This document shows positions 1 through 64,000 of a stretch of 64,000 nt of DNA, piece by piece. The notes below the pieces were generated by a model. The model had not been told where the DNA came from. It was given only the letters and a program-made list of their open reading frames with translations, and ran no database searches. The stretch comes from an uncultured Pelagibacteraceae bacterium (lineage in GTDB: Bacteria; Pseudomonadota; Alphaproteobacteria; Pelagibacterales; Pelagibacteraceae). The stretch's first letter is position 1. Each line of letters starts with the position of its first letter. The DNA is taken from positions 1-64,000 of the forward strand of contig CACOYX010000004.1 in the NCBI GenBank assembly GCA_902631535.1. The letters run 5' to 3'. A program made the translations under genes and the position numbers.

Positions 1-1090
1 TATAGGATCAATAGAAAAATATATAACGGATACAGCTTGGGATAAAGGCTGGGTCAAACCATTTAAAGTAAAAAAAGAATTAAAACAATCAGTCGGAATA
101 ATTGGCGCTGGTCCGGCAGGAATGGCCTGCGCTGAAGAATTGAGAAAATCTGGTTACCAAGTAACGATTTACGATAGATATGATAGACCAGGTGGACTTT
201 TAATTTACGGTATACCGAACTTCAAATTAGAAAAGTTTGTTGTTGAGAGGAGAACAAAACTATTAAAAGATAGTGGCATTAAGTTTATTCAAAACTTTGA
301 AGTTGGAAAGGATAAGAACTTATATGAATTAAAAGAAAAACATGATGCGATTTTAATTGCTACTGGAGTTTATAAAGCTAGAGAAATAGACATACCTGGC
401 CACAATTTGCAAAATATTTTTCCTGCGATGGATTTTTTAACCGCGTCTAACAGAAAAGGGTTAGGTGACAAAGTAAAGTTATTTGACAACGGTGCTTTGA
501 ACGTGGAGGGAAAAAATGTAGTTGTAATTGGTGGGGGAGATACAGCTATGGACTGTGTAAGAACTTCGGTAAGACAAAAAGCTAAATCAGTAAAATGCTT
601 ATACAGGCGTGATAGAGAAAATATGCCAGGGTCTGCAAGAGAGGTAGGGAATGCCATTGAAGAAGGGGTGGAATTTGTTTGGTTAACAAGTCCTAAAAGA
701 TTTATTGGAGAGACACATGTTAAAGCAGTCGAAGTAAATAAAATGAAACTAGGAGAACCTGACTCATCAGGCAGAAGAAGACCTGAGATTGAAAAAGGAT
801 CCGAATATGAAGTTAATGCTGATCTTGTGATTAAGTCTTTAGGATTTGACCCAGAAAATTTACCTAAATTATTTAATGCCGAGGAATTAGTTGTTTCTCA
901 ATGGGGCACAATAAAGATTGATTTAAAATCTATGCAAACAAATCTTGATGGTGTTTTTGCAGCAGGAGATATAGTAAGAGGAGCATCTCTTGTAGTATGG
1001 GCGATAAGAGACGGGAGAGACGCTGCTTTAGAAATTGAAAAATATTTGAAATTAAAAGCCAGAAAAAATAAAGCAAGAGAAGCTGCTTAA
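1..1090 (+). CDS. gltD: Glutamate synthase (NADPH) small subunit, 3' part only
   Basis: FAD/NAD(P)H-binding beta subunit of glutamate synthase, which passes electrons to GltB for glutamate formation from glutamine and 2-oxoglutarate. The gene is cut by the left edge. The open frame runs from base 2 (IGSIEKYITD...), so the ATG at 122 is internal. The first dinucleotide fold GAGPAG lies just before that Met, and the second fold VVVIGGGDTAMD is at about 530-565. The FAD-closing motif VFAAGDIVRGASLVVWAI is near the C-terminus. The N-terminal cysteine-rich Fe-S region lies outside the window. gltB follows 4 bases after the stop, which implies a gltD-gltB operon. Confidence 0.96.
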   Translation, partial: IGSIEKYITDTAWDKGWVKPFKVKKELKQSVGIIGAGPAGMACAEELRKSGYQVTIYDRYDRPGGLLIYGIPNFKLEKFVVERRTKLLKDSGIKFIQNFEVGKDKNLYELKEKHDAILIATGVYKAREIDIPGHNLQNIFPAMDFLTASNRKGLGDKVKLFDNGALNVEGKNVVVIGGGDTAMDCVRTSVRQKAKSVKCLYRRDRENMPGSAREVGNAIEEGVEFVWLTSPKRFIGETHVKAVEVNKMKLGEPDSSGRRRPEIEKGSEYEVNADLVIKSLGFDPENLPKLFNAEELVVSQWGTIKIDLKSMQTNLDGVFAAGDIVRGASLVVWAIRDGRDAALEIEKYLKLKARKNKAREAA

Positions 1091-1094
1091 TTAA

Positions 1095-4000
1095 ATGAAA
1101 AATTACAAAAAAAATAAAACAATTTTAGAAAAAAGTTTTAATTATAAAGCAGAAATGGAACACGATGCTTGTGGCGTAGGATTGATCGCATCGACTAATG
1201 GTCAAAAGTCTAGAAAAATTGTTGAGTATGGAATTGAAGCCTTGAAGGCAATTTGGCATAGAGGTGCAGTAGATGCCGATGGAAAATCTGGTGATGGTGC
1301 AGGAATTCAAATTGAGATAGCTCCAGACTTTTTCAAAGAAAAAATTTTATCAACCGGGCATACTTTAGATGAAAACAAGAGAATTTGTGTTGGAATGGTT
1401 TTTCTTCCTCGAACAGATTATTCTGAACAAGAAAAATGTAGAGAGATAATAGAGTCTGCATTACTAGCCGAAAATTATTATATCTATGGTTGGAGACAAG
1501 TGCCTATTAATCCAAGCGTTTTAGGTAAAACAGCAGATCAAAATCGTCCAGAAATTGCACAAGTAATGTTTAAAAAAAATGAAACATTGCAAACAAATGA
1601 TCTTGAAAGAGATTTGTTTGAAACAAGAAAAAAAATTGAAAAAGTTGCAAGAGACAAACAAATCAAAGACTTTTACATTTGTTCTTTCAGTTCAAGATCT
1701 ATTGTTTATAAAGGCATGTTTTTAGCTGAAATGTTGTCAGAATTTTATCCAGATCTTAATGATAAAAAATTAACATCTAGATTTGCAATTTTTCATCAAA
1801 GATATTCAACTAACACCTTTCCAAGCTGGGATCTGGCGCAACCTTTTAGAACTTTGGCACATAATGGAGAAATAAATACTGTTAAAGGAAACATAAATTG
1901 GATGAAAATTCATGAACAGGATATGTCAAGTCCACTTTTCAAAGATGTTAAAAATTTAAAACCGGTTATCAGAAGTTCATCTGACTCAGGCGCACTTGAT
2001 AATGTTTTTGAACTCTTAACCCACTCAGGAAAATTGGCACCATTAATTAAATTAATGATGATTCCAGATTCATGGTCAAAAAGAAGCAAAACAGTTCCAA
2101 AAAATCATCAGGATTTATTTAATTTCCTTAACAGCACAATAGAACCATGGGATGGACCAGCTGCAATTTGTGCAACTGATGCTAAGTGGGTTTTAGCCTC
2201 TTCAGATAGAAATGGATTAAGGCCTCTCAGGTATTCAATCACTTCTGATGATTTATTCTTTGCAGGTTCAGAAACTGGAATGATTAAAATTCCAGAAGAA
2301 AAGATTATTGAGAAAGGAAAACTTGGTCCAGGGCAAATAATCGCAATTGATTTAAAGAAAGGGAAATTATTTAAAGATAAAGCAATAAAAGATTTTTTAG
2401 CAAAAGATTATAAAAAATATAATAAGCAAATAATTGATTTAGAGAAAAAAATTTTATCTGAAGACGAAAAGCCAAATTTTTTAGGAGAAGACTTAAGAAG
2501 AAGACAGTACTTGTCTGGTCTTAGTATAGAGGATTTAGAGTTGATACTCCATCCAATGGCTGAGGAAGGTAAAGAAGCATCTGGTTCAATGGGTGATGAT
2601 ACTCCTGTTGCAGTTTTATCTAGTCATTTTAGACCTGTGTCTCATTATTTTAGACAAAATTTCAGTCAAGTTACCAACCCTCCAATAGATTCTCTAAGAG
2701 AAAATAAAGTTATGAGTCTGAAAACAAGATTCGGAAATTTAGGTAATATTTTAGATTTTGATAATTTAACAGAAGAAAATATTTACGTTTTAGACAGTCC
2801 TGTGCTTACTAACTCAAAATTTAAAAAATTTAAAAAATTTTTTTCAAAAAAAGTTAAAGTTATTGACTGCACTTTTAGAATTGAAGAGTCTCTCAAGGAA
2901 AGAATTGAACTAATTAGAGAAGAGGCAGAAACAGCTGTTAGAGAAGGAAGCACTTGTTTAATATTATCTGATAAAAATATTACAAATCAAAAAGCAAGCA
3001 TTCCAAGTATATTAACTGTAGGAGCGGTCCACTCTCACTTAGTAAAACACGGATTGAGAGGCTATTGTTCTCTAAATGTTGAATGTTCTGATGCAATGGA
3101 TACCCACTCTTTTGCTATTTTAATCGGAGTCGGAGCCACTACAGTGAACCCATATCTTGCAATAGATAGCATTTATCAAAGATTTGAGAAAAAATTATTT
3201 GGCAAATCTGATTTTGAAACATGTGTAAATAAATTTAAAAAATCAATTGATGCTGGTCTTCTAAAAATCATGTCAAAGATGGGAATATCAGTAATAAGCT
3301 CTTATAGAGGCGGATGTAACTTTGAAGCGGTAGGTTTAAGTAGAGCTATTGTTTCAGATTATTTTCCGGGCATGTCTTCAAGAATTTCAGGAATAGGTAT
3401 AATCGGGATCGAGAAAAAGATTAAGGAACTTCATGAAAAATTTAATGCAAAAAATGTATTCACTTTGCCTATAGGTGGATTATACAGATATAGAAAAAGT
3501 GGAGAAGATCATCAATACCAAGGAAGATTAATTCATTTATTGCAAAGCGCTGTAGGAAGCGGTTCGTATGAACTATATAAAAAGTATTCAGCTGGAATTC
3601 ATAATTTACCTCCGATTAATATAAGAGACTTGTTAGAATTTAAAAAAGAAAAAAAACCTATTGATATTAAAGAAGTAGAACCAATTGAAGAAATTTTAAA
3701 AAGATTTGGAAGTGGAAGTATGTCCCACGGAGCACTATCAGCAGAAGCTCATGAAACTTTAGCAATGGGAATGAATAGAATTAAAGGTGCCTCTTGTAGC
3801 GGAGAAGGGGGCGAGGATGCAAAAAGATTTAAAATATTACCTAACGGAGATAGCGCGAACTCAAGAGTGAAACAAATTGCATCTGCTAGATTTGGCGTTA
3901 CTGTGGATTATTTAAATAACGCTAACGAAATAGAGATAAAAATCGCTCAAGGAGCTAAACCAGGAGAAGGAGGACAGCTACCAGGTTTTAAGGTTACAAA

Positions 4001-5591
4001 AGAAATAGCGCGACTAAGACACTCGACACCAGGTGTAACTTTAATATCACCACCACCGCATCATGATATTTATTCTATAGAAGACCTAGCGCAATTAATT
4101 TATGATTTAAAACAAATAAATCCAAGTGCGAGAGTTGGAGTCAAATTAGTTGCATCAACTGGTATTGGGACAATAGCAGCAGGTGTAGCTAAAGCAAAAG
4201 CAGATATCATTTTGATTTCAGGTCATTCTGGAGGAACTGGTGCTAGCCCTCAAACAAGTATTAAGTACGCGGGTATTCCTTGGGAGATGGGTTTAACAGA
4301 GGCAAACCAAATTCTTACTTTAAATAATTTAAGACATAACGTTACTTTAAGAACGGACGGGGGACTAAAAACCGGCCGCGATATTGTGATGGCCGCTATG
4401 ATGGGAGCAGAAGAATATGGAATGGGTACGTCATCTTTAGTTGCAATGGGATGTATAATGGTGAGGCAGTGCCATTCAAACACATGTCCAGTTGGAGTTT
4501 GTAGTCAAGATGAAGCTTTACGAGAAAAATTTACCGGCACTCCAGAAAAAGTTGTAAATTTATTCAAGTTTGCAGCAAAAGAGGTAAGAGAAATTCTCGC
4601 TTCTCTTGGTTTTAAATCAATTAACGAAATTATAGGAAGAACAGATTTATTAACTCAGGTAAACAAAGGCGCATCTAACTTAGATGATTTAGATTTAAAT
4701 CCACTATTAGTTCAAGCTGATCCAGGTGAAAATCTAAGATATTGTAAAGACAAACATATAAATAAAGTACCAGATACTCTCGACGAAAAGATTTGGTCTG
4801 AGATAAAAGATAAGATTAAAACAGACTCAAAAAATAAATTTAATTACGAGATAGGAAACACTTCAAGATCAGTAGGAACAAGATTATCTCACCATATTTA
4901 TAAAAAATTTGGTAACAATAAATTAGACGAAAATACGGTTAATATTAAACTAGAGGGTTCAGCGGGACAATCTCTTGGCGCCTTCTTAACTAAAGGAATT
5001 AAACTTATCGTCGAAGGAGACTGCAATGATTATGTTGGCAAAGGATTATCTGGAGGGACTATCGTTGTATGTCCATCTCCAAAAAGTTCATTAGTTTCAA
5101 ACGAAAATACAATAATAGGAAACACTGTTCTTTATGGAGCAACTTCAGGAAAACTCTTTGCATCCGGGCAAGCGGGAGAGAGATTTGCAGTTAGAAATTC
5201 TGGAAGTTTTTCAATCGTTGAAGGATGTGGAGCCCATGGTTGTGAATACATGACTGGTGGAACAGCAATAATACTTGGAGAAGTAGGTGACAATTTTGGA
5301 GCAGGAATGACAGGTGGAATGGCTTTCGTTTATGATGATAAAAATACTTTTGAAAATTTTGTAAATCCAGCTTCAATAATTTGGCAAGGAGTTGAAACAG
5401 ATCATTGGAAGAAGTTTTTGAAAGAAAGTTTAGATACTTTTGTCGAAGAAACAAATTCAAAAATTGCTCAAAAAGTATTAAATGATTTTGATAATGAACT
5501 TAAAAAATTTAAACAAATTTGCCCAATAGAAATGCTTGATAAATTAGACAATCCTATTAGCTTGAGATCTCATACTAAGAAAGCAGGTTAA
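1095..5591 (+). CDS. gltB: Glutamate synthase (NADPH) large subunit
   Basis: Alpha subunit of glutamate synthase, 1498 aa, the normal family length. It hydrolyses glutamine, channels ammonia and makes glutamate on an FMN/3Fe-4S centre. The class II amidotransferase begins at Cys26 (HDACGVGL), implying a 25-residue propeptide removed on maturation. The central and FMN domains follow, with GAKPGEGGQLPG and SGHSGGTGASP. The Fe-S cysteines are near residues 1120-1136 (GCIMVRQCHSNTCPVGVC). A C-terminal glycine-rich beta-helix domain (GEVGDNFGAGMTGG) closes the protein. Start ATG lies 4 bases after gltD. The stop TAA shares its last A with the next gene's ATG. Confidence 0.98.
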   Translation: MKNYKKNKTILEKSFNYKAEMEHDACGVGLIASTNGQKSRKIVEYGIEALKAIWHRGAVDADGKSGDGAGIQIEIAPDFFKEKILSTGHTLDENKRICVGMVFLPRTDYSEQEKCREIIESALLAENYYIYGWRQVPINPSVLGKTADQNRPEIAQVMFKKNETLQTNDLERDLFETRKKIEKVARDKQIKDFYICSFSSRSIVYKGMFLAEMLSEFYPDLNDKKLTSRFAIFHQRYSTNTFPSWDLAQPFRTLAHNGEINTVKGNINWMKIHEQDMSSPLFKDVKNLKPVIRSSSDSGALDNVFELLTHSGKLAPLIKLMMIPDSWSKRSKTVPKNHQDLFNFLNSTIEPWDGPAAICATDAKWVLASSDRNGLRPLRYSITSDDLFFAGSETGMIKIPEEKIIEKGKLGPGQIIAIDLKKGKLFKDKAIKDFLAKDYKKYNKQIIDLEKKILSEDEKPNFLGEDLRRRQYLSGLSIEDLELILHPMAEEGKEASGSMGDDTPVAVLSSHFRPVSHYFRQNFSQVTNPPIDSLRENKVMSLKTRFGNLGNILDFDNLTEENIYVLDSPVLTNSKFKKFKKFFSKKVKVIDCTFRIEESLKERIELIREEAETAVREGSTCLILSDKNITNQKASIPSILTVGAVHSHLVKHGLRGYCSLNVECSDAMDTHSFAILIGVGATTVNPYLAIDSIYQRFEKKLFGKSDFETCVNKFKKSIDAGLLKIMSKMGISVISSYRGGCNFEAVGLSRAIVSDYFPGMSSRISGIGIIGIEKKIKELHEKFNAKNVFTLPIGGLYRYRKSGEDHQYQGRLIHLLQSAVGSGSYELYKKYSAGIHNLPPINIRDLLEFKKEKKPIDIKEVEPIEEILKRFGSGSMSHGALSAEAHETLAMGMNRIKGASCSGEGGEDAKRFKILPNGDSANSRVKQIASARFGVTVDYLNNANEIEIKIAQGAKPGEGGQLPGFKVTKEIARLRHSTPGVTLISPPPHHDIYSIEDLAQLIYDLKQINPSARVGVKLVASTGIGTIAAGVAKAKADIILISGHSGGTGASPQTSIKYAGIPWEMGLTEANQILTLNNLRHNVTLRTDGGLKTGRDIVMAAMMGAEEYGMGTSSLVAMGCIMVRQCHSNTCPVGVCSQDEALREKFTGTPEKVVNLFKFAAKEVREILASLGFKSINEIIGRTDLLTQVNKGASNLDDLDLNPLLVQADPGENLRYCKDKHINKVPDTLDEKIWSEIKDKIKTDSKNKFNYEIGNTSRSVGTRLSHHIYKKFGNNKLDENTVNIKLEGSAGQSLGAFLTKGIKLIVEGDCNDYVGKGLSGGTIVVCPSPKSSLVSNENTIIGNTVLYGATSGKLFASGQAGERFAVRNSGSFSIVEGCGAHGCEYMTGGTAIILGEVGDNFGAGMTGGMAFVYDDKNTFENFVNPASIIWQGVETDHWKKFLKESLDTFVEETNSKIAQKVLNDFDNELKKFKQICPIEMLDKLDNPISLRSHTKKAG

Positions 5592-6469
5592 TGAGTAAAA
5601 TTAAAGTCTTTTGCTTTGGCTTTGGCCAAGTCGCAGAAAGTTTCATTAATAAGTTAATTAAAGAAAAAAAAGACTTTGATTTAAGTGTTACTTCTAGACA
5701 AGAAACTCATCAAATAGAGTTTAATAATATTAAGATAAATTCATACCAATTTACTGAAGATAAGTTCGATAACTCTATTAGAAAAAAAATAGAGGAAACA
5801 GATTATATTTTAGTTTCTATTCCACCTATTGATGGCAAAGACATTGTATCAAATTATCTAGATATAAATCTAAAAAAAATAATAAATTGTAAATGGATTA
5901 CATATTTATCAGCAACTAGTGTATATGGGGATCATAAAGGTGATTGGGTTAACGAAGATAGCGCTACTCAACCTACGTCAGATAATGGGATAAGTAGATT
6001 AGAAGCAGAAAAAAACTGGAAAAGTTTATCGAATAAAAAAAATTATCCGCTTCAAATTTTTAGATTAGCTGGCATATATTCAAATGAATTTAATATTTTG
6101 AAAAGATTAAAAACTGGTAAAGTACAAATTGTAGATAAAAAAAATCACTTTTTTTCAAGAATTCATGTTGAGGACATAGCTAACATTTTATTTAAGTCCC
6201 TTGATAATTTTAAAAATAACGAAATTTACAATATCTGTGATGATAAACCTGCTTCGCAAATTGAAGTAGCGGCCTACGGTGCAAAATTACTAAAACTAGA
6301 GAAACCTAATTCAGTAAAACTTGAGGAAGTTGAAAGTGAAATGCTAAGAAATTTTTATAAAGACTCAAAAAAAGTAGATAATAAAAAAATGAAAGAATTT
6401 TTTAATCACAAATTAGAGTACCCGACTTATGTTGAAGGACTAAATTATATCTTTAACAACACTTTTTAA
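5591..6469 (+). CDS. SDR/NAD-dependent epimerase-like oxidoreductase
   Basis: A 292-aa protein of the extended short-chain dehydrogenase fold. The nucleotide-binding motif is near the N-terminus (CFGFGQVAESF, residues 8-18), and YLSATSVYGDHKGDWVNED around residues 105-123 matches the active-site strand of atypical SDRs of the YeeZ type. The substrate cannot be told from sequence. It is translationally coupled to gltB (TAATG overlap of one base), but a link to nitrogen metabolism is only positional. Its last 30 bases overlap the convergent hydrolase gene. Confidence 0.8.
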   Translation: MSKIKVFCFGFGQVAESFINKLIKEKKDFDLSVTSRQETHQIEFNNIKINSYQFTEDKFDNSIRKKIEETDYILVSIPPIDGKDIVSNYLDINLKKIINCKWITYLSATSVYGDHKGDWVNEDSATQPTSDNGISRLEAEKNWKSLSNKKNYPLQIFRLAGIYSNEFNILKRLKTGKVQIVDKKNHFFSRIHVEDIANILFKSLDNFKNNEIYNICDDKPASQIEVAAYGAKLLKLEKPNSVKLEEVESEMLRNFYKDSKKVDNKKMKEFFNHKLEYPTYVEGLNYIFNNTF

Positions 6470-7195
6470 TTCTTTAATTATTTTTTTTAAGGGAACTTGA
6501 TTTGATAAACTATGGTCACCGTTTTTAATTACCACTAACTTCCTTTGAGCATTTGGAAATATCGAAAGAACTTTTCTTGAAAAGGATACCGGTACAACTT
6601 CATCTTTGCTGCCATGAACCATTGTTACTTTAATTCTAGATCTTATTTTTTTAGATAGGATTTTATTTTTTCTTCCATCTTTAATCAGCTGAAACGTAAT
6701 AGGATACTCATATTGTCCATTCTTTATAACACTTAATCCTTTAGTAATAATTTCATTTTTATTTTTTTTTGGAAATTTTTTCCACATTAATCTTTCAAGA
6801 AATTCGGGAGCTGAGCCTATACCAACAAAACCTACAATTTGATTTTCAAAATATTTAAACTGATTTAAAGAGATCCATGCTCCCATGCTAGAACCAACGA
6901 GTATAAATTTATTCTTTTTAACAATTTTTTTAATTGAATTTTTAGCATCATTAGACCATTTGGTTATATTTCCTTTTGTAAATTTACCCGATGACTTACC
7001 GTGTCCTGAATACTCAATAGCTAAAAAACCTAATTTATTTTTTACAGCATATTTTTTAAAGGCTTGAGGTTTTTCTCCGTCAATATCTGACATAAAACCA
7101 GGAAGAAAAACAATATAGAGATTTTTTTTAAAATAATTGTCCATAAATCTCAGTTTTTTTGTCTTTGAAATTTTTAAGTATTTGAATTTTTTCAT
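6440..7195 (-). CDS. Alpha/beta hydrolase
   Basis: A 251-aa cytosolic serine hydrolase. The nucleophile elbow GSSMG is at residues 101-105 (Ser103). The likely acid and base are Asp198 (HGSKDEVVPV) and His228 (KNGDHSLS), giving a complete catalytic triad. An oxyanion-hole-like stretch FLPGFMSD is near residue 30. The overall layout resembles ABHD10-type or small esterase/thioesterase hydrolases, and the substrate is not deducible. It is divergent from the glycosyltransferase at 7232 across 36 bases. Its 3' end overlaps the end of the SDR gene by 30 bases. Confidence 0.85.
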   Translation of the reverse strand: MKKFKYLKISKTKKLRFMDNYFKKNLYIVFLPGFMSDIDGEKPQAFKKYAVKNKLGFLAIEYSGHGKSSGKFTKGNITKWSNDAKNSIKKIVKKNKFILVGSSMGAWISLNQFKYFENQIVGFVGIGSAPEFLERLMWKKFPKKNKNEIITKGLSVIKNGQYEYPITFQLIKDGRKNKILSKKIRSRIKVTMVHGSKDEVVPVSFSRKVLSIFPNAQRKLVVIKNGDHSLSNQVPLKKIIKELKSVVKDII

Positions 7196-7231
7196 ACAAG
7201 AATTTTTAAGTAATATTATATAACAAACAAT

Positions 7232-8389
7232 ATGACTACGAAATTAAATGTTCTCCAAGTTATTCCTAAACTTGGTTATGGTGGCGCAGAAACAGGTTGT
7301 TATGATATTGCACATTTTCTTCCAGAGAATGACTGTGGATCTTTTTTAGCAACTTCTGGAGGAGAACTTCTTAAATTTGTGAAAAAAGATAAAGTTAAGT
7401 TAATTAGGTTACCAGTACACTCCAAAAATCCTTTTTTAATAATATTCAATACCCTGATGTTAATTTTTTTTATTATATTTTATAAAATAAATATTATACA
7501 TGCACGAAGTAGAGCACCGGCTTGGTCATGTTATCTAGCTTCTTTAATAACAAGGAGAATTTTCGTAACAACGTTCCATGGAACTTATAATTTTAAGAGT
7601 AATCTTAAAAAATTTTATAATAGCATTATGCTTCGAGCAAAATTAACTATCGCAGGATCTAATTTTATTTTTGGCCACATTAATGAAAATTATAGCGAAT
7701 ATTTAAGTAAGGGAAAAAAACTAAGAGTAATTTTTAGAGGTATCAATATTGATTATTATAATTCTCAAAATATTTCAGTACTTAAACAAGAAAAACTTAA
7801 ACAAGAATGGGGTCTAGCATCAAACAAATTTACTATACTTTTACCAGGAAGATTAACTTACTGGAAAGGACAAGAAAAATTTATAGAGTCTCTAAATATA
7901 CTAATTGAAGATTATAATATCACAAACTTTCAAGCGATAATACTTGGGTCAGATCAAGGTAGAAAAGTTTACTCTAAGAAATTGAGTAATCTTGTTCAAA
8001 GATATAGTTTAAATAAAAAAATTAAGTTCATTCAACATTGTAACGAAATGCCTCTTGCTTATTCTCTAGCTGATGTGGTGGTTTCGGCTTCGATAGAACC
8101 CGAGGCATTCGGCAGAGTTTCAGTGGAAGCTCAATCAATGGGCAAGCCAATTATTGCTAGCAATATTGGCGGTTCGAAAGAAACAATTATCAATAAAAAA
8201 ACAGGATTTTTGTACAAGCATGACGATCCTAGAGAACTTGCTAAAAGTTTAAATACTGTTATTCAATTATCACAAGATGAATTAAAATCTATAGGAAATG
8301 AGGGTAGAAAAAATATTACCAAAAAATTTGATGTTGAAACAATGTGCCAATCTAATTTAAAAGAGTATAGAAGATTAATTAAAAATTAA
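7232..8389 (+). CDS. Glycosyltransferase, GT4-like (GT-B fold)
   Basis: A 385-aa glycosyltransferase. The N-terminal donor/acceptor motif LGYGGAETGCYDIA is at about residues 13-26. The C-terminal family 1 domain has LLPGRLTYWKGQEKFI and the retaining-transferase motif EPEAFGRVSVEAQ at about 289-301. A hydrophobic stretch near residues 66-83 (NTLMLIFFIIFYKINII) suggests membrane association. The likely role is adding a sugar to a surface glycan or lipid; donor and acceptor are unknown. It ends in a one-base TAATG overlap with thrS, so the two are probably cotranscribed although functionally unrelated. Confidence 0.85.
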   Translation: MTTKLNVLQVIPKLGYGGAETGCYDIAHFLPENDCGSFLATSGGELLKFVKKDKVKLIRLPVHSKNPFLIIFNTLMLIFFIIFYKINIIHARSRAPAWSCYLASLITRRIFVTTFHGTYNFKSNLKKFYNSIMLRAKLTIAGSNFIFGHINENYSEYLSKGKKLRVIFRGINIDYYNSQNISVLKQEKLKQEWGLASNKFTILLPGRLTYWKGQEKFIESLNILIEDYNITNFQAIILGSDQGRKVYSKKLSNLVQRYSLNKKIKFIQHCNEMPLAYSLADVVVSASIEPEAFGRVSVEAQSMGKPIIASNIGGSKETIINKKTGFLYKHDDPRELAKSLNTVIQLSQDELKSIGNEGRKNITKKFDVETMCQSNLKEYRRLIKN

Positions 8390-10308
8390 TGCCACAAATT
8401 CAATTATTAGACGGAAAAAAAATAAATTTTGAAAAATCCATTACTGGTTTTGATTTAACGAAAAAAATTAGTAAATCACTCGAAAAGGCTGCTTTAATAA
8501 TGGAAGTAGATGGTGATTTAAAAGATTTGAGCCATAAAATTAATAAGGATGCCAAGGTAAGAATTATTACTTCTGGAGATAAAGAAGGTTTAGAAGTAAT
8601 CAGACACGACGCAGCTCATATAATGGCGATGGCTGTTCAAGAGTTATTCCCTGGCACACAAGTAACAATTGGGCCAGTTATAGAAAATGGATTTTATTAC
8701 GACTTTGCAAGAAAAGAACCTTTCACTAGTGAAGATTTAAATAATATTGAAAAAAAAATGTCAGAGATAATTGATAGGGACGTGAAAACTAGAAGAGAGG
8801 TTTGGAAAAGGGATCAAGCTATATCACATTTTAAAAAGATTGGAGAAAAATATAAAGCTGAAATCATCGAGAGCATACCTAAAAATGAGGAGCTGTCTGT
8901 TTACCATCACGGAGATACTTGGCACGATTTATGTAGAGGTCCCCACCTGGCTTCATCTGGTAAAATAGGAAAAGCTTTTAAACTTACGAAAGTATCTGGT
9001 GCTTATTGGCGAGGTGACTCAAATAATGAGATGCTACAAAGAATTTATGGTACTTGTTGGAGCTCGAAAAAAGAGCTCGACGATTATTTGCACAGACTAG
9101 AGGAAGCTGAAAAAAGAGATCATAGAAAACTTGGGAAGGAAATGGATTTATTTCACTTTAGAGAAGAAAGTCCAGGATCTGTATTTTGGCATGAAAAAGG
9201 CTGGTTATTATTTCAAAGATTAGTGGAATATATGAGAGCAAAACAAAGGCTTGCAGGTTACAAAGAAATCAATACTCCTGAATTATTAGATAAGACACTT
9301 TGGGAAAAATCAGGTCACTGGGATAAATTTGGAGAGCATATGTTTACATCCGAGACACCAGATGAGAAAACTTTTGCTGTAAAACCTATGAACTGCCCAG
9401 GCTGTGTTCAAGTTTTTAATCAGGGTTTAAAAAGTTATAGAGATTTGCCATTAAAGTTATCTGAATTTGGTAAAGTTCATAGATATGAACCCTCGGGAGC
9501 CTTACATGGTTTATTAAGAGTAAGAGCATTTACACAAGACGATGCACATATATTTTGTACTGAAGATCAAATAACTCAAGAGTCTTTATCAGTAACGAAT
9601 TTGATTTTAGAGATTTATAAAGATCTTGGTTTTGAAAATGTAATTTTAAAATATTCTGACAGACCAGAGAAGAGAGTTGGAGACGATAGCGTATGGGACA
9701 AATCAGAAGCCGCACTTTTATCTGCAATCAAAAAATCTAAACTTGAGTATACAATAAATAAAGGTGAAGGAGCTTTTTATGGCCCTAAAATTGAATTTGT
9801 TTTACGAGATGCTATAGGAAGAGATTGGCAATGCGGGACTTTACAAGTAGATTTAAATTTACCAGAAAGGTTAGGAGCTTCATATGTTTCTAAAGATGGA
9901 AGCAAAAAGGTTCCTGTAATGTTGCATCGAGCATTATTTGGTTCATTAGAGAGATTTATTGGAATTTTAATTGAGAATTATGCTGGTAAATTACCTTTTT
10001 GGCTTTCACCAGCACAAGCAGTTGTGTGCCCAATAGCTGAAGAGAACAATGAATATGTAAAAAAATTATTTGAAGATCTATTTAAAGAAGGTATAAAATG
10101 TGAAATGGATTTAAGAAATGAAAAAATAAATTATAAAGTTAGAGAACATTCTCTGGCAAAAGTGCCATTTATAATTGTTTGTGGAAAAAAAGAAGTTGCA
10201 GAAAAAACTGTTTCAGTAAGAAAATTAGGCTCTGACAAACAGGAAACTATGAAAAGAGAAGATTTGATAAAAAATATGCTTACCTCAAATAAGTTGCCTT
10301 TAAATTAA
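8389..10308 (+). CDS. thrS: Threonyl-tRNA synthetase
   Basis: Class II aminoacyl-tRNA synthetase, 639 aa, full length. It has an N-terminal TGS domain (about 1-60), the HxxxH editing domain (HDAAHIMAMAVQE near residue 75) and the catalytic core. The core shows a zinc-site cysteine in MNCPGCVQVF (about 335), motif 2 around EFGKVHRYEPSG and motif 3 MLHRALFGSLERF. An anticodon-binding domain is at the C-terminus. The ATG overlaps the upstream glycosyltransferase stop by one base. infC follows with zero spacing. Confidence 0.98.
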   Translation: MPQIQLLDGKKINFEKSITGFDLTKKISKSLEKAALIMEVDGDLKDLSHKINKDAKVRIITSGDKEGLEVIRHDAAHIMAMAVQELFPGTQVTIGPVIENGFYYDFARKEPFTSEDLNNIEKKMSEIIDRDVKTRREVWKRDQAISHFKKIGEKYKAEIIESIPKNEELSVYHHGDTWHDLCRGPHLASSGKIGKAFKLTKVSGAYWRGDSNNEMLQRIYGTCWSSKKELDDYLHRLEEAEKRDHRKLGKEMDLFHFREESPGSVFWHEKGWLLFQRLVEYMRAKQRLAGYKEINTPELLDKTLWEKSGHWDKFGEHMFTSETPDEKTFAVKPMNCPGCVQVFNQGLKSYRDLPLKLSEFGKVHRYEPSGALHGLLRVRAFTQDDAHIFCTEDQITQESLSVTNLILEIYKDLGFENVILKYSDRPEKRVGDDSVWDKSEAALLSAIKKSKLEYTINKGEGAFYGPKIEFVLRDAIGRDWQCGTLQVDLNLPERLGASYVSKDGSKKVPVMLHRALFGSLERFIGILIENYAGKLPFWLSPAQAVVCPIAEENNEYVKKLFEDLFKEGIKCEMDLRNEKINYKVREHSLAKVPFIIVCGKKEVAEKTVSVRKLGSDKQETMKREDLIKNMLTSNKLPLN

Positions 10309-10854
10309 GTGTCAAACTTTAAACCCAATTATTTTCAGAGAAGAAGTAAACCTCAAGGCCCAAAAGCTAACGAGAGGATAAGAGCTTTAGATGTTCAAGT
10401 AATTGGTAGCGATGGAGGAAACCTCGGAACAATGCCATTAAAGAAAGCTATTGAACTATCTAAACAAGAAGGTTTAGATCTTATAGAAATATCACCAAAT
10501 GCAAATCCACCTGTATGTAAAATTATGGATATGGGCAAATATAAATATGATTTGCAGAAGAAAGCTAATCAAGCAAAGAAGAAACAAAAAACAGTCTCAC
10601 TTAAAGAAATTAAATTAAGGCCCGGTACAGAAACTCATGATTATAATTTTAAAATTAAAAATGCTAAAAAATTTATTTCAAAAGGAAATAAAGTAAAATT
10701 TACTGTTAAGTTTAAAGGTAGAGAAATGCAGCACACAAATCTTGGTAAAGAATTAATGGATAAGATTACAGAGGAGACAAAAGACGTAGCCAAAGTAGAA
10801 AGCAAGCCAAAATTTGAAGGTAGGCAGATGGTTATGATAATTCAACCACTGTAA
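10309..10854 (+). CDS. infC: Translation initiation factor IF-3 (GTG start)
   Basis: IF-3, 181 aa, binds the 30S subunit and rejects non-AUG or mismatched starts. The N-terminal domain (GPKANERIRALDVQVIG) and C-terminal domain (LRPGTETHDYNFKIKNAKKF) are both complete. The start codon is GTG, placed directly after the thrS TAA with no spacer. No upstream in-frame ATG is possible, and the next Met would delete the conserved N-terminal domain. IF-3 genes often use rare starts for autoregulation (AUU in E. coli); the GTG here would fit the same scheme. rpmI and rplT follow, the classic order. Confidence 0.97.
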   Translation: MSNFKPNYFQRRSKPQGPKANERIRALDVQVIGSDGGNLGTMPLKKAIELSKQEGLDLIEISPNANPPVCKIMDMGKYKYDLQKKANQAKKKQKTVSLKEIKLRPGTETHDYNFKIKNAKKFISKGNKVKFTVKFKGREMQHTNLGKELMDKITEETKDVAKVESKPKFEGRQMVMIIQPL

Positions 10855-10914
10855 ATCACCAATAATATCGTCTTGTAAAGATTAATTAATGCCTATATAA
10901 GTCCGAAATATTTT

Positions 10915-11121
10915 ATGCCAAAACTTAAAACAAAAAGTTCAGCGAAAAAAAGATTTAGATTTACTGCTTCAGGTAAAATTAAAATGCCGCAAGCTGGTAA
11001 GAGACACGGTATGATTAAACGAACCAACTCACAAATTAGAAAACTAAGAGGCACTACAATTATGACAAAACAAGATTCAAAAATTGTCAAATCGTATATG
11101 CCATATAATTTAAGAGGATAA
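10915..11121 (+). CDS. rpmI: 50S ribosomal protein L35
   Basis: 68 aa, very basic. It has the family opening [14 protein letters not shown] and the [10 protein letters not shown] segment, normal length for L35. It sits between infC and rplT as in most bacteria. The 60 bases between infC and this gene show no stem-loop I can defend as an L20 autoregulatory site. The gene ends one base before rplT. Confidence 0.98.
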
Positions 11122-11122
11122 T

Positions 11123-11479
11123 ATGGCTAGAACAAAACGTGGTGTAGTTAGTAGAGCAAAACATAATAAAGTTTTAAAATCGGTTAAAGGCCAAAGAGGG
11201 AGACGTAAAAATACTATTCGAGTTGCGCGTCAAGCAATGGAAAAGGCTATGCAATATGCCTACCGAGATAGAAAAGCTAAGAAAAGAGAATTTAGATCAT
11301 TATGGATACAAAGAATAAATGCTGGAGTTAGAGCAGAAGGGTTAACCTATGCGAAATTTATCAATGGGCTAGCTAAATCAAAAATTAAATTAGATAGAAA
11401 AGTTCTAGCAGAACTTGCTTATAATAATCCTGAAGTCTTTAAATCAGTGGTAAAAAAGGTTCAATCCTCCCTAGCTTAA
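11123..11479 (+). CDS. rplT: 50S ribosomal protein L20
   Basis: 118 aa, standard L20. The long basic N-terminal helix begins [19 protein letters not shown], followed by the conserved [13 protein letters not shown] around residues 54-66. L20 is needed for early 50S assembly and in other bacteria represses the infC-rpmI-rplT operon. One base separates it from rpmI, so the two are cotranscribed. Confidence 0.98.
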
Positions 11480-11527
11480 AAGGGTCTTTGCTTTAATCTC
11501 AACTTAATATAAAAAATCAATTACCTA

Positions 11528-12595
11528 ATGAGTGATTTAGATAAAATAAGTTCAGTATTTAATGCTAAGATTGACTCCGTAAAAACAAAAGATGATCTTC
11601 AAAATATAAAGACAGAGTTTTTTGGTAAAAATGGTCAAATTACTCTACAGTTCAAATCTCTAGGATCTTTAGATCCAGATAAAAAAAAAGAGTTTGCTTC
11701 AAAATTAAATAGAATTAAAGATGATCTGACTAATCAATTAGATCAAAAAAATATTGAGATCGAAACCAGTGAAATTAATGAAAAACTTAAAAATGAAAAA
11801 GTTGATGTCACTTTACCAATTAGACCCGAGCGACAAGGAAAAATTCATCCTGTTTCTCAAGTCATAGATGAAATATCTTCTATATTTTCGGAAATAGGCT
11901 TTTCGGTCGCTGAAGGTCCCGACGTTGAGTCTGAATATAATAATTTTACAGCCTTAAATACCCCAGAGGAACATCCTGCAAGAGATATGCATGATACTTT
12001 TTATTTAGAGGAAAATAAAAAATTATTGTTAAGAACTCATACATCGCCAGTTCAAATTAGAACAATGCTCTCAAGCAAACCCCCTTTTAAAATAATTGTA
12101 CCTGGAAGAACGTATAGATGTGACAGTGACCAAACTCATGCACCAATGTTTCATCAGCTTGAAGGCCTTCATGTAGATAAAGGCATAACAATGGGGCACC
12201 TTAAAGGTTGCCTAGATTATTTTATAAAAGAGTTTTTTGAGGTTAAAAATGTAAAAATGAGATTTAGACCAAGTCATTTTCCTTTTACCGAACCATCAGC
12301 GGAAGTAGATATTGGATACAAAATTGAAAAAGGAAAAATGGTTATTGGCGAAGGGGATAAATGGCTAGAAATTTTAGGATGCGGAATGGTTCATCCTAAT
12401 GTTTTAAAAAATGTAAAAATAGATGCAAAAAAATATCAAGGATTTGCTTTTGGAATGGGAATTGACCGTCTAGCAATGTTAAAATATGGAATTAATGATC
12501 TAAGATCTTTCTTTGAAGCTGATTATAGATGGCTAAGTCATTTTGGATTTGACCCATTAGATGTTCCAACAAACTATAGAGGGCTTAGCAAATGA
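11528..12595 (+). CDS. pheS: Phenylalanyl-tRNA synthetase alpha subunit
   Basis: 355 aa, catalytic subunit of the alpha2beta2 PheRS. An N-terminal coiled coil (about 1-90) binds the acceptor side of tRNA. Class II motif 2 is in [20 protein letters not shown] and motif 3 in [14 protein letters not shown] near the C-terminus. The start ATG is 48 bases after rplT. The 3' end overlaps pheT by 4 bases, which gives translational coupling and balanced subunit synthesis. Confidence 0.98.
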
Positions 12596-14994
12596 TTATT
12601 ACAATCCCTTGGTTAAAAGAACATCTTAAAACATCTGCTAAAGAAAATGAGATTATTGATCGTCTTACAAATATCGGACTTGAAGTTGAAGGCGTAAAAG
12701 AAAACTCTGGAGAGATGAGTAAGTTTAAAATTGCGAAAGTTTTAAAAGCAGAAAAACATCCTAATGCTGATAAGTTAAAAGTTTGCGACGTCACTATCGG
12801 CGGGAAAGAGATTTTAAAAGTTGTATGTGGAGCTCCCAACGCCAGAGAAGGTCTAATTACAATCTATGCACCTCCTGGAGCTATAATACCTAAAACTAAT
12901 TTTGAATTAAAGGTAGCTAAAATAAGAGGCGTTGAGTCGAAAGGGATGCTTTGCTCTGAGAGTGAACTTAATTTATCCGAGGAAAGTGAGGGGATTATCG
13001 AACTTAATAATAAAGAGAAAGAGATAGGAAAAAGCTATTTTAAAAGTAGCTTACAAAAAGCTATTGATATTTCTATAACCCCTAACCGTGCTGATTGTTT
13101 AGGTGTTAGAGGGATTGCAAGAGATCTTTCATCAGCAGGGGTTGGAAAGTTAATACAATCAAAAAGAAAAAAAATTAAACAAAATACAAAACACCAAATT
13201 AAAACCTCAATCACAAAAGAAAAGAACCAAGGGTGTGATACTTTTGGAAGCTGTTACATCAAAAATATTACTAATAAAGAAAGCCCTGAATGGCTTAAAA
13301 ATAGATTAATCGCCTTAGGCTTAAAACCCATTTCTGCCGTCGTGGATATTACTAACTATGTAATGTTTGATCTGAACAGACCATTACATGCATATGATGC
13401 AGATAAAATCAAACAAGAAATTATTGTTAGAAATGCTAAAGAAGGTGAGATGTTTGAAGCACTAGATAACAAAAAATATAAATTAAAAAAAGGCATGTGC
13501 GTTATCTCTGATAAATCTGGTGTTCTAGGTTTGGGTGGAATTATTGGAGGAATAACTACTTCTACTGAGCTAGGTACAAAAAATATCCTTTTAGAGGCAG
13601 CTTATTTCAGCCCTTCTTCAATTAGAAAAACAGCTAGAACACTTAATATAAATACTGACGCGAAATACAGATTTGAAAGAGGAATTGATCCTAATTCAAT
13701 TAAAGATGGCCTAGAGCTTGCAACTGAATTAATCTTGAAAATTTGTGGAGGCGAAGCTAGTAAGTTCCAAATTTCTGGAAAGACGGACCAAAAGAATAAA
13801 ATAATTAACTTTCAAATAGAAAAATTTGAAAAATTAGTAGGCGTCCCAATAAACGTCAAAGAAATTGATAAAATTTTGTCCTCCCTTGGTTTCAAATGTA
13901 AAAAAAGCGAAAAAAAAATAAAAGTAGAAGTCCCAAGTTGGAGACCAGATGTTAGTTTAGATGAAGATTTAATTGAAGAACTAATTAGGATTAAAGGATT
14001 TAATAATATAAAATTGATTGAGCCAACTAAAAAAAGAACTCAAGATACTTTAACCTTTAAGCAAAAACTTTTTCATTTATCACAGAGATCTTTGGCTTCA
14101 AAGGGTTATATGGAAATAGTCTCTTGGTCTTTTACAGATTCAAAAATTGATAAACAATTTTCTAAAGGTGAAAAAGTTATTCCAATATATAATCCTATTT
14201 CTTCAGATCTAGATGTTTTAAGACGTTCAATTTTTTCTAATTTAGCAATTTATTTAAAAAAAAATCAAGACAGAGGTTACGAAGACTTATCTTTATTTGA
14301 AATTGGCCCAACATTCTTTGGAAAAAATCCAGGCGAGCAACAGATTGTGCTTGGTGGAATAAAATCTGGAAAAATAAATAGAAAAAGTTGGCTAAATAAA
14401 GAGAGAAACGTGGATGTTTTCGATATAAAAAGTGATGCAATTAAAACTTTAATTGAGCTTGGGGTAGAAGAAAAAAATCTTTTTGTAAGCGATAATACAA
14501 AAAATAGTTATCATCCAGGAAGATCAGGATCAATTACACTGAAGTCAGAAAAAGGACCTCATCTAGCTTATTTTGGTGAAATACACCCTGCAATTATTAA
14601 AAACTTGGATTGTAAGGACAAAAATATTTTTGGATTTGAGATTTTTCTGAAAAATATACCTGAACCAAACAAAAAATTAAGACAAAGTAAAAAAAGTTTT
14701 CAAGCTTCAGATTATCAGAAATCAGAGAGAGATTTTGCTTTTGTCATAGATAAAATTTTTAAAATAGGAAATTTAGAGAAAATAATTAAAGAGGTAGATG
14801 AAAATCTAATTCAAAATGTGTTTACCTTTGATGTTTATGAGGGAGAAAACATTCCGAAAGATAAAAAGTCAGTTGCAATTAATGTTACTTTACAGGCTAT
14901 CGATAAAACTCTATCAGAAAATGATTTAGAAGATATTAGTAAAAAAATTATTGATACAGTGAGTAAAAAAACTGGCGCTACAATTAGGTCCTAA
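12592..14994 (+). CDS. pheT: Phenylalanyl-tRNA synthetase beta subunit
   Basis: 800 aa, full-length beta subunit. It has an N-terminal domain ([12 protein letters not shown]), an EMAP-type tRNA-binding OB domain (about 39-150, [18 protein letters not shown]), the B3/B4 editing domain (about 210-390, including [20 protein letters not shown]), a B5 domain, the catalytic-like domain, and a C-terminal anticodon-binding FDX-ACB domain (about 705-800). It overlaps pheS by 4 bases and lepA by one base, so this is a tight translation-factor operon. Confidence 0.98.
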
Positions 14995-16805
14995 TGTCAG
15001 ATGTAAAAAGAATTCGTAATTTTTCTATCATTGCACATATTGATCATGGTAAATCAACTATTGCTGATCGTATCATCCATAAATGCGGAGGACTTACCGA
15101 TAGAGAAATGAAACAACAAGTTCTCGACTCAATGGATATTGAAAGAGAACGAGGAATAACAATTAAAGCTCAAACAGTTAAGCTTAATTATAAAGCAAAA
15201 GACGGTAGAGATTATATATTAAATATCATAGATACTCCTGGTCATGTAGATTTTGGTTATGAGGTTAGTCGATCTTTATCAGCATGCGAGGGATCTCTCT
15301 TAATCGTAGATAGTACTCAAGGAGTAGAAGCGCAAACTTTAGCAAACGTTTATCAAGCTCTAGAAATTAATCACGAAGTTATACCAATTTTAAATAAAAT
15401 TGATTTACCTGCTTCAGATATTGATAAAACAAAAAAAGAAATCGAAGATGTTGTTGGAATAGAAACAACAAATGCTATCTCCTGCTCCGGAAAAACAGGT
15501 GAAGGTATCGATGAAATTTTAGAGTCAATTATAAATAAATTACCAGCTCCAAAGGGAAAAACTGAAGATAAATTAAAATGTTTATTAGTTGATAGTTGGT
15601 ACGATAGTTATTTAGGAGTAGTTATTCTAGTAAGGGTAATTGATGGAAAATTAAAAAAAAACCTGAAAATAAAATTAATGTCTAATGAAAAAGAGTATAT
15701 TATTGAAAAAGTTGGAGTATTCACACCAAAACCAATGGATATAAATGAATTAAATTCAGGTGAGATAGGATTTATAATAACTGGAATCAAATCTCTTTCT
15801 GAGACGAAAGTCGGAGATACAATTTGTGATGCAAGCAATCCTATTGAAAAACCGTTACCAGGATTTAAACCAAGTAAACCTGTTGTATTTTGTGGTCTTT
15901 TTCCAGTAGATAGTTCTGAGTATCAAAAATTAAAAGATGGTTTAGCAAAATTAAAACTAAACGATGCAAGTTTTTCTTATGAACCAGAGTCTTCAAGCGC
16001 TTTAGGATTAGGTTTTAGGTGTGGTTTTTTAGGATTATTACATCTTGAAATTATTACAGAAAGGCTGGAAAGAGAGTTTGATGTAAATTTAATCACTACA
16101 ACGCCTGGAGTAATTTACAAGGTGCATAAAATTAAAGGTGCGATTTTAGATTTACAAAATCCCTCTAATATGCCCGATCCCTCGCAAATTGAAAAAATTG
16201 AAGAGCCTTGGATTAAGTCTACAATCATAACTCCAGATGAATATCTTGGATCTATAATAAAAATTTGCCAAGACAAAAGAGGTATTCAGACTAATTTAAG
16301 TTATTCAGGAAAAAGAGCGGTATTATCATATGATTTACCATTGAATGAAGTTGTTTTTGATTTTAATGATAAATTAAAATCTATTTCAAGCGGTTATGCA
16401 AGTTTTGATTATGAGATTTCTGGTTATAGAGAGGGAGATTTAGTTAAATTAGGAATTTTAGTTAATGCAGAACCTGTCGATGCACTTGCAATGATAATAC
16501 ATAAAGATTTTGCTCAAACTACTGGGCGTCAAGTTTGTGAAAAATTAAAAGATTTGATACCAAGACATAACTTTATGATACCAGTTCAAGCAGCTATAGG
16601 TGGAAAAATAGTAGCCAGAGAGTCAATAAAAGGATTTAAAAAAGATGTTTTAACTAAAATTCACGGAGGGGGTGCGACTGATCGAAAAAGAAAACTTTTA
16701 GAAAAACAAAAAAGAGGTAAAGCAAGATCTAAACAGTTTGGAAAAGTAGAAATACCACAAGAGGCATTTATTGGAGTTTTAAAGATTAACAAGGATAGCA
16801 ATTAA
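14994..16805 (+). CDS. lepA: Elongation factor 4 (LepA) GTPase
   Basis: 603 aa ribosome-dependent GTPase that acts on stalled or mis-set ribosomes. G1 is in [14 protein letters not shown]3 in [20 protein letters not shown] and G4 in [11 protein letters not shown]-like domains II, III and V follow, then the LepA-specific C-terminal domain ([18 protein letters not shown] and [18 protein letters not shown]). Normal length. It overlaps the pheT stop by one base. Confidence 0.98.
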
Positions 16806-16862
16806 AGCTTTATCATTTAAAAAAAGATGTATATTTTCTCCTATTTATTTAATAATTAAAAG

Positions 16863-18176
16863 ATGAATTATAGAACACTCCTAAAATCAAAAAAGTTTAA
16901 AATAGCTGTATGGGGAACTGGCTATATTGGCTTATCAACTATGGTTTATTTTTCAAAGAAAAATATTAAATGCGTTGGTTATGATGTAAATAAAGAAAAG
17001 GTTAACAAAATTAATTCAGGTGTTTTGCCATTACCAGATTTAAAAAATTGGTTTGGTTTTGATATAAAAGGGTTAGTTAAACAAAACTATCTAAGAGCCA
17101 CGTCAAATTGCAAAGATCTGATAAGTGAAGATTTTCTAGTTCATTTTATAGCGATACCCACAGAAAAAGATGGCAAACCATATTATAAGCCTCTAGTAAA
17201 TGTTCTTAACAACCTTTCAAAAATAAATAAAAATACTAAAAAACCACCACTAGTGATTGTAGAGTCTACACTCGCTCCCAAAGTTTCAGATAAAAAAATC
17301 ATACCTTTTTTAAAAAAGAAAAATTTAGTAGTTGGTAAAAATATTTTATTATCAATAGCTCCAAGAAGAGATTGGTTCATAGAAGGTGGAAAAAATCTTG
17401 AAAATTTAGATAGAGTTTACGGTTCAACTGATGTTAGATCTACAAAAGTTACTAGAGATGTTTTGTCAATAGTATGTAAAAAACTTCATGTAGCCAGTTC
17501 TTACAAGGTTTCTGAAATGGTCAAAAGTGTAGAGAACGCCTATAGACATATGGATATTACTCTTGCAAATCAGCTTTCTTTGGCCTTTCCAAAAGACAAT
17601 ATTAGAGAAGTTCTTAAATTAGTTGGAACTAAATGGAACTTAGAAACCTTTCATCCCGGAATTGGTGCAGGAGGTTACTGCATACCTTTATCAAGTAGAT
17701 ACATTTTATCTCAAGTGAAAAATGTTAAAAAACTTTCTTTGCTTCGTGAAACTATAAAAACAGACGATGGTATGAGCAAATCTATCTCAAATTCTATTGC
17801 TAAGAAGGGTCTAAAAAAAATAGGTATTTTAGGTTTATCTTATAAAGGTGATTTAAAAGTTAGTGTGCTTTCAAAGGTGATACCTTTAGTAAAATCACTA
17901 TTAAAAAAAAAACTTAAGGTTAGGTTATTTGATCCATACTTTACTAAAAAAGAAATATATAAAGCAGTTAAAGTGAAAACATTTAACTTTCCAAAAGATC
18001 TAAAAAAATTTGATTGTTTGATAGTTACAGTTGATCATAAGCAATTCAAGATTCAAAAAAGAATTTTAGAAACATATCTTAAAAATTGTAAGCTTATTAT
18101 CGATCATGATGGTGCTTGGAAAAAATATAACTTAAAGCATAATTACTATTTATCTGGGAATCGGGGATGGATATAA
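16863..18176 (+). CDS. UDP-sugar 6-dehydrogenase (UDP-glucose/GDP-mannose dehydrogenase family)
   Basis: 437-aa NAD-dependent nucleotide-sugar dehydrogenase, oxidising a sugar C6 to a uronate for surface glycans. The Rossmann motif WGTGYIGLS is at residues 17-25. The catalytic lysine region is KVSEMVKSVENAYRHMDITL. The catalytic cysteine is Cys273 in GAGGYCIP. The C-terminal domain has GILGLSYKGD. The usual SPER motif in the substrate-binding loop is replaced by APRRDW around residue 167, so substrate preference may differ from WecC/WbpA-type enzymes. The downstream epimerase and glycosyltransferase form a sugar cassette. Confidence 0.88.
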   Translation: MNYRTLLKSKKFKIAVWGTGYIGLSTMVYFSKKNIKCVGYDVNKEKVNKINSGVLPLPDLKNWFGFDIKGLVKQNYLRATSNCKDLISEDFLVHFIAIPTEKDGKPYYKPLVNVLNNLSKINKNTKKPPLVIVESTLAPKVSDKKIIPFLKKKNLVVGKNILLSIAPRRDWFIEGGKNLENLDRVYGSTDVRSTKVTRDVLSIVCKKLHVASSYKVSEMVKSVENAYRHMDITLANQLSLAFPKDNIREVLKLVGTKWNLETFHPGIGAGGYCIPLSSRYILSQVKNVKKLSLLRETIKTDDGMSKSISNSIAKKGLKKIGILGLSYKGDLKVSVLSKVIPLVKSLLKKKLKVRLFDPYFTKKEIYKAVKVKTFNFPKDLKKFDCLIVTVDHKQFKIQKRILETYLKNCKLIIDHDGAWKKYNLKHNYYLSGNRGWI

Positions 18177-18210
18177 TAAAAATACAGAATTTAAAAATTA
18201 TATTATTTAA

Positions 18211-19119
18211 ATGAAGACCTCAAAATCAATCATCACAGGTGGAGCAGGTTTTGTTGGAAGTAATTTAACCGATCACTTAGTCAGCATTGGTCACAAAGTG
18301 ATTATTTTAGATAACTTTGTAACTGGGAAAAAGTCTAATCTGTACCATCACAAAAAAAAAAATGTAAAAATTATAAAAATTGATATATCTCAAAATAAAA
18401 ACTTAGATAAATATTTCAAAGGAATTGATTATGTTTTCCATCTAGCTGGGCTTGCCGAAATTATTCCAAGTATCAAAAACCCAGAAAAATACTTTATTAA
18501 TAACGTTATTGGCACACTTAATGTATTGGAAGCATCAAGAAAAGGAAAAATAAAAAAATTTATTTATGCAGCTTCTTCAAGCTGCTACGGTGCACCAAAA
18601 AAATTTCCAACTTCAGAAAAAGACAAAATTGATTTGAAACATCCCTATGCACTAACAAAATTTATGGGTGAAGAAATAGTTATGAACTACGCATCACAAT
18701 TCGGAATGCCAAATATATCTTTTAGATTTTTTAATGTTTATGGACCTAGGTTAAATACTTCAGGACAGTATAGTGCTGTTATTGGAAATTTCCTAACTCA
18801 GAAAAAAAATAAAAAACCACTAACTATTGTTGGCGATGGAAAACAAACTAGAGATTTTATTCATGTTTATGATCTAGCTGATGCATTTATAAAAGTTATT
18901 AAAAGTAAATCTGTTAATAAAATTTATAATTTAGGATCAGGAAAAAAAACTTCAATAAATCTTATCGCTAAAATATTTGGAGGTAAAAAAAAGTTTATCC
19001 CAATCAGACCAGGAGAACCGAAGAACTCCCTAGCTAATATTTCAAAAATTAAAAAAGAAATTAAATGGAAGCCTAAGATTTCGATTGAAGAGGGAATTAG
19101 AAAATTATTGCTTAATTAA
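18211..19119 (+). CDS. NAD-dependent sugar epimerase/dehydratase
   Basis: 302-aa extended SDR of the UDP-glucose 4-epimerase group. The NAD-binding motif GGAGFVGSNL begins at residue 9. AASSSCYG supplies the catalytic Ser/Thr, and Tyr146-xxx-Lys150 (YALTKFMGE) is the catalytic pair. FNVYGPRL and GDGKQTRDFIHVYDLADA are typical of nucleotide-sugar epimerases. It probably makes a UDP-hexose or its uronate epimer together with the preceding dehydrogenase (34-base gap). The exact substrate cannot be assigned. The last 4 bases (TTAA) form the stop codons of both this gene and the convergent glycosyltransferase. Confidence 0.88.
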   Translation: MKTSKSIITGGAGFVGSNLTDHLVSIGHKVIILDNFVTGKKSNLYHHKKKNVKIIKIDISQNKNLDKYFKGIDYVFHLAGLAEIIPSIKNPEKYFINNVIGTLNVLEASRKGKIKKFIYAASSSCYGAPKKFPTSEKDKIDLKHPYALTKFMGEEIVMNYASQFGMPNISFRFFNVYGPRLNTSGQYSAVIGNFLTQKKNKKPLTIVGDGKQTRDFIHVYDLADAFIKVIKSKSVNKIYNLGSGKKTSINLIAKIFGGKKKFIPIRPGEPKNSLANISKIKKEIKWKPKISIEEGIRKLLLN

Positions 19120-20156
19120 TTTTTATTTATAACGCCAACAATTTGTTTAAACATATCTTCTTCTAGTGGAAATTTATTTTGATCTATTTCTTTTTGAATA
19201 TCATAATAGTTCTTCATGATAAATTTTATTGTTTTTGTAAGAGCATCTATATTTCTTTCAGAAACGTAAATACCTTTTCTCCCTTTGATAATATGTTTTA
19301 TATCTTCAAATATAAGTACGGGACGTCTTCTAGCTAATGCCTCGTCCACAACATATGGTTGACCTTCCGTGTACGAAGGTAGAATTAAAATATTATGATT
19401 ATCGTATGTATCTATTAATGCCTTTCTATTTGATATGTATCCCGGAAATATTATATTTGGATGATCTCTAATAATAGACTGGAATCTATTTTGTAAAGAA
19501 AAATTATTAATTTTTCCAACAATTGAAATTTCAGAGTCTATTTTTAACTTTTTAAACATCTCAAGAAATTCAAAAATTCCTTTTTCAGGATTAACTCTTG
19601 AGACATTTAAAAATCTTACTTTACTTAAATTAGGTTTTTTTAAATTTTGTAGCCACTCTCGATTTAATGTTGATGACTCAATTACATGACCATTATCTTT
19701 TTTATAAAGCCTTTCATGTAAAGCAATAACCGTGGCTTTTGAGGTAACAATAGAATACATAATATGATAAATCCAAACCGACCAAGAACCTAAAATATAT
19801 TTCCATTCCTCGTAGCCACTACTAATAAGATAAACAAATACTTTTTTTCTAAACAAAGCTAAGAATAAAAAAGCTAAAAAAGTGTAAGGAGTGATTGTAA
19901 TTATATAATATTTTGTATTTTTATTTTTAAACGTGGATAATACGTAATAAATAAACTGAAATATATTTGAAGCAATTTTTATATTTTCTAAACTAAGTTC
20001 ATGCTGTTCATCTGTTTTAGATTTTCTAGCTATATATTGAACATTAAAAAATTTATTCAAACCTTCAGGGAGTATCTTGAAGTTAAAATTTCTACAGTAA
20101 AATTTATTATTTTTTTTAGAAATTTTTTCGTTGTTTAGCACAACTAAATTGCCCAT
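19116..20156 (-). CDS. Glycosyltransferase, GT4-like
   Basis: 346-aa GT-B glycosyltransferase. Recognisable C-terminal motifs are RFLNVSRVNPEKGIFEFLEM, the nucleotide-sugar loop LILPSYTEGQPYVVDEALA and RRPVLIFED. A hydrophobic stretch around residues 90-125 may dip into the membrane. It probably adds a sugar to the glycan whose precursor is made by the two convergent sugar-nucleotide enzymes. It starts about 45 bases upstream of tRNA-Ser on the other strand, across a perfect dyad at 20161-20184. Confidence 0.82.
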   Translation of the reverse strand: MGNLVVLNNEKISKKNNKFYCRNFNFKILPEGLNKFFNVQYIARKSKTDEQHELSLENIKIASNIFQFIYYVLSTFKNKNTKYYIITITPYTFLAFLFLALFRKKVFVYLISSGYEEWKYILGSWSVWIYHIMYSIVTSKATVIALHERLYKKDNGHVIESSTLNREWLQNLKKPNLSKVRFLNVSRVNPEKGIFEFLEMFKKLKIDSEISIVGKINNFSLQNRFQSIIRDHPNIIFPGYISNRKALIDTYDNHNILILPSYTEGQPYVVDEALARRRPVLIFEDIKHIIKGRKGIYVSERNIDALTKTIKFIMKNYYDIQKEIDQNKFPLEEDMFKQIVGVINKN

Positions 20157-20160
20157 TCTT

Positions 20161-20184
20161 TTTTATAGCCTATATGCTATAAAA
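20161..20184. promoter_or_regulatory. Perfect inverted repeat between divergent glycosyltransferase and tRNA-Ser
   Basis: Nine-base arms TTTTATAGC (20161-20169) and GCTATAAAA (20176-20184) are separated by CTATAT. The dyad contains TATA-like boxes on both strands and lies in the only spacer between two divergent transcription units, so it is a plausible promoter or operator. It is not followed by a T-run in either outward direction, so it does not look like a terminator. Being AT-only apart from the central GC, it could be chance. Confidence 0.35.
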
Positions 20185-20201
20185 AAAAAGATTTTAATAT
20201 T

Positions 20202-20291
20202 GGAGAGGTGGCCGAGTGGTTGAAGGCGCACGCTTGGAAAGCGTGTAAACGGGAAACCGTTTCGAGGGTTCGAATCCCTCTCTCTCCGCCA
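20202..20291 (+). tRNA. tRNA-Ser (anticodon GGA)
   Basis: Class II tRNA with a long variable arm. The acceptor GGAGAGG pairs with TCTCTCC (20281-20287, one G-U), followed by discriminator G and an encoded CCA (20289-20291). The anticodon stem CACGC/GCGTG holds loop TTGGAAA with anticodon GGA at 20236-20238. The T-loop region is GGGTTCGAATCCC. It reads UCC/UCU serine codons. It lies at the left border of an accessory-looking stretch. Confidence 0.97.
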
Positions 20292-20359
20292 TTAATTTAA
20301 CCCAAAAAGGACAACGACCGCTTTTGTTAGATTTTGATTGATCTATAAATAATTTTTTG

Positions 20360-22168
20360 ATGATAAAATTATTTAAAATATTTTTAATCTTTATTTATTT
20401 GATATCGTTAAGGCAAGTTAATGCTGCCAATATAACAGGTTCAAACACAATAAATAGTGACTCAACTACCCAACAAGTTTACAATGCAGATGATACTTCA
20501 TTAACAATTACAAACTCATCAACGTTATCAAGAACTGGTCAAAGTACAGTCAATATAAATACAAAAACAAATGGAACTTTAACAATAAATTCTGGCTCTT
20601 CAATTACAGCTACCTCTCACAATACAGTTCAAGGTAGAAATCAGGATGGATTGACTGTGACTAACTCAGGAACAATTAGTTCTGGCGGATCGAAAGCAAT
20701 AAATTTATTAAATGCTCAAAACTCTACAGTTACAAATAATTCTGGAGGAATTATAAAAAGTAATACTAACACTGTTACTCTTACCGAAGATGGAGGAACA
20801 GGAAACAATGTTACAATCACTAACTCAGGACAGATTTTTGCTGAAGCTGTTAGCTCAGGTACAACTAATAATAATGCTGTTAAGTCTGAGGACGATACTA
20901 ATAATATGACTCTAACAAATAATGCTGGGGGACATATATATAATAATAATTCCTCCGCAACTGCTTTACAACAAGCAACAGTTTTTATTGCTGCCGAAGA
21001 CACTGCAACTTTGACTAACAGTGGAAAAATTGAAAATAAAGCAGGCCCAGAAAATTTTGCTATTGGAATAGCCGGAAGTGGTGTGACCGTAACTCTAAAA
21101 GATTCAGGAATAGTAATTGGTAAAATTAACGTAGCTGACTCAGGTCATACTATAAGATTACAACATGGTGCTGGACAAGGTTACTACTATGATATTACTG
21201 GAAGCGGTACTTACACTTTGCAGGATCTTGACGGCAATCCAGTTGTTAAAGGTTCAGCAGGATCCGTTGGTCAAGGTGGAAACGAAATGGTAGATGAGGA
21301 ACTAGGATACAGATCATTAAGTTTTAGAAATTCTCTTGTTAGATACCAACAAAGTGATGAATTTTCTGAAAGAGATAAGGGATGGGGTGAGATTACAACG
21401 TCTTTTTTAAAAAGAGATGGAGATAATAGCACTTTAGCACTGGATAATGAAAAAATAGGTATAGGAGCAAATATTTTTGAACCAATTTCAAATGATAAAA
21501 CTCTTATTTTTTCTTTTGAAACTAGTTTGCAAAATATTTCTAAAAGCCACGAAATCGATAAGTTTAGTTTTTTAACGGGAGTAAATTTTAATAAAATTGA
21601 AATTAGTGATGGAATAAATTCAGAAATATATATTTTAGGTGGAGCTAGCTTTAATAAAAGCGAAAGAAATATTTTAACAAATACTACGTCGTCTGGATTG
21701 CTAGATATATCTGATGAATACATGAGTTATGAGGTTTTAACTGGAAAAAAGATAAACTTTAACAATTTATTACCTGATCTAAGTTTTAATTTTGGTTACT
21801 CACATACACCGTCTCATGAAGAAAGCAAATATTACAACTGGGATGATAGAGATGTTTACAACGGATCTATAGCCTTAAGTAATGAACATCAAATTTTAAG
21901 AAATAAAAAAAATAATTTATATTTTTCTTGGGTAGCTGATGCTAGAACAATATTAGATGATAATGTGCAAATCTTTTATGTAAATAGCACAAAAGGATCT
22001 TATACTCAGAACAATGATTTAAAGACTGAATTTAGTTTATCTGCTGGTTTAAATTACAATTACAATTTTTCAAAAAATAGTAAATTTTCAATGAGTCTAG
22101 ATGGACTTCAAACATCTCAAGACACAAGCGGAATTCAAGGAAACTTAAAATATAGTCATAAGTTTTAA
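20360..22168 (+). CDS. Secreted autotransporter-like protein (beta-helical passenger plus C-terminal barrel)
   Basis: About 602 aa from the ATG at 20360; an alternative TTG precedes it. A signal peptide is clear (KLFKIFLIFIYLISL, likely cut after VNA near residue 22). Residues about 23-290 are Ser/Thr/Asn/Gly-rich with repeated units such as LTITNSSTLS, VTITNSGQI and ATLTNSGKI, as in right-handed beta-helix passengers. Residues about 310-602 show alternating amphipathic strands and end in Phe (KYSHKF), like an outer-membrane autotransporter barrel. No protease motif is visible, so an adhesin or surface role is inferred. It stands alone between tRNA-Ser and small membrane genes. Confidence 0.75.
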   Translation: MIKLFKIFLIFIYLISLRQVNAANITGSNTINSDSTTQQVYNADDTSLTITNSSTLSRTGQSTVNINTKTNGTLTINSGSSITATSHNTVQGRNQDGLTVTNSGTISSGGSKAINLLNAQNSTVTNNSGGIIKSNTNTVTLTEDGGTGNNVTITNSGQIFAEAVSSGTTNNNAVKSEDDTNNMTLTNNAGGHIYNNNSSATALQQATVFIAAEDTATLTNSGKIENKAGPENFAIGIAGSGVTVTLKDSGIVIGKINVADSGHTIRLQHGAGQGYYYDITGSGTYTLQDLDGNPVVKGSAGSVGQGGNEMVDEELGYRSLSFRNSLVRYQQSDEFSERDKGWGEITTSFLKRDGDNSTLALDNEKIGIGANIFEPISNDKTLIFSFETSLQNISKSHEIDKFSFLTGVNFNKIEISDGINSEIYILGGASFNKSERNILTNTTSSGLLDISDEYMSYEVLTGKKINFNNLLPDLSFNFGYSHTPSHEESKYYNWDDRDVYNGSIALSNEHQILRNKKNNLYFSWVADARTILDDNVQIFYVNSTKGSYTQNNDLKTEFSLSAGLNYNYNFSKNSKFSMSLDGLQTSQDTSGIQGNLKYSHKF

Positions 22169-22182
22169 AGCAACGAAGAAAA

Positions 22183-22241
22183 GACTCATAATGCACACAT
22201 AAATACTTATAATTCCTTATAAAAAGAGTTCATTATGAGTC
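22183..22241. repeat. Long-loop perfect inverted repeat, 11-base arms
   Basis: Arms GACTCATAATG (22183-22193) and CATTATGAGTC (22231-22241) are exact reverse complements, 37 bases apart. The dyad flanks the TATAAT at 22208-22213. The right arm contains the ATG of a 13-codon leader ORF. It could be an operator, or the end structure of the upstream autotransporter mRNA. The right arm can alternatively pair with GACTCGT at 22268-22274. Confidence 0.5.
22208..22213 (+). promoter_or_regulatory. Candidate -10 box (TATAAT) for the small membrane protein leader
   Basis: A consensus TATAAT lies about 140 bases upstream of the small membrane protein start, inside the loop of the inverted repeat. No good -35 is seen at the expected distance (CTCATA), so this is a weak call in AT-rich DNA. 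If used, transcription would begin near 22220 and pass through two short ORFs and a terminator-like hairpin. Confidence 0.35.
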
Positions 22242-22310
22242 GCTTAGTTCCTTTTCTAGTGTTGGTAGACTCGTGAAATGATAAAAGTTCGTAATTCAAA
22301 GCGAATGTGA
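22235..22310 (+). promoter_or_regulatory. Leader with two short ORFs ahead of a terminator hairpin
   Basis: Two tiny ORFs lie in the leader. One is 13 codons, MSRLVPFLVLVDS (22235-22276). The other is 10 codons, MIKVRNSKRM (22278-22310), whose UGA stop begins in the loop of the terminator hairpin and ends on the first base of its 3' arm. A ribosome on the second ORF would cover the 5' arm of the hairpin. This geometry is what translation-coupled attenuation requires. No diagnostic run of one amino acid's codons is present and neither ORF has a strong Shine-Dalgarno, so this is inference. Confidence 0.3.
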
Positions 22311-22326
22311 TTCGTTTTGATTTTTT
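22296..22326 (+). terminator. Intrinsic terminator or attenuator upstream of the 71-aa membrane protein
   Basis: The stem TCAAAGCGAAT (22296-22306) pairs over 11 bases with ATTCGTTTTGA (22310-22320), with one G-U pair and a 3-base loop. TTTTTT follows immediately. It ends only about 22 bases before the ATG at 22349, leaving little room for another promoter. The downstream gene is therefore probably expressed by read-through or conditional antitermination. Otherwise the hairpin ends a separate small RNA. Confidence 0.7.
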
Positions 22327-22348
22327 ATTAATAAAAAAGGGGGAGAAC

Positions 22349-22564
22349 ATGAAAGCAATCTCAGGATTAACTTCAATGTTTGACAGCTTAACAAAAGTAG
22401 TGGTTTCATTGCTTGCGTTAGGTATCGCTGTAAGTCTGTTAGGTGGAAATGTTCCATTTGTAGGCGAAATAGCTACTAACATTATTGGTTTAGTACAATC
22501 TTTAGGTGATGCAGGTATAGTTGGATTAATCGCAGCTATTATCATCTTAAACTTGTTTAAGTAA
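22349..22564 (+). CDS. Small two-helix membrane protein of unknown function (paralogue A)
   Basis: 71 aa. The start at 22349 is chosen because GGGGGAG sits just upstream, a rare strong ribosome-binding site here; a longer reading from 22307 would run through the terminator. Two hydrophobic helices (about residues 17-32 and 52-69) flank the loop GGNVPFVGEIATN. It is clearly homologous to the protein encoded at 22653: NVxFxG, a conserved Thr, and LG-[DE]-x-G-[IV] are shared. I do not recognise the family. It is followed by its own terminator-like hairpin. Confidence 0.8.
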   Translation: MKAISGLTSMFDSLTKVVVSLLALGIAVSLLGGNVPFVGEIATNIIGLVQSLGDAGIVGLIAAIIILNLFK

Positions 22565-22573
22565 TAAACAACT

Positions 22574-22602
22574 AAAGCTACTTCCCTCGAATTAGCTTTT
22601 TA
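22574..22602 (+). terminator. Terminator-like hairpin after small membrane protein A
   Basis: AAAGCTA (22574-22580) pairs with TAGCTTT (22593-22599) around a 12-base loop, running into TTTTTAT. It lies 10 bases after the stop codon. A short stem, so moderate confidence. Confidence 0.5.
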
Positions 22603-22606
22603 TATA

Positions 22607-22634
22607 GCCGCCCTAAGTTTATAATTAGGGCGGT
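22607..22634 (+). promoter_or_regulatory. GC-rich hairpin just upstream of small membrane protein B
   Basis: CCGCCCTAA and TTAGGGCGG form a perfect 9-base stem, extended by a G-U pair (arms 22607-22616 and 22625-22634), with loop GTTTATAA. Such GC density stands out in this sequence. It is followed by AAAAAAA rather than T, so it is not a classic plus-strand terminator. It lies 5-6 bases before the AAGGA ribosome-binding site of the next gene, where it could stabilise a processed mRNA end or control translation. Confidence 0.55.
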
Positions 22635-22652
22635 TAAAAAAAGGAAAAAATT

Positions 22653-22889
22653 ATGCTTAATTGGGTTTCAACATTAACAAAATATTTAAACAAATTTTTA
22701 GAATTAGGAATACTTTTACTAGCCGTTTCAGTAATAGCAGAGATTGTATTTGGACCGAATGTAGCTTTTTTTGGCTCTCAAGTAACAAAAAACTTAATTA
22801 ATTTACTTAATGCTTTAGGTGAGCAAGGAGTTGCAGCTTTAATAATAGTTTTTGCTGTAATTTTTGCGTACAGAAAATTATTAAAATAA
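22653..22889 (+). CDS. Small two-helix membrane protein of unknown function (paralogue B)
   Basis: 78 aa. Helices are at about residues 14-32 and 56-72, with loop FGPNVAFFGSQVT and a basic C-terminus (YRKLLK). It has a ribosome-binding site AAGGA about 8 bases before the ATG. It aligns with the 71-aa protein upstream across the loop and second helix with one single-residue gap, so the pair is an old tandem duplication. Function is not recognised. Both are separated from neighbours by hairpins, which suggests individually tuned, possibly high expression. Confidence 0.78.
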   Translation: MLNWVSTLTKYLNKFLELGILLLAVSVIAEIVFGPNVAFFGSQVTKNLINLLNALGEQGVAALIIVFAVIFAYRKLLK

Positions 22890-22960
22890 TATTTTGATAT
22901 CCACATACAACCTAAAAGAGTCTTAAATAAATTTTACGAATCAGATAAATTACTTTTAGG

Positions 22961-22996
22961 GGCAGTGGAGGGAGACTGAAGCTGCCTTTGCTTTTT
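22961..22996 (+). terminator. Possible terminator after small membrane protein B
   Basis: GGCAG (22961-22965) can pair with CTGCC (22982-22986), followed by TTTGCTTTTT. The stem is only 5 bases and the loop 16, so the call is weak. It sits in the 105-base convergent gap before the NlpC/P60 gene, where a terminator is expected. Confidence 0.35.
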
Positions 22997-23732
22997 ACAG
23001 TCTTTTAATACCAATTACTTTTAGTTTCGCGGTTCGTTCAATTCTTCTTATCGTCTGATTAATATCCATGATTACAGTTTTTTTCATTGGCCCGTAAGCA
23101 TGAATTAATTTTTTTCTAGATAAAGCAACAGCAACGTGGCCTTTCCAAAAAATAATATCATTTTTTTTAATATTTTTTAATCTTATGTTTTTTCTAAAAT
23201 ATTTAACTTGATCTTTGGCATCTCGTGGGCAAAATTTGTTGTTATAATTTAGAAATACTTGTACTAGCGCTGAGCAATCAATCCCTTTAAAGGATTTACC
23301 GCCCCATTTATATCTTATATTTTTAAATGAGGTTATTTTTTTAAAAGGGTCTTTTTCTCTATATGAAATAGGTTTAACAGCATTTTTTTTTATCCATCCA
23401 TTTGTAAATCTTAAAAATTTTGAATTACTATCTATTACTCTTATTTTAGAGCCAAAAGAAATTTCATTCTTTTTTTCTCTATTTGGAAATTTAAAAATTT
23501 TTGCTTTTAAAGTATTTATTTTATGAGTAGGCTTTAAAAATTTAGAATATTTCTTATTTCTAATATAGCCTTTATAATTATCTTCTTTAATTTTTATTTT
23601 AAGCCATTTTTTTAATCTTTTAGATATAGAAAAGCTATCACCATAAATCATCTGAGTAACTATCTCAGATTTCATCGATGGTTTTTTATACAGGTTTATT
23701 ACTGGGAAATTATTTGTAAAATATTTAGTCAT
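22995..23732 (-). CDS. NlpC/P60 (C40) peptidase with N-terminal SH3-like domains
   Basis: 245 aa. SH3-like repeats occupy about residues 10-120 (NLYKKPSMKSEIV, GYIRNKKYSKF, NGWIKKNAVKP). The C40 domain has catalytic Cys153 (GIDCSALVQ), His199 (GHVAVAL) and a third polar residue His211 (LIHAYG). Homologues cleave the gamma-D-Glu to diamino acid bond of peptidoglycan peptides. No signal peptide is evident, which fits a cytoplasmic recycling role. It overlaps the AmpG-like permease by 8 bases, supporting joint uptake and breakdown of muropeptides. Confidence 0.87.
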   Translation of the reverse strand: MTKYFTNNFPVINLYKKPSMKSEIVTQMIYGDSFSISKRLKKWLKIKIKEDNYKGYIRNKKYSKFLKPTHKINTLKAKIFKFPNREKKNEISFGSKIRVIDSNSKFLRFTNGWIKKNAVKPISYREKDPFKKITSFKNIRYKWGGKSFKGIDCSALVQVFLNYNNKFCPRDAKDQVKYFRKNIRLKNIKKNDIIFWKGHVAVALSRKKLIHAYGPMKKTVIMDINQTIRRIERTAKLKVIGIKRL

Positions 23733-25098
23733 TTAACTTTAATTTATGTCTTATCGTATAAAGAAATATAAGAGAGGGAATTACCATTATAGCAGTAATG
23801 ATAAAAAAAATACCCCAGTCTCCATTTAACCAATCCACTAAAGCACCAGATGATGCTGCTAAAGTTGTTCGACCTGCTGTTCCAATTGAAGATAATAAAG
23901 CATATTGAGTTGCTGTGTAAGTTCTATCTACTAGCATTGAAATGAAAGCAACAAAGGCAACCGTAGCAAAGGCTGCTGCCATATCATCAAATATTACTGC
24001 AATAGCAAATAACAATTCTGATTTCCCAGACCATGCTAATAAAGAAAAAAGCAAATTTGTTGAGGCCATCAATATTCCTGAAACAAACATAGCTTTTATA
24101 ACACCAGATCTAATAGCGAATAATCCACCTAGCAGTGTAAAAATTACTGTGGTTAACCACCCAAGACCTTTGGAATACAATGCTATATCTGTCTTAGTAA
24201 AACCTATTTCCTTATAAAAAATCACTGACATCCTACCAAGAAAAGCTTCCCCAATTTTAAAAAGAAAAATAAAAGCAAGTATTGCCAAAGCAATATTAAA
24301 ACCATTTTTTTTAAAAAAACTTATAATAGGACCAGCAACTGTTCCAGCAAACCATGCAATAGTTTTTGTTAAAAGGTTTGAGGCACCTAATTTATCTTCA
24401 ATCATTTTGTCAGTTTTTTTTTGTGACTCGCTTCTATCTGTTTGCAAAACCTCGTTTATAAACATTAAACCAATGTTACAAGCTATAATCACAGCACCTA
24501 GTACCAAAAAAGTTATTTGCCAATAATTATTAAACCCAAGATTTTGAAAGAATTCTGCCGAAGTAAGAGCAACTACACCGCCTAACTTATATCCAGTCCA
24601 CCAACCTACAACCGCTATTGCAGCACCAGCTTGCATAGATTTTCCTTCATCCTCTCCAATTTGCTCAATTCTTAATGCATCCACAGTTATATCTTGTGTG
24701 GCTGATGCAATTGCAATTATCAGACCAACACTTATTACTAATGCTAAATTTGTAGTGGGATTTGTTACACTCCAAAATATTAAACTTATAAGGATGATAG
24801 ATTGCATTAAAACAATCCACCCTCGCCTGTGACCAATTTTATTAGTTAACCAAGGAATTCTAACTCTATCTATAATTGGAGCCCATAAATAATTAAAAGC
24901 ATAAACTGCAAAAATTAATCCAGCCCATCCTATAGTGCTTCTACTTAAACCATCTTCTTTCAACCAAAGACTTAGACTGCTTCCAATAATGACCCAAGGA
25001 AAACCACTTATTGCGCCAAGTAATAATATTTTTATCATTCTGCGATCAAAATAAACTGCGAAAGTTTGAGCGAGTGTTTGTTTTTTATATATTTCCAT
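23725..25098 (-). CDS. AmpG-like MFS permease
   Basis: 457 aa with about 12 membrane segments. The AmpG-type signature TQDITVDALRIEQI is at about residues 130-143 and YLWAPIIDRVRIPWL near the first cytoplasmic loop. AmpG carries GlcNAc-anhydroMurNAc peptides into the cytoplasm. The neighbouring NlpC/P60 peptidase (8-base overlap) fits that role. Transport of another substrate remains possible since related MFS proteins are annotated broadly. It lies three bases downstream of trkH on the same strand. Confidence 0.82.
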   Translation of the reverse strand: MEIYKKQTLAQTFAVYFDRRMIKILLLGAISGFPWVIIGSSLSLWLKEDGLSRSTIGWAGLIFAVYAFNYLWAPIIDRVRIPWLTNKIGHRRGWIVLMQSIILISLIFWSVTNPTTNLALVISVGLIIAIASATQDITVDALRIEQIGEDEGKSMQAGAAIAVVGWWTGYKLGGVVALTSAEFFQNLGFNNYWQITFLVLGAVIIACNIGLMFINEVLQTDRSESQKKTDKMIEDKLGASNLLTKTIAWFAGTVAGPIISFFKKNGFNIALAILAFIFLFKIGEAFLGRMSVIFYKEIGFTKTDIALYSKGLGWLTTVIFTLLGGLFAIRSGVIKAMFVSGILMASTNLLFSLLAWSGKSELLFAIAVIFDDMAAAFATVAFVAFISMLVDRTYTATQYALLSSIGTAGRTTLAASSGALVDWLNGDWGIFFIITAIMVIPSLIFLYTIRHKLKLND

Positions 25099-25101
25099 GA
25101 C

Positions 25102-26550
25102 TTAATTTCTCCAAAAAGATGGAAAGAAAAGTACTAGCACAGCAAATAATTCCAATCTTCCAAGCAACATACCAGTCGCTAATATCCATTTTGATAAATC
25201 AGGCAGTGTTTTATAGTTTCCATCAGGTCCAATTATCTCGCCCAATCCAGGTCCGACATTAGAAATAGAACTTGCAGCACCGGATATTGATGTAACAAAG
25301 TCTAATCCACTTACGGAAAGAAGCATCGCAATAATTAAAAAAATAAATAAAAATGAAAAAATAAAGATAATTACAGACCTAATAAAATCATCTGAAATTT
25401 TATGATTATTATACTTGGTTATTATAACACTGTTTGGATAGATTAATTTTTTTACTTGGTTTTTAAGAAAAATTAAAAGCATTTGTAACCTAAAAATTTT
25501 AATACCACATGCTGTTGATCCTGCGCATCCACCAATAAACATAAGAAACAAGAAAAAAATTAAAGAAAATTTTCCCCATAGACCAAAATCATCAGTGACA
25601 TAACCTGTGCCAGATAAAATAGAAATAACATTAAATGAAGAAATTCTTATCTTTTCAAATAAATTTCCCTCATAATTTATAAATAATAAGTAAAGAAACA
25701 TTACCAATATTGAAATAGCTAACAAATAAATTAAACCTTTTATTTGTACATCTTGGAAAAATATTTTTTTATTTCCCTGAGAAAATTTTAGATAAGAGAT
25801 AAAAGGTATGCTGCCTAATATGATGAATAAACTTGCAACTATCTCAATATTTGAATTTTTAAAAAAACCTATCGAGTCATTATGTGTTGAAAAACCACCC
25901 GTTGCTATAGTTGTCATTGCGTGACAAATACTATCAAATACTGACATTCCAAATATCCAATAAAAAAAACCACAAAATAAAGTAAGAATAATGTAAGTGG
26001 AGATTATAATGGCAGCAACTTCAATAGTTCTTGGTAAAATTTTTTCAGTACTATCTGGACCTTCCATTTTAAAAAGCTGCATTCCACCCACTTTTAATAA
26101 TGGTAAAATTGTAATAGCCATTACAACAATACCAATTCCACCTAACCATTGCATGATAGCTCTCCATAATAAAATACTTTTAGGACTATTATCTAAGTCA
26201 GATATAATAGTTGCACCAGTAGTCGTTATACCTGACATACTTTCGAAAAAGGCATCACTGAATGAAAATGTTTGACTTGATAGAACGAAAGGTAGACTTC
26301 CAAATACCGCGACAGTTACCCAAGCAAGTGTTGAGAATAAAAAAGTTTGTCTTAGGTTTAATTTTAAATCTTTTTCAAGATTCGCTAGTATGCATAAAAT
26401 ACCAATAAATATAGTTACAAAAGAGGATGAAATAAAGCTATGGCTATTTTCTTTATACATAACTTGCATATAATATGGTGCAAGCATTGAAAGTCCCAAC
26501 ACGATGAGTAATACGCCGATTAAGAAAAAAACTGTTTTGTTATTGGTCAT
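25102..26550 (-). CDS. trkH: Trk-type potassium uptake protein TrkH
   Basis: 482 aa integral membrane K+ transporter subunit. All four pore-loop repeats are visible: GITTTGATI, TTIATGGFSTHN, LSGTGYVTDD and ISNVGPGLG. These are the degenerate selectivity filters of the TrkH/KtrB superfamily. Normal length. The regulatory TrkA partner is not in this window. Divergent from lysK, with a 93-base intergenic region that must hold promoters for both. Confidence 0.95.
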   Translation of the reverse strand: MTNNKTVFFLIGVLLIVLGLSMLAPYYMQVMYKENSHSFISSSFVTIFIGILCILANLEKDLKLNLRQTFLFSTLAWVTVAVFGSLPFVLSSQTFSFSDAFFESMSGITTTGATIISDLDNSPKSILLWRAIMQWLGGIGIVVMAITILPLLKVGGMQLFKMEGPDSTEKILPRTIEVAAIIISTYIILTLFCGFFYWIFGMSVFDSICHAMTTIATGGFSTHNDSIGFFKNSNIEIVASLFIILGSIPFISYLKFSQGNKKIFFQDVQIKGLIYLLAISILVMFLYLLFINYEGNLFEKIRISSFNVISILSGTGYVTDDFGLWGKFSLIFFLFLMFIGGCAGSTACGIKIFRLQMLLIFLKNQVKKLIYPNSVIITKYNNHKISDDFIRSVIIFIFSFLFIFLIIAMLLSVSGLDFVTSISGAASSISNVGPGLGEIIGPDGNYKTLPDLSKWILATGMLLGRLELFAVLVLFFPSFWRN

Positions 26551-26643
26551 TAAAAATGAGATTATTTAAATAGTTTTAAAATTCAACTTAATATGACGTA
26601 ATTATATCTGTATTTTGCATATAAAATTTAATAAACCATTACT

Positions 26644-28212
26644 ATGCTGGATAATAACTTAATTCAATCTACTTCATCCTGGCCATTTGTTGAAATTAGA
26701 AAGGTATTGAAAGATAGAAAAGATATTATAAAAAAAAAAGGTAAAATTACTTTCCAGACAGGTTATGGTCCAAGTGGATTGCCGCATATAGGGACTTTTG
26801 GTGAGGTCGCTAGGACCACTATGATGATTAATGCTCTTAATCATATAGAAAAAATAAATCATGAGCTTATTACTTTTTCTGATGATATGGATGGATTAAG
26901 AAAAGTTCCTGATAACATTCCAAATGATCAAGTTTTAAAAGATAATTTAGGAAAACCTTTAACCAATATTCCAGATCCATTTAAAAAATTTGATAGCTTT
27001 GGCAAGCATAATAATGAGATGCTTAAAGAATTTTTAAATAAATTTAATTTCAAATTTACTTTTAAGAGTTCAACAGAAAATTATAAGAATGGTATCTTTA
27101 ATAAATCGCTTATAAGAGTTGCAGAAAAATATGGAGATGTGATGAACATTATTCTTCCGACTTTACGAGAGGAAAGAAGAAAAACATACTGTCCATTTTT
27201 ACCGATTTGTCCAAAAACAGGGAAGGTGTTGGAGATACCATTGTTAGAAATAGATAATAAAACTGGAAAAGCAATTTTTGATAACGGAGGAGAAAAAATA
27301 GAGACAAGTATTTTAGACGGGAACTGCAAATTACAGTGGAAAGTAGACTGGGCAATGAGATGGTTCACTTTCGATGTTGATTTTGAAATGTACGGTAAAG
27401 ATTTAACTGAAAGCGCTATTTTATCTAATAAGATTTGCAAAACTCTCGGAAAAAATCCCCCAAATGGTTTTGCCTATGAACTTTTTTTAGACGAAAAAGG
27501 AGAGAAAATTTCAAAATCTAAAGGAAATGGAATTTCTATAGATCAGTGGCTTAGATATGCATCACCAGAAAGTCTCTCTCTTTATATGTACCCTAATCCA
27601 AAAAGAGCAAAAAAACTTTATGCAGAAGTTGTACCTAAAACAGTTGATGAATATTTATCAAGTATAGAAAAATATCCAAGTCAAAAAGAAAAAGACCAAA
27701 TTCTAAATCCTGTTTGGCATGTTCATAATGGTAAACCACCAACAGAGAAAATAGTAATGCCTTTTTCAATGTTATTGAATTTAGTTGGGTCTAGCAATGC
27801 AGATAGTAAAGAAATTTTATGGAAGTTTATAAATAGATTTCATCAAGAGATTAAACCAAAAGACTATCCAATCTTAGATGGATTAACAAAGTTTGCAATA
27901 AACTATTTTAAAGATAAAGTTGAGCCAAATAAAAAATTTAAAAAGCCTTCAATAAATGAAAAGAAAGCATTAGAAAATCTTGTTAAAAAATTATCTAAAA
28001 TTAAAGAAAACTTAAAACCCGAAGAAATACAAACCATTGTTTACGCGACAGGTAAAGAAAATGGGTACGAGCAAAATCTACGAGATTGGTTTAAACTAAT
28101 TTATGAAGTAGTATTTGGAGAAGAAAATGGACCAAGGATGGGTTATTTTGTCAGCTTTTTTGGATTGAAAGAGACAATTGAATTAATGAAAGATAAAATA
28201 AATAATAATTAA
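26644..28212 (+). CDS. lysK: Lysyl-tRNA synthetase, class I
   Basis: 522 aa class I LysRS, the form found in archaea, alphaproteobacteria and spirochaetes in place of class II LysS. The HIGH-type motif is PSGLPHIGTFGE near residue 45 and the KMSKS-type motif is KISKSKGNG near residue 290. A helical anticodon-binding C-terminal domain completes it. This is a useful taxonomic signal for Alphaproteobacteria. The stop TAA overlaps the pyrD ATG by one base. Confidence 0.97.
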   Translation: MLDNNLIQSTSSWPFVEIRKVLKDRKDIIKKKGKITFQTGYGPSGLPHIGTFGEVARTTMMINALNHIEKINHELITFSDDMDGLRKVPDNIPNDQVLKDNLGKPLTNIPDPFKKFDSFGKHNNEMLKEFLNKFNFKFTFKSSTENYKNGIFNKSLIRVAEKYGDVMNIILPTLREERRKTYCPFLPICPKTGKVLEIPLLEIDNKTGKAIFDNGGEKIETSILDGNCKLQWKVDWAMRWFTFDVDFEMYGKDLTESAILSNKICKTLGKNPPNGFAYELFLDEKGEKISKSKGNGISIDQWLRYASPESLSLYMYPNPKRAKKLYAEVVPKTVDEYLSSIEKYPSQKEKDQILNPVWHVHNGKPPTEKIVMPFSMLLNLVGSSNADSKEILWKFINRFHQEIKPKDYPILDGLTKFAINYFKDKVEPNKKFKKPSINEKKALENLVKKLSKIKENLKPEEIQTIVYATGKENGYEQNLRDWFKLIYEVVFGEENGPRMGYFVSFFGLKETIELMKDKINNN

Positions 28213-29258
28213 TGTTTTCAATTTTAAGACCTTATATATTTTCGTTAGATCCTGAAGTGGCTCATGATTTAGCTATAAAATCATTGAAAGCAAATATTCT
28301 TCCGAAAAGTTTTTTTAATGTTGAAAGTGAGAAAATGCTTGAGACAAATTTTTTAGGCAAAACGGTTTCAAATCCAATAGGTTTAGCTGCAGGTTTTGAT
28401 AAAAGTGCTGAGGTTTATAATTCTCTTTTTAAATTTGGCTTTGGTTTTATTGAGGTAGGTACCGTCACTCCAAAACAGCAATTAGGAAACCCAAAACCAA
28501 GAATATTTAGACTAGAGAAAGACCAGGCACTTATAAATCGTCTTGGATTTAATAATCACGGGTCAGAAACTGTATCAAAAAGAATATCAAATAATTACCC
28601 TGATGGGTTTCTAGGAATTAACATTGGACCAAATAAAGAAACAAAAAATAAAGAAGATGACTATTATATTTGTCTTACAAGACTTGGGATGTACGCTGGA
28701 TATATAACAATTAATATCTCTTCACCGAACACTGAAGGCTTAAGAGATTTCCATGATCAAGGTGAGATGAAAAAACTTTTAACTGGAATAAATAAAATTA
28801 CAAAAGAAAAAAAGATCAACTGCCCAATAGCTATAAAAATATCACCAGATATAAATGATAATGAAATAAGTAAAATAGTTGAATTAGTGAGTAGCCATAA
28901 AATACAAGGTATAATAGTTTCTAATACAACAGATAGTAATCGTGATAATCTCATTGATATTAAAAAACATGAAGTTGGTGGACTATCAGGACAACCGCTA
29001 AAAGATATTTCAACAAATTTAATTAAAAAATTCTATAAAGAAACCAAGGGTAAGATTAATATAATAGGAGTAGGCGGAGTGGACTCTGGAGAGAGTGCTT
29101 TTGAAAAAATAACAGCCGGTGCTAATGCGGTTCAACTATATACAGGCATGGTTTACAAAGGGCCGGGCATTGTTAAAGAGATTAAAAAAGACTTAATATC
29201 AATTTTAAAAAAAGAAAATATCAAAAATGTCAGTGAAGCAGTTGGAATTAATGCTTGA
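28212..29258 (+). CDS. pyrD: Dihydroorotate dehydrogenase (quinone), class 2
   Basis: 348 aa FMN enzyme of pyrimidine synthesis, oxidising dihydroorotate with quinone as acceptor. The N-terminal amphipathic extension (about 1-40) marks the membrane-associated class 2 form. Other features are NPIGLAAGFDKSAE, the substrate loop INISSPNTEGLRDF with the catalytic Ser, and phosphate-binding IIGVGGVDSGESA. It overlaps lysK by one base. Confidence 0.97.
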   Translation: MFSILRPYIFSLDPEVAHDLAIKSLKANILPKSFFNVESEKMLETNFLGKTVSNPIGLAAGFDKSAEVYNSLFKFGFGFIEVGTVTPKQQLGNPKPRIFRLEKDQALINRLGFNNHGSETVSKRISNNYPDGFLGINIGPNKETKNKEDDYYICLTRLGMYAGYITINISSPNTEGLRDFHDQGEMKKLLTGINKITKEKKINCPIAIKISPDINDNEISKIVELVSSHKIQGIIVSNTTDSNRDNLIDIKKHEVGGLSGQPLKDISTNLIKKFYKETKGKINIIGVGGVDSGESAFEKITAGANAVQLYTGMVYKGPGIVKEIKKDLISILKKENIKNVSEAVGINA

Positions 29259-29299
29259 CCCCAATGTATACAAGAATTATATAACACCAGGAAAAAATT

Positions 29300-29578
29300 A
29301 TGTCTAAAAGATGCGAATTAACAGGAATATCACCTTTAAAAGGTCATAACGTTAGCCACGCTAAAAACAAAACTAAAAGAAGATTTTTACCTAACCTAAA
29401 GAAAGTCACTTTTAGAAGCGATATCTTAAAAAAAGATATTAAATTAAATGTAGCTAATGCCGCTTTAAGAACTGTAGATTTCAAAGGTGGTTTAGATAAG
29501 TTTTTAATATCAGCAAAAAAAGCTAAATTATCAAAAAAAGTTAAAAAAATTAAAGCTTCAATTTCAGCAAAATCATAA
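29300..29578 (+). CDS. rpmB: 50S ribosomal protein L28
   Basis: 92 aa. The family opening SKRCELTGISPLKGHNVSHA and the basic stretch KTKRRFLPNLK identify L28. It lacks the zinc-type CxxC pairs. A GGAAAAAAT sequence precedes the ATG. Seven bases separate it from the downstream transporter gene. Confidence 0.97.
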   Translation: MSKRCELTGISPLKGHNVSHAKNKTKRRFLPNLKKVTFRSDILKKDIKLNVANAALRTVDFKGGLDKFLISAKKAKLSKKVKKIKASISAKS

Positions 29579-29585
29579 TTCAATA

Positions 29586-30161
29586 ATGAATTTATTTTAC
29601 AAGCTCTCTTTATTAATGGGTTTGATTGTAGTTCTCTCAAACTACTTAGTTCAATTCCCGATTCAACATTTTGGATTAAATGAAATCTTAACTTATGGTG
29701 CTTTTAGTTATCCAGTTACTTTTTTAATTACAGATTTAGCAAACCGTGCTTACGGTAAATTGGTAGCAAGAAAAATTGTGTATGTGGGTTTTACTATAGG
29801 AATTCTTTTAACATTATTTGTTTCAACCAACTTTTCAGATGTTATTTCTATAAGAATTGCTATTGGTTCTGGAGTTGCATTTTTTATTGCTCAAAACTTA
29901 GATGTTCAAATCTTTGACTCTTTAAGAAAAAAAATATGGTACGTAGCTCCTCTTACATCATCGATCATAGGATCTATAACTGATACGTTTCTATTTTTTT
30001 CAATTGCTTTTTACGCAACAGGAGTACCTTGGGTGACTTTAGCTTTTGGAGATTTAGCAGTTAAGCTATTTATAGCGTTGGTAATGTTAGTTCCATTTAG
30101 ATTATTAATTAATAAAATAAAAGACTTTTCGGAAAGTTCAGTTTCAGAAATAAAGAACTAG
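29586..30161 (+). CDS. VUT family (YhhQ/DUF165) transporter, likely queuosine precursor uptake
   Basis: 191 aa with about six membrane helices. The conserved family segment [25 protein letters not shown] is at about residues 41-65. Characterised members import queuosine precursors for tRNA modification. No queuosine genes lie nearby, so the substrate here is inferred from family alone. The final CTAG tetranucleotide serves as the stop codon of this gene and of the convergent cobT. Confidence 0.85.
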
Positions 30162-31957
30162 TGAATTGTTTTTTTACTCTTTTCTACAAATAAGTCAGTT
30201 AGCTGATTAATCATTACATCACCTAAATCCTGAACATCTGTAATTTTTACAGCTTGATTATAGTATCTTGTAACATCATGACCAATACCAATAGCTAGTA
30301 ATTCAATGTTTGTCTTATTCTCAATCCATTTGACTGTTTTTTTAAGGTTAGACTCTAGATAGTCACTAGTATTCGTTGATAAAGTAGAATCATCCACTGG
30401 AGCTCCATCTGAGATAACCATAAGGATTTTTCTTTCTTCTTTTCTTCTATTCATTTTGTTGTAAGCCCATTTAAGTGCTTCACCGTCAATATTTTCTTTT
30501 AACAAACCTTCTTTAAGCATTAGACCCATATTATTTTTAGCCTGTCTCCAAGGCGTATCAGCTGATTTATAAATAATGTGTCTGAGATCATTTAATCTTC
30601 CTGGTAAAGTTGGTTTATCATTTTTCATCCATTTTTCTCTAGAAGATCCTCCCTTCCAATGTTTTGTGGTAAAGCCGAGTATTTCTACTTTAACTGCACA
30701 TCTTTCTAATGTTCTAGAAAGAATGTCAGCGCAGATAGCTGCTACAGATATAGGTTTGCCTCTCATTGAACCGGAGTTATCAATTAAAATTGTTACTAAT
30801 GTATCTTTAAATTCAATATCCTTTTCTTTTTTAAAGGATAAAGAGTTAAATGGATCCATAATTATCCTTGGCAATTTTGATGTGTCTAATAAACCTTCTT
30901 CGAGGTCAAAATTCCAAGACCTATTTTGTTTGGCTAAAAGTTTTCTCTGTAACTTGTTTGCAAGTTTAGAGATGAAATTTTTGAGTTGTAATAACTGTTG
31001 ATCTAAATTTTTTCTTAGTCTTGTAAGTTCTTCAGTATTCTCCAGTTCCTCTGCTTTAATAATTTCATCAAATTCTTCAGTGTAGGTTTTATAATTTATG
31101 TCACCTAAAGAACTCTTTCCTTTTTTTCTTAAATCTGGTTGAGAACTATCTTCTATTTCAATGTCTTCTTCAGCCTGGTCTGATTCTTTGGCTTCATTTT
31201 CAAGATCAGGCATTCCAGAGTCTATAGACATTTCCTCTTGCTTATCCTCTTTTTCTTTTGCCTGTTTTTCCTTATTATCTGGTTTATTTTGCTTATCATC
31301 ATTATTTTTTTCGTCATCCTTCTTTTCTTCTTCATCTAGATTTTCATCAAGATTCATATCTGCAATAAGCTCAGAAATAAGTGAGTTAAATTTCTCTTGA
31401 TCCAAGGTAAGATCATTTAATTGACCTATCTTATCTTTAAATTTTTCATTTAAATCTTTTTTATACGATTTAAGCTTTTTATCTATTTGACTGTTATTTT
31501 CAAAATCAAGAAATTTTGTTCTTAAATAATTTTCAAAGGATTCAACAATTTTATCCTCACTACTTTTAAGATCTAAACCATTTACCCTTTCTTGATAAAA
31601 AGTCTCAATGTTATTTTTTACTCCTTTAAAATAGCTAGTTCCAATTTTTTCACATCTAATTTTTTCTGAAATTCTATATAATTGCTTAGATATATTTCCA
31701 TTGGGCTCATATTGTTTAAATGTTTTAGGATCAGAAAATCTATGTCGCAAGGATTTTGAATCTGCCATCGCTCTTATCTGATTATAATTTAATTTTTTAT
31801 TAATAGCGCTCAGTTCCGGCAGCCTAATTGAATTTCTTCCAGATTTAGAAATATCATTTCCAAAAGAAACTTCAATTTTTTCTGAGTTAGATAGTGATCT
31901 AACTGTAGAACTAATTGCAGCTTTAAAATCAGCTATTTTTTCTTTTTTAGATTCCAC
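30158..31957 (-). CDS. cobT: CobT-like VWA subunit of cobaltochelatase
   Basis: About 599 aa from the GTG at 31957, one base after the cobS stop; a reading from the ATG at 32002 adds 15 residues and would overlap cobS by 44 bases. Parts: N-terminal helical region, an acidic Glu/Asp/Lys linker (about residues 186-265), and a C-terminal von Willebrand A domain with MIDAS motif DNSGSMRG near residue 391. With CobS and CobN this inserts cobalt in aerobic B12 synthesis. CobN and other cob genes are not visible here, so a different chaperone-like role is possible. Confidence 0.88.
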
Positions 31958-31958
31958 T

Positions 31959-32936
31959 TTATAGAGTGATATTGATAGACGACTCTGGCAGATCCTCACC
32001 AAAGCATCTTTGGTAATATTCAGAAATTATTTTTTTTTCTAATTCATCACATTTATTTAAAAATGTGATTCTAAAAGCATAACCCTGATCTTTAAATATA
32101 CTTGTATTTTCAGCCCAATGTAAAACGGTACGCGGACTCATTACGGTAGAGATATCTCCGTTTATAAAACCCTTTCTTGTTAGATCAGCAACCTTGATCA
32201 TATTAGAAAGAAGTTCTTTTCCTTCTTTATTATTAAAATCTTTGTTTTTTGCTAAAACTATTTCTAATTCTTTTTCAAATGGTAGATAATTCAATGTTGA
32301 AACAATATTCCATCTATCCATCTGGCCCTGGTTAATTTGTTGAGTACCATGATACAAACCAGTTGTATCACCTAGCCCGACAGTATTTGTAGTGGCAAAA
32401 ATTCTAAAAAGATCATGTTGTTGTAAAACTTTATTTTTATCTAATAATGTAAAATTTCCTTCACTTTCTAAAACTCTTTGAATAACGAACATTACGTCAG
32501 GCCTTCCAGCATCATATTCATCAAAAACTAATGCCACTGGATTTTGAATTGACCAAGGTAAAATACCTTCTTTGAATTCAGTAATTTGTTTTCCATCTTT
32601 CAAAACAATCGCATCTTTCCCTATTAAATCTATTCTACTTATGTGACTGTCTAAATTAACTCTAACACACGGCCAGTTAAGTCTTGCAGCCACTTGTTCT
32701 ATGTGAGTAGATTTACCTGTACCGTGATATCCTTGTATCAAAACTCTTTTGTTGAAAGAAAAACCAGCTAAAATTGCTAAAGTAGTATCTTTATCAAATT
32801 TATAGTCAGGATCTATCTTTGGAACATATTCATTTTTTTTTGAGAAAGCTCCAACCTTCATATCACTCTCAAAACCAAAAGTTTGTTTTACGGACAATTT
32901 GATATCTGTTTTTTGTAAAAGTTGTTCTGTACTCAT
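31959..32936 (-). CDS. cobS: CobS-like AAA+ ATPase of cobaltochelatase
   Basis: 325 aa MoxR-type AAA+ ATPase. Walker A is GYHGTGKST (residues 69-77), Walker B is ALVFDEYD (Asp139-Glu140), and sensor 1 is in [14 protein letters not shown]. It partners with the VWA protein CobT to form the ATP-hydrolysing part of aerobic cobaltochelatase. It overlaps the upstream J-domain gene by 4 bases, so the three are one operon. Confidence 0.92.
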
Positions 32937-33448
32937 TTTTTTCCTAAAGTTTTTTTAAGTTGGCTATAAGCCAATGTAATTTTCTTTAATTTATCTTCAA
33001 ATTTTTTATTACCTTGGTTTTTATCAGGATGATACTTTTTTACAAGTTCTTTGAATTTTGACTGAATTTGATCCCATTTTACCTCTTCATTTAAATCCAT
33101 TACTTGTAGAGCATCTTTATCTTGCTGTGACACTTTTGTTTTCTTAAAATCTCTAAAGTTTGAGCTTTTAAAGATATTTAATTTATCATCCAATGCATTA
33201 TTCCATAAAATATTAAAGAAATTATCGGACGATCCAAAAGTTTTGGTTGATTTATGCCATGTCAAATCAGACTTAATAAAAAACTCTATTTCTTGGTCAT
33301 TCATATTCTCAAAATAGTTCCAGTTTTTGTTAAAAATTTTTATGTGATTCAAACATAGCAATCTGTACTTTCTACTATTATCTCTTTCCACAGGTGCTTT
33401 GTACGCACCTATTTCATTACAATTTTCCCAATCACAAATTATTTTCAT
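32933..33448 (-). CDS. J-domain (DnaJ-like) protein
   Basis: 171 aa. The J domain is at the C-terminus (about 120-171) with the diagnostic HPD at residues 140-142 ([14 protein letters not shown]), so it should stimulate an Hsp70 ATPase. The N-terminus has Cys5, Cys10, Cys32 and His35 in a spacing that could bind zinc. It leads the cobS-cobT operon (4-base overlap), suggesting an Hsp70 link to that AAA+/VWA machine. It starts 30 bases from the divergent bolA gene. Confidence 0.88.
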
Positions 33449-33478
33449 TGAGTAGTTCTATATAGTAAAATCAAATTA
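33449..33478. promoter_or_regulatory. 30-base divergent promoter region between J-domain gene and bolA
   Basis: Only 30 bases separate the two start codons, so both promoters must overlap here or inside coding sequence. The palindrome CTATATAG (33458-33465) can supply a TATA-like -10 on each strand. If used, both mRNAs would have very short or no 5' leaders. This is inferred from spacing and base content only. Confidence 0.35.
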
Positions 33479-33736
33479 ATGAAAATTTATTTTGATGAAA
33501 TAAAAACAAAACTTTATAATAAAATAGACCTAGAGGAAATAGAGATTGTTGATAATTCACATAAACACAAAGGACATAAGTTTTTTTCTCCAGAAAAATT
33601 TCATCTTAAATTAAAAATTAAATCTTTATATTTAGCTTCTCTCTCAAGAGTAAACGCTCAGAAAATAATTATGAAAATCTTAAGTGATGACCTTAAAACT
33701 AAAATTCATGCCCTAGAAATTAATATTGAGAAATAA
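33479..33736 (+). CDS. BolA family protein
   Basis: 85 aa, the single BolA/KH-like fold. The typical EIVDNSHKHKGHKFFSPEKFH segment is at residues 21-41, with the histidines used for Fe-S binding with glutaredoxins, and LSRVNAQKIIMKIL follows. In alphaproteobacteria BolA proteins act with monothiol glutaredoxin in Fe-S or iron handling. No glutaredoxin is adjacent. Its 3' end overlaps convergent aroB by 17 bases. Confidence 0.9.
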   Translation: MKIYFDEIKTKLYNKIDLEEIEIVDNSHKHKGHKFFSPEKFHLKLKIKSLYLASLSRVNAQKIIMKILSDDLKTKIHALEINIEK

Positions 33737-34826
33737 TTTTGCTTAATTTTTTCAAACTTTTAACAGAAATCTTACTTTTATTTGGCAGGGCTGTTTTTCC
33801 AATATTTTTTAGTAGAATAAAATTAATTTTATCATCATTATTTTTTTTGTCATTTTTAAGATATGGAATCAATTTATCGATTTCTACTTGGCGTGAATAT
33901 TTTTTAATTGTATAGGCTAAATTATTTTGTAAATAAATGTTTAATATTTGTTTTAATACATTTAATGAACAAATTTTTCTTATAACAGATAATCTTGTTG
34001 CTAAAATCATACCCGATAAAACAGCTTCACCGTGAGTTATTTTTTTTGAATAATTATTTTTTACCTCTATTGCATGAGCGAATGTATGACCAAAATTTAA
34101 AACCATTCTCATATTTTTTTCATTTACATCTTTCTCTACAAAGAACATTTTTATTTCACAACTTCTTTTAATTGCATAAATTAATTGTTTGCTTTTTTTT
34201 GCAAGAATTGATTGAGTGTTCTTTTTTAACCAGATAAAGAACTTTTTATCTTTTATAATTGAATGTTTTAAAATTTCTGCGTAACCACAAATCATTTCCT
34301 TTTTCGGTAATGAGTTTATTAAAGAAGTGTCACTTAAAACTAGTTTCGGTTGATAGAAGGATCCTATAAGATTTTTTCCATAACTAGTATTAACTCCTGT
34401 TTTTCCACCTATTGCAGAGTCTACCTGAGCCAGTAAAGTTGATGGTATATTTATAAAGTTTATACCTCTTTTAAATATGCTTGCAACAAAACCAACAACA
34501 TCGCCTGTAATTCCTCCACCGATACTTATAATAAGATCTGTTCGATTAAAATTTTTAGATAATAAAATTTTTAAATAATAATTAATTGTTGTAATAGATT
34601 TGTTTTTCTCGTTAGCCGTGAAAGAAAGAAATAACAGGTTATACCCTTTTAATTTTTTCTTTAAATTTTCTTTAAATTTTTTTGGAATTTTTTTATCTAT
34701 TATCAGTGCTATTTTCTTTGTTTTGGGGCATAAAATTTTAATTTTTTTTGGCAAAGTATTAATTACATTTTCTCCAATTATTACTGAGTAGCCCTCCCTT
34801 TTAAATTTAATTTCCTGATTTTTCAT
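33720..34826 (-). CDS. aroB: 3-Dehydroquinate synthase
   Basis: 368 aa, second step of the shikimate pathway, NAD- and zinc-dependent. Seen are the NAD-binding SIGGGITGDVVGFVAS, the substrate segment PSTLLAQVDSAIGGKTGVN, and zinc ligands in LNFGHTFAHAIE and THGEAVLSG. It overlaps aroK by 20 bases, the standard aroKB arrangement. It is unusually Lys/Asn/Ile-rich toward its C-terminus, in line with the base composition. Confidence 0.96.
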   Translation of the reverse strand: MKNQEIKFKREGYSVIIGENVINTLPKKIKILCPKTKKIALIIDKKIPKKFKENLKKKLKGYNLLFLSFTANEKNKSITTINYYLKILLSKNFNRTDLIISIGGGITGDVVGFVASIFKRGINFINIPSTLLAQVDSAIGGKTGVNTSYGKNLIGSFYQPKLVLSDTSLINSLPKKEMICGYAEILKHSIIKDKKFFIWLKKNTQSILAKKSKQLIYAIKRSCEIKMFFVEKDVNEKNMRMVLNFGHTFAHAIEVKNNYSKKITHGEAVLSGMILATRLSVIRKICSLNVLKQILNIYLQNNLAYTIKKYSRQVEIDKLIPYLKNDKKNNDDKINFILLKNIGKTALPNKSKISVKSLKKLSKIISQY

Positions 34827-35322
34827 ATAAGTATAATATTTTACGAACTATTTCACTTGATTTTAACGAATTACATTTAATCCTATAATCTGCCTCATTA
34901 TAAATTTTTTTTCTCTCTAAATATATTTTTTTAGCTGTTTCAGCTAAATTTTGATTGAATAGTAGAGGTCTTTTTCTGTTTTTCCTTAATCTTGATATTA
35001 ATTGACCAATTGGCACATCCAACCAAAAACTTGTAGATAATTTTTTTGCATTTCGCCTTATCGCATTGTTTAAAAAAGCGCCTCCACCTAAAGATATTAC
35101 AGAATTTACTTTTTTAAGTTCAGATAAAGTAATATCGTTTTCGATCTTCCTAAAATAATTTTCACTTTTATTTTTAAAAATTAAATTTATAGAACAACCT
35201 TCCTTAGACTCGATTACTTTATCAACATCAATAAAATTATAATCAAGCTTTTTTGCAAGGATTTTACCGATAGTAGATTTACCTACCCCCATCATTCCAG
35301 TCAAAGTAAGGTTTTTACCCAA
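34807..35322 (-). CDS. aroK: Shikimate kinase
   Basis: 171 aa, phosphorylates shikimate with ATP. The P-loop GMMGVGKST is at residues 9-17, the shikimate-binding glycine loop LGGGAF near residue 78, and the lid region RLRKNRKRPLLF near 115. Full length. First gene of the aroK-aroB pair on this strand, and divergent from the small membrane ORF at 35395. Confidence 0.95.
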   Translation of the reverse strand: MGKNLTLTGMMGVGKSTIGKILAKKLDYNFIDVDKVIESKEGCSINLIFKNKSENYFRKIENDITLSELKKVNSVISLGGGAFLNNAIRRNAKKLSTSFWLDVPIGQLISRLRKNRKRPLLFNQNLAETAKKIYLERKKIYNEADYRIKCNSLKSSEIVRKILYLYEKSGN

Positions 35323-35394
35323 TTTGGCTTCCTTTTTGATTTTGATTTTTCATAAATATGTCTTATTTATTGAGTTTAAATCAATTCAAAAAGT

Positions 35395-35574
35395 ATGCAA
35401 CTTAAATACAATAGACAGCCAAGTTTGGGAAGTTCGATAATAAAAACTTTATTTAAACTGTTATTACTAATCATTGTGTTTATATTTGCTATTTTTTTGA
35501 TTGAAAAAATTAGTTTTCCAAGTCCTGAAAAAAAATATCAAATAGATGTTACTAATGAAATTAAAAAGCTTTAA
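35395..35574 (+). CDS. Small single-helix membrane protein, unknown
   Basis: A 59-aa ORF. One strong hydrophobic helix (about residues 18-38, LFKLLLLIIVFIFAIFLI) follows a basic N-terminus (MQLKYNRQPS), and a short polar tail ends NEIKKL. This predicts an inner-membrane protein with the tail outside. It overlaps the start of the next, secreted gene by 20 bases in another frame, so translational coupling is likely. Frame length, AT-rich codon use and this overlap support it as real. No function recognised. Confidence 0.6.
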   Translation: MQLKYNRQPSLGSSIIKTLFKLLLLIIVFIFAIFLIEKISFPSPEKKYQIDVTNEIKKL

Positions 35575-37291
35575 TTATTTTATAGGCTTAATTTTAATTA
35601 TTTTTCTTAACACTCCTATTTTAAGTGAAGAAAAAATAGATATTTGGAAAAATAAAAAGGAGACACCAACTGGTGAATTAAAAAAAGAAAATATTGATGT
35701 TAAAGAAAAGTCTAACTTAGACTCATCTCAAACTATAAAGGCTTTAGATAAAATTCAAATACAGGAAGGTTCTGAGATACAAACAGATGATCAGAAAGTT
35801 TACGGAATTTATGAGCCAGCTAATTATAATTTAAATCTCAATATGTGGTCAGCTACTAAGGCTGAGGATCTTAGATCTAGTTTAAAGAGAATAAATAAAA
35901 TTAATCTTTCTAGATCGTCAAACGAAATTTTGGAAAAAATTTTACTATCATTTTCATATCCTCCACAAGGAATGACAGATAAAGAGTTTGTAGATTTAAA
36001 AATTAATTGGTTAATAAAAAATGATCGTGTAGAACTTATAGAAAACTTTTTGAAAAGAAATGATGAATTTGACAGCAAAAGTAAAGCCGTGCAGTATTTG
36101 GTTGATAAAAATATAGCTAGTGGAAATATAAAAGAGGGATGCAAAAAAATAAAATTTATAGACGCAAAGATTAAAGACCCATATTTGGAAAAGTTCAAAA
36201 TTTATTGTCTTGTTTTTAATAAAAAAAAACCAGATGCTCAACTTTTATTAGATCTATTGCGTGAACAAAAACAATCAAGCTCATTTTACGACGATAAAAT
36301 CAACTTTTTGATCGGAGTAACAGATAAAACTAGTAATAAAATTAATGAAGAAAACCTTCTAAACTTTTATTTATCAAGTATTACAATAAATAATTTTAAT
36401 TATGAGCCCACAGAAAAAACAAAACCAGAAATATGGAAGTACCTTAACGCAGCCAATTTAATCAAGTTGGAAGACGCATCAGACAAAAAAAAACTTAAAG
36501 AGTTAGAAATAGCTGCAAATAACAATCAACTGAATAAAAATAAAATTTTTGAAATTTATAGCCAGGTTCCCTTTAATTTGAATACTTTAATAAATGCTAA
36601 GACTAATTACAAAACCCTAAACGAAAGTGATGCTAGAGCTTTAATTTATCAAAAATACTTGTTAGCCGAAGATCCTCTTACAAAATTAGACTATCTCTTT
36701 TTATTAGAAAAATTATTTAAAAAAGCTGATTTAATAAATGTATATTCAAAATATTTAAGTGATAAAATTGAGGAAATAGGTATTGATAATTTGCCGGATG
36801 ATTATAAAGAGGCCGCACTTGTTCGAATTGTTTCAGATGAAGATATAATTTTAGGTAAAGTAAAATATAACGACAAAATTATACATCAGTCAAAAATTTT
36901 AAAATATTATTTAGAGGGAGAGAATAAGAAAAAAATTCAAAAAGATATTGATAGAATATTTAAAAAAATAACTAAAAATAAGAAATATTTTATCTCTGCT
37001 AAAGACCTAGCGTTAGCTGATACTCTCATTAAAGATGGTTATACACTACCATCAAATTTTAAATATGATGAACTCATTAAGAAATTTGATATTCCAAAAA
37101 ATTTATTAGAATTAATTGACAATGACCAAAAGGCTTTTCTTGCTTTGAAAATAGTTGAAATTATAGGGGAAGATGAACCTTATCAACTTGACCCTGAAAC
37201 TATTTATTTTGTTACCAACCTTCTAAATAAAATGAATTTAGTCACCATAAGAAATAAAGTTTTAAATTCAGCTCTACCATTAAGAACTTAA
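35555..37291 (+). CDS. Secreted or periplasmic protein of unknown function
   Basis: 578 aa from the ATG at 35555 (MKLKSFNYF), which gives a clean signal peptide (IGLILIIFLNTPILS) ending near residue 25; an in-frame ATG lies 9 bases upstream. The rest is charged and mostly helical, with no conserved domain I recognise and no membrane segment. It could be a scaffold or repeat-helical protein. Its position between shikimate genes and def-fmt-truA gives no functional clue. Coupled with the preceding 59-aa membrane ORF. Confidence 0.8.
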   Translation: MKLKSFNYFIGLILIIFLNTPILSEEKIDIWKNKKETPTGELKKENIDVKEKSNLDSSQTIKALDKIQIQEGSEIQTDDQKVYGIYEPANYNLNLNMWSATKAEDLRSSLKRINKINLSRSSNEILEKILLSFSYPPQGMTDKEFVDLKINWLIKNDRVELIENFLKRNDEFDSKSKAVQYLVDKNIASGNIKEGCKKIKFIDAKIKDPYLEKFKIYCLVFNKKKPDAQLLLDLLREQKQSSSFYDDKINFLIGVTDKTSNKINEENLLNFYLSSITINNFNYEPTEKTKPEIWKYLNAANLIKLEDASDKKKLKELEIAANNNQLNKNKIFEIYSQVPFNLNTLINAKTNYKTLNESDARALIYQKYLLAEDPLTKLDYLFLLEKLFKKADLINVYSKYLSDKIEEIGIDNLPDDYKEAALVRIVSDEDIILGKVKYNDKIIHQSKILKYYLEGENKKKIQKDIDRIFKKITKNKKYFISAKDLALADTLIKDGYTLPSNFKYDELIKKFDIPKNLLELIDNDQKAFLALKIVEIIGEDEPYQLDPETIYFVTNLLNKMNLVTIRNKVLNSALPLRT

Positions 37292-37308
37292 TTAAAATAT
37301 AATTAATA

Positions 37309-37833
37309 ATGTCCCAAAGAAAAATAGTAATTGAGCCAGATCCTATTTTAAGAAAAAAAAGTGAAATTTTAGAAAAAGTTGACGGTGAGCTTAGAAAACT
37401 ATTAGATGATATGTTGGAGACTATGTATTCAGCTCCTGGAATAGGTTTAGCAGCAGTTCAAGTTGGTATTTTAAAACGATTAATTGTAATTGATATTTCA
37501 AAAGAGAAAGATAAAAAAAATCCACTATTTTTAATAAACCCTGAGATAATATCAAAATCAGAAAATACCTCAACTTATGAGGAAGGTTGTTTGTCATTAC
37601 CAGGCCATTTTGCAGAAATTGAAAGACCAGCAGAATGTCATGTTAAATATATTGATTATGAAGGAAAAAAAAAGGAAATCAAAGCAAGCGGTTTATTATC
37701 TACTTGCATACAACATGAATTGGACCATCTTAATGGAATATTATTTATTGATTATTTGTCTAAATTGAAAAAGGACATGATTATAAAAAAACTAGTTAAA
37801 CAAAAAAAAGAACTTAATAAAATTGTTCTATAA
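37309..37833 (+). CDS. def: Peptide deformylase
   Basis: 174 aa metalloenzyme removing the formyl group from nascent proteins. All three motifs are intact: GIGLAAVQVG (residues 44-53), EGCLSLPG with metal ligand Cys94, and QHELDHLNG with His136, Glu137 and His140. It is followed 5 bases later by fmt, which adds the formyl group to initiator tRNA, the standard def-fmt pair. Confidence 0.97.
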   Translation: MSQRKIVIEPDPILRKKSEILEKVDGELRKLLDDMLETMYSAPGIGLAAVQVGILKRLIVIDISKEKDKKNPLFLINPEIISKSENTSTYEEGCLSLPGHFAEIERPAECHVKYIDYEGKKKEIKASGLLSTCIQHELDHLNGILFIDYLSKLKKDMIIKKLVKQKKELNKIVL

Positions 37834-37838
37834 ATTTA

Positions 37839-38756
37839 ATGGCGTTAAAAATAATTTTTATGGGAACCCCAGAATTTTCTATTCCTGCTTTGAGGGTACT
37901 AAATTCAAAATATGAAGTATTGTCTGTGTATACTCAATCTCCAAAAAAAAAATCAAGAGGTCAAAAAATTCTAAAATCACCTATTCATTTAGAGGCAGAG
38001 AAATTAAACTTAGCTGTAAGATTTCCTGATAGTCTTAATAATGATTTAGATTATAAATTTATAAAGGAGTCCAATGCAAATTTTGTAATAGTAGTTGCTT
38101 ACGGACAATTAATTCCAAAAAAATTCTTAAATATAAAAAATATAATATTTTTGAATATTCATGCCTCATTGTTACCAAGATGGCGAGGTGCTGCTCCTAT
38201 ACAGAGATCTATAATAGAAATGGATAAAGAAACTGGAATTTCTATAATGAAAATTATTCCAAAACTAGACGCAGGACCACTTATGTTACAAAAAAATATT
38301 AATATTGATGAAAAAGATAATTTCGTATCACTTAGCAATAAATTATCTGAATTAGGTTCAATATTAATCTTAAAAGCATTGTCGATATTTGAAAATAAAC
38401 AAGTCAAATTTAAAGATCAACAAGATAAATTTGTGACATATGCAAAAAAAATAGATAAAAAAGAGTCCGAAATAAACTGGAATGAATCAGCAAGAAAATT
38501 AATTGCAAGAATTAATGGTTTAAATCCTTATCCAGGAGTTTGGTTCAAACATAAAGGAGCTAGAATTAAAATTATTGAAGCTGAAGTTTCAAACAATAAA
38601 GGTAAAAAGGGAGAAGTCTTAACCAACGATCTAATTGTGGGTTGCTCGGATAAATCTATAAAAATTACTTTTCTTCAGAAAGAAGGAAAAAAAACAATTG
38701 ATACAAAAAGTTTTTTATCTGGACACAAAATATTAAAAGGAGAAGTTTTATTTTAA
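37839..38756 (+). CDS. fmt: Methionyl-tRNA formyltransferase
   Basis: 305 aa. The N-terminal formyltransferase fold starts MALKIIFMGTPEFSIP. The formyl-folate site and catalytic Asn/His lie in FLNIHASLLPRWRGAAPIQ, followed by KLDAGPLM. A C-terminal tRNA-binding domain is present (ESEINWNESARKLIARINGLNPYPG). Coupled to truA by a one-base overlap. Confidence 0.97.
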   Translation: MALKIIFMGTPEFSIPALRVLNSKYEVLSVYTQSPKKKSRGQKILKSPIHLEAEKLNLAVRFPDSLNNDLDYKFIKESNANFVIVVAYGQLIPKKFLNIKNIIFLNIHASLLPRWRGAAPIQRSIIEMDKETGISIMKIIPKLDAGPLMLQKNINIDEKDNFVSLSNKLSELGSILILKALSIFENKQVKFKDQQDKFVTYAKKIDKKESEINWNESARKLIARINGLNPYPGVWFKHKGARIKIIEAEVSNNKGKKGEVLTNDLIVGCSDKSIKITFLQKEGKKTIDTKSFLSGHKILKGEVLF

Positions 38757-39496
38757 TGTTTAACTATCAAATAATTGTTGAATATTTAGGCACTAATTTT
38801 ATCGGTTGGCAAATTCAAAAAAAGGGATTTTCTATTCAATCAGAGATTCAAAAAGCGCTGTCAAAAGTATTGAAAAAAAAAATTAGAATTATCGGATCAG
38901 GCAGAACTGATGCTGGTGTTCATGCTAATGGACAAAGTGCTAATTTTATATTTAATCAAGAAATAAAAGATAAATATAAATTCTTAAATTCTGTTAATTT
39001 TTTTTTAAAAAATAAGTCAATTTCAATAATTAAAATCAATAAAAGAAATATTAACTTCCACGCTCGTCATAGTGTAAAAAAAAAAATATATAAATACATT
39101 ATTTTAAATCGAGAGATAAATTCACCGATGCACAAAAATAGATCATGGTTTTTAAAAAAAAAACTTGATATAAAATTGATGAAAAAGGCAATTAAATTTT
39201 TTGTCGGAGAACATAATTTTTCATCAATGCGTGCAGCTTCATGTTCAGCAAAAAGCCCTATAAGATCTGTTACAAAAGCAAATATAAGTAAAAATAGTAA
39301 CAAAATAACGATTTCTTTTGAGTCAAGGTCATTTCTCCAAAAACAAGTTAGATCAATGGTTGGGTGTTTAAAATATGTTGGAGAAAATAAATGGAAACCA
39401 GAAAAAATAAAATCTGTAATTAGATCAAAAAAAAGAGAATTATGCGCTCCACCAGCCCCGCCAGAAGGTTTATATTTAGAAAAAGTTTTTTATTAA
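38756..39496 (+). CDS. truA: tRNA pseudouridine(38-40) synthase
   Basis: 246 aa. It modifies U38-U40 in the tRNA anticodon stem-loop. The catalytic Asp52 is in GSGRTDAGVHANGQ, and substrate-contact segments ARHSVKKKIYKY and FLQKQVRSMVG are conserved. It overlaps fmt by one base. Its stop and that of the convergent glycosyltransferase share the palindrome TTAA. Confidence 0.96.
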   Translation: MFNYQIIVEYLGTNFIGWQIQKKGFSIQSEIQKALSKVLKKKIRIIGSGRTDAGVHANGQSANFIFNQEIKDKYKFLNSVNFFLKNKSISIIKINKRNINFHARHSVKKKIYKYIILNREINSPMHKNRSWFLKKKLDIKLMKKAIKFFVGEHNFSSMRAASCSAKSPIRSVTKANISKNSNKITISFESRSFLQKQVRSMVGCLKYVGENKWKPEKIKSVIRSKKRELCAPPAPPEGLYLEKVFY

Positions 39497-40626
39497 TTTT
39501 TAACTAATTTAAAATATTCTTTGCTGACTTTTTTCCATTTGAATTTTTTGACGTAATTTAAAGATTTTTTTGAAAAATAGTTGCATAATTTTTTATCGTT
39601 CTTTAATTTTTTAATTTTATTTATAAGATCAGCATTGTCATTATAACTAACAATATTTTTATCAAAATTACTTGCCACTTTATCTGAGCAAATGACCGGT
39701 AAACCATAAGACATATAAGTTAATATTTTACCTTGAATACCAGTTGCTATTTCTAAATTAGCCAATCCACAAAATGAACCTTTAATAAATTTATCTAAGT
39801 TTTTTTGTGACCCCCGACATTTAATATTTTTATTTTTCGATAGCAGAAACTTATCGAAATTATTTATTTCACCTATAATTTCAAATTTTATATCCGGTAT
39901 CTTTTTTTTTAATTTTGGTAAGATAATTTTTGAAAAATTTTTAACCGCTAAGATATTTGGTAAATATTTTAGATTACCGATAAATAATATTTTATTATTT
40001 TTTTTGGAAAATAAGTATTTTTTCTTAATTTTATCGATTGAAATATTTATATGAATAATTTTTTTTAAAAATACTTTTTCAATTTTTTTAATTTCATTTT
40101 TCGAAAATAAAATTATTTTATCAAATTTCATAAAAATTTTTTTTTCTAAATGCTTTATGAGAAGACTTTCAAAAAAATAAATGTATTTGAGGGGATTTAG
40201 AATATTTAAATTTTTAAATGTTTGATGATAATTATTTGAATAGAGGTCACCCATTTCAATAATTTTTTTTCCATAAAAGTTCTTGGGAAGATATTGGCTA
40301 GATCGAATATGATAAAAGAAAATAATATCATAATTCATAGCGTTATTATTTATAAATTTTTTCATTTCATCTGAGTAAAAAAAACCTAATTGCATAGGTT
40401 TTAATATAATCAAAGACTTTAATGCATATAAAAATTTACTAAAAAAGAATGGCTTCTGAAAAATAAAAATATTTTTTTGTGAGAAATCTTTTTTATCACC
40501 TAACGATACAACATCTAATATGTTGTTCTTTTTAAGTATATTTATAATTTTTTTTGATCCAATTATGTCTCCAGAGTATCTGTTTGAATATGGATTTCTT
40601 GTCGAAATAAAAAGAATTCTTTTCAT
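39493..40626 (-). CDS. Glycosyltransferase (family 1-like C-terminal domain)
   Basis: 377 aa, extremely Lys/Ile/Asn-rich. The opening RILFISTRNPYSNRYSGD and the segment ILFIGNLKYLPN fit GT-B sugar transferases. The C-terminal part CGLANLEIATGIQGKILTYMSYGLPVICS is the nucleotide-sugar binding region. The canonical EX7E pair is not obvious. It is probably a surface glycan enzyme and is placed alone among housekeeping genes. It overlaps the SET-domain gene by 4 bases. Confidence 0.75.
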   Translation of the reverse strand: MKRILFISTRNPYSNRYSGDIIGSKKIINILKKNNILDVVSLGDKKDFSQKNIFIFQKPFFFSKFLYALKSLIILKPMQLGFFYSDEMKKFINNNAMNYDIIFFYHIRSSQYLPKNFYGKKIIEMGDLYSNNYHQTFKNLNILNPLKYIYFFESLLIKHLEKKIFMKFDKIILFSKNEIKKIEKVFLKKIIHINISIDKIKKKYLFSKKNNKILFIGNLKYLPNILAVKNFSKIILPKLKKKIPDIKFEIIGEINNFDKFLLSKNKNIKCRGSQKNLDKFIKGSFCGLANLEIATGIQGKILTYMSYGLPVICSDKVASNFDKNIVSYNDNADLINKIKKLKNDKKLCNYFSKKSLNYVKKFKWKKVSKEYFKLVKN

Positions 40627-41081
40627 TTTTTTTTATTTTTGATTTTTTTTATTCTCCATCTTGATCCCTCTCTTATAATATATCCACAACAATTCTTTGA
40701 TCTACATCTACATGGATAGTTTTTGAAATCTTCGTCGAAGCTGAAACCATAATCATATGAAAATTCTTCCCCTCTTTTAATATCTTTTATCGCATGCACC
40801 CAGACTTTAAGGCCGGTACCAGTTACTTCACAATTTGGATTACAGGAGTGATTTATCAATCTGGCAGTGTTGAATTTAAAATCTCCATCAAGATCGTACC
40901 TTTTATTTAAATTAAAGAGATAAATAGCTTTTTCATTATCGTATTTTGGATTTTCTTCAGCTTCTTTTCGAGTAATAACTTTACCTTTATATTCTATTAC
41001 TTTTGAACCCTTTTTTATGTCTTTAGCGGCGTATAAACCTAAATTATCAATTTTAGATTTTCTTACTTTGTAAGCCCTCAC
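40623..41081 (-). CDS. SET-domain protein (putative protein-lysine methyltransferase)
   Basis: 152 aa consisting almost wholly of a SET domain. The SAM/active-site knot is present: NHSCNPNC at residues 77-84 and FSYDYG around 107-112. A post-SET-like cysteine cluster follows (Cys124, Cys126, Cys131, Cys132), which could bind zinc with Cys80. The N-terminal SET-N strand YKVRKSKIDNLGLYAA is present. It should transfer methyl from SAM to a protein lysine; the target is unknown. It overlaps both neighbours by 4 bases (glycosyltransferase and dapE). Confidence 0.88.
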   Translation of the reverse strand: MRAYKVRKSKIDNLGLYAAKDIKKGSKVIEYKGKVITRKEAEENPKYDNEKAIYLFNLNKRYDLDGDFKFNTARLINHSCNPNCEVTGTGLKVWVHAIKDIKRGEEFSYDYGFSFDEDFKNYPCRCRSKNCCGYIIREGSRWRIKKIKNKKK

Positions 41082-42241
41082 TTAAAATAGTCCTCGAGGA
41101 TATTTTGATATATTTTAGTCAAATTTTTTAAATCTTTTAAAGAAACACATTCATCAATTTTATGCATTGTTTTATTAACTAAACCAAATTCAAGACACGG
41201 GGCAATCTTTTTTATGAATCTTGCATCCGATGTACCACCAGTTGTAGAAAATACAGGTGTTATTTTAGTAATTTTTTTTATTATATTCCTAGCCATATAA
41301 ATAGTTTTGTTCGGTTTTGTGAGAAAAGATTCACCGTTTACATGAAAATCTATTTTAAATTTACATCTGTTCTTTTTGCTAAAATTTTTAACGACTGAAC
41401 TAATTTTTTTCTTTAAACTTCTTGAGGTATGAAGATTGTTAAACCTTACATTAAATTGAGCTTTAGCAGTAGCAGGAATAACGTTAGCAGCTTTATTATC
41501 TACATCTATAGATGTTATTTCTAAATTTGAAGGTTGAAAATTTTTGTTTCCTTTATCCAATTTTTGTTCATTAAGTCTTTTACATATTTTTACTAATGTA
41601 TTTATAGGATTATTAGAAAGGTGTGGGTAAGCAACATGGCCTTGTGAGCCAGTAATCGTTATTGTTCCTGAAATACTACCACGCCTTCCAATTTTAATCA
41701 TCTCACCAAGTTTATTAGGGTTCGTAGGTTCACCTACAATACAAAAATCTATTTTCTCTCTTTTTTTCTTTAAATAGTCTACTACTTTTTTAGTACCATT
41801 AATTGCAAGCCCTTCCTCATCACCAGTAATCAAGAGGCTTATAGAACCATTAAATTTTCTCCCTTTTTTTAGAAATTTTTCTACAGCAGATATAAAACAA
41901 GCAATAGAACTTTTCATATCATTAGCGCCTCTACCAATTAAATGATTTTTTTTAATTGCTGGCTTAAAAGGATTTACCGTCCAGTCTTCAATATTCCCCG
42001 GGGGAACAACATCCGTGTGCCCAGCATAACATAAATTAGGACCTTTTTTTCCCAGTCTTGCATAAATATTTTTAATCGGTTTACTTTTTTTATTTTTGTC
42101 TTTAAATTCTAAAATTTTACAATCAAAACCTAATCTCTTTAATTGTTTTACTAAAAATCCAATAGCGCCTGCATCTCTAGGCGTGATACTTGGAAATTTA
42201 ATTAGCTCTTTGGCTAAAGATAATTCATTTATTTTAAGCAT
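41078..42241 (-). CDS. dapE: Succinyl-diaminopimelate desuccinylase
   Basis: 387 aa zinc peptidase-family enzyme of lysine and meso-DAP synthesis. The metal-site motifs are CYAGHTDVVPPG, GRGANDMKSSIA and the catalytic Glu in ITGDEEG; GEPT and the C-terminal TTGGTSDARF are also present. It directly follows dapD (one-base overlap), which makes the preceding succinylated intermediate. DAP also feeds peptidoglycan. Confidence 0.95.
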   Translation of the reverse strand: MLKINELSLAKELIKFPSITPRDAGAIGFLVKQLKRLGFDCKILEFKDKNKKSKPIKNIYARLGKKGPNLCYAGHTDVVPPGNIEDWTVNPFKPAIKKNHLIGRGANDMKSSIACFISAVEKFLKKGRKFNGSISLLITGDEEGLAINGTKKVVDYLKKKREKIDFCIVGEPTNPNKLGEMIKIGRRGSISGTITITGSQGHVAYPHLSNNPINTLVKICKRLNEQKLDKGNKNFQPSNLEITSIDVDNKAANVIPATAKAQFNVRFNNLHTSRSLKKKISSVVKNFSKKNRCKFKIDFHVNGESFLTKPNKTIYMARNIIKKITKITPVFSTTGGTSDARFIKKIAPCLEFGLVNKTMHKIDECVSLKDLKNLTKIYQNILEDYFK

Positions 42242-43068
42242 TAGTCTCTTAATAGATCGTTAATAGATGTTTTGCTTCGTGTTTTTGAGTCAACTTTTTT
42301 TACAATTACAGCGCAATATAAAGAGGGACCACTAGGGTTAGATTTATTCGGTAAACTTCCTGGCACTACTACGGAGTAAGCTGGCACTTTCCCAAAAGTA
42401 ATTTCACCAGTTGATCTATCTACAATTTTTGTAGAAGCACCAATATAAACACCCATTGAGATAACTGCACCTTCTTCAACCAAAACACCTTCAGCTATTT
42501 CAGATCTAGCACCTACAAAACAATTATCTTCTATGATAACCGGTCCCGCTTGTAGTGGTTCAAGTACACCGCCAATACCAGCTCCACCAGAGATATGACA
42601 ATTTTTCCCAACCTGTGCACATGAACCAACAGAAGCCCACGTGTCAATCATTGTACCTTCATCTACGTATGCTCCTAGATTTACAAACGAAGGCATTAGA
42701 ACAACATTTTTAGCAATAAAAGATCCTCTTCTTACAACACCATTAGGTACATGTCGGTAACCAGCTTTTTTCCAATCTATTTCCTTCCACTTTACTGTTT
42801 TGCCTGGAACTTTATCGTACCAAGTGGTGTATGGTCCTTTTGACATCGTCATTTTATTTACTCTAAAACTTAAAAGAATTGCTTTTTTTATCCACTGATT
42901 AACTATCCAAGATCCATTAATCTTATTCGCAACTCTAATTTTACCTGAGTCCACTAAACTAATCGTATCATTAATTGCTTTGATTAGTTTTTTATCTGAT
43001 TTAGGATTTATTTTTTCTTTAATTTCAAAACTATTATTAATTACATTTTCTAATTTATCTAAGTTCAT
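42241..43068 (-). CDS. dapD: Tetrahydrodipicolinate N-succinyltransferase
   Basis: 275 aa trimeric left-handed beta-helix acyltransferase using succinyl-CoA. The hexapeptide-repeat core is visible ([29 protein letters not shown], in part; [19 protein letters not shown]). The ATG is preceded by a strong AAAGGAG ribosome-binding site embedded in the end of the upstream HAD gene, with which it overlaps by 14 bases. Coupled to dapE. Confidence 0.96.
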
Positions 43069-43720
43069 TTATCTCCTTTAAAAATTTTGCCAAATTATCT
43101 GTCCTATAGTTTATAAAATCTTCATTCGAGTACTTTGCTGCCCATGGTTCATCATTTTTAATCCAAACTGTCTTCATTCCTAATTCATGAGCTGGTTTTA
43201 AATTTCTTGCTATATCTTCAAAGAATATACAGTATTGTGGCTCAATTTTGTAATTTTCTACTAATTTTTTATAAGGCTCCTTGGAAGGCTTTGGAATAAA
43301 CTCGCAATCACGAATATCAAATATTCCATCAAAAAGCCTATCAATTCCAATTCTTTTTGTAACATTTAAAGCGTGAGCTTTTGATCCATTGGTAAAAATT
43401 ATTTTCTTTCCGTTTAATTTCTTAATTTCTTCTTCTAAAAACTTATTTTTATCTAAAAAACTAAGATCAACATCATGTACAAATTCCAAAAATTCATCAG
43501 CATCAATTTTATGGTTTTTAATCATTCCATTTAAAGTAGTATTATATTCTTGAAAATAGCTTTTTTGAATTTTTTTGGCCTCTTCTAAATTAACATTAAG
43601 TTTTTCAGAAATAAATTTTGACATTTTTTTATCCACTTGGTCAAAAACTTTAGTTGCCCCATCGTATAGAGTGTTATCTAAATCAAATAACCAAAATTTT
43701 ATTTTTGATAAGTCTCTCAT
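43055..43720 (-). CDS. HAD-family pyrimidine 5'-nucleotidase-like phosphatase
   Basis: 221 aa. The HAD motif [11 protein letters not shown] has nucleophile Asp13 and Asp15. Motif II is [10 protein letters not shown], the Lys-containing motif III is in [10 protein letters not shown] and motif IV is [11 protein letters not shown]. The match is to the Sdt1/YjjG-like pyrimidine nucleotidase group, which dephosphorylates UMP/CMP-like substrates. It overlaps argB by 4 bases and dapD by 14. A housekeeping or metabolite-repair role is inferred. Confidence 0.88.
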
Positions 43721-44586
43721 TCTCTTATTAATGTCCCTGAACCCTGATCAGAAAAAATTTCATGTAGTATCGAATGTGGTTTCCTTCCATCAAGTATAAC
43801 AACACCTCTTACTCCATTCTCCACTGCATCAACGCAATTTTGTATTTTTGGTATCATACCTCCCTGAACAACTTTCCATTTAATAAGGTTTTCTAAATCA
43901 AAGGGTTTTATCTCTGTAATTAGTTTTTTTTTATCATCATAAACACCTTCAACATTAGTCATTAATAAAAGCCTTCTGGATTTGAGTTTTTTGGCTATAG
44001 CACTAGCAGCAGTATCTCCGTTTATGTTATATGTTTGCTGATTTTCTCCTACACCAAGAGGTGCAACTATTGGAACTTCATTTTTATTAATCGCGTCGTT
44101 AATTAATTGAGAATTTATTTTATTTGGAATGCCTACAAATCCCAGCTCTTCTCTTTCAGGCTTAACTTCAATAATATTATTTTTTTTTGTATGAAAAGAC
44201 ACTGCATCCGACCCTAGGTTTTTTAAATTTGAGACTATGTCATTGTTAAAATCAATTAGGACTTTCTCAACCACATTGATAATATTTTTATCAGTAACTC
44301 TTAACCCATTAATAAATCTCGATTTTATCTTTTTTTTATCTAGCTCTCTCTTAATCCTTGGTCCTCCACCATGAACAATAATAACTGATAGACCCAACTT
44401 ATTCAGAATATGAATGTCTAAGATAAAGTTATTGAACACTTTCCTATCAATTAAAACATTACCACCATACTTAATTACAATTTTTTCGTTCTTATATTTC
44501 GAAACATATTTTTGAACATTGATAATTTCTGGAGCGTCTTCTGGCCAAAACTTTTTAATTTCTTCAAGAGAAATATTTTGAGACAT
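43717..44586 (-). CDS. argB: Acetylglutamate kinase
   Basis: 289 aa, second step of arginine synthesis. KYGGNVLID near residue 40 binds the phosphates, followed by VIIVHGGGPRIKRELDKK, NINGDTAASAIAKKL and MIPKIQNCVDAVENGVRGVVIL. Full length. It directly follows yidC by zero bases. The GTPase gene engB often found between yidC and argB in alphaproteobacteria is absent here. Confidence 0.96.
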   Translation of the reverse strand: MSQNISLEEIKKFWPEDAPEIINVQKYVSKYKNEKIVIKYGGNVLIDRKVFNNFILDIHILNKLGLSVIIVHGGGPRIKRELDKKKIKSRFINGLRVTDKNIINVVEKVLIDFNNDIVSNLKNLGSDAVSFHTKKNNIIEVKPEREELGFVGIPNKINSQLINDAINKNEVPIVAPLGVGENQQTYNINGDTAASAIAKKLKSRRLLLMTNVEGVYDDKKKLITEIKPFDLENLIKWKVVQGGMIPKIQNCVDAVENGVRGVVILDGRKPHSILHEIFSDQGSGTLIRE

Positions 44587-46272
44587 TTAATTAGTTTTTA
44601 CAGTAGTTTGTTTTACAATTACGTATTGTTGAGCAATTGTTAAAATATTATTTACTGTCCAGTAAACAACTAGACCTGATGGGAAGGATGCCAAAATAAT
44701 TGTTAAAAATAAGGGGAAGAAAGCAAAAATTTTTGCTTGTATTGGATCTGCGGGAGCAGGATTTAATTTTTGCTGAACCCACATTGAAGCACCCATTAAG
44801 ATCGGCCAAATACCAATAATCATAAAACTTGGTGGATCCCATGGTATCAATCCAAACAAATTAAAAATTGTAGTTGGGTCTGCTGCTGACAGATCCTTTA
44901 TCCAACCAAAAAAAGGCTGGTGTCTCATTTCTAAAGAAATAAATAACATTTTGTATATAGCAAAAAAGAAAGGTATTTGAATTAACACCGGTAAACAGCC
45001 CGAGGCAGGATTAATTTTTTCTTTTCTATATAAAGCCATCATCTCTTGCTGAAGTTTTACTTTGTCATCCTTATGAAGCTCTTTAAGTCTCATCATTTCA
45101 GGCTGAACTGCTTTCATTTTTGCCATGGATCTGAATGAGAAGTTTGCTAGTGGGAAGAAAATTAATCTAATTGCTACTGTAAGTAAAACTATAGCATAAC
45201 CAAAATTTCCTGAAATTTTAAATAGATAATCTATTACAAAAAATAATGGTTTTGTGAAAAAGTAAAACCAACCCCAGTCTATCACTAAATCAAATTTATT
45301 AATTTTTTGATCAGCAGCGTAACCATCAATTGTTTCAACTTCTTTTGCAGAAACAAATAATCTTAATTTATTTACGCCTGTAGACGATTTGTTTATTGTT
45401 GTAGGATTATTAATTATATAATTGGCTTTATAGCCATTATCATAAAGAAAAGTTGATTTAAAATTTTTTCCTTTTTCAGGAACAAATGCTGTCATCCAAT
45501 ATTTATCAGTAATACCTAGCCACCCTTCGTTTGACTCTCTAACAATTTTCTTTTCTTTTATATCGTCGTAATCGTCTTCTTTTAGTTCATCATCAAATAC
45601 TCCGATAAATCCCTCATGCTGGATGTAAAAATTTTGAATATCATCAGGAATTTTATTCCTAGTCATTTGAGCGTATGGATATAAATCAATTGTAGAATTA
45701 GAATTATTTTTAACTTGCTGGGTAATTCTAAATAAATATTTATTATCTAATTCTATTTTTTTTTCAAAGATAATTCCTTCTTCGTTATTCCATTGTAGCA
45801 CTACAGGTGAATTATCACTTAAAATATTATTACCTTTTACAGACCAAGTGCTCTCTTTTGTGGGTATTTTGATTTTATTTCCAACACTGGTCCAACCAGT
45901 TTCAATATAAAAACCGTTTTCTATCTCTGCTGGATTTAAAAAAATAATATTTTTATCCCCCTCAACTTTTTGTTTATGATTTTTAAAGGAAATATCATCA
46001 ATCTGTGCACCTTTTAAATTTATTGATCCTATAATACTATTATTTTCAATTTTGACTCTTTTATCTTTTTTAATTGAGTCCTCCCTAGAAATATTTTTAA
46101 CTATCGTTGGCTGATTTATTGTTGGAGCTATTGACCCTGTTTCAGACTTCTGTTCAACTTTTTGATTGTCCTTTGGATTAATAGGTTTTTTTGGAGTTTC
46201 AAAAAAAGCTCCCCAGAAAAGCAAAACAGACATTGAAAGAGCGATAGCTACAAAAACGTTTCTATTATCCAT
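44587..46272 (-). CDS. yidC: Membrane protein insertase YidC
   Basis: 561 aa. TM1 is at the N-terminus (NVFVAIALSMSVLLFWGAFF), followed by the large periplasmic P1 domain (about 60-330) and five C-terminal helices starting near FFVIDYLFKISGNFGYAIVLL. The conserved RLIFFPLANFSFRSMAKMKAVQPEM carries the hydrophilic-groove Arg. Inserts small inner-membrane proteins with or without SecYEG. The order rpmH-rnpA-yidD-yidC is classic. Confidence 0.97.
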   Translation of the reverse strand: MDNRNVFVAIALSMSVLLFWGAFFETPKKPINPKDNQKVEQKSETGSIAPTINQPTIVKNISREDSIKKDKRVKIENNSIIGSINLKGAQIDDISFKNHKQKVEGDKNIIFLNPAEIENGFYIETGWTSVGNKIKIPTKESTWSVKGNNILSDNSPVVLQWNNEEGIIFEKKIELDNKYLFRITQQVKNNSNSTIDLYPYAQMTRNKIPDDIQNFYIQHEGFIGVFDDELKEDDYDDIKEKKIVRESNEGWLGITDKYWMTAFVPEKGKNFKSTFLYDNGYKANYIINNPTTINKSSTGVNKLRLFVSAKEVETIDGYAADQKINKFDLVIDWGWFYFFTKPLFFVIDYLFKISGNFGYAIVLLTVAIRLIFFPLANFSFRSMAKMKAVQPEMMRLKELHKDDKVKLQQEMMALYRKEKINPASGCLPVLIQIPFFFAIYKMLFISLEMRHQPFFGWIKDLSAADPTTIFNLFGLIPWDPPSFMIIGIWPILMGASMWVQQKLNPAPADPIQAKIFAFFPLFLTIILASFPSGLVVYWTVNNILTIAQQYVIVKQTTVKTN

Positions 46273-46516
46273 TTTTACTATCCTTATGTTTTGTTTCTGG
46301 AATAAAATCTATTCCATGACTACCACCAAGTGTTTTGAAAGGATGGCATTTTAAAATTCTTTTTACCCCTAATGTAAATCCTTTATTCAATCCTTGGGTT
46401 TTTAAAGCTTCAATAAAATATTCAGAACAGGTAGGAAAGAATCTACATCTACTTCCTAATAATGGCGATATAAAATACTTATAAAATTTAATAATTAAGA
46501 TTAGAATTTTTGTCAT
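46265..46516 (-). CDS. yidD: Membrane protein insertion efficiency factor YidD
   Basis: 83 aa. The family pattern is intact: IKFYKYFISPLLGSRCRFFPTCS, then YFIEAL and the CHPF motif (LKCHPFKTLGGSHGIDFIP). It is an amphipathic inner-membrane-associated protein that helps YidC. It overlaps yidC by 8 bases and lies one base after rnpA. Confidence 0.95.
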   Translation of the reverse strand: MTKILILIIKFYKYFISPLLGSRCRFFPTCSEYFIEALKTQGLNKGFTLGVKRILKCHPFKTLGGSHGIDFIPETKHKDSKNG

Positions 46517-46517
46517 T

Positions 46518-46868
46518 TTACTTTTTTAATTTACTAAAACTTTTCTCCATTAATGGCAAAAGCACATCTTGTTTTTGAGCATAAGCATTAGACTTTCCGA
46601 AAACTATATAAGTGTAATCTTTATTAATTGCACCTCTTTTTTTTAGTAATTTTTGAACAATTGCTTTTAATTTTCTTCTAATTTTGTTTCTTTTGACAGC
46701 ATTTCCAATTTTTTTTTTCATTACAAAACTAATAAGTAAATTAGCTTTTTGTTTGGCTTTGATAAAATTTTTAGCAGCAAAAATAGAAAAGTAATCTGTA
46801 TGAACTTTTTTTTCTTTAAGCGCTTTTCTGAATTGGTTGCTTTTTTTTAAACTTTCAAGCTTGACCAT
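46518..46868 (-). CDS. rnpA: Ribonuclease P protein component
   Basis: 116 aa basic protein that binds RNase P RNA for 5' tRNA maturation. The diagnostic RNR-like motif is in NAVKRNKIRRKLKAI near residues 55-69, and the substrate-binding strand with Phe residues is in DYFSIFAAKNF. It sits 5 bases downstream of rpmH as usual. Confidence 0.94.
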   Translation of the reverse strand: MVKLESLKKSNQFRKALKEKKVHTDYFSIFAAKNFIKAKQKANLLISFVMKKKIGNAVKRNKIRRKLKAIVQKLLKKRGAINKDYTYIVFGKSNAYAQKQDVLLPLMEKSFSKLKK

Positions 46869-46873
46869 CTATT

Positions 46874-47008
46874 TTAGGTAGAAAGAATTTTTCTCCCTTT
46901 TGCTCGTCTACGAGCGATAAGTTGTCTTCCAGTTTTTGAAGCCATTCTAGCTCTAAAACCGTGTCTTCTTTTTCTTACTAAATTACTGGGCTGATATGTT
47001 CTTTTCAT
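46874..47008 (-). CDS. rpmH: 50S ribosomal protein L34
   Basis: 44 aa, a standard length for L34, and short enough to be missed by length filters. It starts [18 protein letters not shown] at 47008, contains [20 protein letters not shown], and stops at 46874. First gene of the rpmH-rnpA-yidD-yidC set. No dnaA gene or DnaA-box cluster is seen on its other side. Confidence 0.97.
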
Positions 47009-47058
47009 AAATATTAAAAGGTATATATTTTAATTGTCGTCTATTGTACAGGTAAATT

Positions 47059-47781
47059 ATGGGCAAAAATTTGAAAATATTTTTAGGCGTTTCTTATTTG
47101 CTCATTTTATTTGTATTTTTATATTTTATATTTGGAAGCATTCAATTAGACAGACTTGATGATTTTTCATATTATAAAGAACTCCAATCAAATTTAGACA
47201 ATTATATTAGCTCAAACATTTTAATTAATTTGGTTTACTTTTTCATTTTTGGAATTGTATGGGTTATGTTGCTTGGATTTGGATCACCAATTTTAATTAT
47301 TTCAGGAATATTATTTGGACAATGGCTTGGCACTGCTATATCTGTGTTATCACTTTCAATTGGAGCTTTAGCATTATACTCAATTGGAAATTTTTTCTTT
47401 AAAGATGTAGTAAAGATTATATTAGAAAAAAAATTTGTTAAATACATTTCACTATTTCAAAAAAATGAATTTTTATATTTTTTTATATACAGATTTATTG
47501 GGGGCCTAGGAGTACCTTTCTTTTTACAAAATTTATTACCTATTCTTTTTGCAATGAAAAAAAGAAATTATTTTTTATCAAGTTGTTTTGGATTCATACC
47601 AAGTTTCTTTATTATGAATACGATAGGAGCTGGATTAAATATCTATGTAAAGCAAGCTAGTAGTTTCAGTATGATAAATTTAATTTTATCAAAAGAAATT
47701 TATATACCAATCTTAATGTTTGTAATTTTAATGGTTGTTTCTTTAATAATTAAAAAAAAATTTTTTAATGATAGAAATTAA
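47059..47781 (+). CDS. TVP38/TMEM64 (DedA-superfamily) membrane protein
   Basis: 240 aa. It has an N-terminal helix (FLGVSYLLILFVFLYFIFG), then the VTT domain with re-entrant-like GFGSPILIISGILFGQWLGTAIS and YRFIGGLGVPFFLQN, with further helices to the C-terminus. Members of this superfamily act in lipid scrambling or envelope homeostasis; no substrate can be named. Divergent from rpmH. It overlaps the next gene by 14 bases. Confidence 0.85.
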   Translation: MGKNLKIFLGVSYLLILFVFLYFIFGSIQLDRLDDFSYYKELQSNLDNYISSNILINLVYFFIFGIVWVMLLGFGSPILIISGILFGQWLGTAISVLSLSIGALALYSIGNFFFKDVVKIILEKKFVKYISLFQKNEFLYFFIYRFIGGLGVPFFLQNLLPILFAMKKRNYFLSSCFGFIPSFFIMNTIGAGLNIYVKQASSFSMINLILSKEIYIPILMFVILMVVSLIIKKKFFNDRN

Positions 47782-49507
47782 TAAAAACAATCTTTCTAAT
47801 GATCCAAGCCCTTATCTTAAACAGCATAAAGAAAATCCTGTTAATTGGCAGATCTGGTCTCAAGAAATTTTTGAATACGCAAAGCAAAATAAGAAACCAA
47901 TAATATTAAGCATCGGATATGCAAGTTGTCACTGGTGCCATGTAATGGCTCATGAAAGCTTTGAAGATCAAGAAACTGCAAAAATTATGAATCAATTATT
48001 TATCAATATAAAAGTTGATAGAGAGGAAAGACCAGATTTGGATTTTATTTTTCAAAGTTCATTTCAATTGTTTAATCAAACTGGAGGCGGATGGCCTTTG
48101 ACAATGTTTTTAGATGAAAATGGTGTGCCATTTATGGGAGGAACTTATTTTCCTAAAGAACCAAAACATGGATTACCATCATTTAAAGAAGTTCTTCAAA
48201 AAGTTTCTGATGCTTACAAAGATCAAAGAGAGAAAATAATTAATCAAAAAGATTTAATTATAAAAAATTTAAATTTAAAAAAAAATTCTGTTTTAAATCA
48301 GGATCTTGAACCTATAATAGAAACGTCTTTAAGTAATTTAGACACTGAGAATGGAGGCTATAAAGGTGCACCCAAGTTTCCCACTTTTAATCTATTTGAA
48401 ACTTTGCTTTATTTTTATAACACATCTAATGACGCAAAGTACCTAAAGCCAGTAGAATTAATTATAAAACAACTTTGTTCTAAGGGAATATATGATCATA
48501 TCGAAGGCGGTATCGCCCGGTATACAGTAGATGAAAATTGGATAATCCCACATTTTGAAAAAATGCTTTATGATAATACTCAATTTATATTATTACTTTC
48601 AAAATATTGTAAAATAAAATCAGATAATTATTTTAAAATAAAATTAGAACAAACAATTAATTTTTTAATTAAAAACTTTATTAATAAAGAGGGATTTTTA
48701 GGATCTGCCTATGATGCTGATAGTGAGGGTGTAGAGGGTAAATACTATGTTTTTTCTTATAGCGAGATTAAAGATATAGAAAATATTGAGCAATATTTTG
48801 AAATTAAGCCAGAGGGAAATTGGGAAAACAAAATCATTTTAGTTGAAAAACAAATTCCAACTGAACAAATTTTAAAAAAACTTTTACAAATAAGATCGAA
48901 AAGAGAAAAACCTTTTTTTGACGATAAAACTCAACTAGATTTAAATTGTTTAATGATTAGTGCATTGATTTCTGCCGATGAAATTTTACCAAATAAGGGA
49001 TATCTAAAATTAGCTGAAGAATTTTTTTTAAAAATTGAGAACAAATATTTAAAAAATACTATTTATCATAGTTACTCAAAAGATATTGTTTTTATTGAAG
49101 ATTATGCCTTTTTAATAAAAGCGATTAATGATTTATCAGATATAACAATGAACTTTAAATACAGGGATTTAGCTAGAAAACTGTCTAGAGAAGCAATGAC
49201 AAAATTTTTCTTAGAAGATAAAAATATTTTTCAAAAAAATCCTAAAGACAATAAAGACACCTTTTTTAAGCCGATAGACATAGGTGATAATACAATTCCT
49301 AACGGTAATGCTATAATGTTAATAAATTTAATAAAATGCGGAATGATGGATGAAGCAAAAAAATTATCTACTAGCCTAAATGGTTATATAAATATTTACA
49401 AAAATCATATGATGACCGCAATAAGAGCTGTAGATTTTTTTAATAATATTAACTTAGGTAAAAATTGTAACGAGCAAGGTTGTAAAATAGATGTTCAAAA
49501 AAATTAA
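47768..49507 (+). CDS. DUF255 thioredoxin-fold protein (YyaL/SPATA20-like)
   Basis: 579 aa. The N-terminal thioredoxin-like domain has the hallmark SCHWCHVMAHESFED with Cys54 and Cys57, and VDREERPDLD. An (alpha/alpha)6-barrel-like C-terminal region follows (GGIARYTVDENWIIPHFEKMLYDN). Family members are commonly about 100 residues longer, so the C-terminal end looks shortened. Biochemical role is poorly defined in the family. The gene overlaps the TVP38-like gene by 14 bases and the next small gene by 17. Confidence 0.9.
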   Translation: MIEINKNNLSNDPSPYLKQHKENPVNWQIWSQEIFEYAKQNKKPIILSIGYASCHWCHVMAHESFEDQETAKIMNQLFINIKVDREERPDLDFIFQSSFQLFNQTGGGWPLTMFLDENGVPFMGGTYFPKEPKHGLPSFKEVLQKVSDAYKDQREKIINQKDLIIKNLNLKKNSVLNQDLEPIIETSLSNLDTENGGYKGAPKFPTFNLFETLLYFYNTSNDAKYLKPVELIIKQLCSKGIYDHIEGGIARYTVDENWIIPHFEKMLYDNTQFILLLSKYCKIKSDNYFKIKLEQTINFLIKNFINKEGFLGSAYDADSEGVEGKYYVFSYSEIKDIENIEQYFEIKPEGNWENKIILVEKQIPTEQILKKLLQIRSKREKPFFDDKTQLDLNCLMISALISADEILPNKGYLKLAEEFFLKIENKYLKNTIYHSYSKDIVFIEDYAFLIKAINDLSDITMNFKYRDLARKLSREAMTKFFLEDKNIFQKNPKDNKDTFFKPIDIGDNTIPNGNAIMLINLIKCGMMDEAKKLSTSLNGYINIYKNHMMTAIRAVDFFNNINLGKNCNEQGCKIDVQKN

Positions 49508-49679
49508 TTGGCTAGTATGGTTAGTTTTAGTGATATTATGGAATTATGGTTTTCCAAACGCGACCCCATTCCAAGATGTCCTGGTTGCCGTAATTTTGTC
49601 GATTTTATTTATAATTATTCAGAGGTTGCAATCTAGAGGCTTGCAAAATAGAGCCTCAAGAAGTAAATTTAGAAATTAA
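49491..49679 (+). CDS. Small membrane protein, unknown
   Basis: 62 aa. One or two hydrophobic segments (WLVWLVLVILWNYGF and VLVAVILSILFIII) and a basic C-terminal tail (RLQSRGLQNRASRSKFRN), which should face the cytoplasm. Its start overlaps the DUF255 gene by 17 bases, supporting coupled translation. No family recognised. Confidence 0.65.
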   Translation: MFKKINWLVWLVLVILWNYGFPNATPFQDVLVAVILSILFIIIQRLQSRGLQNRASRSKFRN

Positions 49680-49695
49680 TGAAGGAACGCTCAAT

Positions 49696-49890
49696 ATGGG
49701 AATTCACTACGATTATAAATCTACGCGAGGCGATAAAGCTATGAAAAAAGAAGCTAAGCGAAAAGCAAGAATAGAACAAAGAAGAGCCAAGCGTTCAATA
49801 AGCAATTCCAAAGAGCCCGAAGAAAAATTGATGCACGACATTGATAAGCCCATAACATTAGAGGACTTAACAAACCCAGATAAAAATTAA
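49696..49890 (+). CDS. Small charged protein, unknown
   Basis: 64 aa, soluble. The N-terminal half is strongly basic and probably helical (MKKEAKRKARIEQRRAKRS, residues 16-34), and the C-terminal half acidic (EEKLMHDIDKPITLEDLT). It may bind RNA or ribosomes by charge, but no motif proves it. A GAACGCTC stretch rather than a clear ribosome-binding site precedes the ATG. It is 16 bases after the previous small gene and in the same run toward dcd. Confidence 0.65.
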   Translation: MGIHYDYKSTRGDKAMKKEAKRKARIEQRRAKRSISNSKEPEEKLMHDIDKPITLEDLTNPDKN

Positions 49891-49898
49891 TCTTTCTA

Positions 49899-50006
49899 AT
49901 GAAATCTTTTGATAAAAAAGATTCTCTTATTAAAAGCCGTGAGACTGCTTTAAAAAAAAATCTTAAAAAAAGAAAAAAAACAAAAATAGAAAAAAAGAAA
50001 AAATGA
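49899..50006 (+). CDS. Tiny lysine-rich ORF coupled to dcd
   Basis: 35 aa, [10 protein letters not shown]... ending IEKKKK, half lysine. The segment [15 protein letters not shown] resembles the REALRANLxRRK pattern of short basic alphaproteobacterial proteins encoded near murA, though I recall this only by pattern. Its TGA overlaps the dcd ATG as ATGA, the usual coupling arrangement, which supports it being translated. Function unknown. In A-rich DNA a short Lys-rich frame could be chance. Confidence 0.5.
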
Positions 50007-50557
50007 CTGTTCTTTCAGATAAATGGATTAAAAAAACTGCAAAACAAAAAGGAATGATTAAACCTTTTGTTGGTAAACAGGTAAGAAAAGGAAAGATTTC
50101 ATTCGGTTTATCTTCTTACGGATATGATGCTAGAGTATCTAATGAGTTTAAAATTTTTACAAATGTAAACTCTGGTATTGTTGATCCTAAAGTTTTCAAA
50201 AAAGAGAGCTTTGTAACAAAAGTTGGAAGAGAATGTATAATTCCACCAAATTCTTTTGCCTTAGCAAGAACAATGGAATATTTTAAAATTCCTGACGATA
50301 TCTTAGTTATTTGTCTTGGAAAATCTACTTATGCACGATGTGGAATTATTGTGAACGTAACCCCTTTAGAACCAGGTTGGGAAGGTCATGTAACTTTAGA
50401 GTTTTCAAATACTACCCCATTACCAGCCAAAATATATGCAAATGAAGGCGTAGCTCAATTTATCTTTTTAAAAGGCAATGAGAAACCAAGTATCACTTAT
50501 GCAAATAGAAAAGGTAAATATATGAAACAAAAAGGTGTTACGCTTCCAAAAGTTTAA
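50003..50557 (+). CDS. dcd: dCTP deaminase
   Basis: 184 aa trimeric enzyme making dUTP for thymidylate synthesis. The conserved core is [34 protein letters not shown] (in part), with the catalytic Glu in [10 protein letters not shown] and nucleotide-binding Ser/Arg in [15 protein letters not shown] is near the N-terminus. Normal length. Coupled to the preceding 35-aa ORF and followed by murA. Confidence 0.96.
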
Positions 50558-50565
50558 TCTCTTTG

Positions 50566-51825
50566 ATGCAAAAGCTTATAATTAAAGGTAGTAGAGAATT
50601 AAGCGGAAAAATTTCTATATCAGGATCTAAAAATGCCACTTTACCAATTTTAGCAGCCTCTATCCTTTCTAATCAAGCAATCATTAAGAATGTTCCTTTG
50701 GTCAAAGATATATTTACAATGGTTGAGTTACTAAATTTTATTGGATTAAAAACAAAAATAATAAAAAAAAAAAATATAATTGAAATCAAAAATAACGAAA
50801 AAAATATAAATACTTTAGCTCCTTACAAGCTTGTAAAAACAATGAGAGCCGGAGTATTAGTTCTAGGATCTCTTTTATCAAAATATAGAAAAGCAAAAGT
50901 GTCTTTACCTGGAGGATGCGCGATTGGAACAAGACCTGTAGACCTACATTTATTTGCTTTAAAAAAATTGGGTGCAAAAATAAAAATTAAAGATGGATAT
51001 ATATTTGCTCAAGCAAAAAACGGTTTAAAGGGTACAAAAATAAAATTTCCCTCTATTTCTGTAGGAGCGACAGAGAATGCTTTGCTTGCAGCTTTTAAAG
51101 CTAAAGGCAGAACTATTTTAAAAAATTGTGCTATTGAACCAGAAATAAAAGATTTAATAAAATTTTTAAAAAAATTAGGAGCTGATATTTCATTAAAGGG
51201 CAGAACAATCTCAATTTCTGAAAATATAGCTAAGAGGCCAAAAATCATACACCATGTAATTTTTGATAGAATAGAACTAGGAACTTATATGATAGCAAGT
51301 ACGTTACTAGCTAAAAAAAATTTAACAATTTGTAAAATTGATCCTAAAATAATTAAAAATGAATTAAATGTTTTAAAAAAAATTGGAGCTCAAATCAAAC
51401 AAAAAAAAGATTCTATCACTATCAAGAAAGCTAAAAAATTTAAAAATATTAATATAATAACAAAGCCATACCCTGGTTTTCCAACAGATTTACAAGCTCA
51501 ACTTATGGTACTTCTTACACAGGCAAATGGTATATCAAGAATAAAAGAGGATATTTTTGAAAATAGATTTATGCATGTTCCAGAATTAAAGAGAATGGGA
51601 GCACAGATAGAAATCAAAGATAAAACTGCAATAATAAAAGGACCAACAAAATTAACTGGTGCTGAAGTGATGGCAACCGATTTAAGAGCTTCGGTTAGTT
51701 TAGTTTTAGCTGGTTTGATTGGTGAAAATAGAACAATAATTAATAGAATTTACCATCTTGATAGAGGTTACGAGAATTTAGAGAGTAAACTTAAAAAATG
51801 TAGAGCAAAAATAAAAAGAATTTAA
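50566..51825 (+). CDS. murA: UDP-N-acetylglucosamine 1-carboxyvinyltransferase
   Basis: 419 aa from the ATG at 50566; a TTG lies one codon upstream. First committed step of peptidoglycan synthesis. Lys22 is in SGSKNATLPIL. The catalytic, fosfomycin-reactive Cys118 is in LPGGCAIGTRPVDLHL. The C-terminal DLRASVSLVLAGLI is conserved. Followed one base later by a DUF2948 gene and then hisD, an arrangement typical of alphaproteobacteria. Confidence 0.97.
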   Translation: MQKLIIKGSRELSGKISISGSKNATLPILAASILSNQAIIKNVPLVKDIFTMVELLNFIGLKTKIIKKKNIIEIKNNEKNINTLAPYKLVKTMRAGVLVLGSLLSKYRKAKVSLPGGCAIGTRPVDLHLFALKKLGAKIKIKDGYIFAQAKNGLKGTKIKFPSISVGATENALLAAFKAKGRTILKNCAIEPEIKDLIKFLKKLGADISLKGRTISISENIAKRPKIIHHVIFDRIELGTYMIASTLLAKKNLTICKIDPKIIKNELNVLKKIGAQIKQKKDSITIKKAKKFKNINIITKPYPGFPTDLQAQLMVLLTQANGISRIKEDIFENRFMHVPELKRMGAQIEIKDKTAIIKGPTKLTGAEVMATDLRASVSLVLAGLIGENRTIINRIYHLDRGYENLESKLKKCRAKIKRI

Positions 51826-51826
51826 A

Positions 51827-52270
51827 ATGGAGCCTAGAAATTTAAAACTAATTGCAAGAACAGAGGAAGATTTGAGAGTTGTTTCAGCTCATCTCCAAGA
51901 CTCTATTGCCAGTATTGCCGACATAGCAAATTTAAAAAAAAATAAAATTTTCCTTATGCAGTTGAGTCGTTTTATGTGGGAGGACGTTGAAAAAGGTGTT
52001 TTTAGAAAAAATAAACGAATTAGAACAATCTTAAAATTTGAAAACGTAATGAATGTGTTATCAAGAAACATCAATCAGTCTAAAAAAGATAAATTTTTGG
52101 ATTTTCTAGCTATTGAAACAAATATTACTCCTGATAAAAACTATGAAATGAAAATAATTTTTGCTGGCGATGCTATTATAAGAGTTATCTCTGAAGTTAT
52201 TGAAGTAACTTTAGATGACCAAGGGGAAGCCTGGGATACAAAAAATAAACCTAAACACAATAGCATATAA
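51827..52270 (+). CDS. DUF2948 family protein
   Basis: 147 aa. The start LKLIARTEEDLRVVSAHLQDSI is the hallmark of this alphaproteobacterial family, with MQLSRFMWEDVE following. Biochemical function is not known to me. Its place between murA and hisD is the family's usual neighbourhood. One-base overlap with hisD. Confidence 0.9.
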   Translation: MEPRNLKLIARTEEDLRVVSAHLQDSIASIADIANLKKNKIFLMQLSRFMWEDVEKGVFRKNKRIRTILKFENVMNVLSRNINQSKKDKFLDFLAIETNITPDKNYEMKIIFAGDAIIRVISEVIEVTLDDQGEAWDTKNKPKHNSI

Positions 52271-53568
52271 TGTTAAAAGTATTAAAGTTTGACAATAAAA
52301 GTCAATTAAAAAATCTAAAAACTTTTTTAGATAAAAGAAAATCTATTCAAAAAAATCAAACAACTATTGTAAGTAAAATAATTAAGGATGTAAAAAAAAA
52401 AGGTGATAAAGCAGTTATAGATTATGAAAAAAAATTTTCAAAAATTAAAAATGAGTCCAATAAACTTTTTTTTACAAACAAAGAAATTAATAAAATTTCA
52501 AAAAAATTAAATTTAAAAACAAAGCAATCGATTGATTTAGCATATAAAAGAATTAGAAAATTCCATCTGAAGCAAAAATTTACATCTTTTACATTTAAGG
52601 ATGAGTATAAAAATTTACTATCTTATAAATACTCACCATTAGAAAAAGTCGGAGTTTATGTACCAGGAGGTACAGCAAGTTATCCGAGCACTGTATTAAT
52701 GAATTGTATCCCAGCAATAGTAGCTGGAGTAAAAAATATATATTTAGCTACCCCATCATTAAATTCAGAAATTAATCCAGCGATAGTTTATGCTGCAAAA
52801 AAATGTGGTGTAAAAAAAATCTATAAAACAGGTGGTGCACATACAATTGCTGCGTTAGCTTATGGAACAAAAAAATTTGAAAAAGTAGATAAAATAGTTG
52901 GACCCGGAAACGCGTTTGTAGCTTGTGCAAAAAAGGAGGTTTTCGGTGATGTCGGTATTGATATGGTTGCCGGTCCATCGGAGGTTAGCATTGTAGCAGA
53001 TAAGTATGCTGACCCGGATTTAGTTGCCGCAGATTTAATAGCTCAGGCAGAACACGATGTTAACGCTCAGTCAATTTTGATTACTAATAATAAAAATTTG
53101 ATTAAGTTAGTAAATTTTTCTATAAAAAAACAGTTAAAAAATTTACCAAAAAAAAATATTGCCTATCAAAGTTTAAAAAACTTCGGGTTAGCCATTCTTA
53201 CAAACAGTAAGAAAAAAATTTTAGAGTCAATTAATACTATAGCACCTGAACATTTGGAATTATTTACTAATATGAATAAAGAAATAATAGAAGGTGTAAA
53301 AAACGCTGGATCAATTTTTATAGGTAAATTTTCTCCAGAAGCTATAGGAGATTATATAGCTGGACCTAATCACGTTCTTCCTACATCTGGTTCAGCAAGA
53401 TTTTCATCAGGATTGTCTGTTAATGATTTTTTAAAAAGGCACTCTTTAATAAAAATAACAAAAACAGGTATTGAAAGATTAGGATCATCAGTTATAAATT
53501 TAGCGGAACATGAAAATTTAGATGGACATGCTAACTCAATAAAAATGAGATTAAAAAAAGGAAAATAA
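52270..53568 (+). CDS. hisD: Histidinol dehydrogenase
   Basis: 432 aa zinc enzyme, last two steps of histidine synthesis. PLEKVGVYVPGG and DKIVGPGN bind NAD, and DMVAGPSEVSIVAD and AEHD contain zinc and substrate ligands. The catalytic Glu/His pair is in APEHLELF. It is the only his gene here. infA begins at the base after its stop. Confidence 0.97.
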   Translation: MLKVLKFDNKSQLKNLKTFLDKRKSIQKNQTTIVSKIIKDVKKKGDKAVIDYEKKFSKIKNESNKLFFTNKEINKISKKLNLKTKQSIDLAYKRIRKFHLKQKFTSFTFKDEYKNLLSYKYSPLEKVGVYVPGGTASYPSTVLMNCIPAIVAGVKNIYLATPSLNSEINPAIVYAAKKCGVKKIYKTGGAHTIAALAYGTKKFEKVDKIVGPGNAFVACAKKEVFGDVGIDMVAGPSEVSIVADKYADPDLVAADLIAQAEHDVNAQSILITNNKNLIKLVNFSIKKQLKNLPKKNIAYQSLKNFGLAILTNSKKKILESINTIAPEHLELFTNMNKEIIEGVKNAGSIFIGKFSPEAIGDYIAGPNHVLPTSGSARFSSGLSVNDFLKRHSLIKITKTGIERLGSSVINLAEHENLDGHANSIKMRLKKGK

Positions 53569-53784
53569 TTGGCTAAACAGGAAACTTTAGAATTTAAAGG
53601 AAAAGTAACAGAACTCTTGCCTAACGCAATGTTCAGAGTTAAACTTGAAAATAATCACGAAATTTTAGCTCATACAGCCGGAAAATTAAGAAAGAATAGA
53701 ATTAGAGTTTTAGCTGGAGACAATGTTATGGTTGAAATGACGCCATACGATTTAACTAAAGGTAGAATTACTTTTAGATTTTAG
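53569..53784 (+). CDS. infA: Translation initiation factor IF-1 (TTG start)
   Basis: 71 aa S1/OB-fold protein that binds the 30S A site. The sequence [27 protein letters not shown] matches E. coli IF-1 in length from residue 2 on, so the TTG at 53569 is the start although it follows the hisD TAA with no spacer. It ends [12 protein letters not shown]. The last base of its TAG stop (53784) is the first base of tRNA-Phe, so processing of the tRNA would cut the mRNA at its stop codon. Confidence 0.97.
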
Positions 53785-53858
53785 GCCTTGTAGCTCAGTA
53801 GTAGAGCAGTACCCTGAAAAGGTATGTGTCGTAAGTGCGATTCTTACCAAGGCCACCA
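53784..53858 (+). tRNA. tRNA-Phe (anticodon GAA)
   Basis: 75 bases with encoded CCA. The acceptor GGCCTTG pairs fully with CAAGGCC. The anticodon stem GTACC/GGTAT carries loop CTGAAAA with GAA. The T-stem GTAAG/CTTAC is perfect. Odd points: the D-loop is only AGTAGTA, lacking the GG doublet, and the T-loop is TGCGATT with G where T55 is expected, so the normal D-loop/T-loop contact is altered. It overlaps the infA stop codon by one base. Confidence 0.93.
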
Positions 53859-53910
53859 CCAACAATTTTTACACATCGAAATATAAAAATTAATCTGATA
53901 ATTGTTATTT

Positions 53911-55311
53911 ATGGATAAAAAGATCGGACTTTTTTGGTTAAGGGATGATTTTAGACTCGCTAAAAACCATGGACTCGCAGAAGCAACTACAAATCATGAC
54001 GAAGTGATAGTTTTTTATCTTTATAAAAAAGATGTCTATAAAGACCAAGAAGCTCAGAAATGGTGGCTAAGTAAATCTCTTTTAAATTTTGAGAAGCAAT
54101 TGAATAATTTAAATATAAACTTAGAAATAGTTGAAACTAATTCATTTAAAATTTTCTTTGATAATTTGATCAAAAAAAAAGACTTCGCAATTTATTGGAA
54201 CAAAGTTTACGAACCAGACTATCTAAAGTTTGATCAATATTTGTTAAGCGCATTGAAAAATAAAAATATCAAACATAAAAGATTTAAAGGCAATACTCTT
54301 AATGAAATTGATGAAATTAAAAAAAGTGACGGCACTCCATTCAAGGTGTTCACACCTTTTTGGCGAACGGCAGAAAAATATTATATTGAGAAGGTACCAT
54401 TAAAAAATAAAATAATAAAAAAATGCAAAAAACAAATAAATTACTTAAAAAACTGTATTGGAGCCGAAAAAATATTGCCAAATAAAAAATGGTTTAAAAA
54501 CTTTGAAAAAATTTGGTTCCCAGAAGAAAAAAATGCTTTAAAAGAATTACAAAACTTTATTAATGAGAGAATTGCTAATTATTCTGAGGGAAGAAATTTT
54601 CCAAACATAGTCGGAACATCTAAATTATCCCCATTTATAAAATTTGGTCAACTCCATGTTGAAACAATATGGGATGAATGCATAAAAAAAAAACCAAAAA
54701 CTGTTGGAACATCCAAATTCCTAACCGAGATTGGTTGGCGTGAATTTAACCATTCATTAATAAATCACTTTCCTCATATGTTAAAAAATAACTATTCAAA
54801 AAAATTTGATAAATTTCCATGGGAAAAAAATTCTAAATTTCTAAATGCTTGGAAAAAAGGCTTAACTGGTTATCCAATTGTTGATGCTGGTATGAGAGAG
54901 CTGTATTCTACTGGATGGATGCATAATAGAGTAAGAATGATAGTTGGATCATTTTTAGTTAAACATTTATTAATTGATTGGAAAGATGGTGAAAAATATT
55001 TCAGAAATTGTTTATTGGATTATAGTCCAGCTAGTAATGTAGCTGGGTGGCAATGGGTTGCAGGTAGCGGTGCGGACGCTGCTCCATATTTTAGAATATT
55101 TAATCCAATTTTGCAGGGAGAAAAATTTGATAAAGAGGGAGAATACGTAAAAAAATGGGTTCCTGAATTAAAAGATTTATCAAAAAAATTTATTCATAAA
55201 CCTTGGGAATTTAGTAACCAAAAATTTAAACTAGGAAAAGATTATCCTTATCCAATCGTAAAACATGAAGTAGCAAGAGCAAAAGCTTTAAATGCATTCA
55301 AAAAAATTTAG
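53911..55311 (+). CDS. phrB: Deoxyribodipyrimidine photolyase
   Basis: 466 aa from the ATG at 53911; a TTG three codons upstream is less likely. It repairs cyclobutane pyrimidine dimers using blue light. The N-terminal antenna-type domain begins IGLFWLRDDFRLAKNHGL. The FAD-binding C-terminal domain has LTEIGWREFNHSL, LTGYPIVDAGMRELYSTGWMHNRVRM (in part) and WQWVAGSGADAAPYFRIFNP. A lone gene, consistent with a sunlit-surface organism. Confidence 0.95.
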   Translation: MDKKIGLFWLRDDFRLAKNHGLAEATTNHDEVIVFYLYKKDVYKDQEAQKWWLSKSLLNFEKQLNNLNINLEIVETNSFKIFFDNLIKKKDFAIYWNKVYEPDYLKFDQYLLSALKNKNIKHKRFKGNTLNEIDEIKKSDGTPFKVFTPFWRTAEKYYIEKVPLKNKIIKKCKKQINYLKNCIGAEKILPNKKWFKNFEKIWFPEEKNALKELQNFINERIANYSEGRNFPNIVGTSKLSPFIKFGQLHVETIWDECIKKKPKTVGTSKFLTEIGWREFNHSLINHFPHMLKNNYSKKFDKFPWEKNSKFLNAWKKGLTGYPIVDAGMRELYSTGWMHNRVRMIVGSFLVKHLLIDWKDGEKYFRNCLLDYSPASNVAGWQWVAGSGADAAPYFRIFNPILQGEKFDKEGEYVKKWVPELKDLSKKFIHKPWEFSNQKFKLGKDYPYPIVKHEVARAKALNAFKKI

Positions 55312-55313
55312 AT

Positions 55314-57881
55314 TTAAACATTCCCGTGACAATGTTTAAATTTTTTTCCAGAGCCACATGGACACTTTTCATTTCGGCCAACTTTTTTTTCTAATTTATT
55401 CTCTTTTATTTCTTCCTTTTTATAATTTTCATCTTTTTCTTCTCTTGATACTACTATATTAAGATTTAGAAGAAATTTTATTAAATCATTTTTTATCTTT
55501 GATAATAAACCCTCAAATAAAACAAACGCTTCTTTTTTAAACTCGGACAACGGGTCTTTCTGTCCGTATTGTCTTAACCCGATAACCTGCCTTAATTGTT
55601 CTAAGTATTGCAGGTGTGATCGCCATGAAAAATCAATTATCTGTAAAAATATTTTTTTTTCTAGACTATTATTATGATTTTCACCTAAAATTTTTATTCT
55701 TGAATTTTTCTTTTCCGAATACAGAATTTGTACTTTTTTGTTGAATTCAACTTCTTTAAGTTTTCCTAAGTCCAATATCTCATTATCACTTATAATATTT
55801 CCGGTAATGTTCTTTATTTCAGTAATATAGCTTTTTTCATCTTCAGATTTTTGAAAATTTTCTCTTACCGAATTTAAATTAATTAGTATTTCATCAAAAA
55901 AATCTCTCAAAATTTCATTTATATTATTCGCTTTTAAAATTTTTAATCTTTGTGAGAATATGACCTGTCTTTGGTCATTCATCACATCATCAAATTTAAT
56001 CAATGTTTTTCTGATATCAAAGTTTCTACTTTCAACTTTTTTTTGCGCTCTTTCCATAGCCTTATTTATCCAAGGATGATCGATTGACTCATTTTCTTTT
56101 AAACCGAGTTTTTGTAGCATTCCATCTATGGAGTCACCTCCAAAAATTCTCATTAATTCATCTTGTAAGCTAATAAAAAAAATTGTGCATCCAGGGTCTC
56201 CTTGTCTTCCAGCTCTACCTCTTAACTGATTATCTATTCTTCTACTTTCATGTCGCTCTGTTCCTATAATTGATAATCCTCCAAGTTTTTTTACTTTTTT
56301 TTCATTTTCTTTTACAAGAGTTTCATTTTCTTTTTTACCATCGAAAATAAAATCTTTGTTTCCCCCCAATTTTATATCAGTACCGCGACCGGCCATATTT
56401 GTTGCAATTGTTACAGCTCCAACTTTTCCTGCTTCTGCAATAATTCTTGCTTCCTTCTCATGTTGTTTTGCATTAAGCACATTGTGCTTAATTTTTTTTG
56501 AATTCAAATAATTTGAAATTTTTTCTGACTTTTCTATACTTGTTGTACCAACCAATACGGGTTGGCCCTTCTTATTACATTCAATTATTTTATTAGTTAT
56601 TGCATGGTACTTTTCTTTTTCAGTTCTAAAAATTTGATCATTAAAATCTTTTCGTAGCATTTTTTTATTTGTAGGAATAGAGACCGTATTTAATTTATAT
56701 ATATCGAAAAATTCCTCAGCTTCTGTCATAGCAGTCCCAGTCATTCCAGCTAACTTTTTATATAATCTAAAATAATTTTGATAAGTGATGGAGGCTAATG
56801 TTTGATTTTCTTCTTCAACTTTTACATTTTCCTTAGCTTCAATAGCTTGATGCAATCCATCTGAAAATCTTCTACCATCAAGAACTCTTCCAGTAAATTC
56901 ATCTATTATTTGAACCTTACCATCTCTAACAATATAGTCTGTATCTTTCCTAAATAGTAAATTTGCTTTCAGCGCTTGATTAACATGGTGAACTAGATCC
57001 AAGTTTGCAGGGTCGTAAAAATTATTATTTTTAAGAATATTTTTTTGTGTTGCAAGTTTTTCAATTTTATCGATACCTAAATCAGTAAGAATTACATTTT
57101 TATTTTTTTCATCTAATTCAAAGTCATTTTTTGTCAAAAATTTGATAAATTCATTAGATGTTTTATAAAGTGTAGTTTTATCTTCTAGTTTCCCCGATAT
57201 TATCAATGGAGTTCTAGACTCGTCAATTAGAATGCTGTCAACTTCATCGACAATACAAAAGTTATGACCGCGTTGAACCATTTCATCAAGTTCATATTTC
57301 ATATTATCTCTTAAATAATCGAAGCCTAACTCATTATTAGTGGCATAGGTAATATCCATGTTATAGTTTTTTTTTCTCTCAATATCATTTATGTCATTAG
57401 TAATACATCCAGTGGAAATTCCTAAATAGTTAAAAACTTTACCCATCCACTCAGAATCTCTTTTCGCAAGATAATCATTAACAGTAACTATATGGACACC
57501 TCTTCCTGTTAATGAGTTTAAATAAGCGGGTAGAGTTGAAACTAAAGTTTTACCTTCACCAGTTTTCATTTCTGCAATCTTACCCTTATGCAATATTAGT
57601 CCACCGGCTAATTGAACGTCATAATGCCTTTCTCCCAAAGCTCTTTTTGCGGCTTCTCTTACTAAGGCAAAACTCTCAGGTACGATTTCGTCTAAATTAA
57701 ATGCTCCATTTTGAGCATTTTTTTTAAAATTAAATGTTTTTTCTTTAAAATCAGCCTCAGTTAAAGACTTAATAGTGTTTTCTTTATTATTGATAGCCTC
57801 AATAATATTTTGAATTTTGTCCAATTCTTGTTGATTAGAGCTTTTAAATATTTTACTTAAAGTTCTTGTAAACAAATTCAT
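55314..57881 (-). CDS. secA: Protein translocase ATPase SecA
   Basis: 855 aa motor of the Sec export system. Walker A is in MKTGEGKTLVSTLPAYL, Walker B in CIVDEVDSILIDESRTPL, and motif VI-like QLRGRAGRQGDPG is present. The C-terminal zinc tail CPCGSGKKFKHCHG (Cys840, Cys842, Cys851, His852) binds SecB and lipid. Complete. It ends 2 bases from the convergent photolyase and is divergent from argJ. Confidence 0.98.
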   Translation of the reverse strand: MNLFTRTLSKIFKSSNQQELDKIQNIIEAINNKENTIKSLTEADFKEKTFNFKKNAQNGAFNLDEIVPESFALVREAAKRALGERHYDVQLAGGLILHKGKIAEMKTGEGKTLVSTLPAYLNSLTGRGVHIVTVNDYLAKRDSEWMGKVFNYLGISTGCITNDINDIERKKNYNMDITYATNNELGFDYLRDNMKYELDEMVQRGHNFCIVDEVDSILIDESRTPLIISGKLEDKTTLYKTSNEFIKFLTKNDFELDEKNKNVILTDLGIDKIEKLATQKNILKNNNFYDPANLDLVHHVNQALKANLLFRKDTDYIVRDGKVQIIDEFTGRVLDGRRFSDGLHQAIEAKENVKVEEENQTLASITYQNYFRLYKKLAGMTGTAMTEAEEFFDIYKLNTVSIPTNKKMLRKDFNDQIFRTEKEKYHAITNKIIECNKKGQPVLVGTTSIEKSEKISNYLNSKKIKHNVLNAKQHEKEARIIAEAGKVGAVTIATNMAGRGTDIKLGGNKDFIFDGKKENETLVKENEKKVKKLGGLSIIGTERHESRRIDNQLRGRAGRQGDPGCTIFFISLQDELMRIFGGDSIDGMLQKLGLKENESIDHPWINKAMERAQKKVESRNFDIRKTLIKFDDVMNDQRQVIFSQRLKILKANNINEILRDFFDEILINLNSVRENFQKSEDEKSYITEIKNITGNIISDNEILDLGKLKEVEFNKKVQILYSEKKNSRIKILGENHNNSLEKKIFLQIIDFSWRSHLQYLEQLRQVIGLRQYGQKDPLSEFKKEAFVLFEGLLSKIKNDLIKFLLNLNIVVSREEKDENYKKEEIKENKLEKKVGRNEKCPCGSGKKFKHCHGNV

Positions 57882-57925
57882 TATACATCTATATATGTAC
57901 TATTAATTGAAATTAAACAGTAATA

Positions 57926-59230
57926 ATGACAATAAACATTAAAAATTTCTTAAACGATAAAACAAAATTATCTAAAATGGGTGAGTTTCAAAGCCTTAAG
58001 CAAATAGAGGGCTTAGAAATGGCGTCTATTTCTGCAGATTTATATAAAGACGGAAGAGATGATTTAGCATTATTTTATTTTACTAAAGGAGCAAATTACG
58101 CGACTTTGACAACAACTAATAGTGTTACATCTGAGTTCATACCATGGAACAATAATTCTCATAAAAAAATAATAAAAGGATTACTTGTTAATACAAAAAA
58201 TGCCAATACCTTTACTGGAAAGCAAGGAAAAGAAAGTATTGATACACTAGCAAAAAACTTATCTAGAATTTTAACTATTAAAGAGTCTAAAAATCAAAAA
58301 GGCACAAGTGAAACAGTAAAGATTAAAGATTTAATATTTGCATCTACAGGCGTGATAGGAGAGGAGTTCCCAGTTGAGCAAATTAGAGAACGTCTTCCAG
58401 ATTTAGTAGATAGACTTAGAACCGAACATAACAAAATGTATTGGATAAAAATGGCCTCGGCAATTATGACAACTGATACTAAACCAAAATTAGCGTATGA
58501 AGAAATAATTGTTGGAGATGAACTAGTAAAAATTTGCGGTGTTGCAAAAGGATCTGGAATGATAGCACCTAATCTAGCAACAATGTTATCATTTATTTTT
58601 ACCAATGCAGATATAAATTCAAACTTATTGAAAACACTTTTAAAAAGAGCCGTAGCCAATTCATTTAATGCAATAACAGTTGATAGCGATCAATCCACAA
58701 ACGATATGGTTTCTATTTTTTCTACAAGAGCTATAAAAATTGGTCAAAATATATCATTAAACGATAAGTCAGTTCAAAAGTTTGAAATAGCATTAAAAAA
58801 GCTTTGTTTGAATTTGGCCAAACAAATTGTTGTAGATGGTGAAGGAGCAAAAAAATTTGTTACTATTAACGTAATTAACGCAAAGTCTTTGGGCAGTGCG
58901 AAAAATGTTGCTTTTTCAATTGCCAATTCTCCGCTGGTAAAAACAGCAGTAGCTGGTGAAGATCCTAATTGGGGTAGGATTGCTATGGGTATAGGTAAAT
59001 CAGGAGAGATTATTGATCAAAAAAAATTGAAAATAAAAATAGGAAATTTTATAGTTGCTGAAAACGGTAAAATATCTGAGTCATATGATGAGAAAAAATT
59101 AAAAGAATACATGCAGTGGGGCTCAATTGAAATCGAAATAAATTTGAAACTTGGTAATGATGCATTTAAATGTTATACTTGTGATTTTACACATGACTAC
59201 ATAGATATAAATGCAGATTATAGAAATTAA
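57926..59230 (+). CDS. argJ: Bifunctional ornithine acetyltransferase / N-acetylglutamate synthase
   Basis: 434 aa. ArgJ recycles the acetyl group in arginine synthesis. The self-cleavage site is KGSGMIAPNLATML with nucleophile Thr219, giving alpha and beta chains. STGVIGEEFP and AGEDPNWGRIAMGIG are conserved. Works in the same pathway as argB at 43717-44586. Followed directly by the DUF1178 gene. Confidence 0.96.
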   Translation: MTINIKNFLNDKTKLSKMGEFQSLKQIEGLEMASISADLYKDGRDDLALFYFTKGANYATLTTTNSVTSEFIPWNNNSHKKIIKGLLVNTKNANTFTGKQGKESIDTLAKNLSRILTIKESKNQKGTSETVKIKDLIFASTGVIGEEFPVEQIRERLPDLVDRLRTEHNKMYWIKMASAIMTTDTKPKLAYEEIIVGDELVKICGVAKGSGMIAPNLATMLSFIFTNADINSNLLKTLLKRAVANSFNAITVDSDQSTNDMVSIFSTRAIKIGQNISLNDKSVQKFEIALKKLCLNLAKQIVVDGEGAKKFVTINVINAKSLGSAKNVAFSIANSPLVKTAVAGEDPNWGRIAMGIGKSGEIIDQKKLKIKIGNFIVAENGKISESYDEKKLKEYMQWGSIEIEINLKLGNDAFKCYTCDFTHDYIDINADYRN

Positions 59231-59656
59231 ATGATTAAATACAATTTAAAATGTCAAAACGAACATGAGTTTGAAAGTTGGTTCTCTAATTCAAAAGAGT
59301 TTGATAAATTGAATAAAAAAAACTTGCTTGATTGCATTTATTGCTCCTCAAAAAAAATTTCTAAATCTATCATGGCCCCTATGATTTCAAATTCAAAAAA
59401 TAAAAGCGATCATCAAATAGAAATAACTGATAATACAGTTAAACATCAGAAACAAAATCTTTTAGAACTTAGAAATTTTATTGAAAAAAATTTTGACTAT
59501 GTTGGTAAAGATTTTAGTAAAAAGGTAAGAGAGGTTTATTACGATAAAAAAAACAAAAAAGCTATTTACGGAACAACAACTTCTAAAGAGAGAGAAGAGC
59601 TAGCAGAAGAGGGTATAGACTTATTTTCGATACCTTGGGTAAATAAAGACAACTAA
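59231..59656 (+). CDS. DUF1178 family protein
   Basis: 141 aa. The N-terminal pattern MIKYNLKCQNEHEFESWF and a second cysteine pair CIYC near residue 37 suggest a small zinc-ribbon-like module, as seen in this alphaproteobacterial/betaproteobacterial family. The C-terminal GTTTSKEREELAEEGIDLFSIPW is also family-typical. Function unknown. No gap after argJ. The last 4 bases overlap the end of convergent ubiG. Confidence 0.9.
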   Translation: MIKYNLKCQNEHEFESWFSNSKEFDKLNKKNLLDCIYCSSKKISKSIMAPMISNSKNKSDHQIEITDNTVKHQKQNLLELRNFIEKNFDYVGKDFSKKVREVYYDKKNKKAIYGTTTSKEREELAEEGIDLFSIPWVNKDN

Positions 59657-60381
59657 TCTTTAAGACTACATATAATGTAGTTTACTGATAAATCATTTGA
59701 TTTTTTCCACTTATTTAAAAATGGATTAAAATTCAATCCCTTAATATCTAATGTAGAAAATTTTTCTTGAGAAAGAATTTGCTGAAGTTCCTCTGGTTTA
59801 ATAAATTTATTCCAGTCATGAGTTCCTATAGGAAGCCATCTTAAAACATATTCAGCACCTATTATTGCTTTTACGTATGAAATTAATGATCGGTTTAAAG
59901 TGGCAGTAAACATTAACCCATTCTTCTTCAACAGTTTATAACATGATTTAATGTATAAATTTACATTGTCTACGTGTTCAACAATTTCAAGATTTAAAAT
60001 TATATCAAACTTTTCTGCGTCACTTAAATTTTCTGGAGATTTATTTAGATAATTTATTTTAAGCCCACTTTTTTTGGAATGTAATTTTGCAACCTTAATA
60101 TTTTTATCAGAGGCATCTATCCCTGTCACATTTGCTCCAAGCCTAGCCATTGGCTCACTTATAAGGCCACCACCACACCCAATATCTAAAATATTTAATC
60201 CTTTTAAAAAATCATCTTCTTTTTTTTCTATTTTGAAATATTTTTTTATATTTCCAGTTATGTACTCAATTCTAATAGGATTAAACATATGCAACGGTTT
60301 AAATTTTCCGTTTACATCCCACCATTCATCAGCTAGACTTGAAAACTTTTGAATTTCTTCTTTATTTATAGTAGTACTCAT
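59653..60381 (-). CDS. ubiG: Ubiquinone biosynthesis O-methyltransferase
   Basis: 242 aa class I SAM methyltransferase for both O-methylations of ubiquinone. Typical N-terminus (FSSLADEWWDVNGKFKPLHMFNP), SAM motif ILDIGCGGGLISEPMARLGA, and the post-II motif LNLEIVEHV. C-terminal GTHDWNKFIKPEEL is also conserved. Divergent from lysC across 58 bases. Confidence 0.95.
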   Translation of the reverse strand: MSTTINKEEIQKFSSLADEWWDVNGKFKPLHMFNPIRIEYITGNIKKYFKIEKKEDDFLKGLNILDIGCGGGLISEPMARLGANVTGIDASDKNIKVAKLHSKKSGLKINYLNKSPENLSDAEKFDIILNLEIVEHVDNVNLYIKSCYKLLKKNGLMFTATLNRSLISYVKAIIGAEYVLRWLPIGTHDWNKFIKPEELQQILSQEKFSTLDIKGLNFNPFLNKWKKSNDLSVNYIICSLKD

Positions 60382-60439
60382 TTTGTAAATATTTTTAAAT
60401 TAACATAAATATCTATATTTTATTATATTACATTCTTAA

Positions 60440-61651
60440 ATGGTTAAAAAAGTATTAAAGTTTGGCGGGACGTCTGTTGGCACAACCGAAAGGATCCAGC
60501 ACGTTGCAAATATTATTAAAAAAGAGCAATCTTCAGGAAATAAAGTAATAGCTGTTGTTTCAGCAATGGCAGGAAAAACAAACGAACTGATTGAACTCTC
60601 AACCAAAATTTCTGATAATTTCGATAAAAGAGAGCTTGATGTTCTTTTATCATCCGGCGAACAGGTTACTTGCGCGCTGTTATCTGCAGCATTAATTAGA
60701 TTGAACGTTAAGGCAAAATCTTGGTTAAATTGGCAAATACCTATACTTACAGATGGTGAGCATTCTAATGCAAGAATAATAAATATGAATATAGAAAAAA
60801 TTAACAATTTTTTGGATGATAGAGGTGTAGCAATCATACCTGGTTTTCAAGGTATTTCCAAAAATGGTGACATTACCACAATTGGTAGGGGAGGATCTGA
60901 CGCTACTGCGGTCGCAGTTGCTAAAATGTTTAATGCTGACACTTGTGAAATTTACACAGATGTAGATGGTGTTTATTCCACAGATCCCAATAAAATTCCG
61001 GTTGCAAAAAAAATTGACAAGATTTCTTATGATGAGATGTTAGAATTATCCTCTTTAGGAGCTAAAGTTATGCAATCATCAGCGGTGCAAACAGCAATGA
61101 TGTATGATATACCACTTGAAGTAAGATCAACTTTTAGTGATAGAAAAGGTACCAAAATTTTTAGTCACGAAAATATTGACTATACTAAAAGTGTTACTGG
61201 GGTAGCATATTCAAAAGATGACGCGAAGATAACGATTATCGGTGTAGAAGATAGACCAGGTGTTGCCGCAAATATATTTGAACCATTGAGCAAGAGTCAA
61301 ATAAATGTTGATATGGTAATTCAAAATATTTCCTCTGATCAGAAAACTACAGATATTACATTTACAGTAAAAAGAGCTGATGTATTAAAAACGAAACAGA
61401 TTCTCAATAAGAATAATAAAATAAATTATAAAAATATAATTCAAAAAGAAAATGTAGCAAAAATTTCAATTGTTGGTGCAGGGATGGTGTCAACACCAGG
61501 GGTTACATACAGAATGTTTAGAGCTTTATCTGATGAAAATATAAATATTTTAGCTATATCTACCTCAGAGATAAAGCTTTCTGTAATTATAGATGAAGAA
61601 AATACCTTAAAAGCTATAAAAAAATTGCATACAATTTTTGATCTTGATTAA
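60440..61651 (+). CDS. lysC: Aspartate kinase
   Basis: 403 aa, first step of the lysine/threonine/methionine branch. The kinase domain has [13 protein letters not shown] at the N-terminus, [25 protein letters not shown] (in part) and [11 protein letters not shown]. Two C-terminal ACT domains (from about residue 265, [20 protein letters not shown], in part) imply feedback control by lysine or threonine. Serves the same pathway as dapD and dapE here. Confidence 0.96.
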
Positions 61652-61652
61652 A

Positions 61653-62738
61653 ATGCAAATAAGACCTCACAGAATAATAAAAAGAAAACTTACCAAAAAA
61701 ATTAGCGTTGGTAATATTGATATTGGAGGAGATGCCCCGATCAGTGTTCAATCAATGACAAATACATTAACCACAGACGTTGAGGGTACAATTAATCAAA
61801 TCCGATCATTAGAAGAGGCGGGCGCAGATATTGTAAGAGTTTCTTGTCCAGATGAGGAGTCAACAAAGGCATTAAAACATATTGTAAAAAAGGTCTCAGT
61901 ACCAATTGTAGCTGATATTCATTTTCACTACAAGAGAGCTATAGAAGCTGCAGAAATGGGAGCAAGCTGTTTAAGGATAAATCCAGGAAATATTGGATCA
62001 AACAAAAGAATTCTTGAAGTTGTAAAAGCTGCAAAAAATAATAATTGTTCAATTCGGATAGGTGTCAATGCAGGATCTTTAGATAAAAAATTATTAGAAA
62101 AATATAAAGAACCTTGTCCAGAGGCACTAGTGGAGAGTGCTAAACACAATATAAAGATTCTTGAAGATAATGATTTTTTTAATTTTAAGATAAGCGTAAA
62201 ATCTTCAGATATATTTTTAACAGTTAAGGCTTATAAGCAATTATCAAATATTTGTGATTATCCCTTACATCTTGGAGTAACTGAAGCTGGAGGATTGTTT
62301 ACAGGAAGCATCAAATCCTCAATTGGCATAGGACAACTTTTAATGGAAGGCATAGGCGACACAATTAGAGTTTCACTATCATCTGATCCAGTTGATGAAG
62401 TTAAAGCTGGATTTGAAATTTTAAAATCTTTAGGAATTCGTTCAAGGGGTGTAAATATAATATCTTGTCCATCATGTGCTCGACAAGCTTTTCCAGTTAT
62501 TGAAACAGTTAAAATATTAGAAAAAAGATTAGCGCATATAAAAAAACCTATTAATCTTTCCATTATAGGCTGCGTAGTAAACGGTCCCGGGGAAGCCTCT
62601 CAAACAGAAATTGGTTTGACCGGCGGAGGCCAAGATAACAATCTTCTTTATTTATCTGGCATTCCTCATTCAAAAGTTCCAAGCTCAGAAATTATTAATA
62701 AAATAGTTCAATTAGTAGAAGAAAAAACTAAAGATTAA
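61653..62738 (+). CDS. ispG: 4-hydroxy-3-methylbut-2-enyl diphosphate synthase (GcpE)
   Basis: 361 aa from the ATG at 61653; a TTG 15 bases upstream would overlap lysC. A [4Fe-4S] enzyme of the MEP isoprenoid pathway. The TIM-barrel part has [17 protein letters not shown] and [10 protein letters not shown]. Cluster ligands are Cys272, Cys275 ([10 protein letters not shown]) and a third Cys near 307 ([13 protein letters not shown]). Begins one base after the lysC stop. Confidence 0.96.
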
Positions 62739-62741
62739 ATT

Positions 62742-63818
62742 ATGGTCCCTATAGAAAAGGTTAAAGATATAATCAATAAGCATGATGCTTTAGAAAAAGA
62801 GCTAGCATCTGGAAATATAGATTCTAAATTATTTGCTAAAAAATCTAAAGAATATTCTAGTTTAGGAAATATTATTACAGTGGCAAGGGAATTTGTAAAT
62901 TTTGAAAGTGAAAAAAAAGATTTACTAAATATGGTTCAAGATAAATCAAATGATCAAGAAATAATAGATCTAGCGCAAAAAGATTTAAACGAACTTATAG
63001 AAAAAAAAGAAAAGTACGAAAATGAGCTAAAGGTATTTTTACTCCCAAAAGATGAAGATGATAATAAAAATGCTATAGTAGAAATAAGAGCTGGAACAGG
63101 TGGTCTGGAAGCATCACTTTTTTGCTCAGACTTGTTTAAGATGTATGAAAAAGTATGCTCCAAAAAAAAATGGAAATTAGAAATTATTAGCATCTCAAAA
63201 AGCGAGGCAGGAGGCTTTAAGGAAGTTATTTTCTTAGTGAATGGAGATGATATTTACTCTTATTTAAAGTATGAGTCAGGAGTTCATAGAGTCCAAAGAA
63301 TACCTGAGACAGAAACTCAAGGAAGAGTTCATACTTCAGCTGCTACTGTCGCAGTATTACCAGAGGCGGAGGATGTTGATATAGAAATTAAAGAGGCCGA
63401 TTTAAGAATTGACGTTTTCAGAGCTGGTGGTCCAGGGGGGCAATCAGTAAACACAACGGACAGTGCAGTGAGAATTACACATATTCCCAGTGGAGTTGTA
63501 GTGAGCCAACAAGATGAAAAATCACAACATAAAAACAAAGCTAAAGCTTTGAAAATTTTAAGGTCGAGAGTTTATGAAGCTGAAAAAAGAAAAAAAGATC
63601 AAGAAAGATCTAGCAATAGACGTAGCCAGATTGGTTCTGGAGATAGATCAGAGAGAATTAGAACATATAATTTTCCTCAAGGAAGAGTAACTGATCATCG
63701 GATAAATCTCACTTTACATAAACTAGATGAATTTTTAAGTGGAGAAATACATGAAGAAATAAATCAAGAATTGAGACTAAAAGAGCAAAATTTAAAACTT
63801 GAAAGCTTAAATTCATGA
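62742..63818 (+). CDS. prfA: Peptide chain release factor 1
   Basis: 358 aa. RF1 ends translation at UAA and UAG. The GGQ peptidyl-hydrolysis motif is in [18 protein letters not shown] near residue 232, preceded by [24 protein letters not shown], in part. The C-terminal [15 protein letters not shown] is typical. Its TGA overlaps the prmC start as ATGA; PrmC methylates the GGQ glutamine, so coupling is functional. Confidence 0.97.
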
Positions 63819-64000
63819 AGACATTAGAAATAATTAAAATGGGTTCAAAATTACTAAAAGATAAGAAAATACCATCATTTATATTAGACTCAGAAATTTT
63901 ATTATCAAAAACATTAAATCGACCAAGAGAAAAAATTTTAATTAATTTAGAGCAAAAAATTAATCAAAAAAATATTTTAGTATTTAAAGAGTATTTATTA
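63815..64000 (+). CDS. prmC: Release factor glutamine methyltransferase, 5' part
   Basis: The first 62 codons only; the gene runs off the right edge. [20 protein letters not shown] followed by [20 protein letters not shown] is the N-terminal helical domain that binds the release factor; the SAM domain is beyond the window. The ATGA overlap with prfA and the fixed prfA-prmC order support the call. Confidence 0.88.

Follow-up and report, generated by a model that had tools for sequence, protein, structure and literature searches.

A 166-nt leader in a SAR11 genome (Pelagibacteraceae) was found to carry a hairpin whose pairing is conserved among relatives and which contains a GANTC methylation site close to a predicted transcription start. 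We consider it rather probable that the leader combines a GcrA/CcrM-marked promoter with a short transcribed leader protected by its 5′ stem-loop, both functions being read from the sequence. The conserved hairpin together with the GANTC-bearing leader suggests that the mRNA is protected, and the gene may be tied to the cell cycle. Comparison among relatives established the covariation of the stem, its spacing to the −10 element, the near-invariance of the YGAKTCG heptamer and the presence of genes for GcrA, CcrM and RNase E.

The locus and its two small membrane-protein genes

The window analyzed, the whole stretch of 64,000 nucleotides, belongs to a single genome of 893 kb, and its features are listed in Table 1. 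The leader comparison covered 45 leaders from Pelagibacteraceae (this genome and 44 relatives), which come from related sequences and are not independent of each other. Genome-wide site counts were made by pattern searches.

Table 1. Positions of the leader elements and neighboring genes in the window
Feature	Position	Strand	Remarks
tRNA-Ser(GGA)	20202..20291	+	ARAGORN; directly before the leader in many relatives
Autotransporter-like ORF, TTG start, 1.8 kb	20357..22168	+	ORF list; between tRNA-Ser and leader
DNA motif copy 1, GACTCAnnnTGnAC	22183..22196	+	Minus strand reads TGAGTCT (a YGAKTCK) at 22182-22188
DNA motif copy 2, opposed to copy 1	22228..22241	-	Overlaps TGAGTCG (YGAKTCG), 22236-22242, + strand
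Third GANTC site, CGAGTCT	22267..22273	-	About 10 nt before the −10 hexamer; GANTC there in close relatives too
Predicted extended −10 element, TGATAAAAG	22279..22287	+	Transcription start predicted at about 22294
Stem-loop I, 11 bp	22296..22320	+	The terminator of the initial annotation; predicted to begin at about +3 of the mRNA; covariation; z −4.2
TGATTCG, GcrA-type YGAKTCG with CcrM site GATTC	22308..22314	+	Within stem-loop I
Weak stem-loop II, TTTTTTATTAATAAAAAA	22321..22338	+	T-tract pairs with the A-tract preceding the Shine-Dalgarno sequence (fold)
Shine-Dalgarno sequence of gene 1, GGGGGAG	22339..22345	+	Sequence
Gene 1, small membrane protein of 71 aa	22349..22564	+	First of two tandem genes
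Intergenic hairpin A	22574..22599	+	CCCUC (anti-Shine-Dalgarno-like), 22584-22588, at the loop
Intergenic hairpin B, strong, 12 bp	22605..22636	+	Before gene 2; folds
Gene 2, paralogue of gene 1, 78 aa	22653..22889	+	28% identity to gene 1

The autotransporter-like ORF upstream of the leader matched no entry in Pfam or NCBIfam, and it is missing from this place in the relatives whose tRNA-Ser adjoins the leader; in other relatives neither the tRNA-Ser nor this ORF lies upstream. Since the upstream neighbor varies among relatives, the leader belongs to the small gene and not to the upstream gene. The interval 20202-22168 is probably a variable site: in this genome an autotransporter-like adhesin ORF separates tRNA-Ser(GGA) from the leader, and many relatives have the two side by side.

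The pair of gene 1 and gene 2 was found in 40 of the 397 genomes sampled from the family and in most of those sampled from a sister family, the tandem arrangement being kept in nearly all relatives with gene 1. More distant homologues, in one or two copies, were detected in 40 of the 385 genomes sampled across the class Alphaproteobacteria. No family in Pfam, NCBIfam or PHROGs was matched, and the AlphaFold model (three helices, mean pLDDT 70) gave no match in PDB. Judged from these homologues, the two genes represent an unclassified and uncharacterized membrane-protein family spanning Alphaproteobacteria. Its members are 70-80 aa long and also occur in marine phage contigs (L095:4938-5162 and L098:3806-4048), the L095 copy adjoining capsid-assembly-like genes.

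A covarying stem-loop in the leader

The initial annotation had described a strong intrinsic terminator in front of gene 1. The hairpin at 22296-22320, followed by six T residues (to 22326) and located 22 nt before the ATG at 22349, is indeed present in the sequence and is referred to here as stem-loop I. None of 200 shuffled sequences folded as well. The arms of the stem are completely different between genera yet remain paired (TCAAAGCGAAT..ATTCGTTTTGA, ACTACCGAA..TTCGGTAGT and GCTATCGA..TCGATAGC). Pairing holds in 90% of the cells across 34 distinct stems. Changes on both sides were counted in 79 cells; no shuffle out of 500 gave more than 41, and no slid version more than 35. Because MAFFT misplaced the 5′ arm in leaders with differing loops, the pairs were counted on rows anchored by structure, and shuffles, slides and foreign arms served as controls. 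The foreign-arm control was included because the 5′ arm had been chosen to pair; the pairing score was 18.5 for the own arm versus 9.3 ± 4.6 for arms of other leaders. The family leaders fold with a mean z of −2.8 and are individually significant in 70% of cases; the corresponding values for other genes in the family are −0.06 and 7%.

Except for the GANTC heptamer, pairing rather than sequence is conserved, as in a 5′-terminal stabilizing stem-loop. The compensatory changes that the initial annotation had proposed to look for are thus found in this second hairpin, and the conserved cis-acting RNA structure that it suspected does exist. Weak Rfam matches below threshold were off-strand or implausible, and the element is absent from the structured RNAs of Ca. 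Pelagibacter ubique described in the consulted passages of PMC2704228. A metabolite-binding riboswitch or other sensing RNA would fit a covarying structure in the 5′ UTR and a group known for compact riboswitches (PMC2704228), but the element is a single short hairpin with no Rfam match at the gathering score, and its only conserved unpaired sequence is the GANTC heptamer, in which inversion is tolerated; the probability of such a sensor is slight.

Different small palindromes are carried by other genera at the position of stem-loop II. The leaders of the neighboring family f2 form no significantly strong hairpin, and the extension of the strong hairpin to f2 and to other Alphaproteobacteria was rejected, since similar hairpins are visible by eye there but do not fold clearly better than chance (mean z about −0.75).

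Phasing of the stem-loop to a predicted extended −10 element

The extended −10 core TGNTA precedes the stem by 16-18 nt in 39 of the 45 leaders, against a background of 1.2% per position. With this fixed spacing and the usual distance from a −10 element to the start, the stem is predicted to begin at +2 to +4 of the mRNA in 39 of 42 leaders. The −35 element of this predicted promoter is weak. A promoter scan of the region gave a single hit, TTTAAA-17-CATAAT at 22164-22192, where 2.4 are expected by chance.

The TATAAT sequence pointed out earlier inside the inverted-repeat region is present at 22208-22213 but is found in this genome alone of nine leaders, and the scan did not pick it up. A separate RNA of about 100 nt starting near 22220, as had been considered, finds no conserved promoter and is not supported.

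The spacing also bears on whether stem-loop I, with its T6, is an intrinsic terminator that ends read-through from the autotransporter gene or the tRNA-Ser, the gene 1 promoter overlapping or following it. In this genome the stem and T6 are of the classic type, one terminator-like site being observed where 0.1 is expected in shuffles, and a run of four or more T follows the stem in 16 of the 45 leaders, mostly those of genera g1 and g5. In the other 29 leaders, however, the stem is kept without the T-run, and it is kept whether tRNA-Ser, the autotransporter gene or other sequence lies upstream. It is phased to the −10 element 17 nt upstream, and its T-tract can pair with the following A-tract. 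That the T-tract was simply lost was rejected, because a relaxed criterion (at least 5 T in 8 nt) still gives 33 of 45 leaders, compared with 16 of 45 for the strict run of at least four. We regard termination as a doubtful alternative; in genera g1 and g5 a real terminator is possible, given the T-run.

GcrA-type methylation sites in the leader

GANTC is under-represented in the window, with 104 sites observed and 179 expected. Four of these sites are clustered within the 166-nt leader, all in the form YGAKTCK on one strand or the other (starting at 22182, 22236, 22267 and 22308). The density of GANTC in the family leaders is 13.8/kb, as against 1.7/kb elsewhere. In the 893-kb genome, YGAKTCG occurs 40 times, as compared with 150 for the reversed control, and two of the 40 are in the leader. 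When 39 YGAKTCG sites were examined for hairpins, the site at 22308 stood far above all others with a score of 24, the next being 16. Another CGATTCG, at G000:C2:7162-7168, looks intergenic and lies about 430 bp downstream of gcrA (7590-8024, minus strand).

The hairpin includes YGAKTCG on either strand in 44 of the 45 leaders, at about +16/+17 in most and at +8 to +13 in the rest, including those with inverted loops. Inverted loops retain the site, as seen between L038 and L040, in L006/L007 and in genus g5. Because an inverted loop is a different RNA, the persistence of the site through inversion points to selection at the DNA level. The hairpin loops of L038 and L040 are exact reverse complements (CGAATCACTTCG/CGAAGTGATTCG), apparently through inversion mediated by the stem itself. 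In the leaders of family f2, GANTC is almost absent and no hairpin site is found, though GcrA is encoded. Since f2 has the genes and GcrA without the site or a significantly strong hairpin, the arrangement characterizes a single family and is not required by the gene. In another alphaproteobacterial family (L130, L133 and L134), GANTC sites surround a TTGACA promoter of the same small gene, possibly by independent acquisition.

Both GcrA (PF07750, E 3.5e-40) and CcrM (RAMA domain, E 2.7e-16) are encoded in the genome, and a gene of the RNase E/G family is present. In Caulobacter, GcrA sites are more typically located at or between −35 and −10. YGAKTCG has been reported as the extended motif of methylated promoters that GcrA activates, with sites counted from −40 to +40, and GcrA sites downstream of promoters can activate (PMC7987155). 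The leader, with YGAKTCG at about +16 from the predicted start, falls within this range of 40 bp. Methylation of GANTC in vivo has been reported for Pelagibacter, together with an enrichment of the motif between genes (PMC9516812), and CcrM is present in SAR11 (PMC3973325).

The upstream inverted repeat

The perfect 11-base inverted repeat noticed at the upstream end of the leader is present, GACTCATAATG at 22183-22193 being followed by its exact reverse complement at 22231-22241, as read directly from the sequence. It consists of two opposed copies of GACTCAnnnTG. GACTCANNNTGNAC has two matches in the whole genome, both in the leader. As an RNA, this first hairpin folds at z = −4.5 with 0 of 200 shuffles folding as well. 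GACTCA and TG never vary among the nine leaders of the close group, while positions 7-9 do, mostly breaking pairs with no compensatory change. An RNA stem was rejected on this ground, and the repeat is therefore interpreted, from its pattern of variation, as DNA sites. The orientation and spacing of the GACTCAnnnTG pair are conserved in genus g1, and in L006/L007 related motifs occur in another order.

The whole leader might likewise be a purely DNA-level operator, the hairpin and the upstream repeat both serving as protein-binding sites and the RNA fold being incidental. The near-invariant GANTC heptamer, in either orientation, and the constant arrangement of the motif pair in g1 would fit such an operator. 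Outside the heptamer, however, the arms differ completely between genera yet pair, and one leader of family f1 (L073), which has lost the site, retains the 11-bp stem. We thus judge this explanation unlikely and prefer a marked promoter followed by a protective stem-loop.

Leader peptides and the attenuator model

The initial annotation had further proposed that ribosome position on two mini-ORFs decides the formation of the hairpin. Mini-ORF 1 (22235-22276, 13 codons) and mini-ORF 2 (22278-22310, 10 codons) are both present, the latter with its stop codon in the loop of the second hairpin. The alternative pairing of 22235-22241 with 22268-22274 also exists, but as a consequence of GANTC sites that are complementary to each other. 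Mini-ORF 1 is not conserved; across nine leaders (this genome and eight close relatives) its length in codons is 13, absent, 13, 19, 3, 3, 3, 3 and 19. Mini-ORF 2 has its start codon within the conserved −10 element and so would not be part of the predicted transcript.

A ribosome-position attenuator with two leader peptides is therefore very unlikely, next to negligible in our estimate: this genome does have the mini-ORFs and the alternative pairing, but neither mini-ORF 1 nor the TATAAT is conserved, the first stem breaks without compensation and most relatives have no T-run. The model was rejected for want of a conserved leader ORF and of conserved mutually exclusive stems ending in a terminator.

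Hairpins between gene 1 and gene 2

At the place of intergenic hairpin A, a CCUCC-like motif was found in 35 of 44 relatives, mostly in the loop, against a background of 7% of 60-mers; its stems change between genera. Equivalents of hairpin B, of about 12-14 bp and mostly without a T-tract, occur in nearly all relatives. The arrangement of these two hairpins looks like one for differential expression of gene 1 and gene 2. The pattern of hairpin B resembles operons with segmental mRNA stability. The hairpin before gene 2 in family f2 (L009) seems to contain the Shine-Dalgarno sequence of that gene.

For hairpin A only, Cuckoo-type sRNAs of Alphaproteobacteria with CCUCC loops are presumably a candidate likeness, since in both a small ORF is followed by a hairpin whose loop is anti-Shine-Dalgarno-like. 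Hairpin A differs in its shorter loop motif and its single copy.

A model of leader function

From the leader sequences we infer the transcription start, GcrA binding, methylation at the leader and protection of the mRNA. RNA polymerase would start at about 22294 from the extended −10 promoter (TGATAAAAG). The GcrA-type GANTC sites, which CcrM would methylate and of which the one at 22308 would be among the first bases transcribed, probably give GcrA access to this promoter, and transcription may depend on replication-linked methylation. The mRNA would open almost at once with the 11-bp stem-loop, most likely keeping RppH and RNase E off the 5′ end, and the transcript would thereby be long-lived. 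The weak second hairpin and an open Shine-Dalgarno sequence would then precede gene 1.

Protection from RppH and RNase E by a stem-loop at the mRNA start is described for ompA and papA of E. coli (cited in PMC3997798). There, likewise, the stem lies a few nt from the 5′ end, a position predicted here, and is followed by an open ribosome-binding site. In contrast, the ompA and papA stem-loops need no GANTC heptamer, whereas the SAR11 stem carries one, and its distance from the 5′ end refers to a predicted start. With the GcrA/CcrM promoters of Caulobacter and Brevundimonas (PMC3667746, PMC7987155), the leader shares YGAKTCG/YGAKTCK near the promoter, the presence of GcrA and CcrM genes and the rarity of GANTC in the genome. 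It differs in that the most conserved site is downstream of the predicted start (about +16) and inside an RNA stem, and in that Pelagibacter is reported to be without a CtrA orthologue (PMC2877005). Within the same clade, cis RNA elements of Ca. Pelagibacter ubique were likewise found by comparison (PMC2704228).

There is a small chance that all of these elements act jointly, the stem-loop and the GcrA/CcrM mark coupling replication to an unusually stable mRNA and the intergenic anti-Shine-Dalgarno hairpin setting the ratio of the paralogues. If so, the locus would represent a control unit of epigenetic-plus-RNA type that is as yet unreported in SAR11. These bacteria rank among the most abundant groups in the ocean, and no mapped targets of their CcrM and GcrA were found in the literature searched. 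The near-invariant GcrA-type site at one promoter provides a concrete place at which to examine GANTC control in SAR11. The leader also marks a family of small membrane proteins, without Pfam, NCBIfam or PHROGs match, that is found in Alphaproteobacteria and marine phage contigs.
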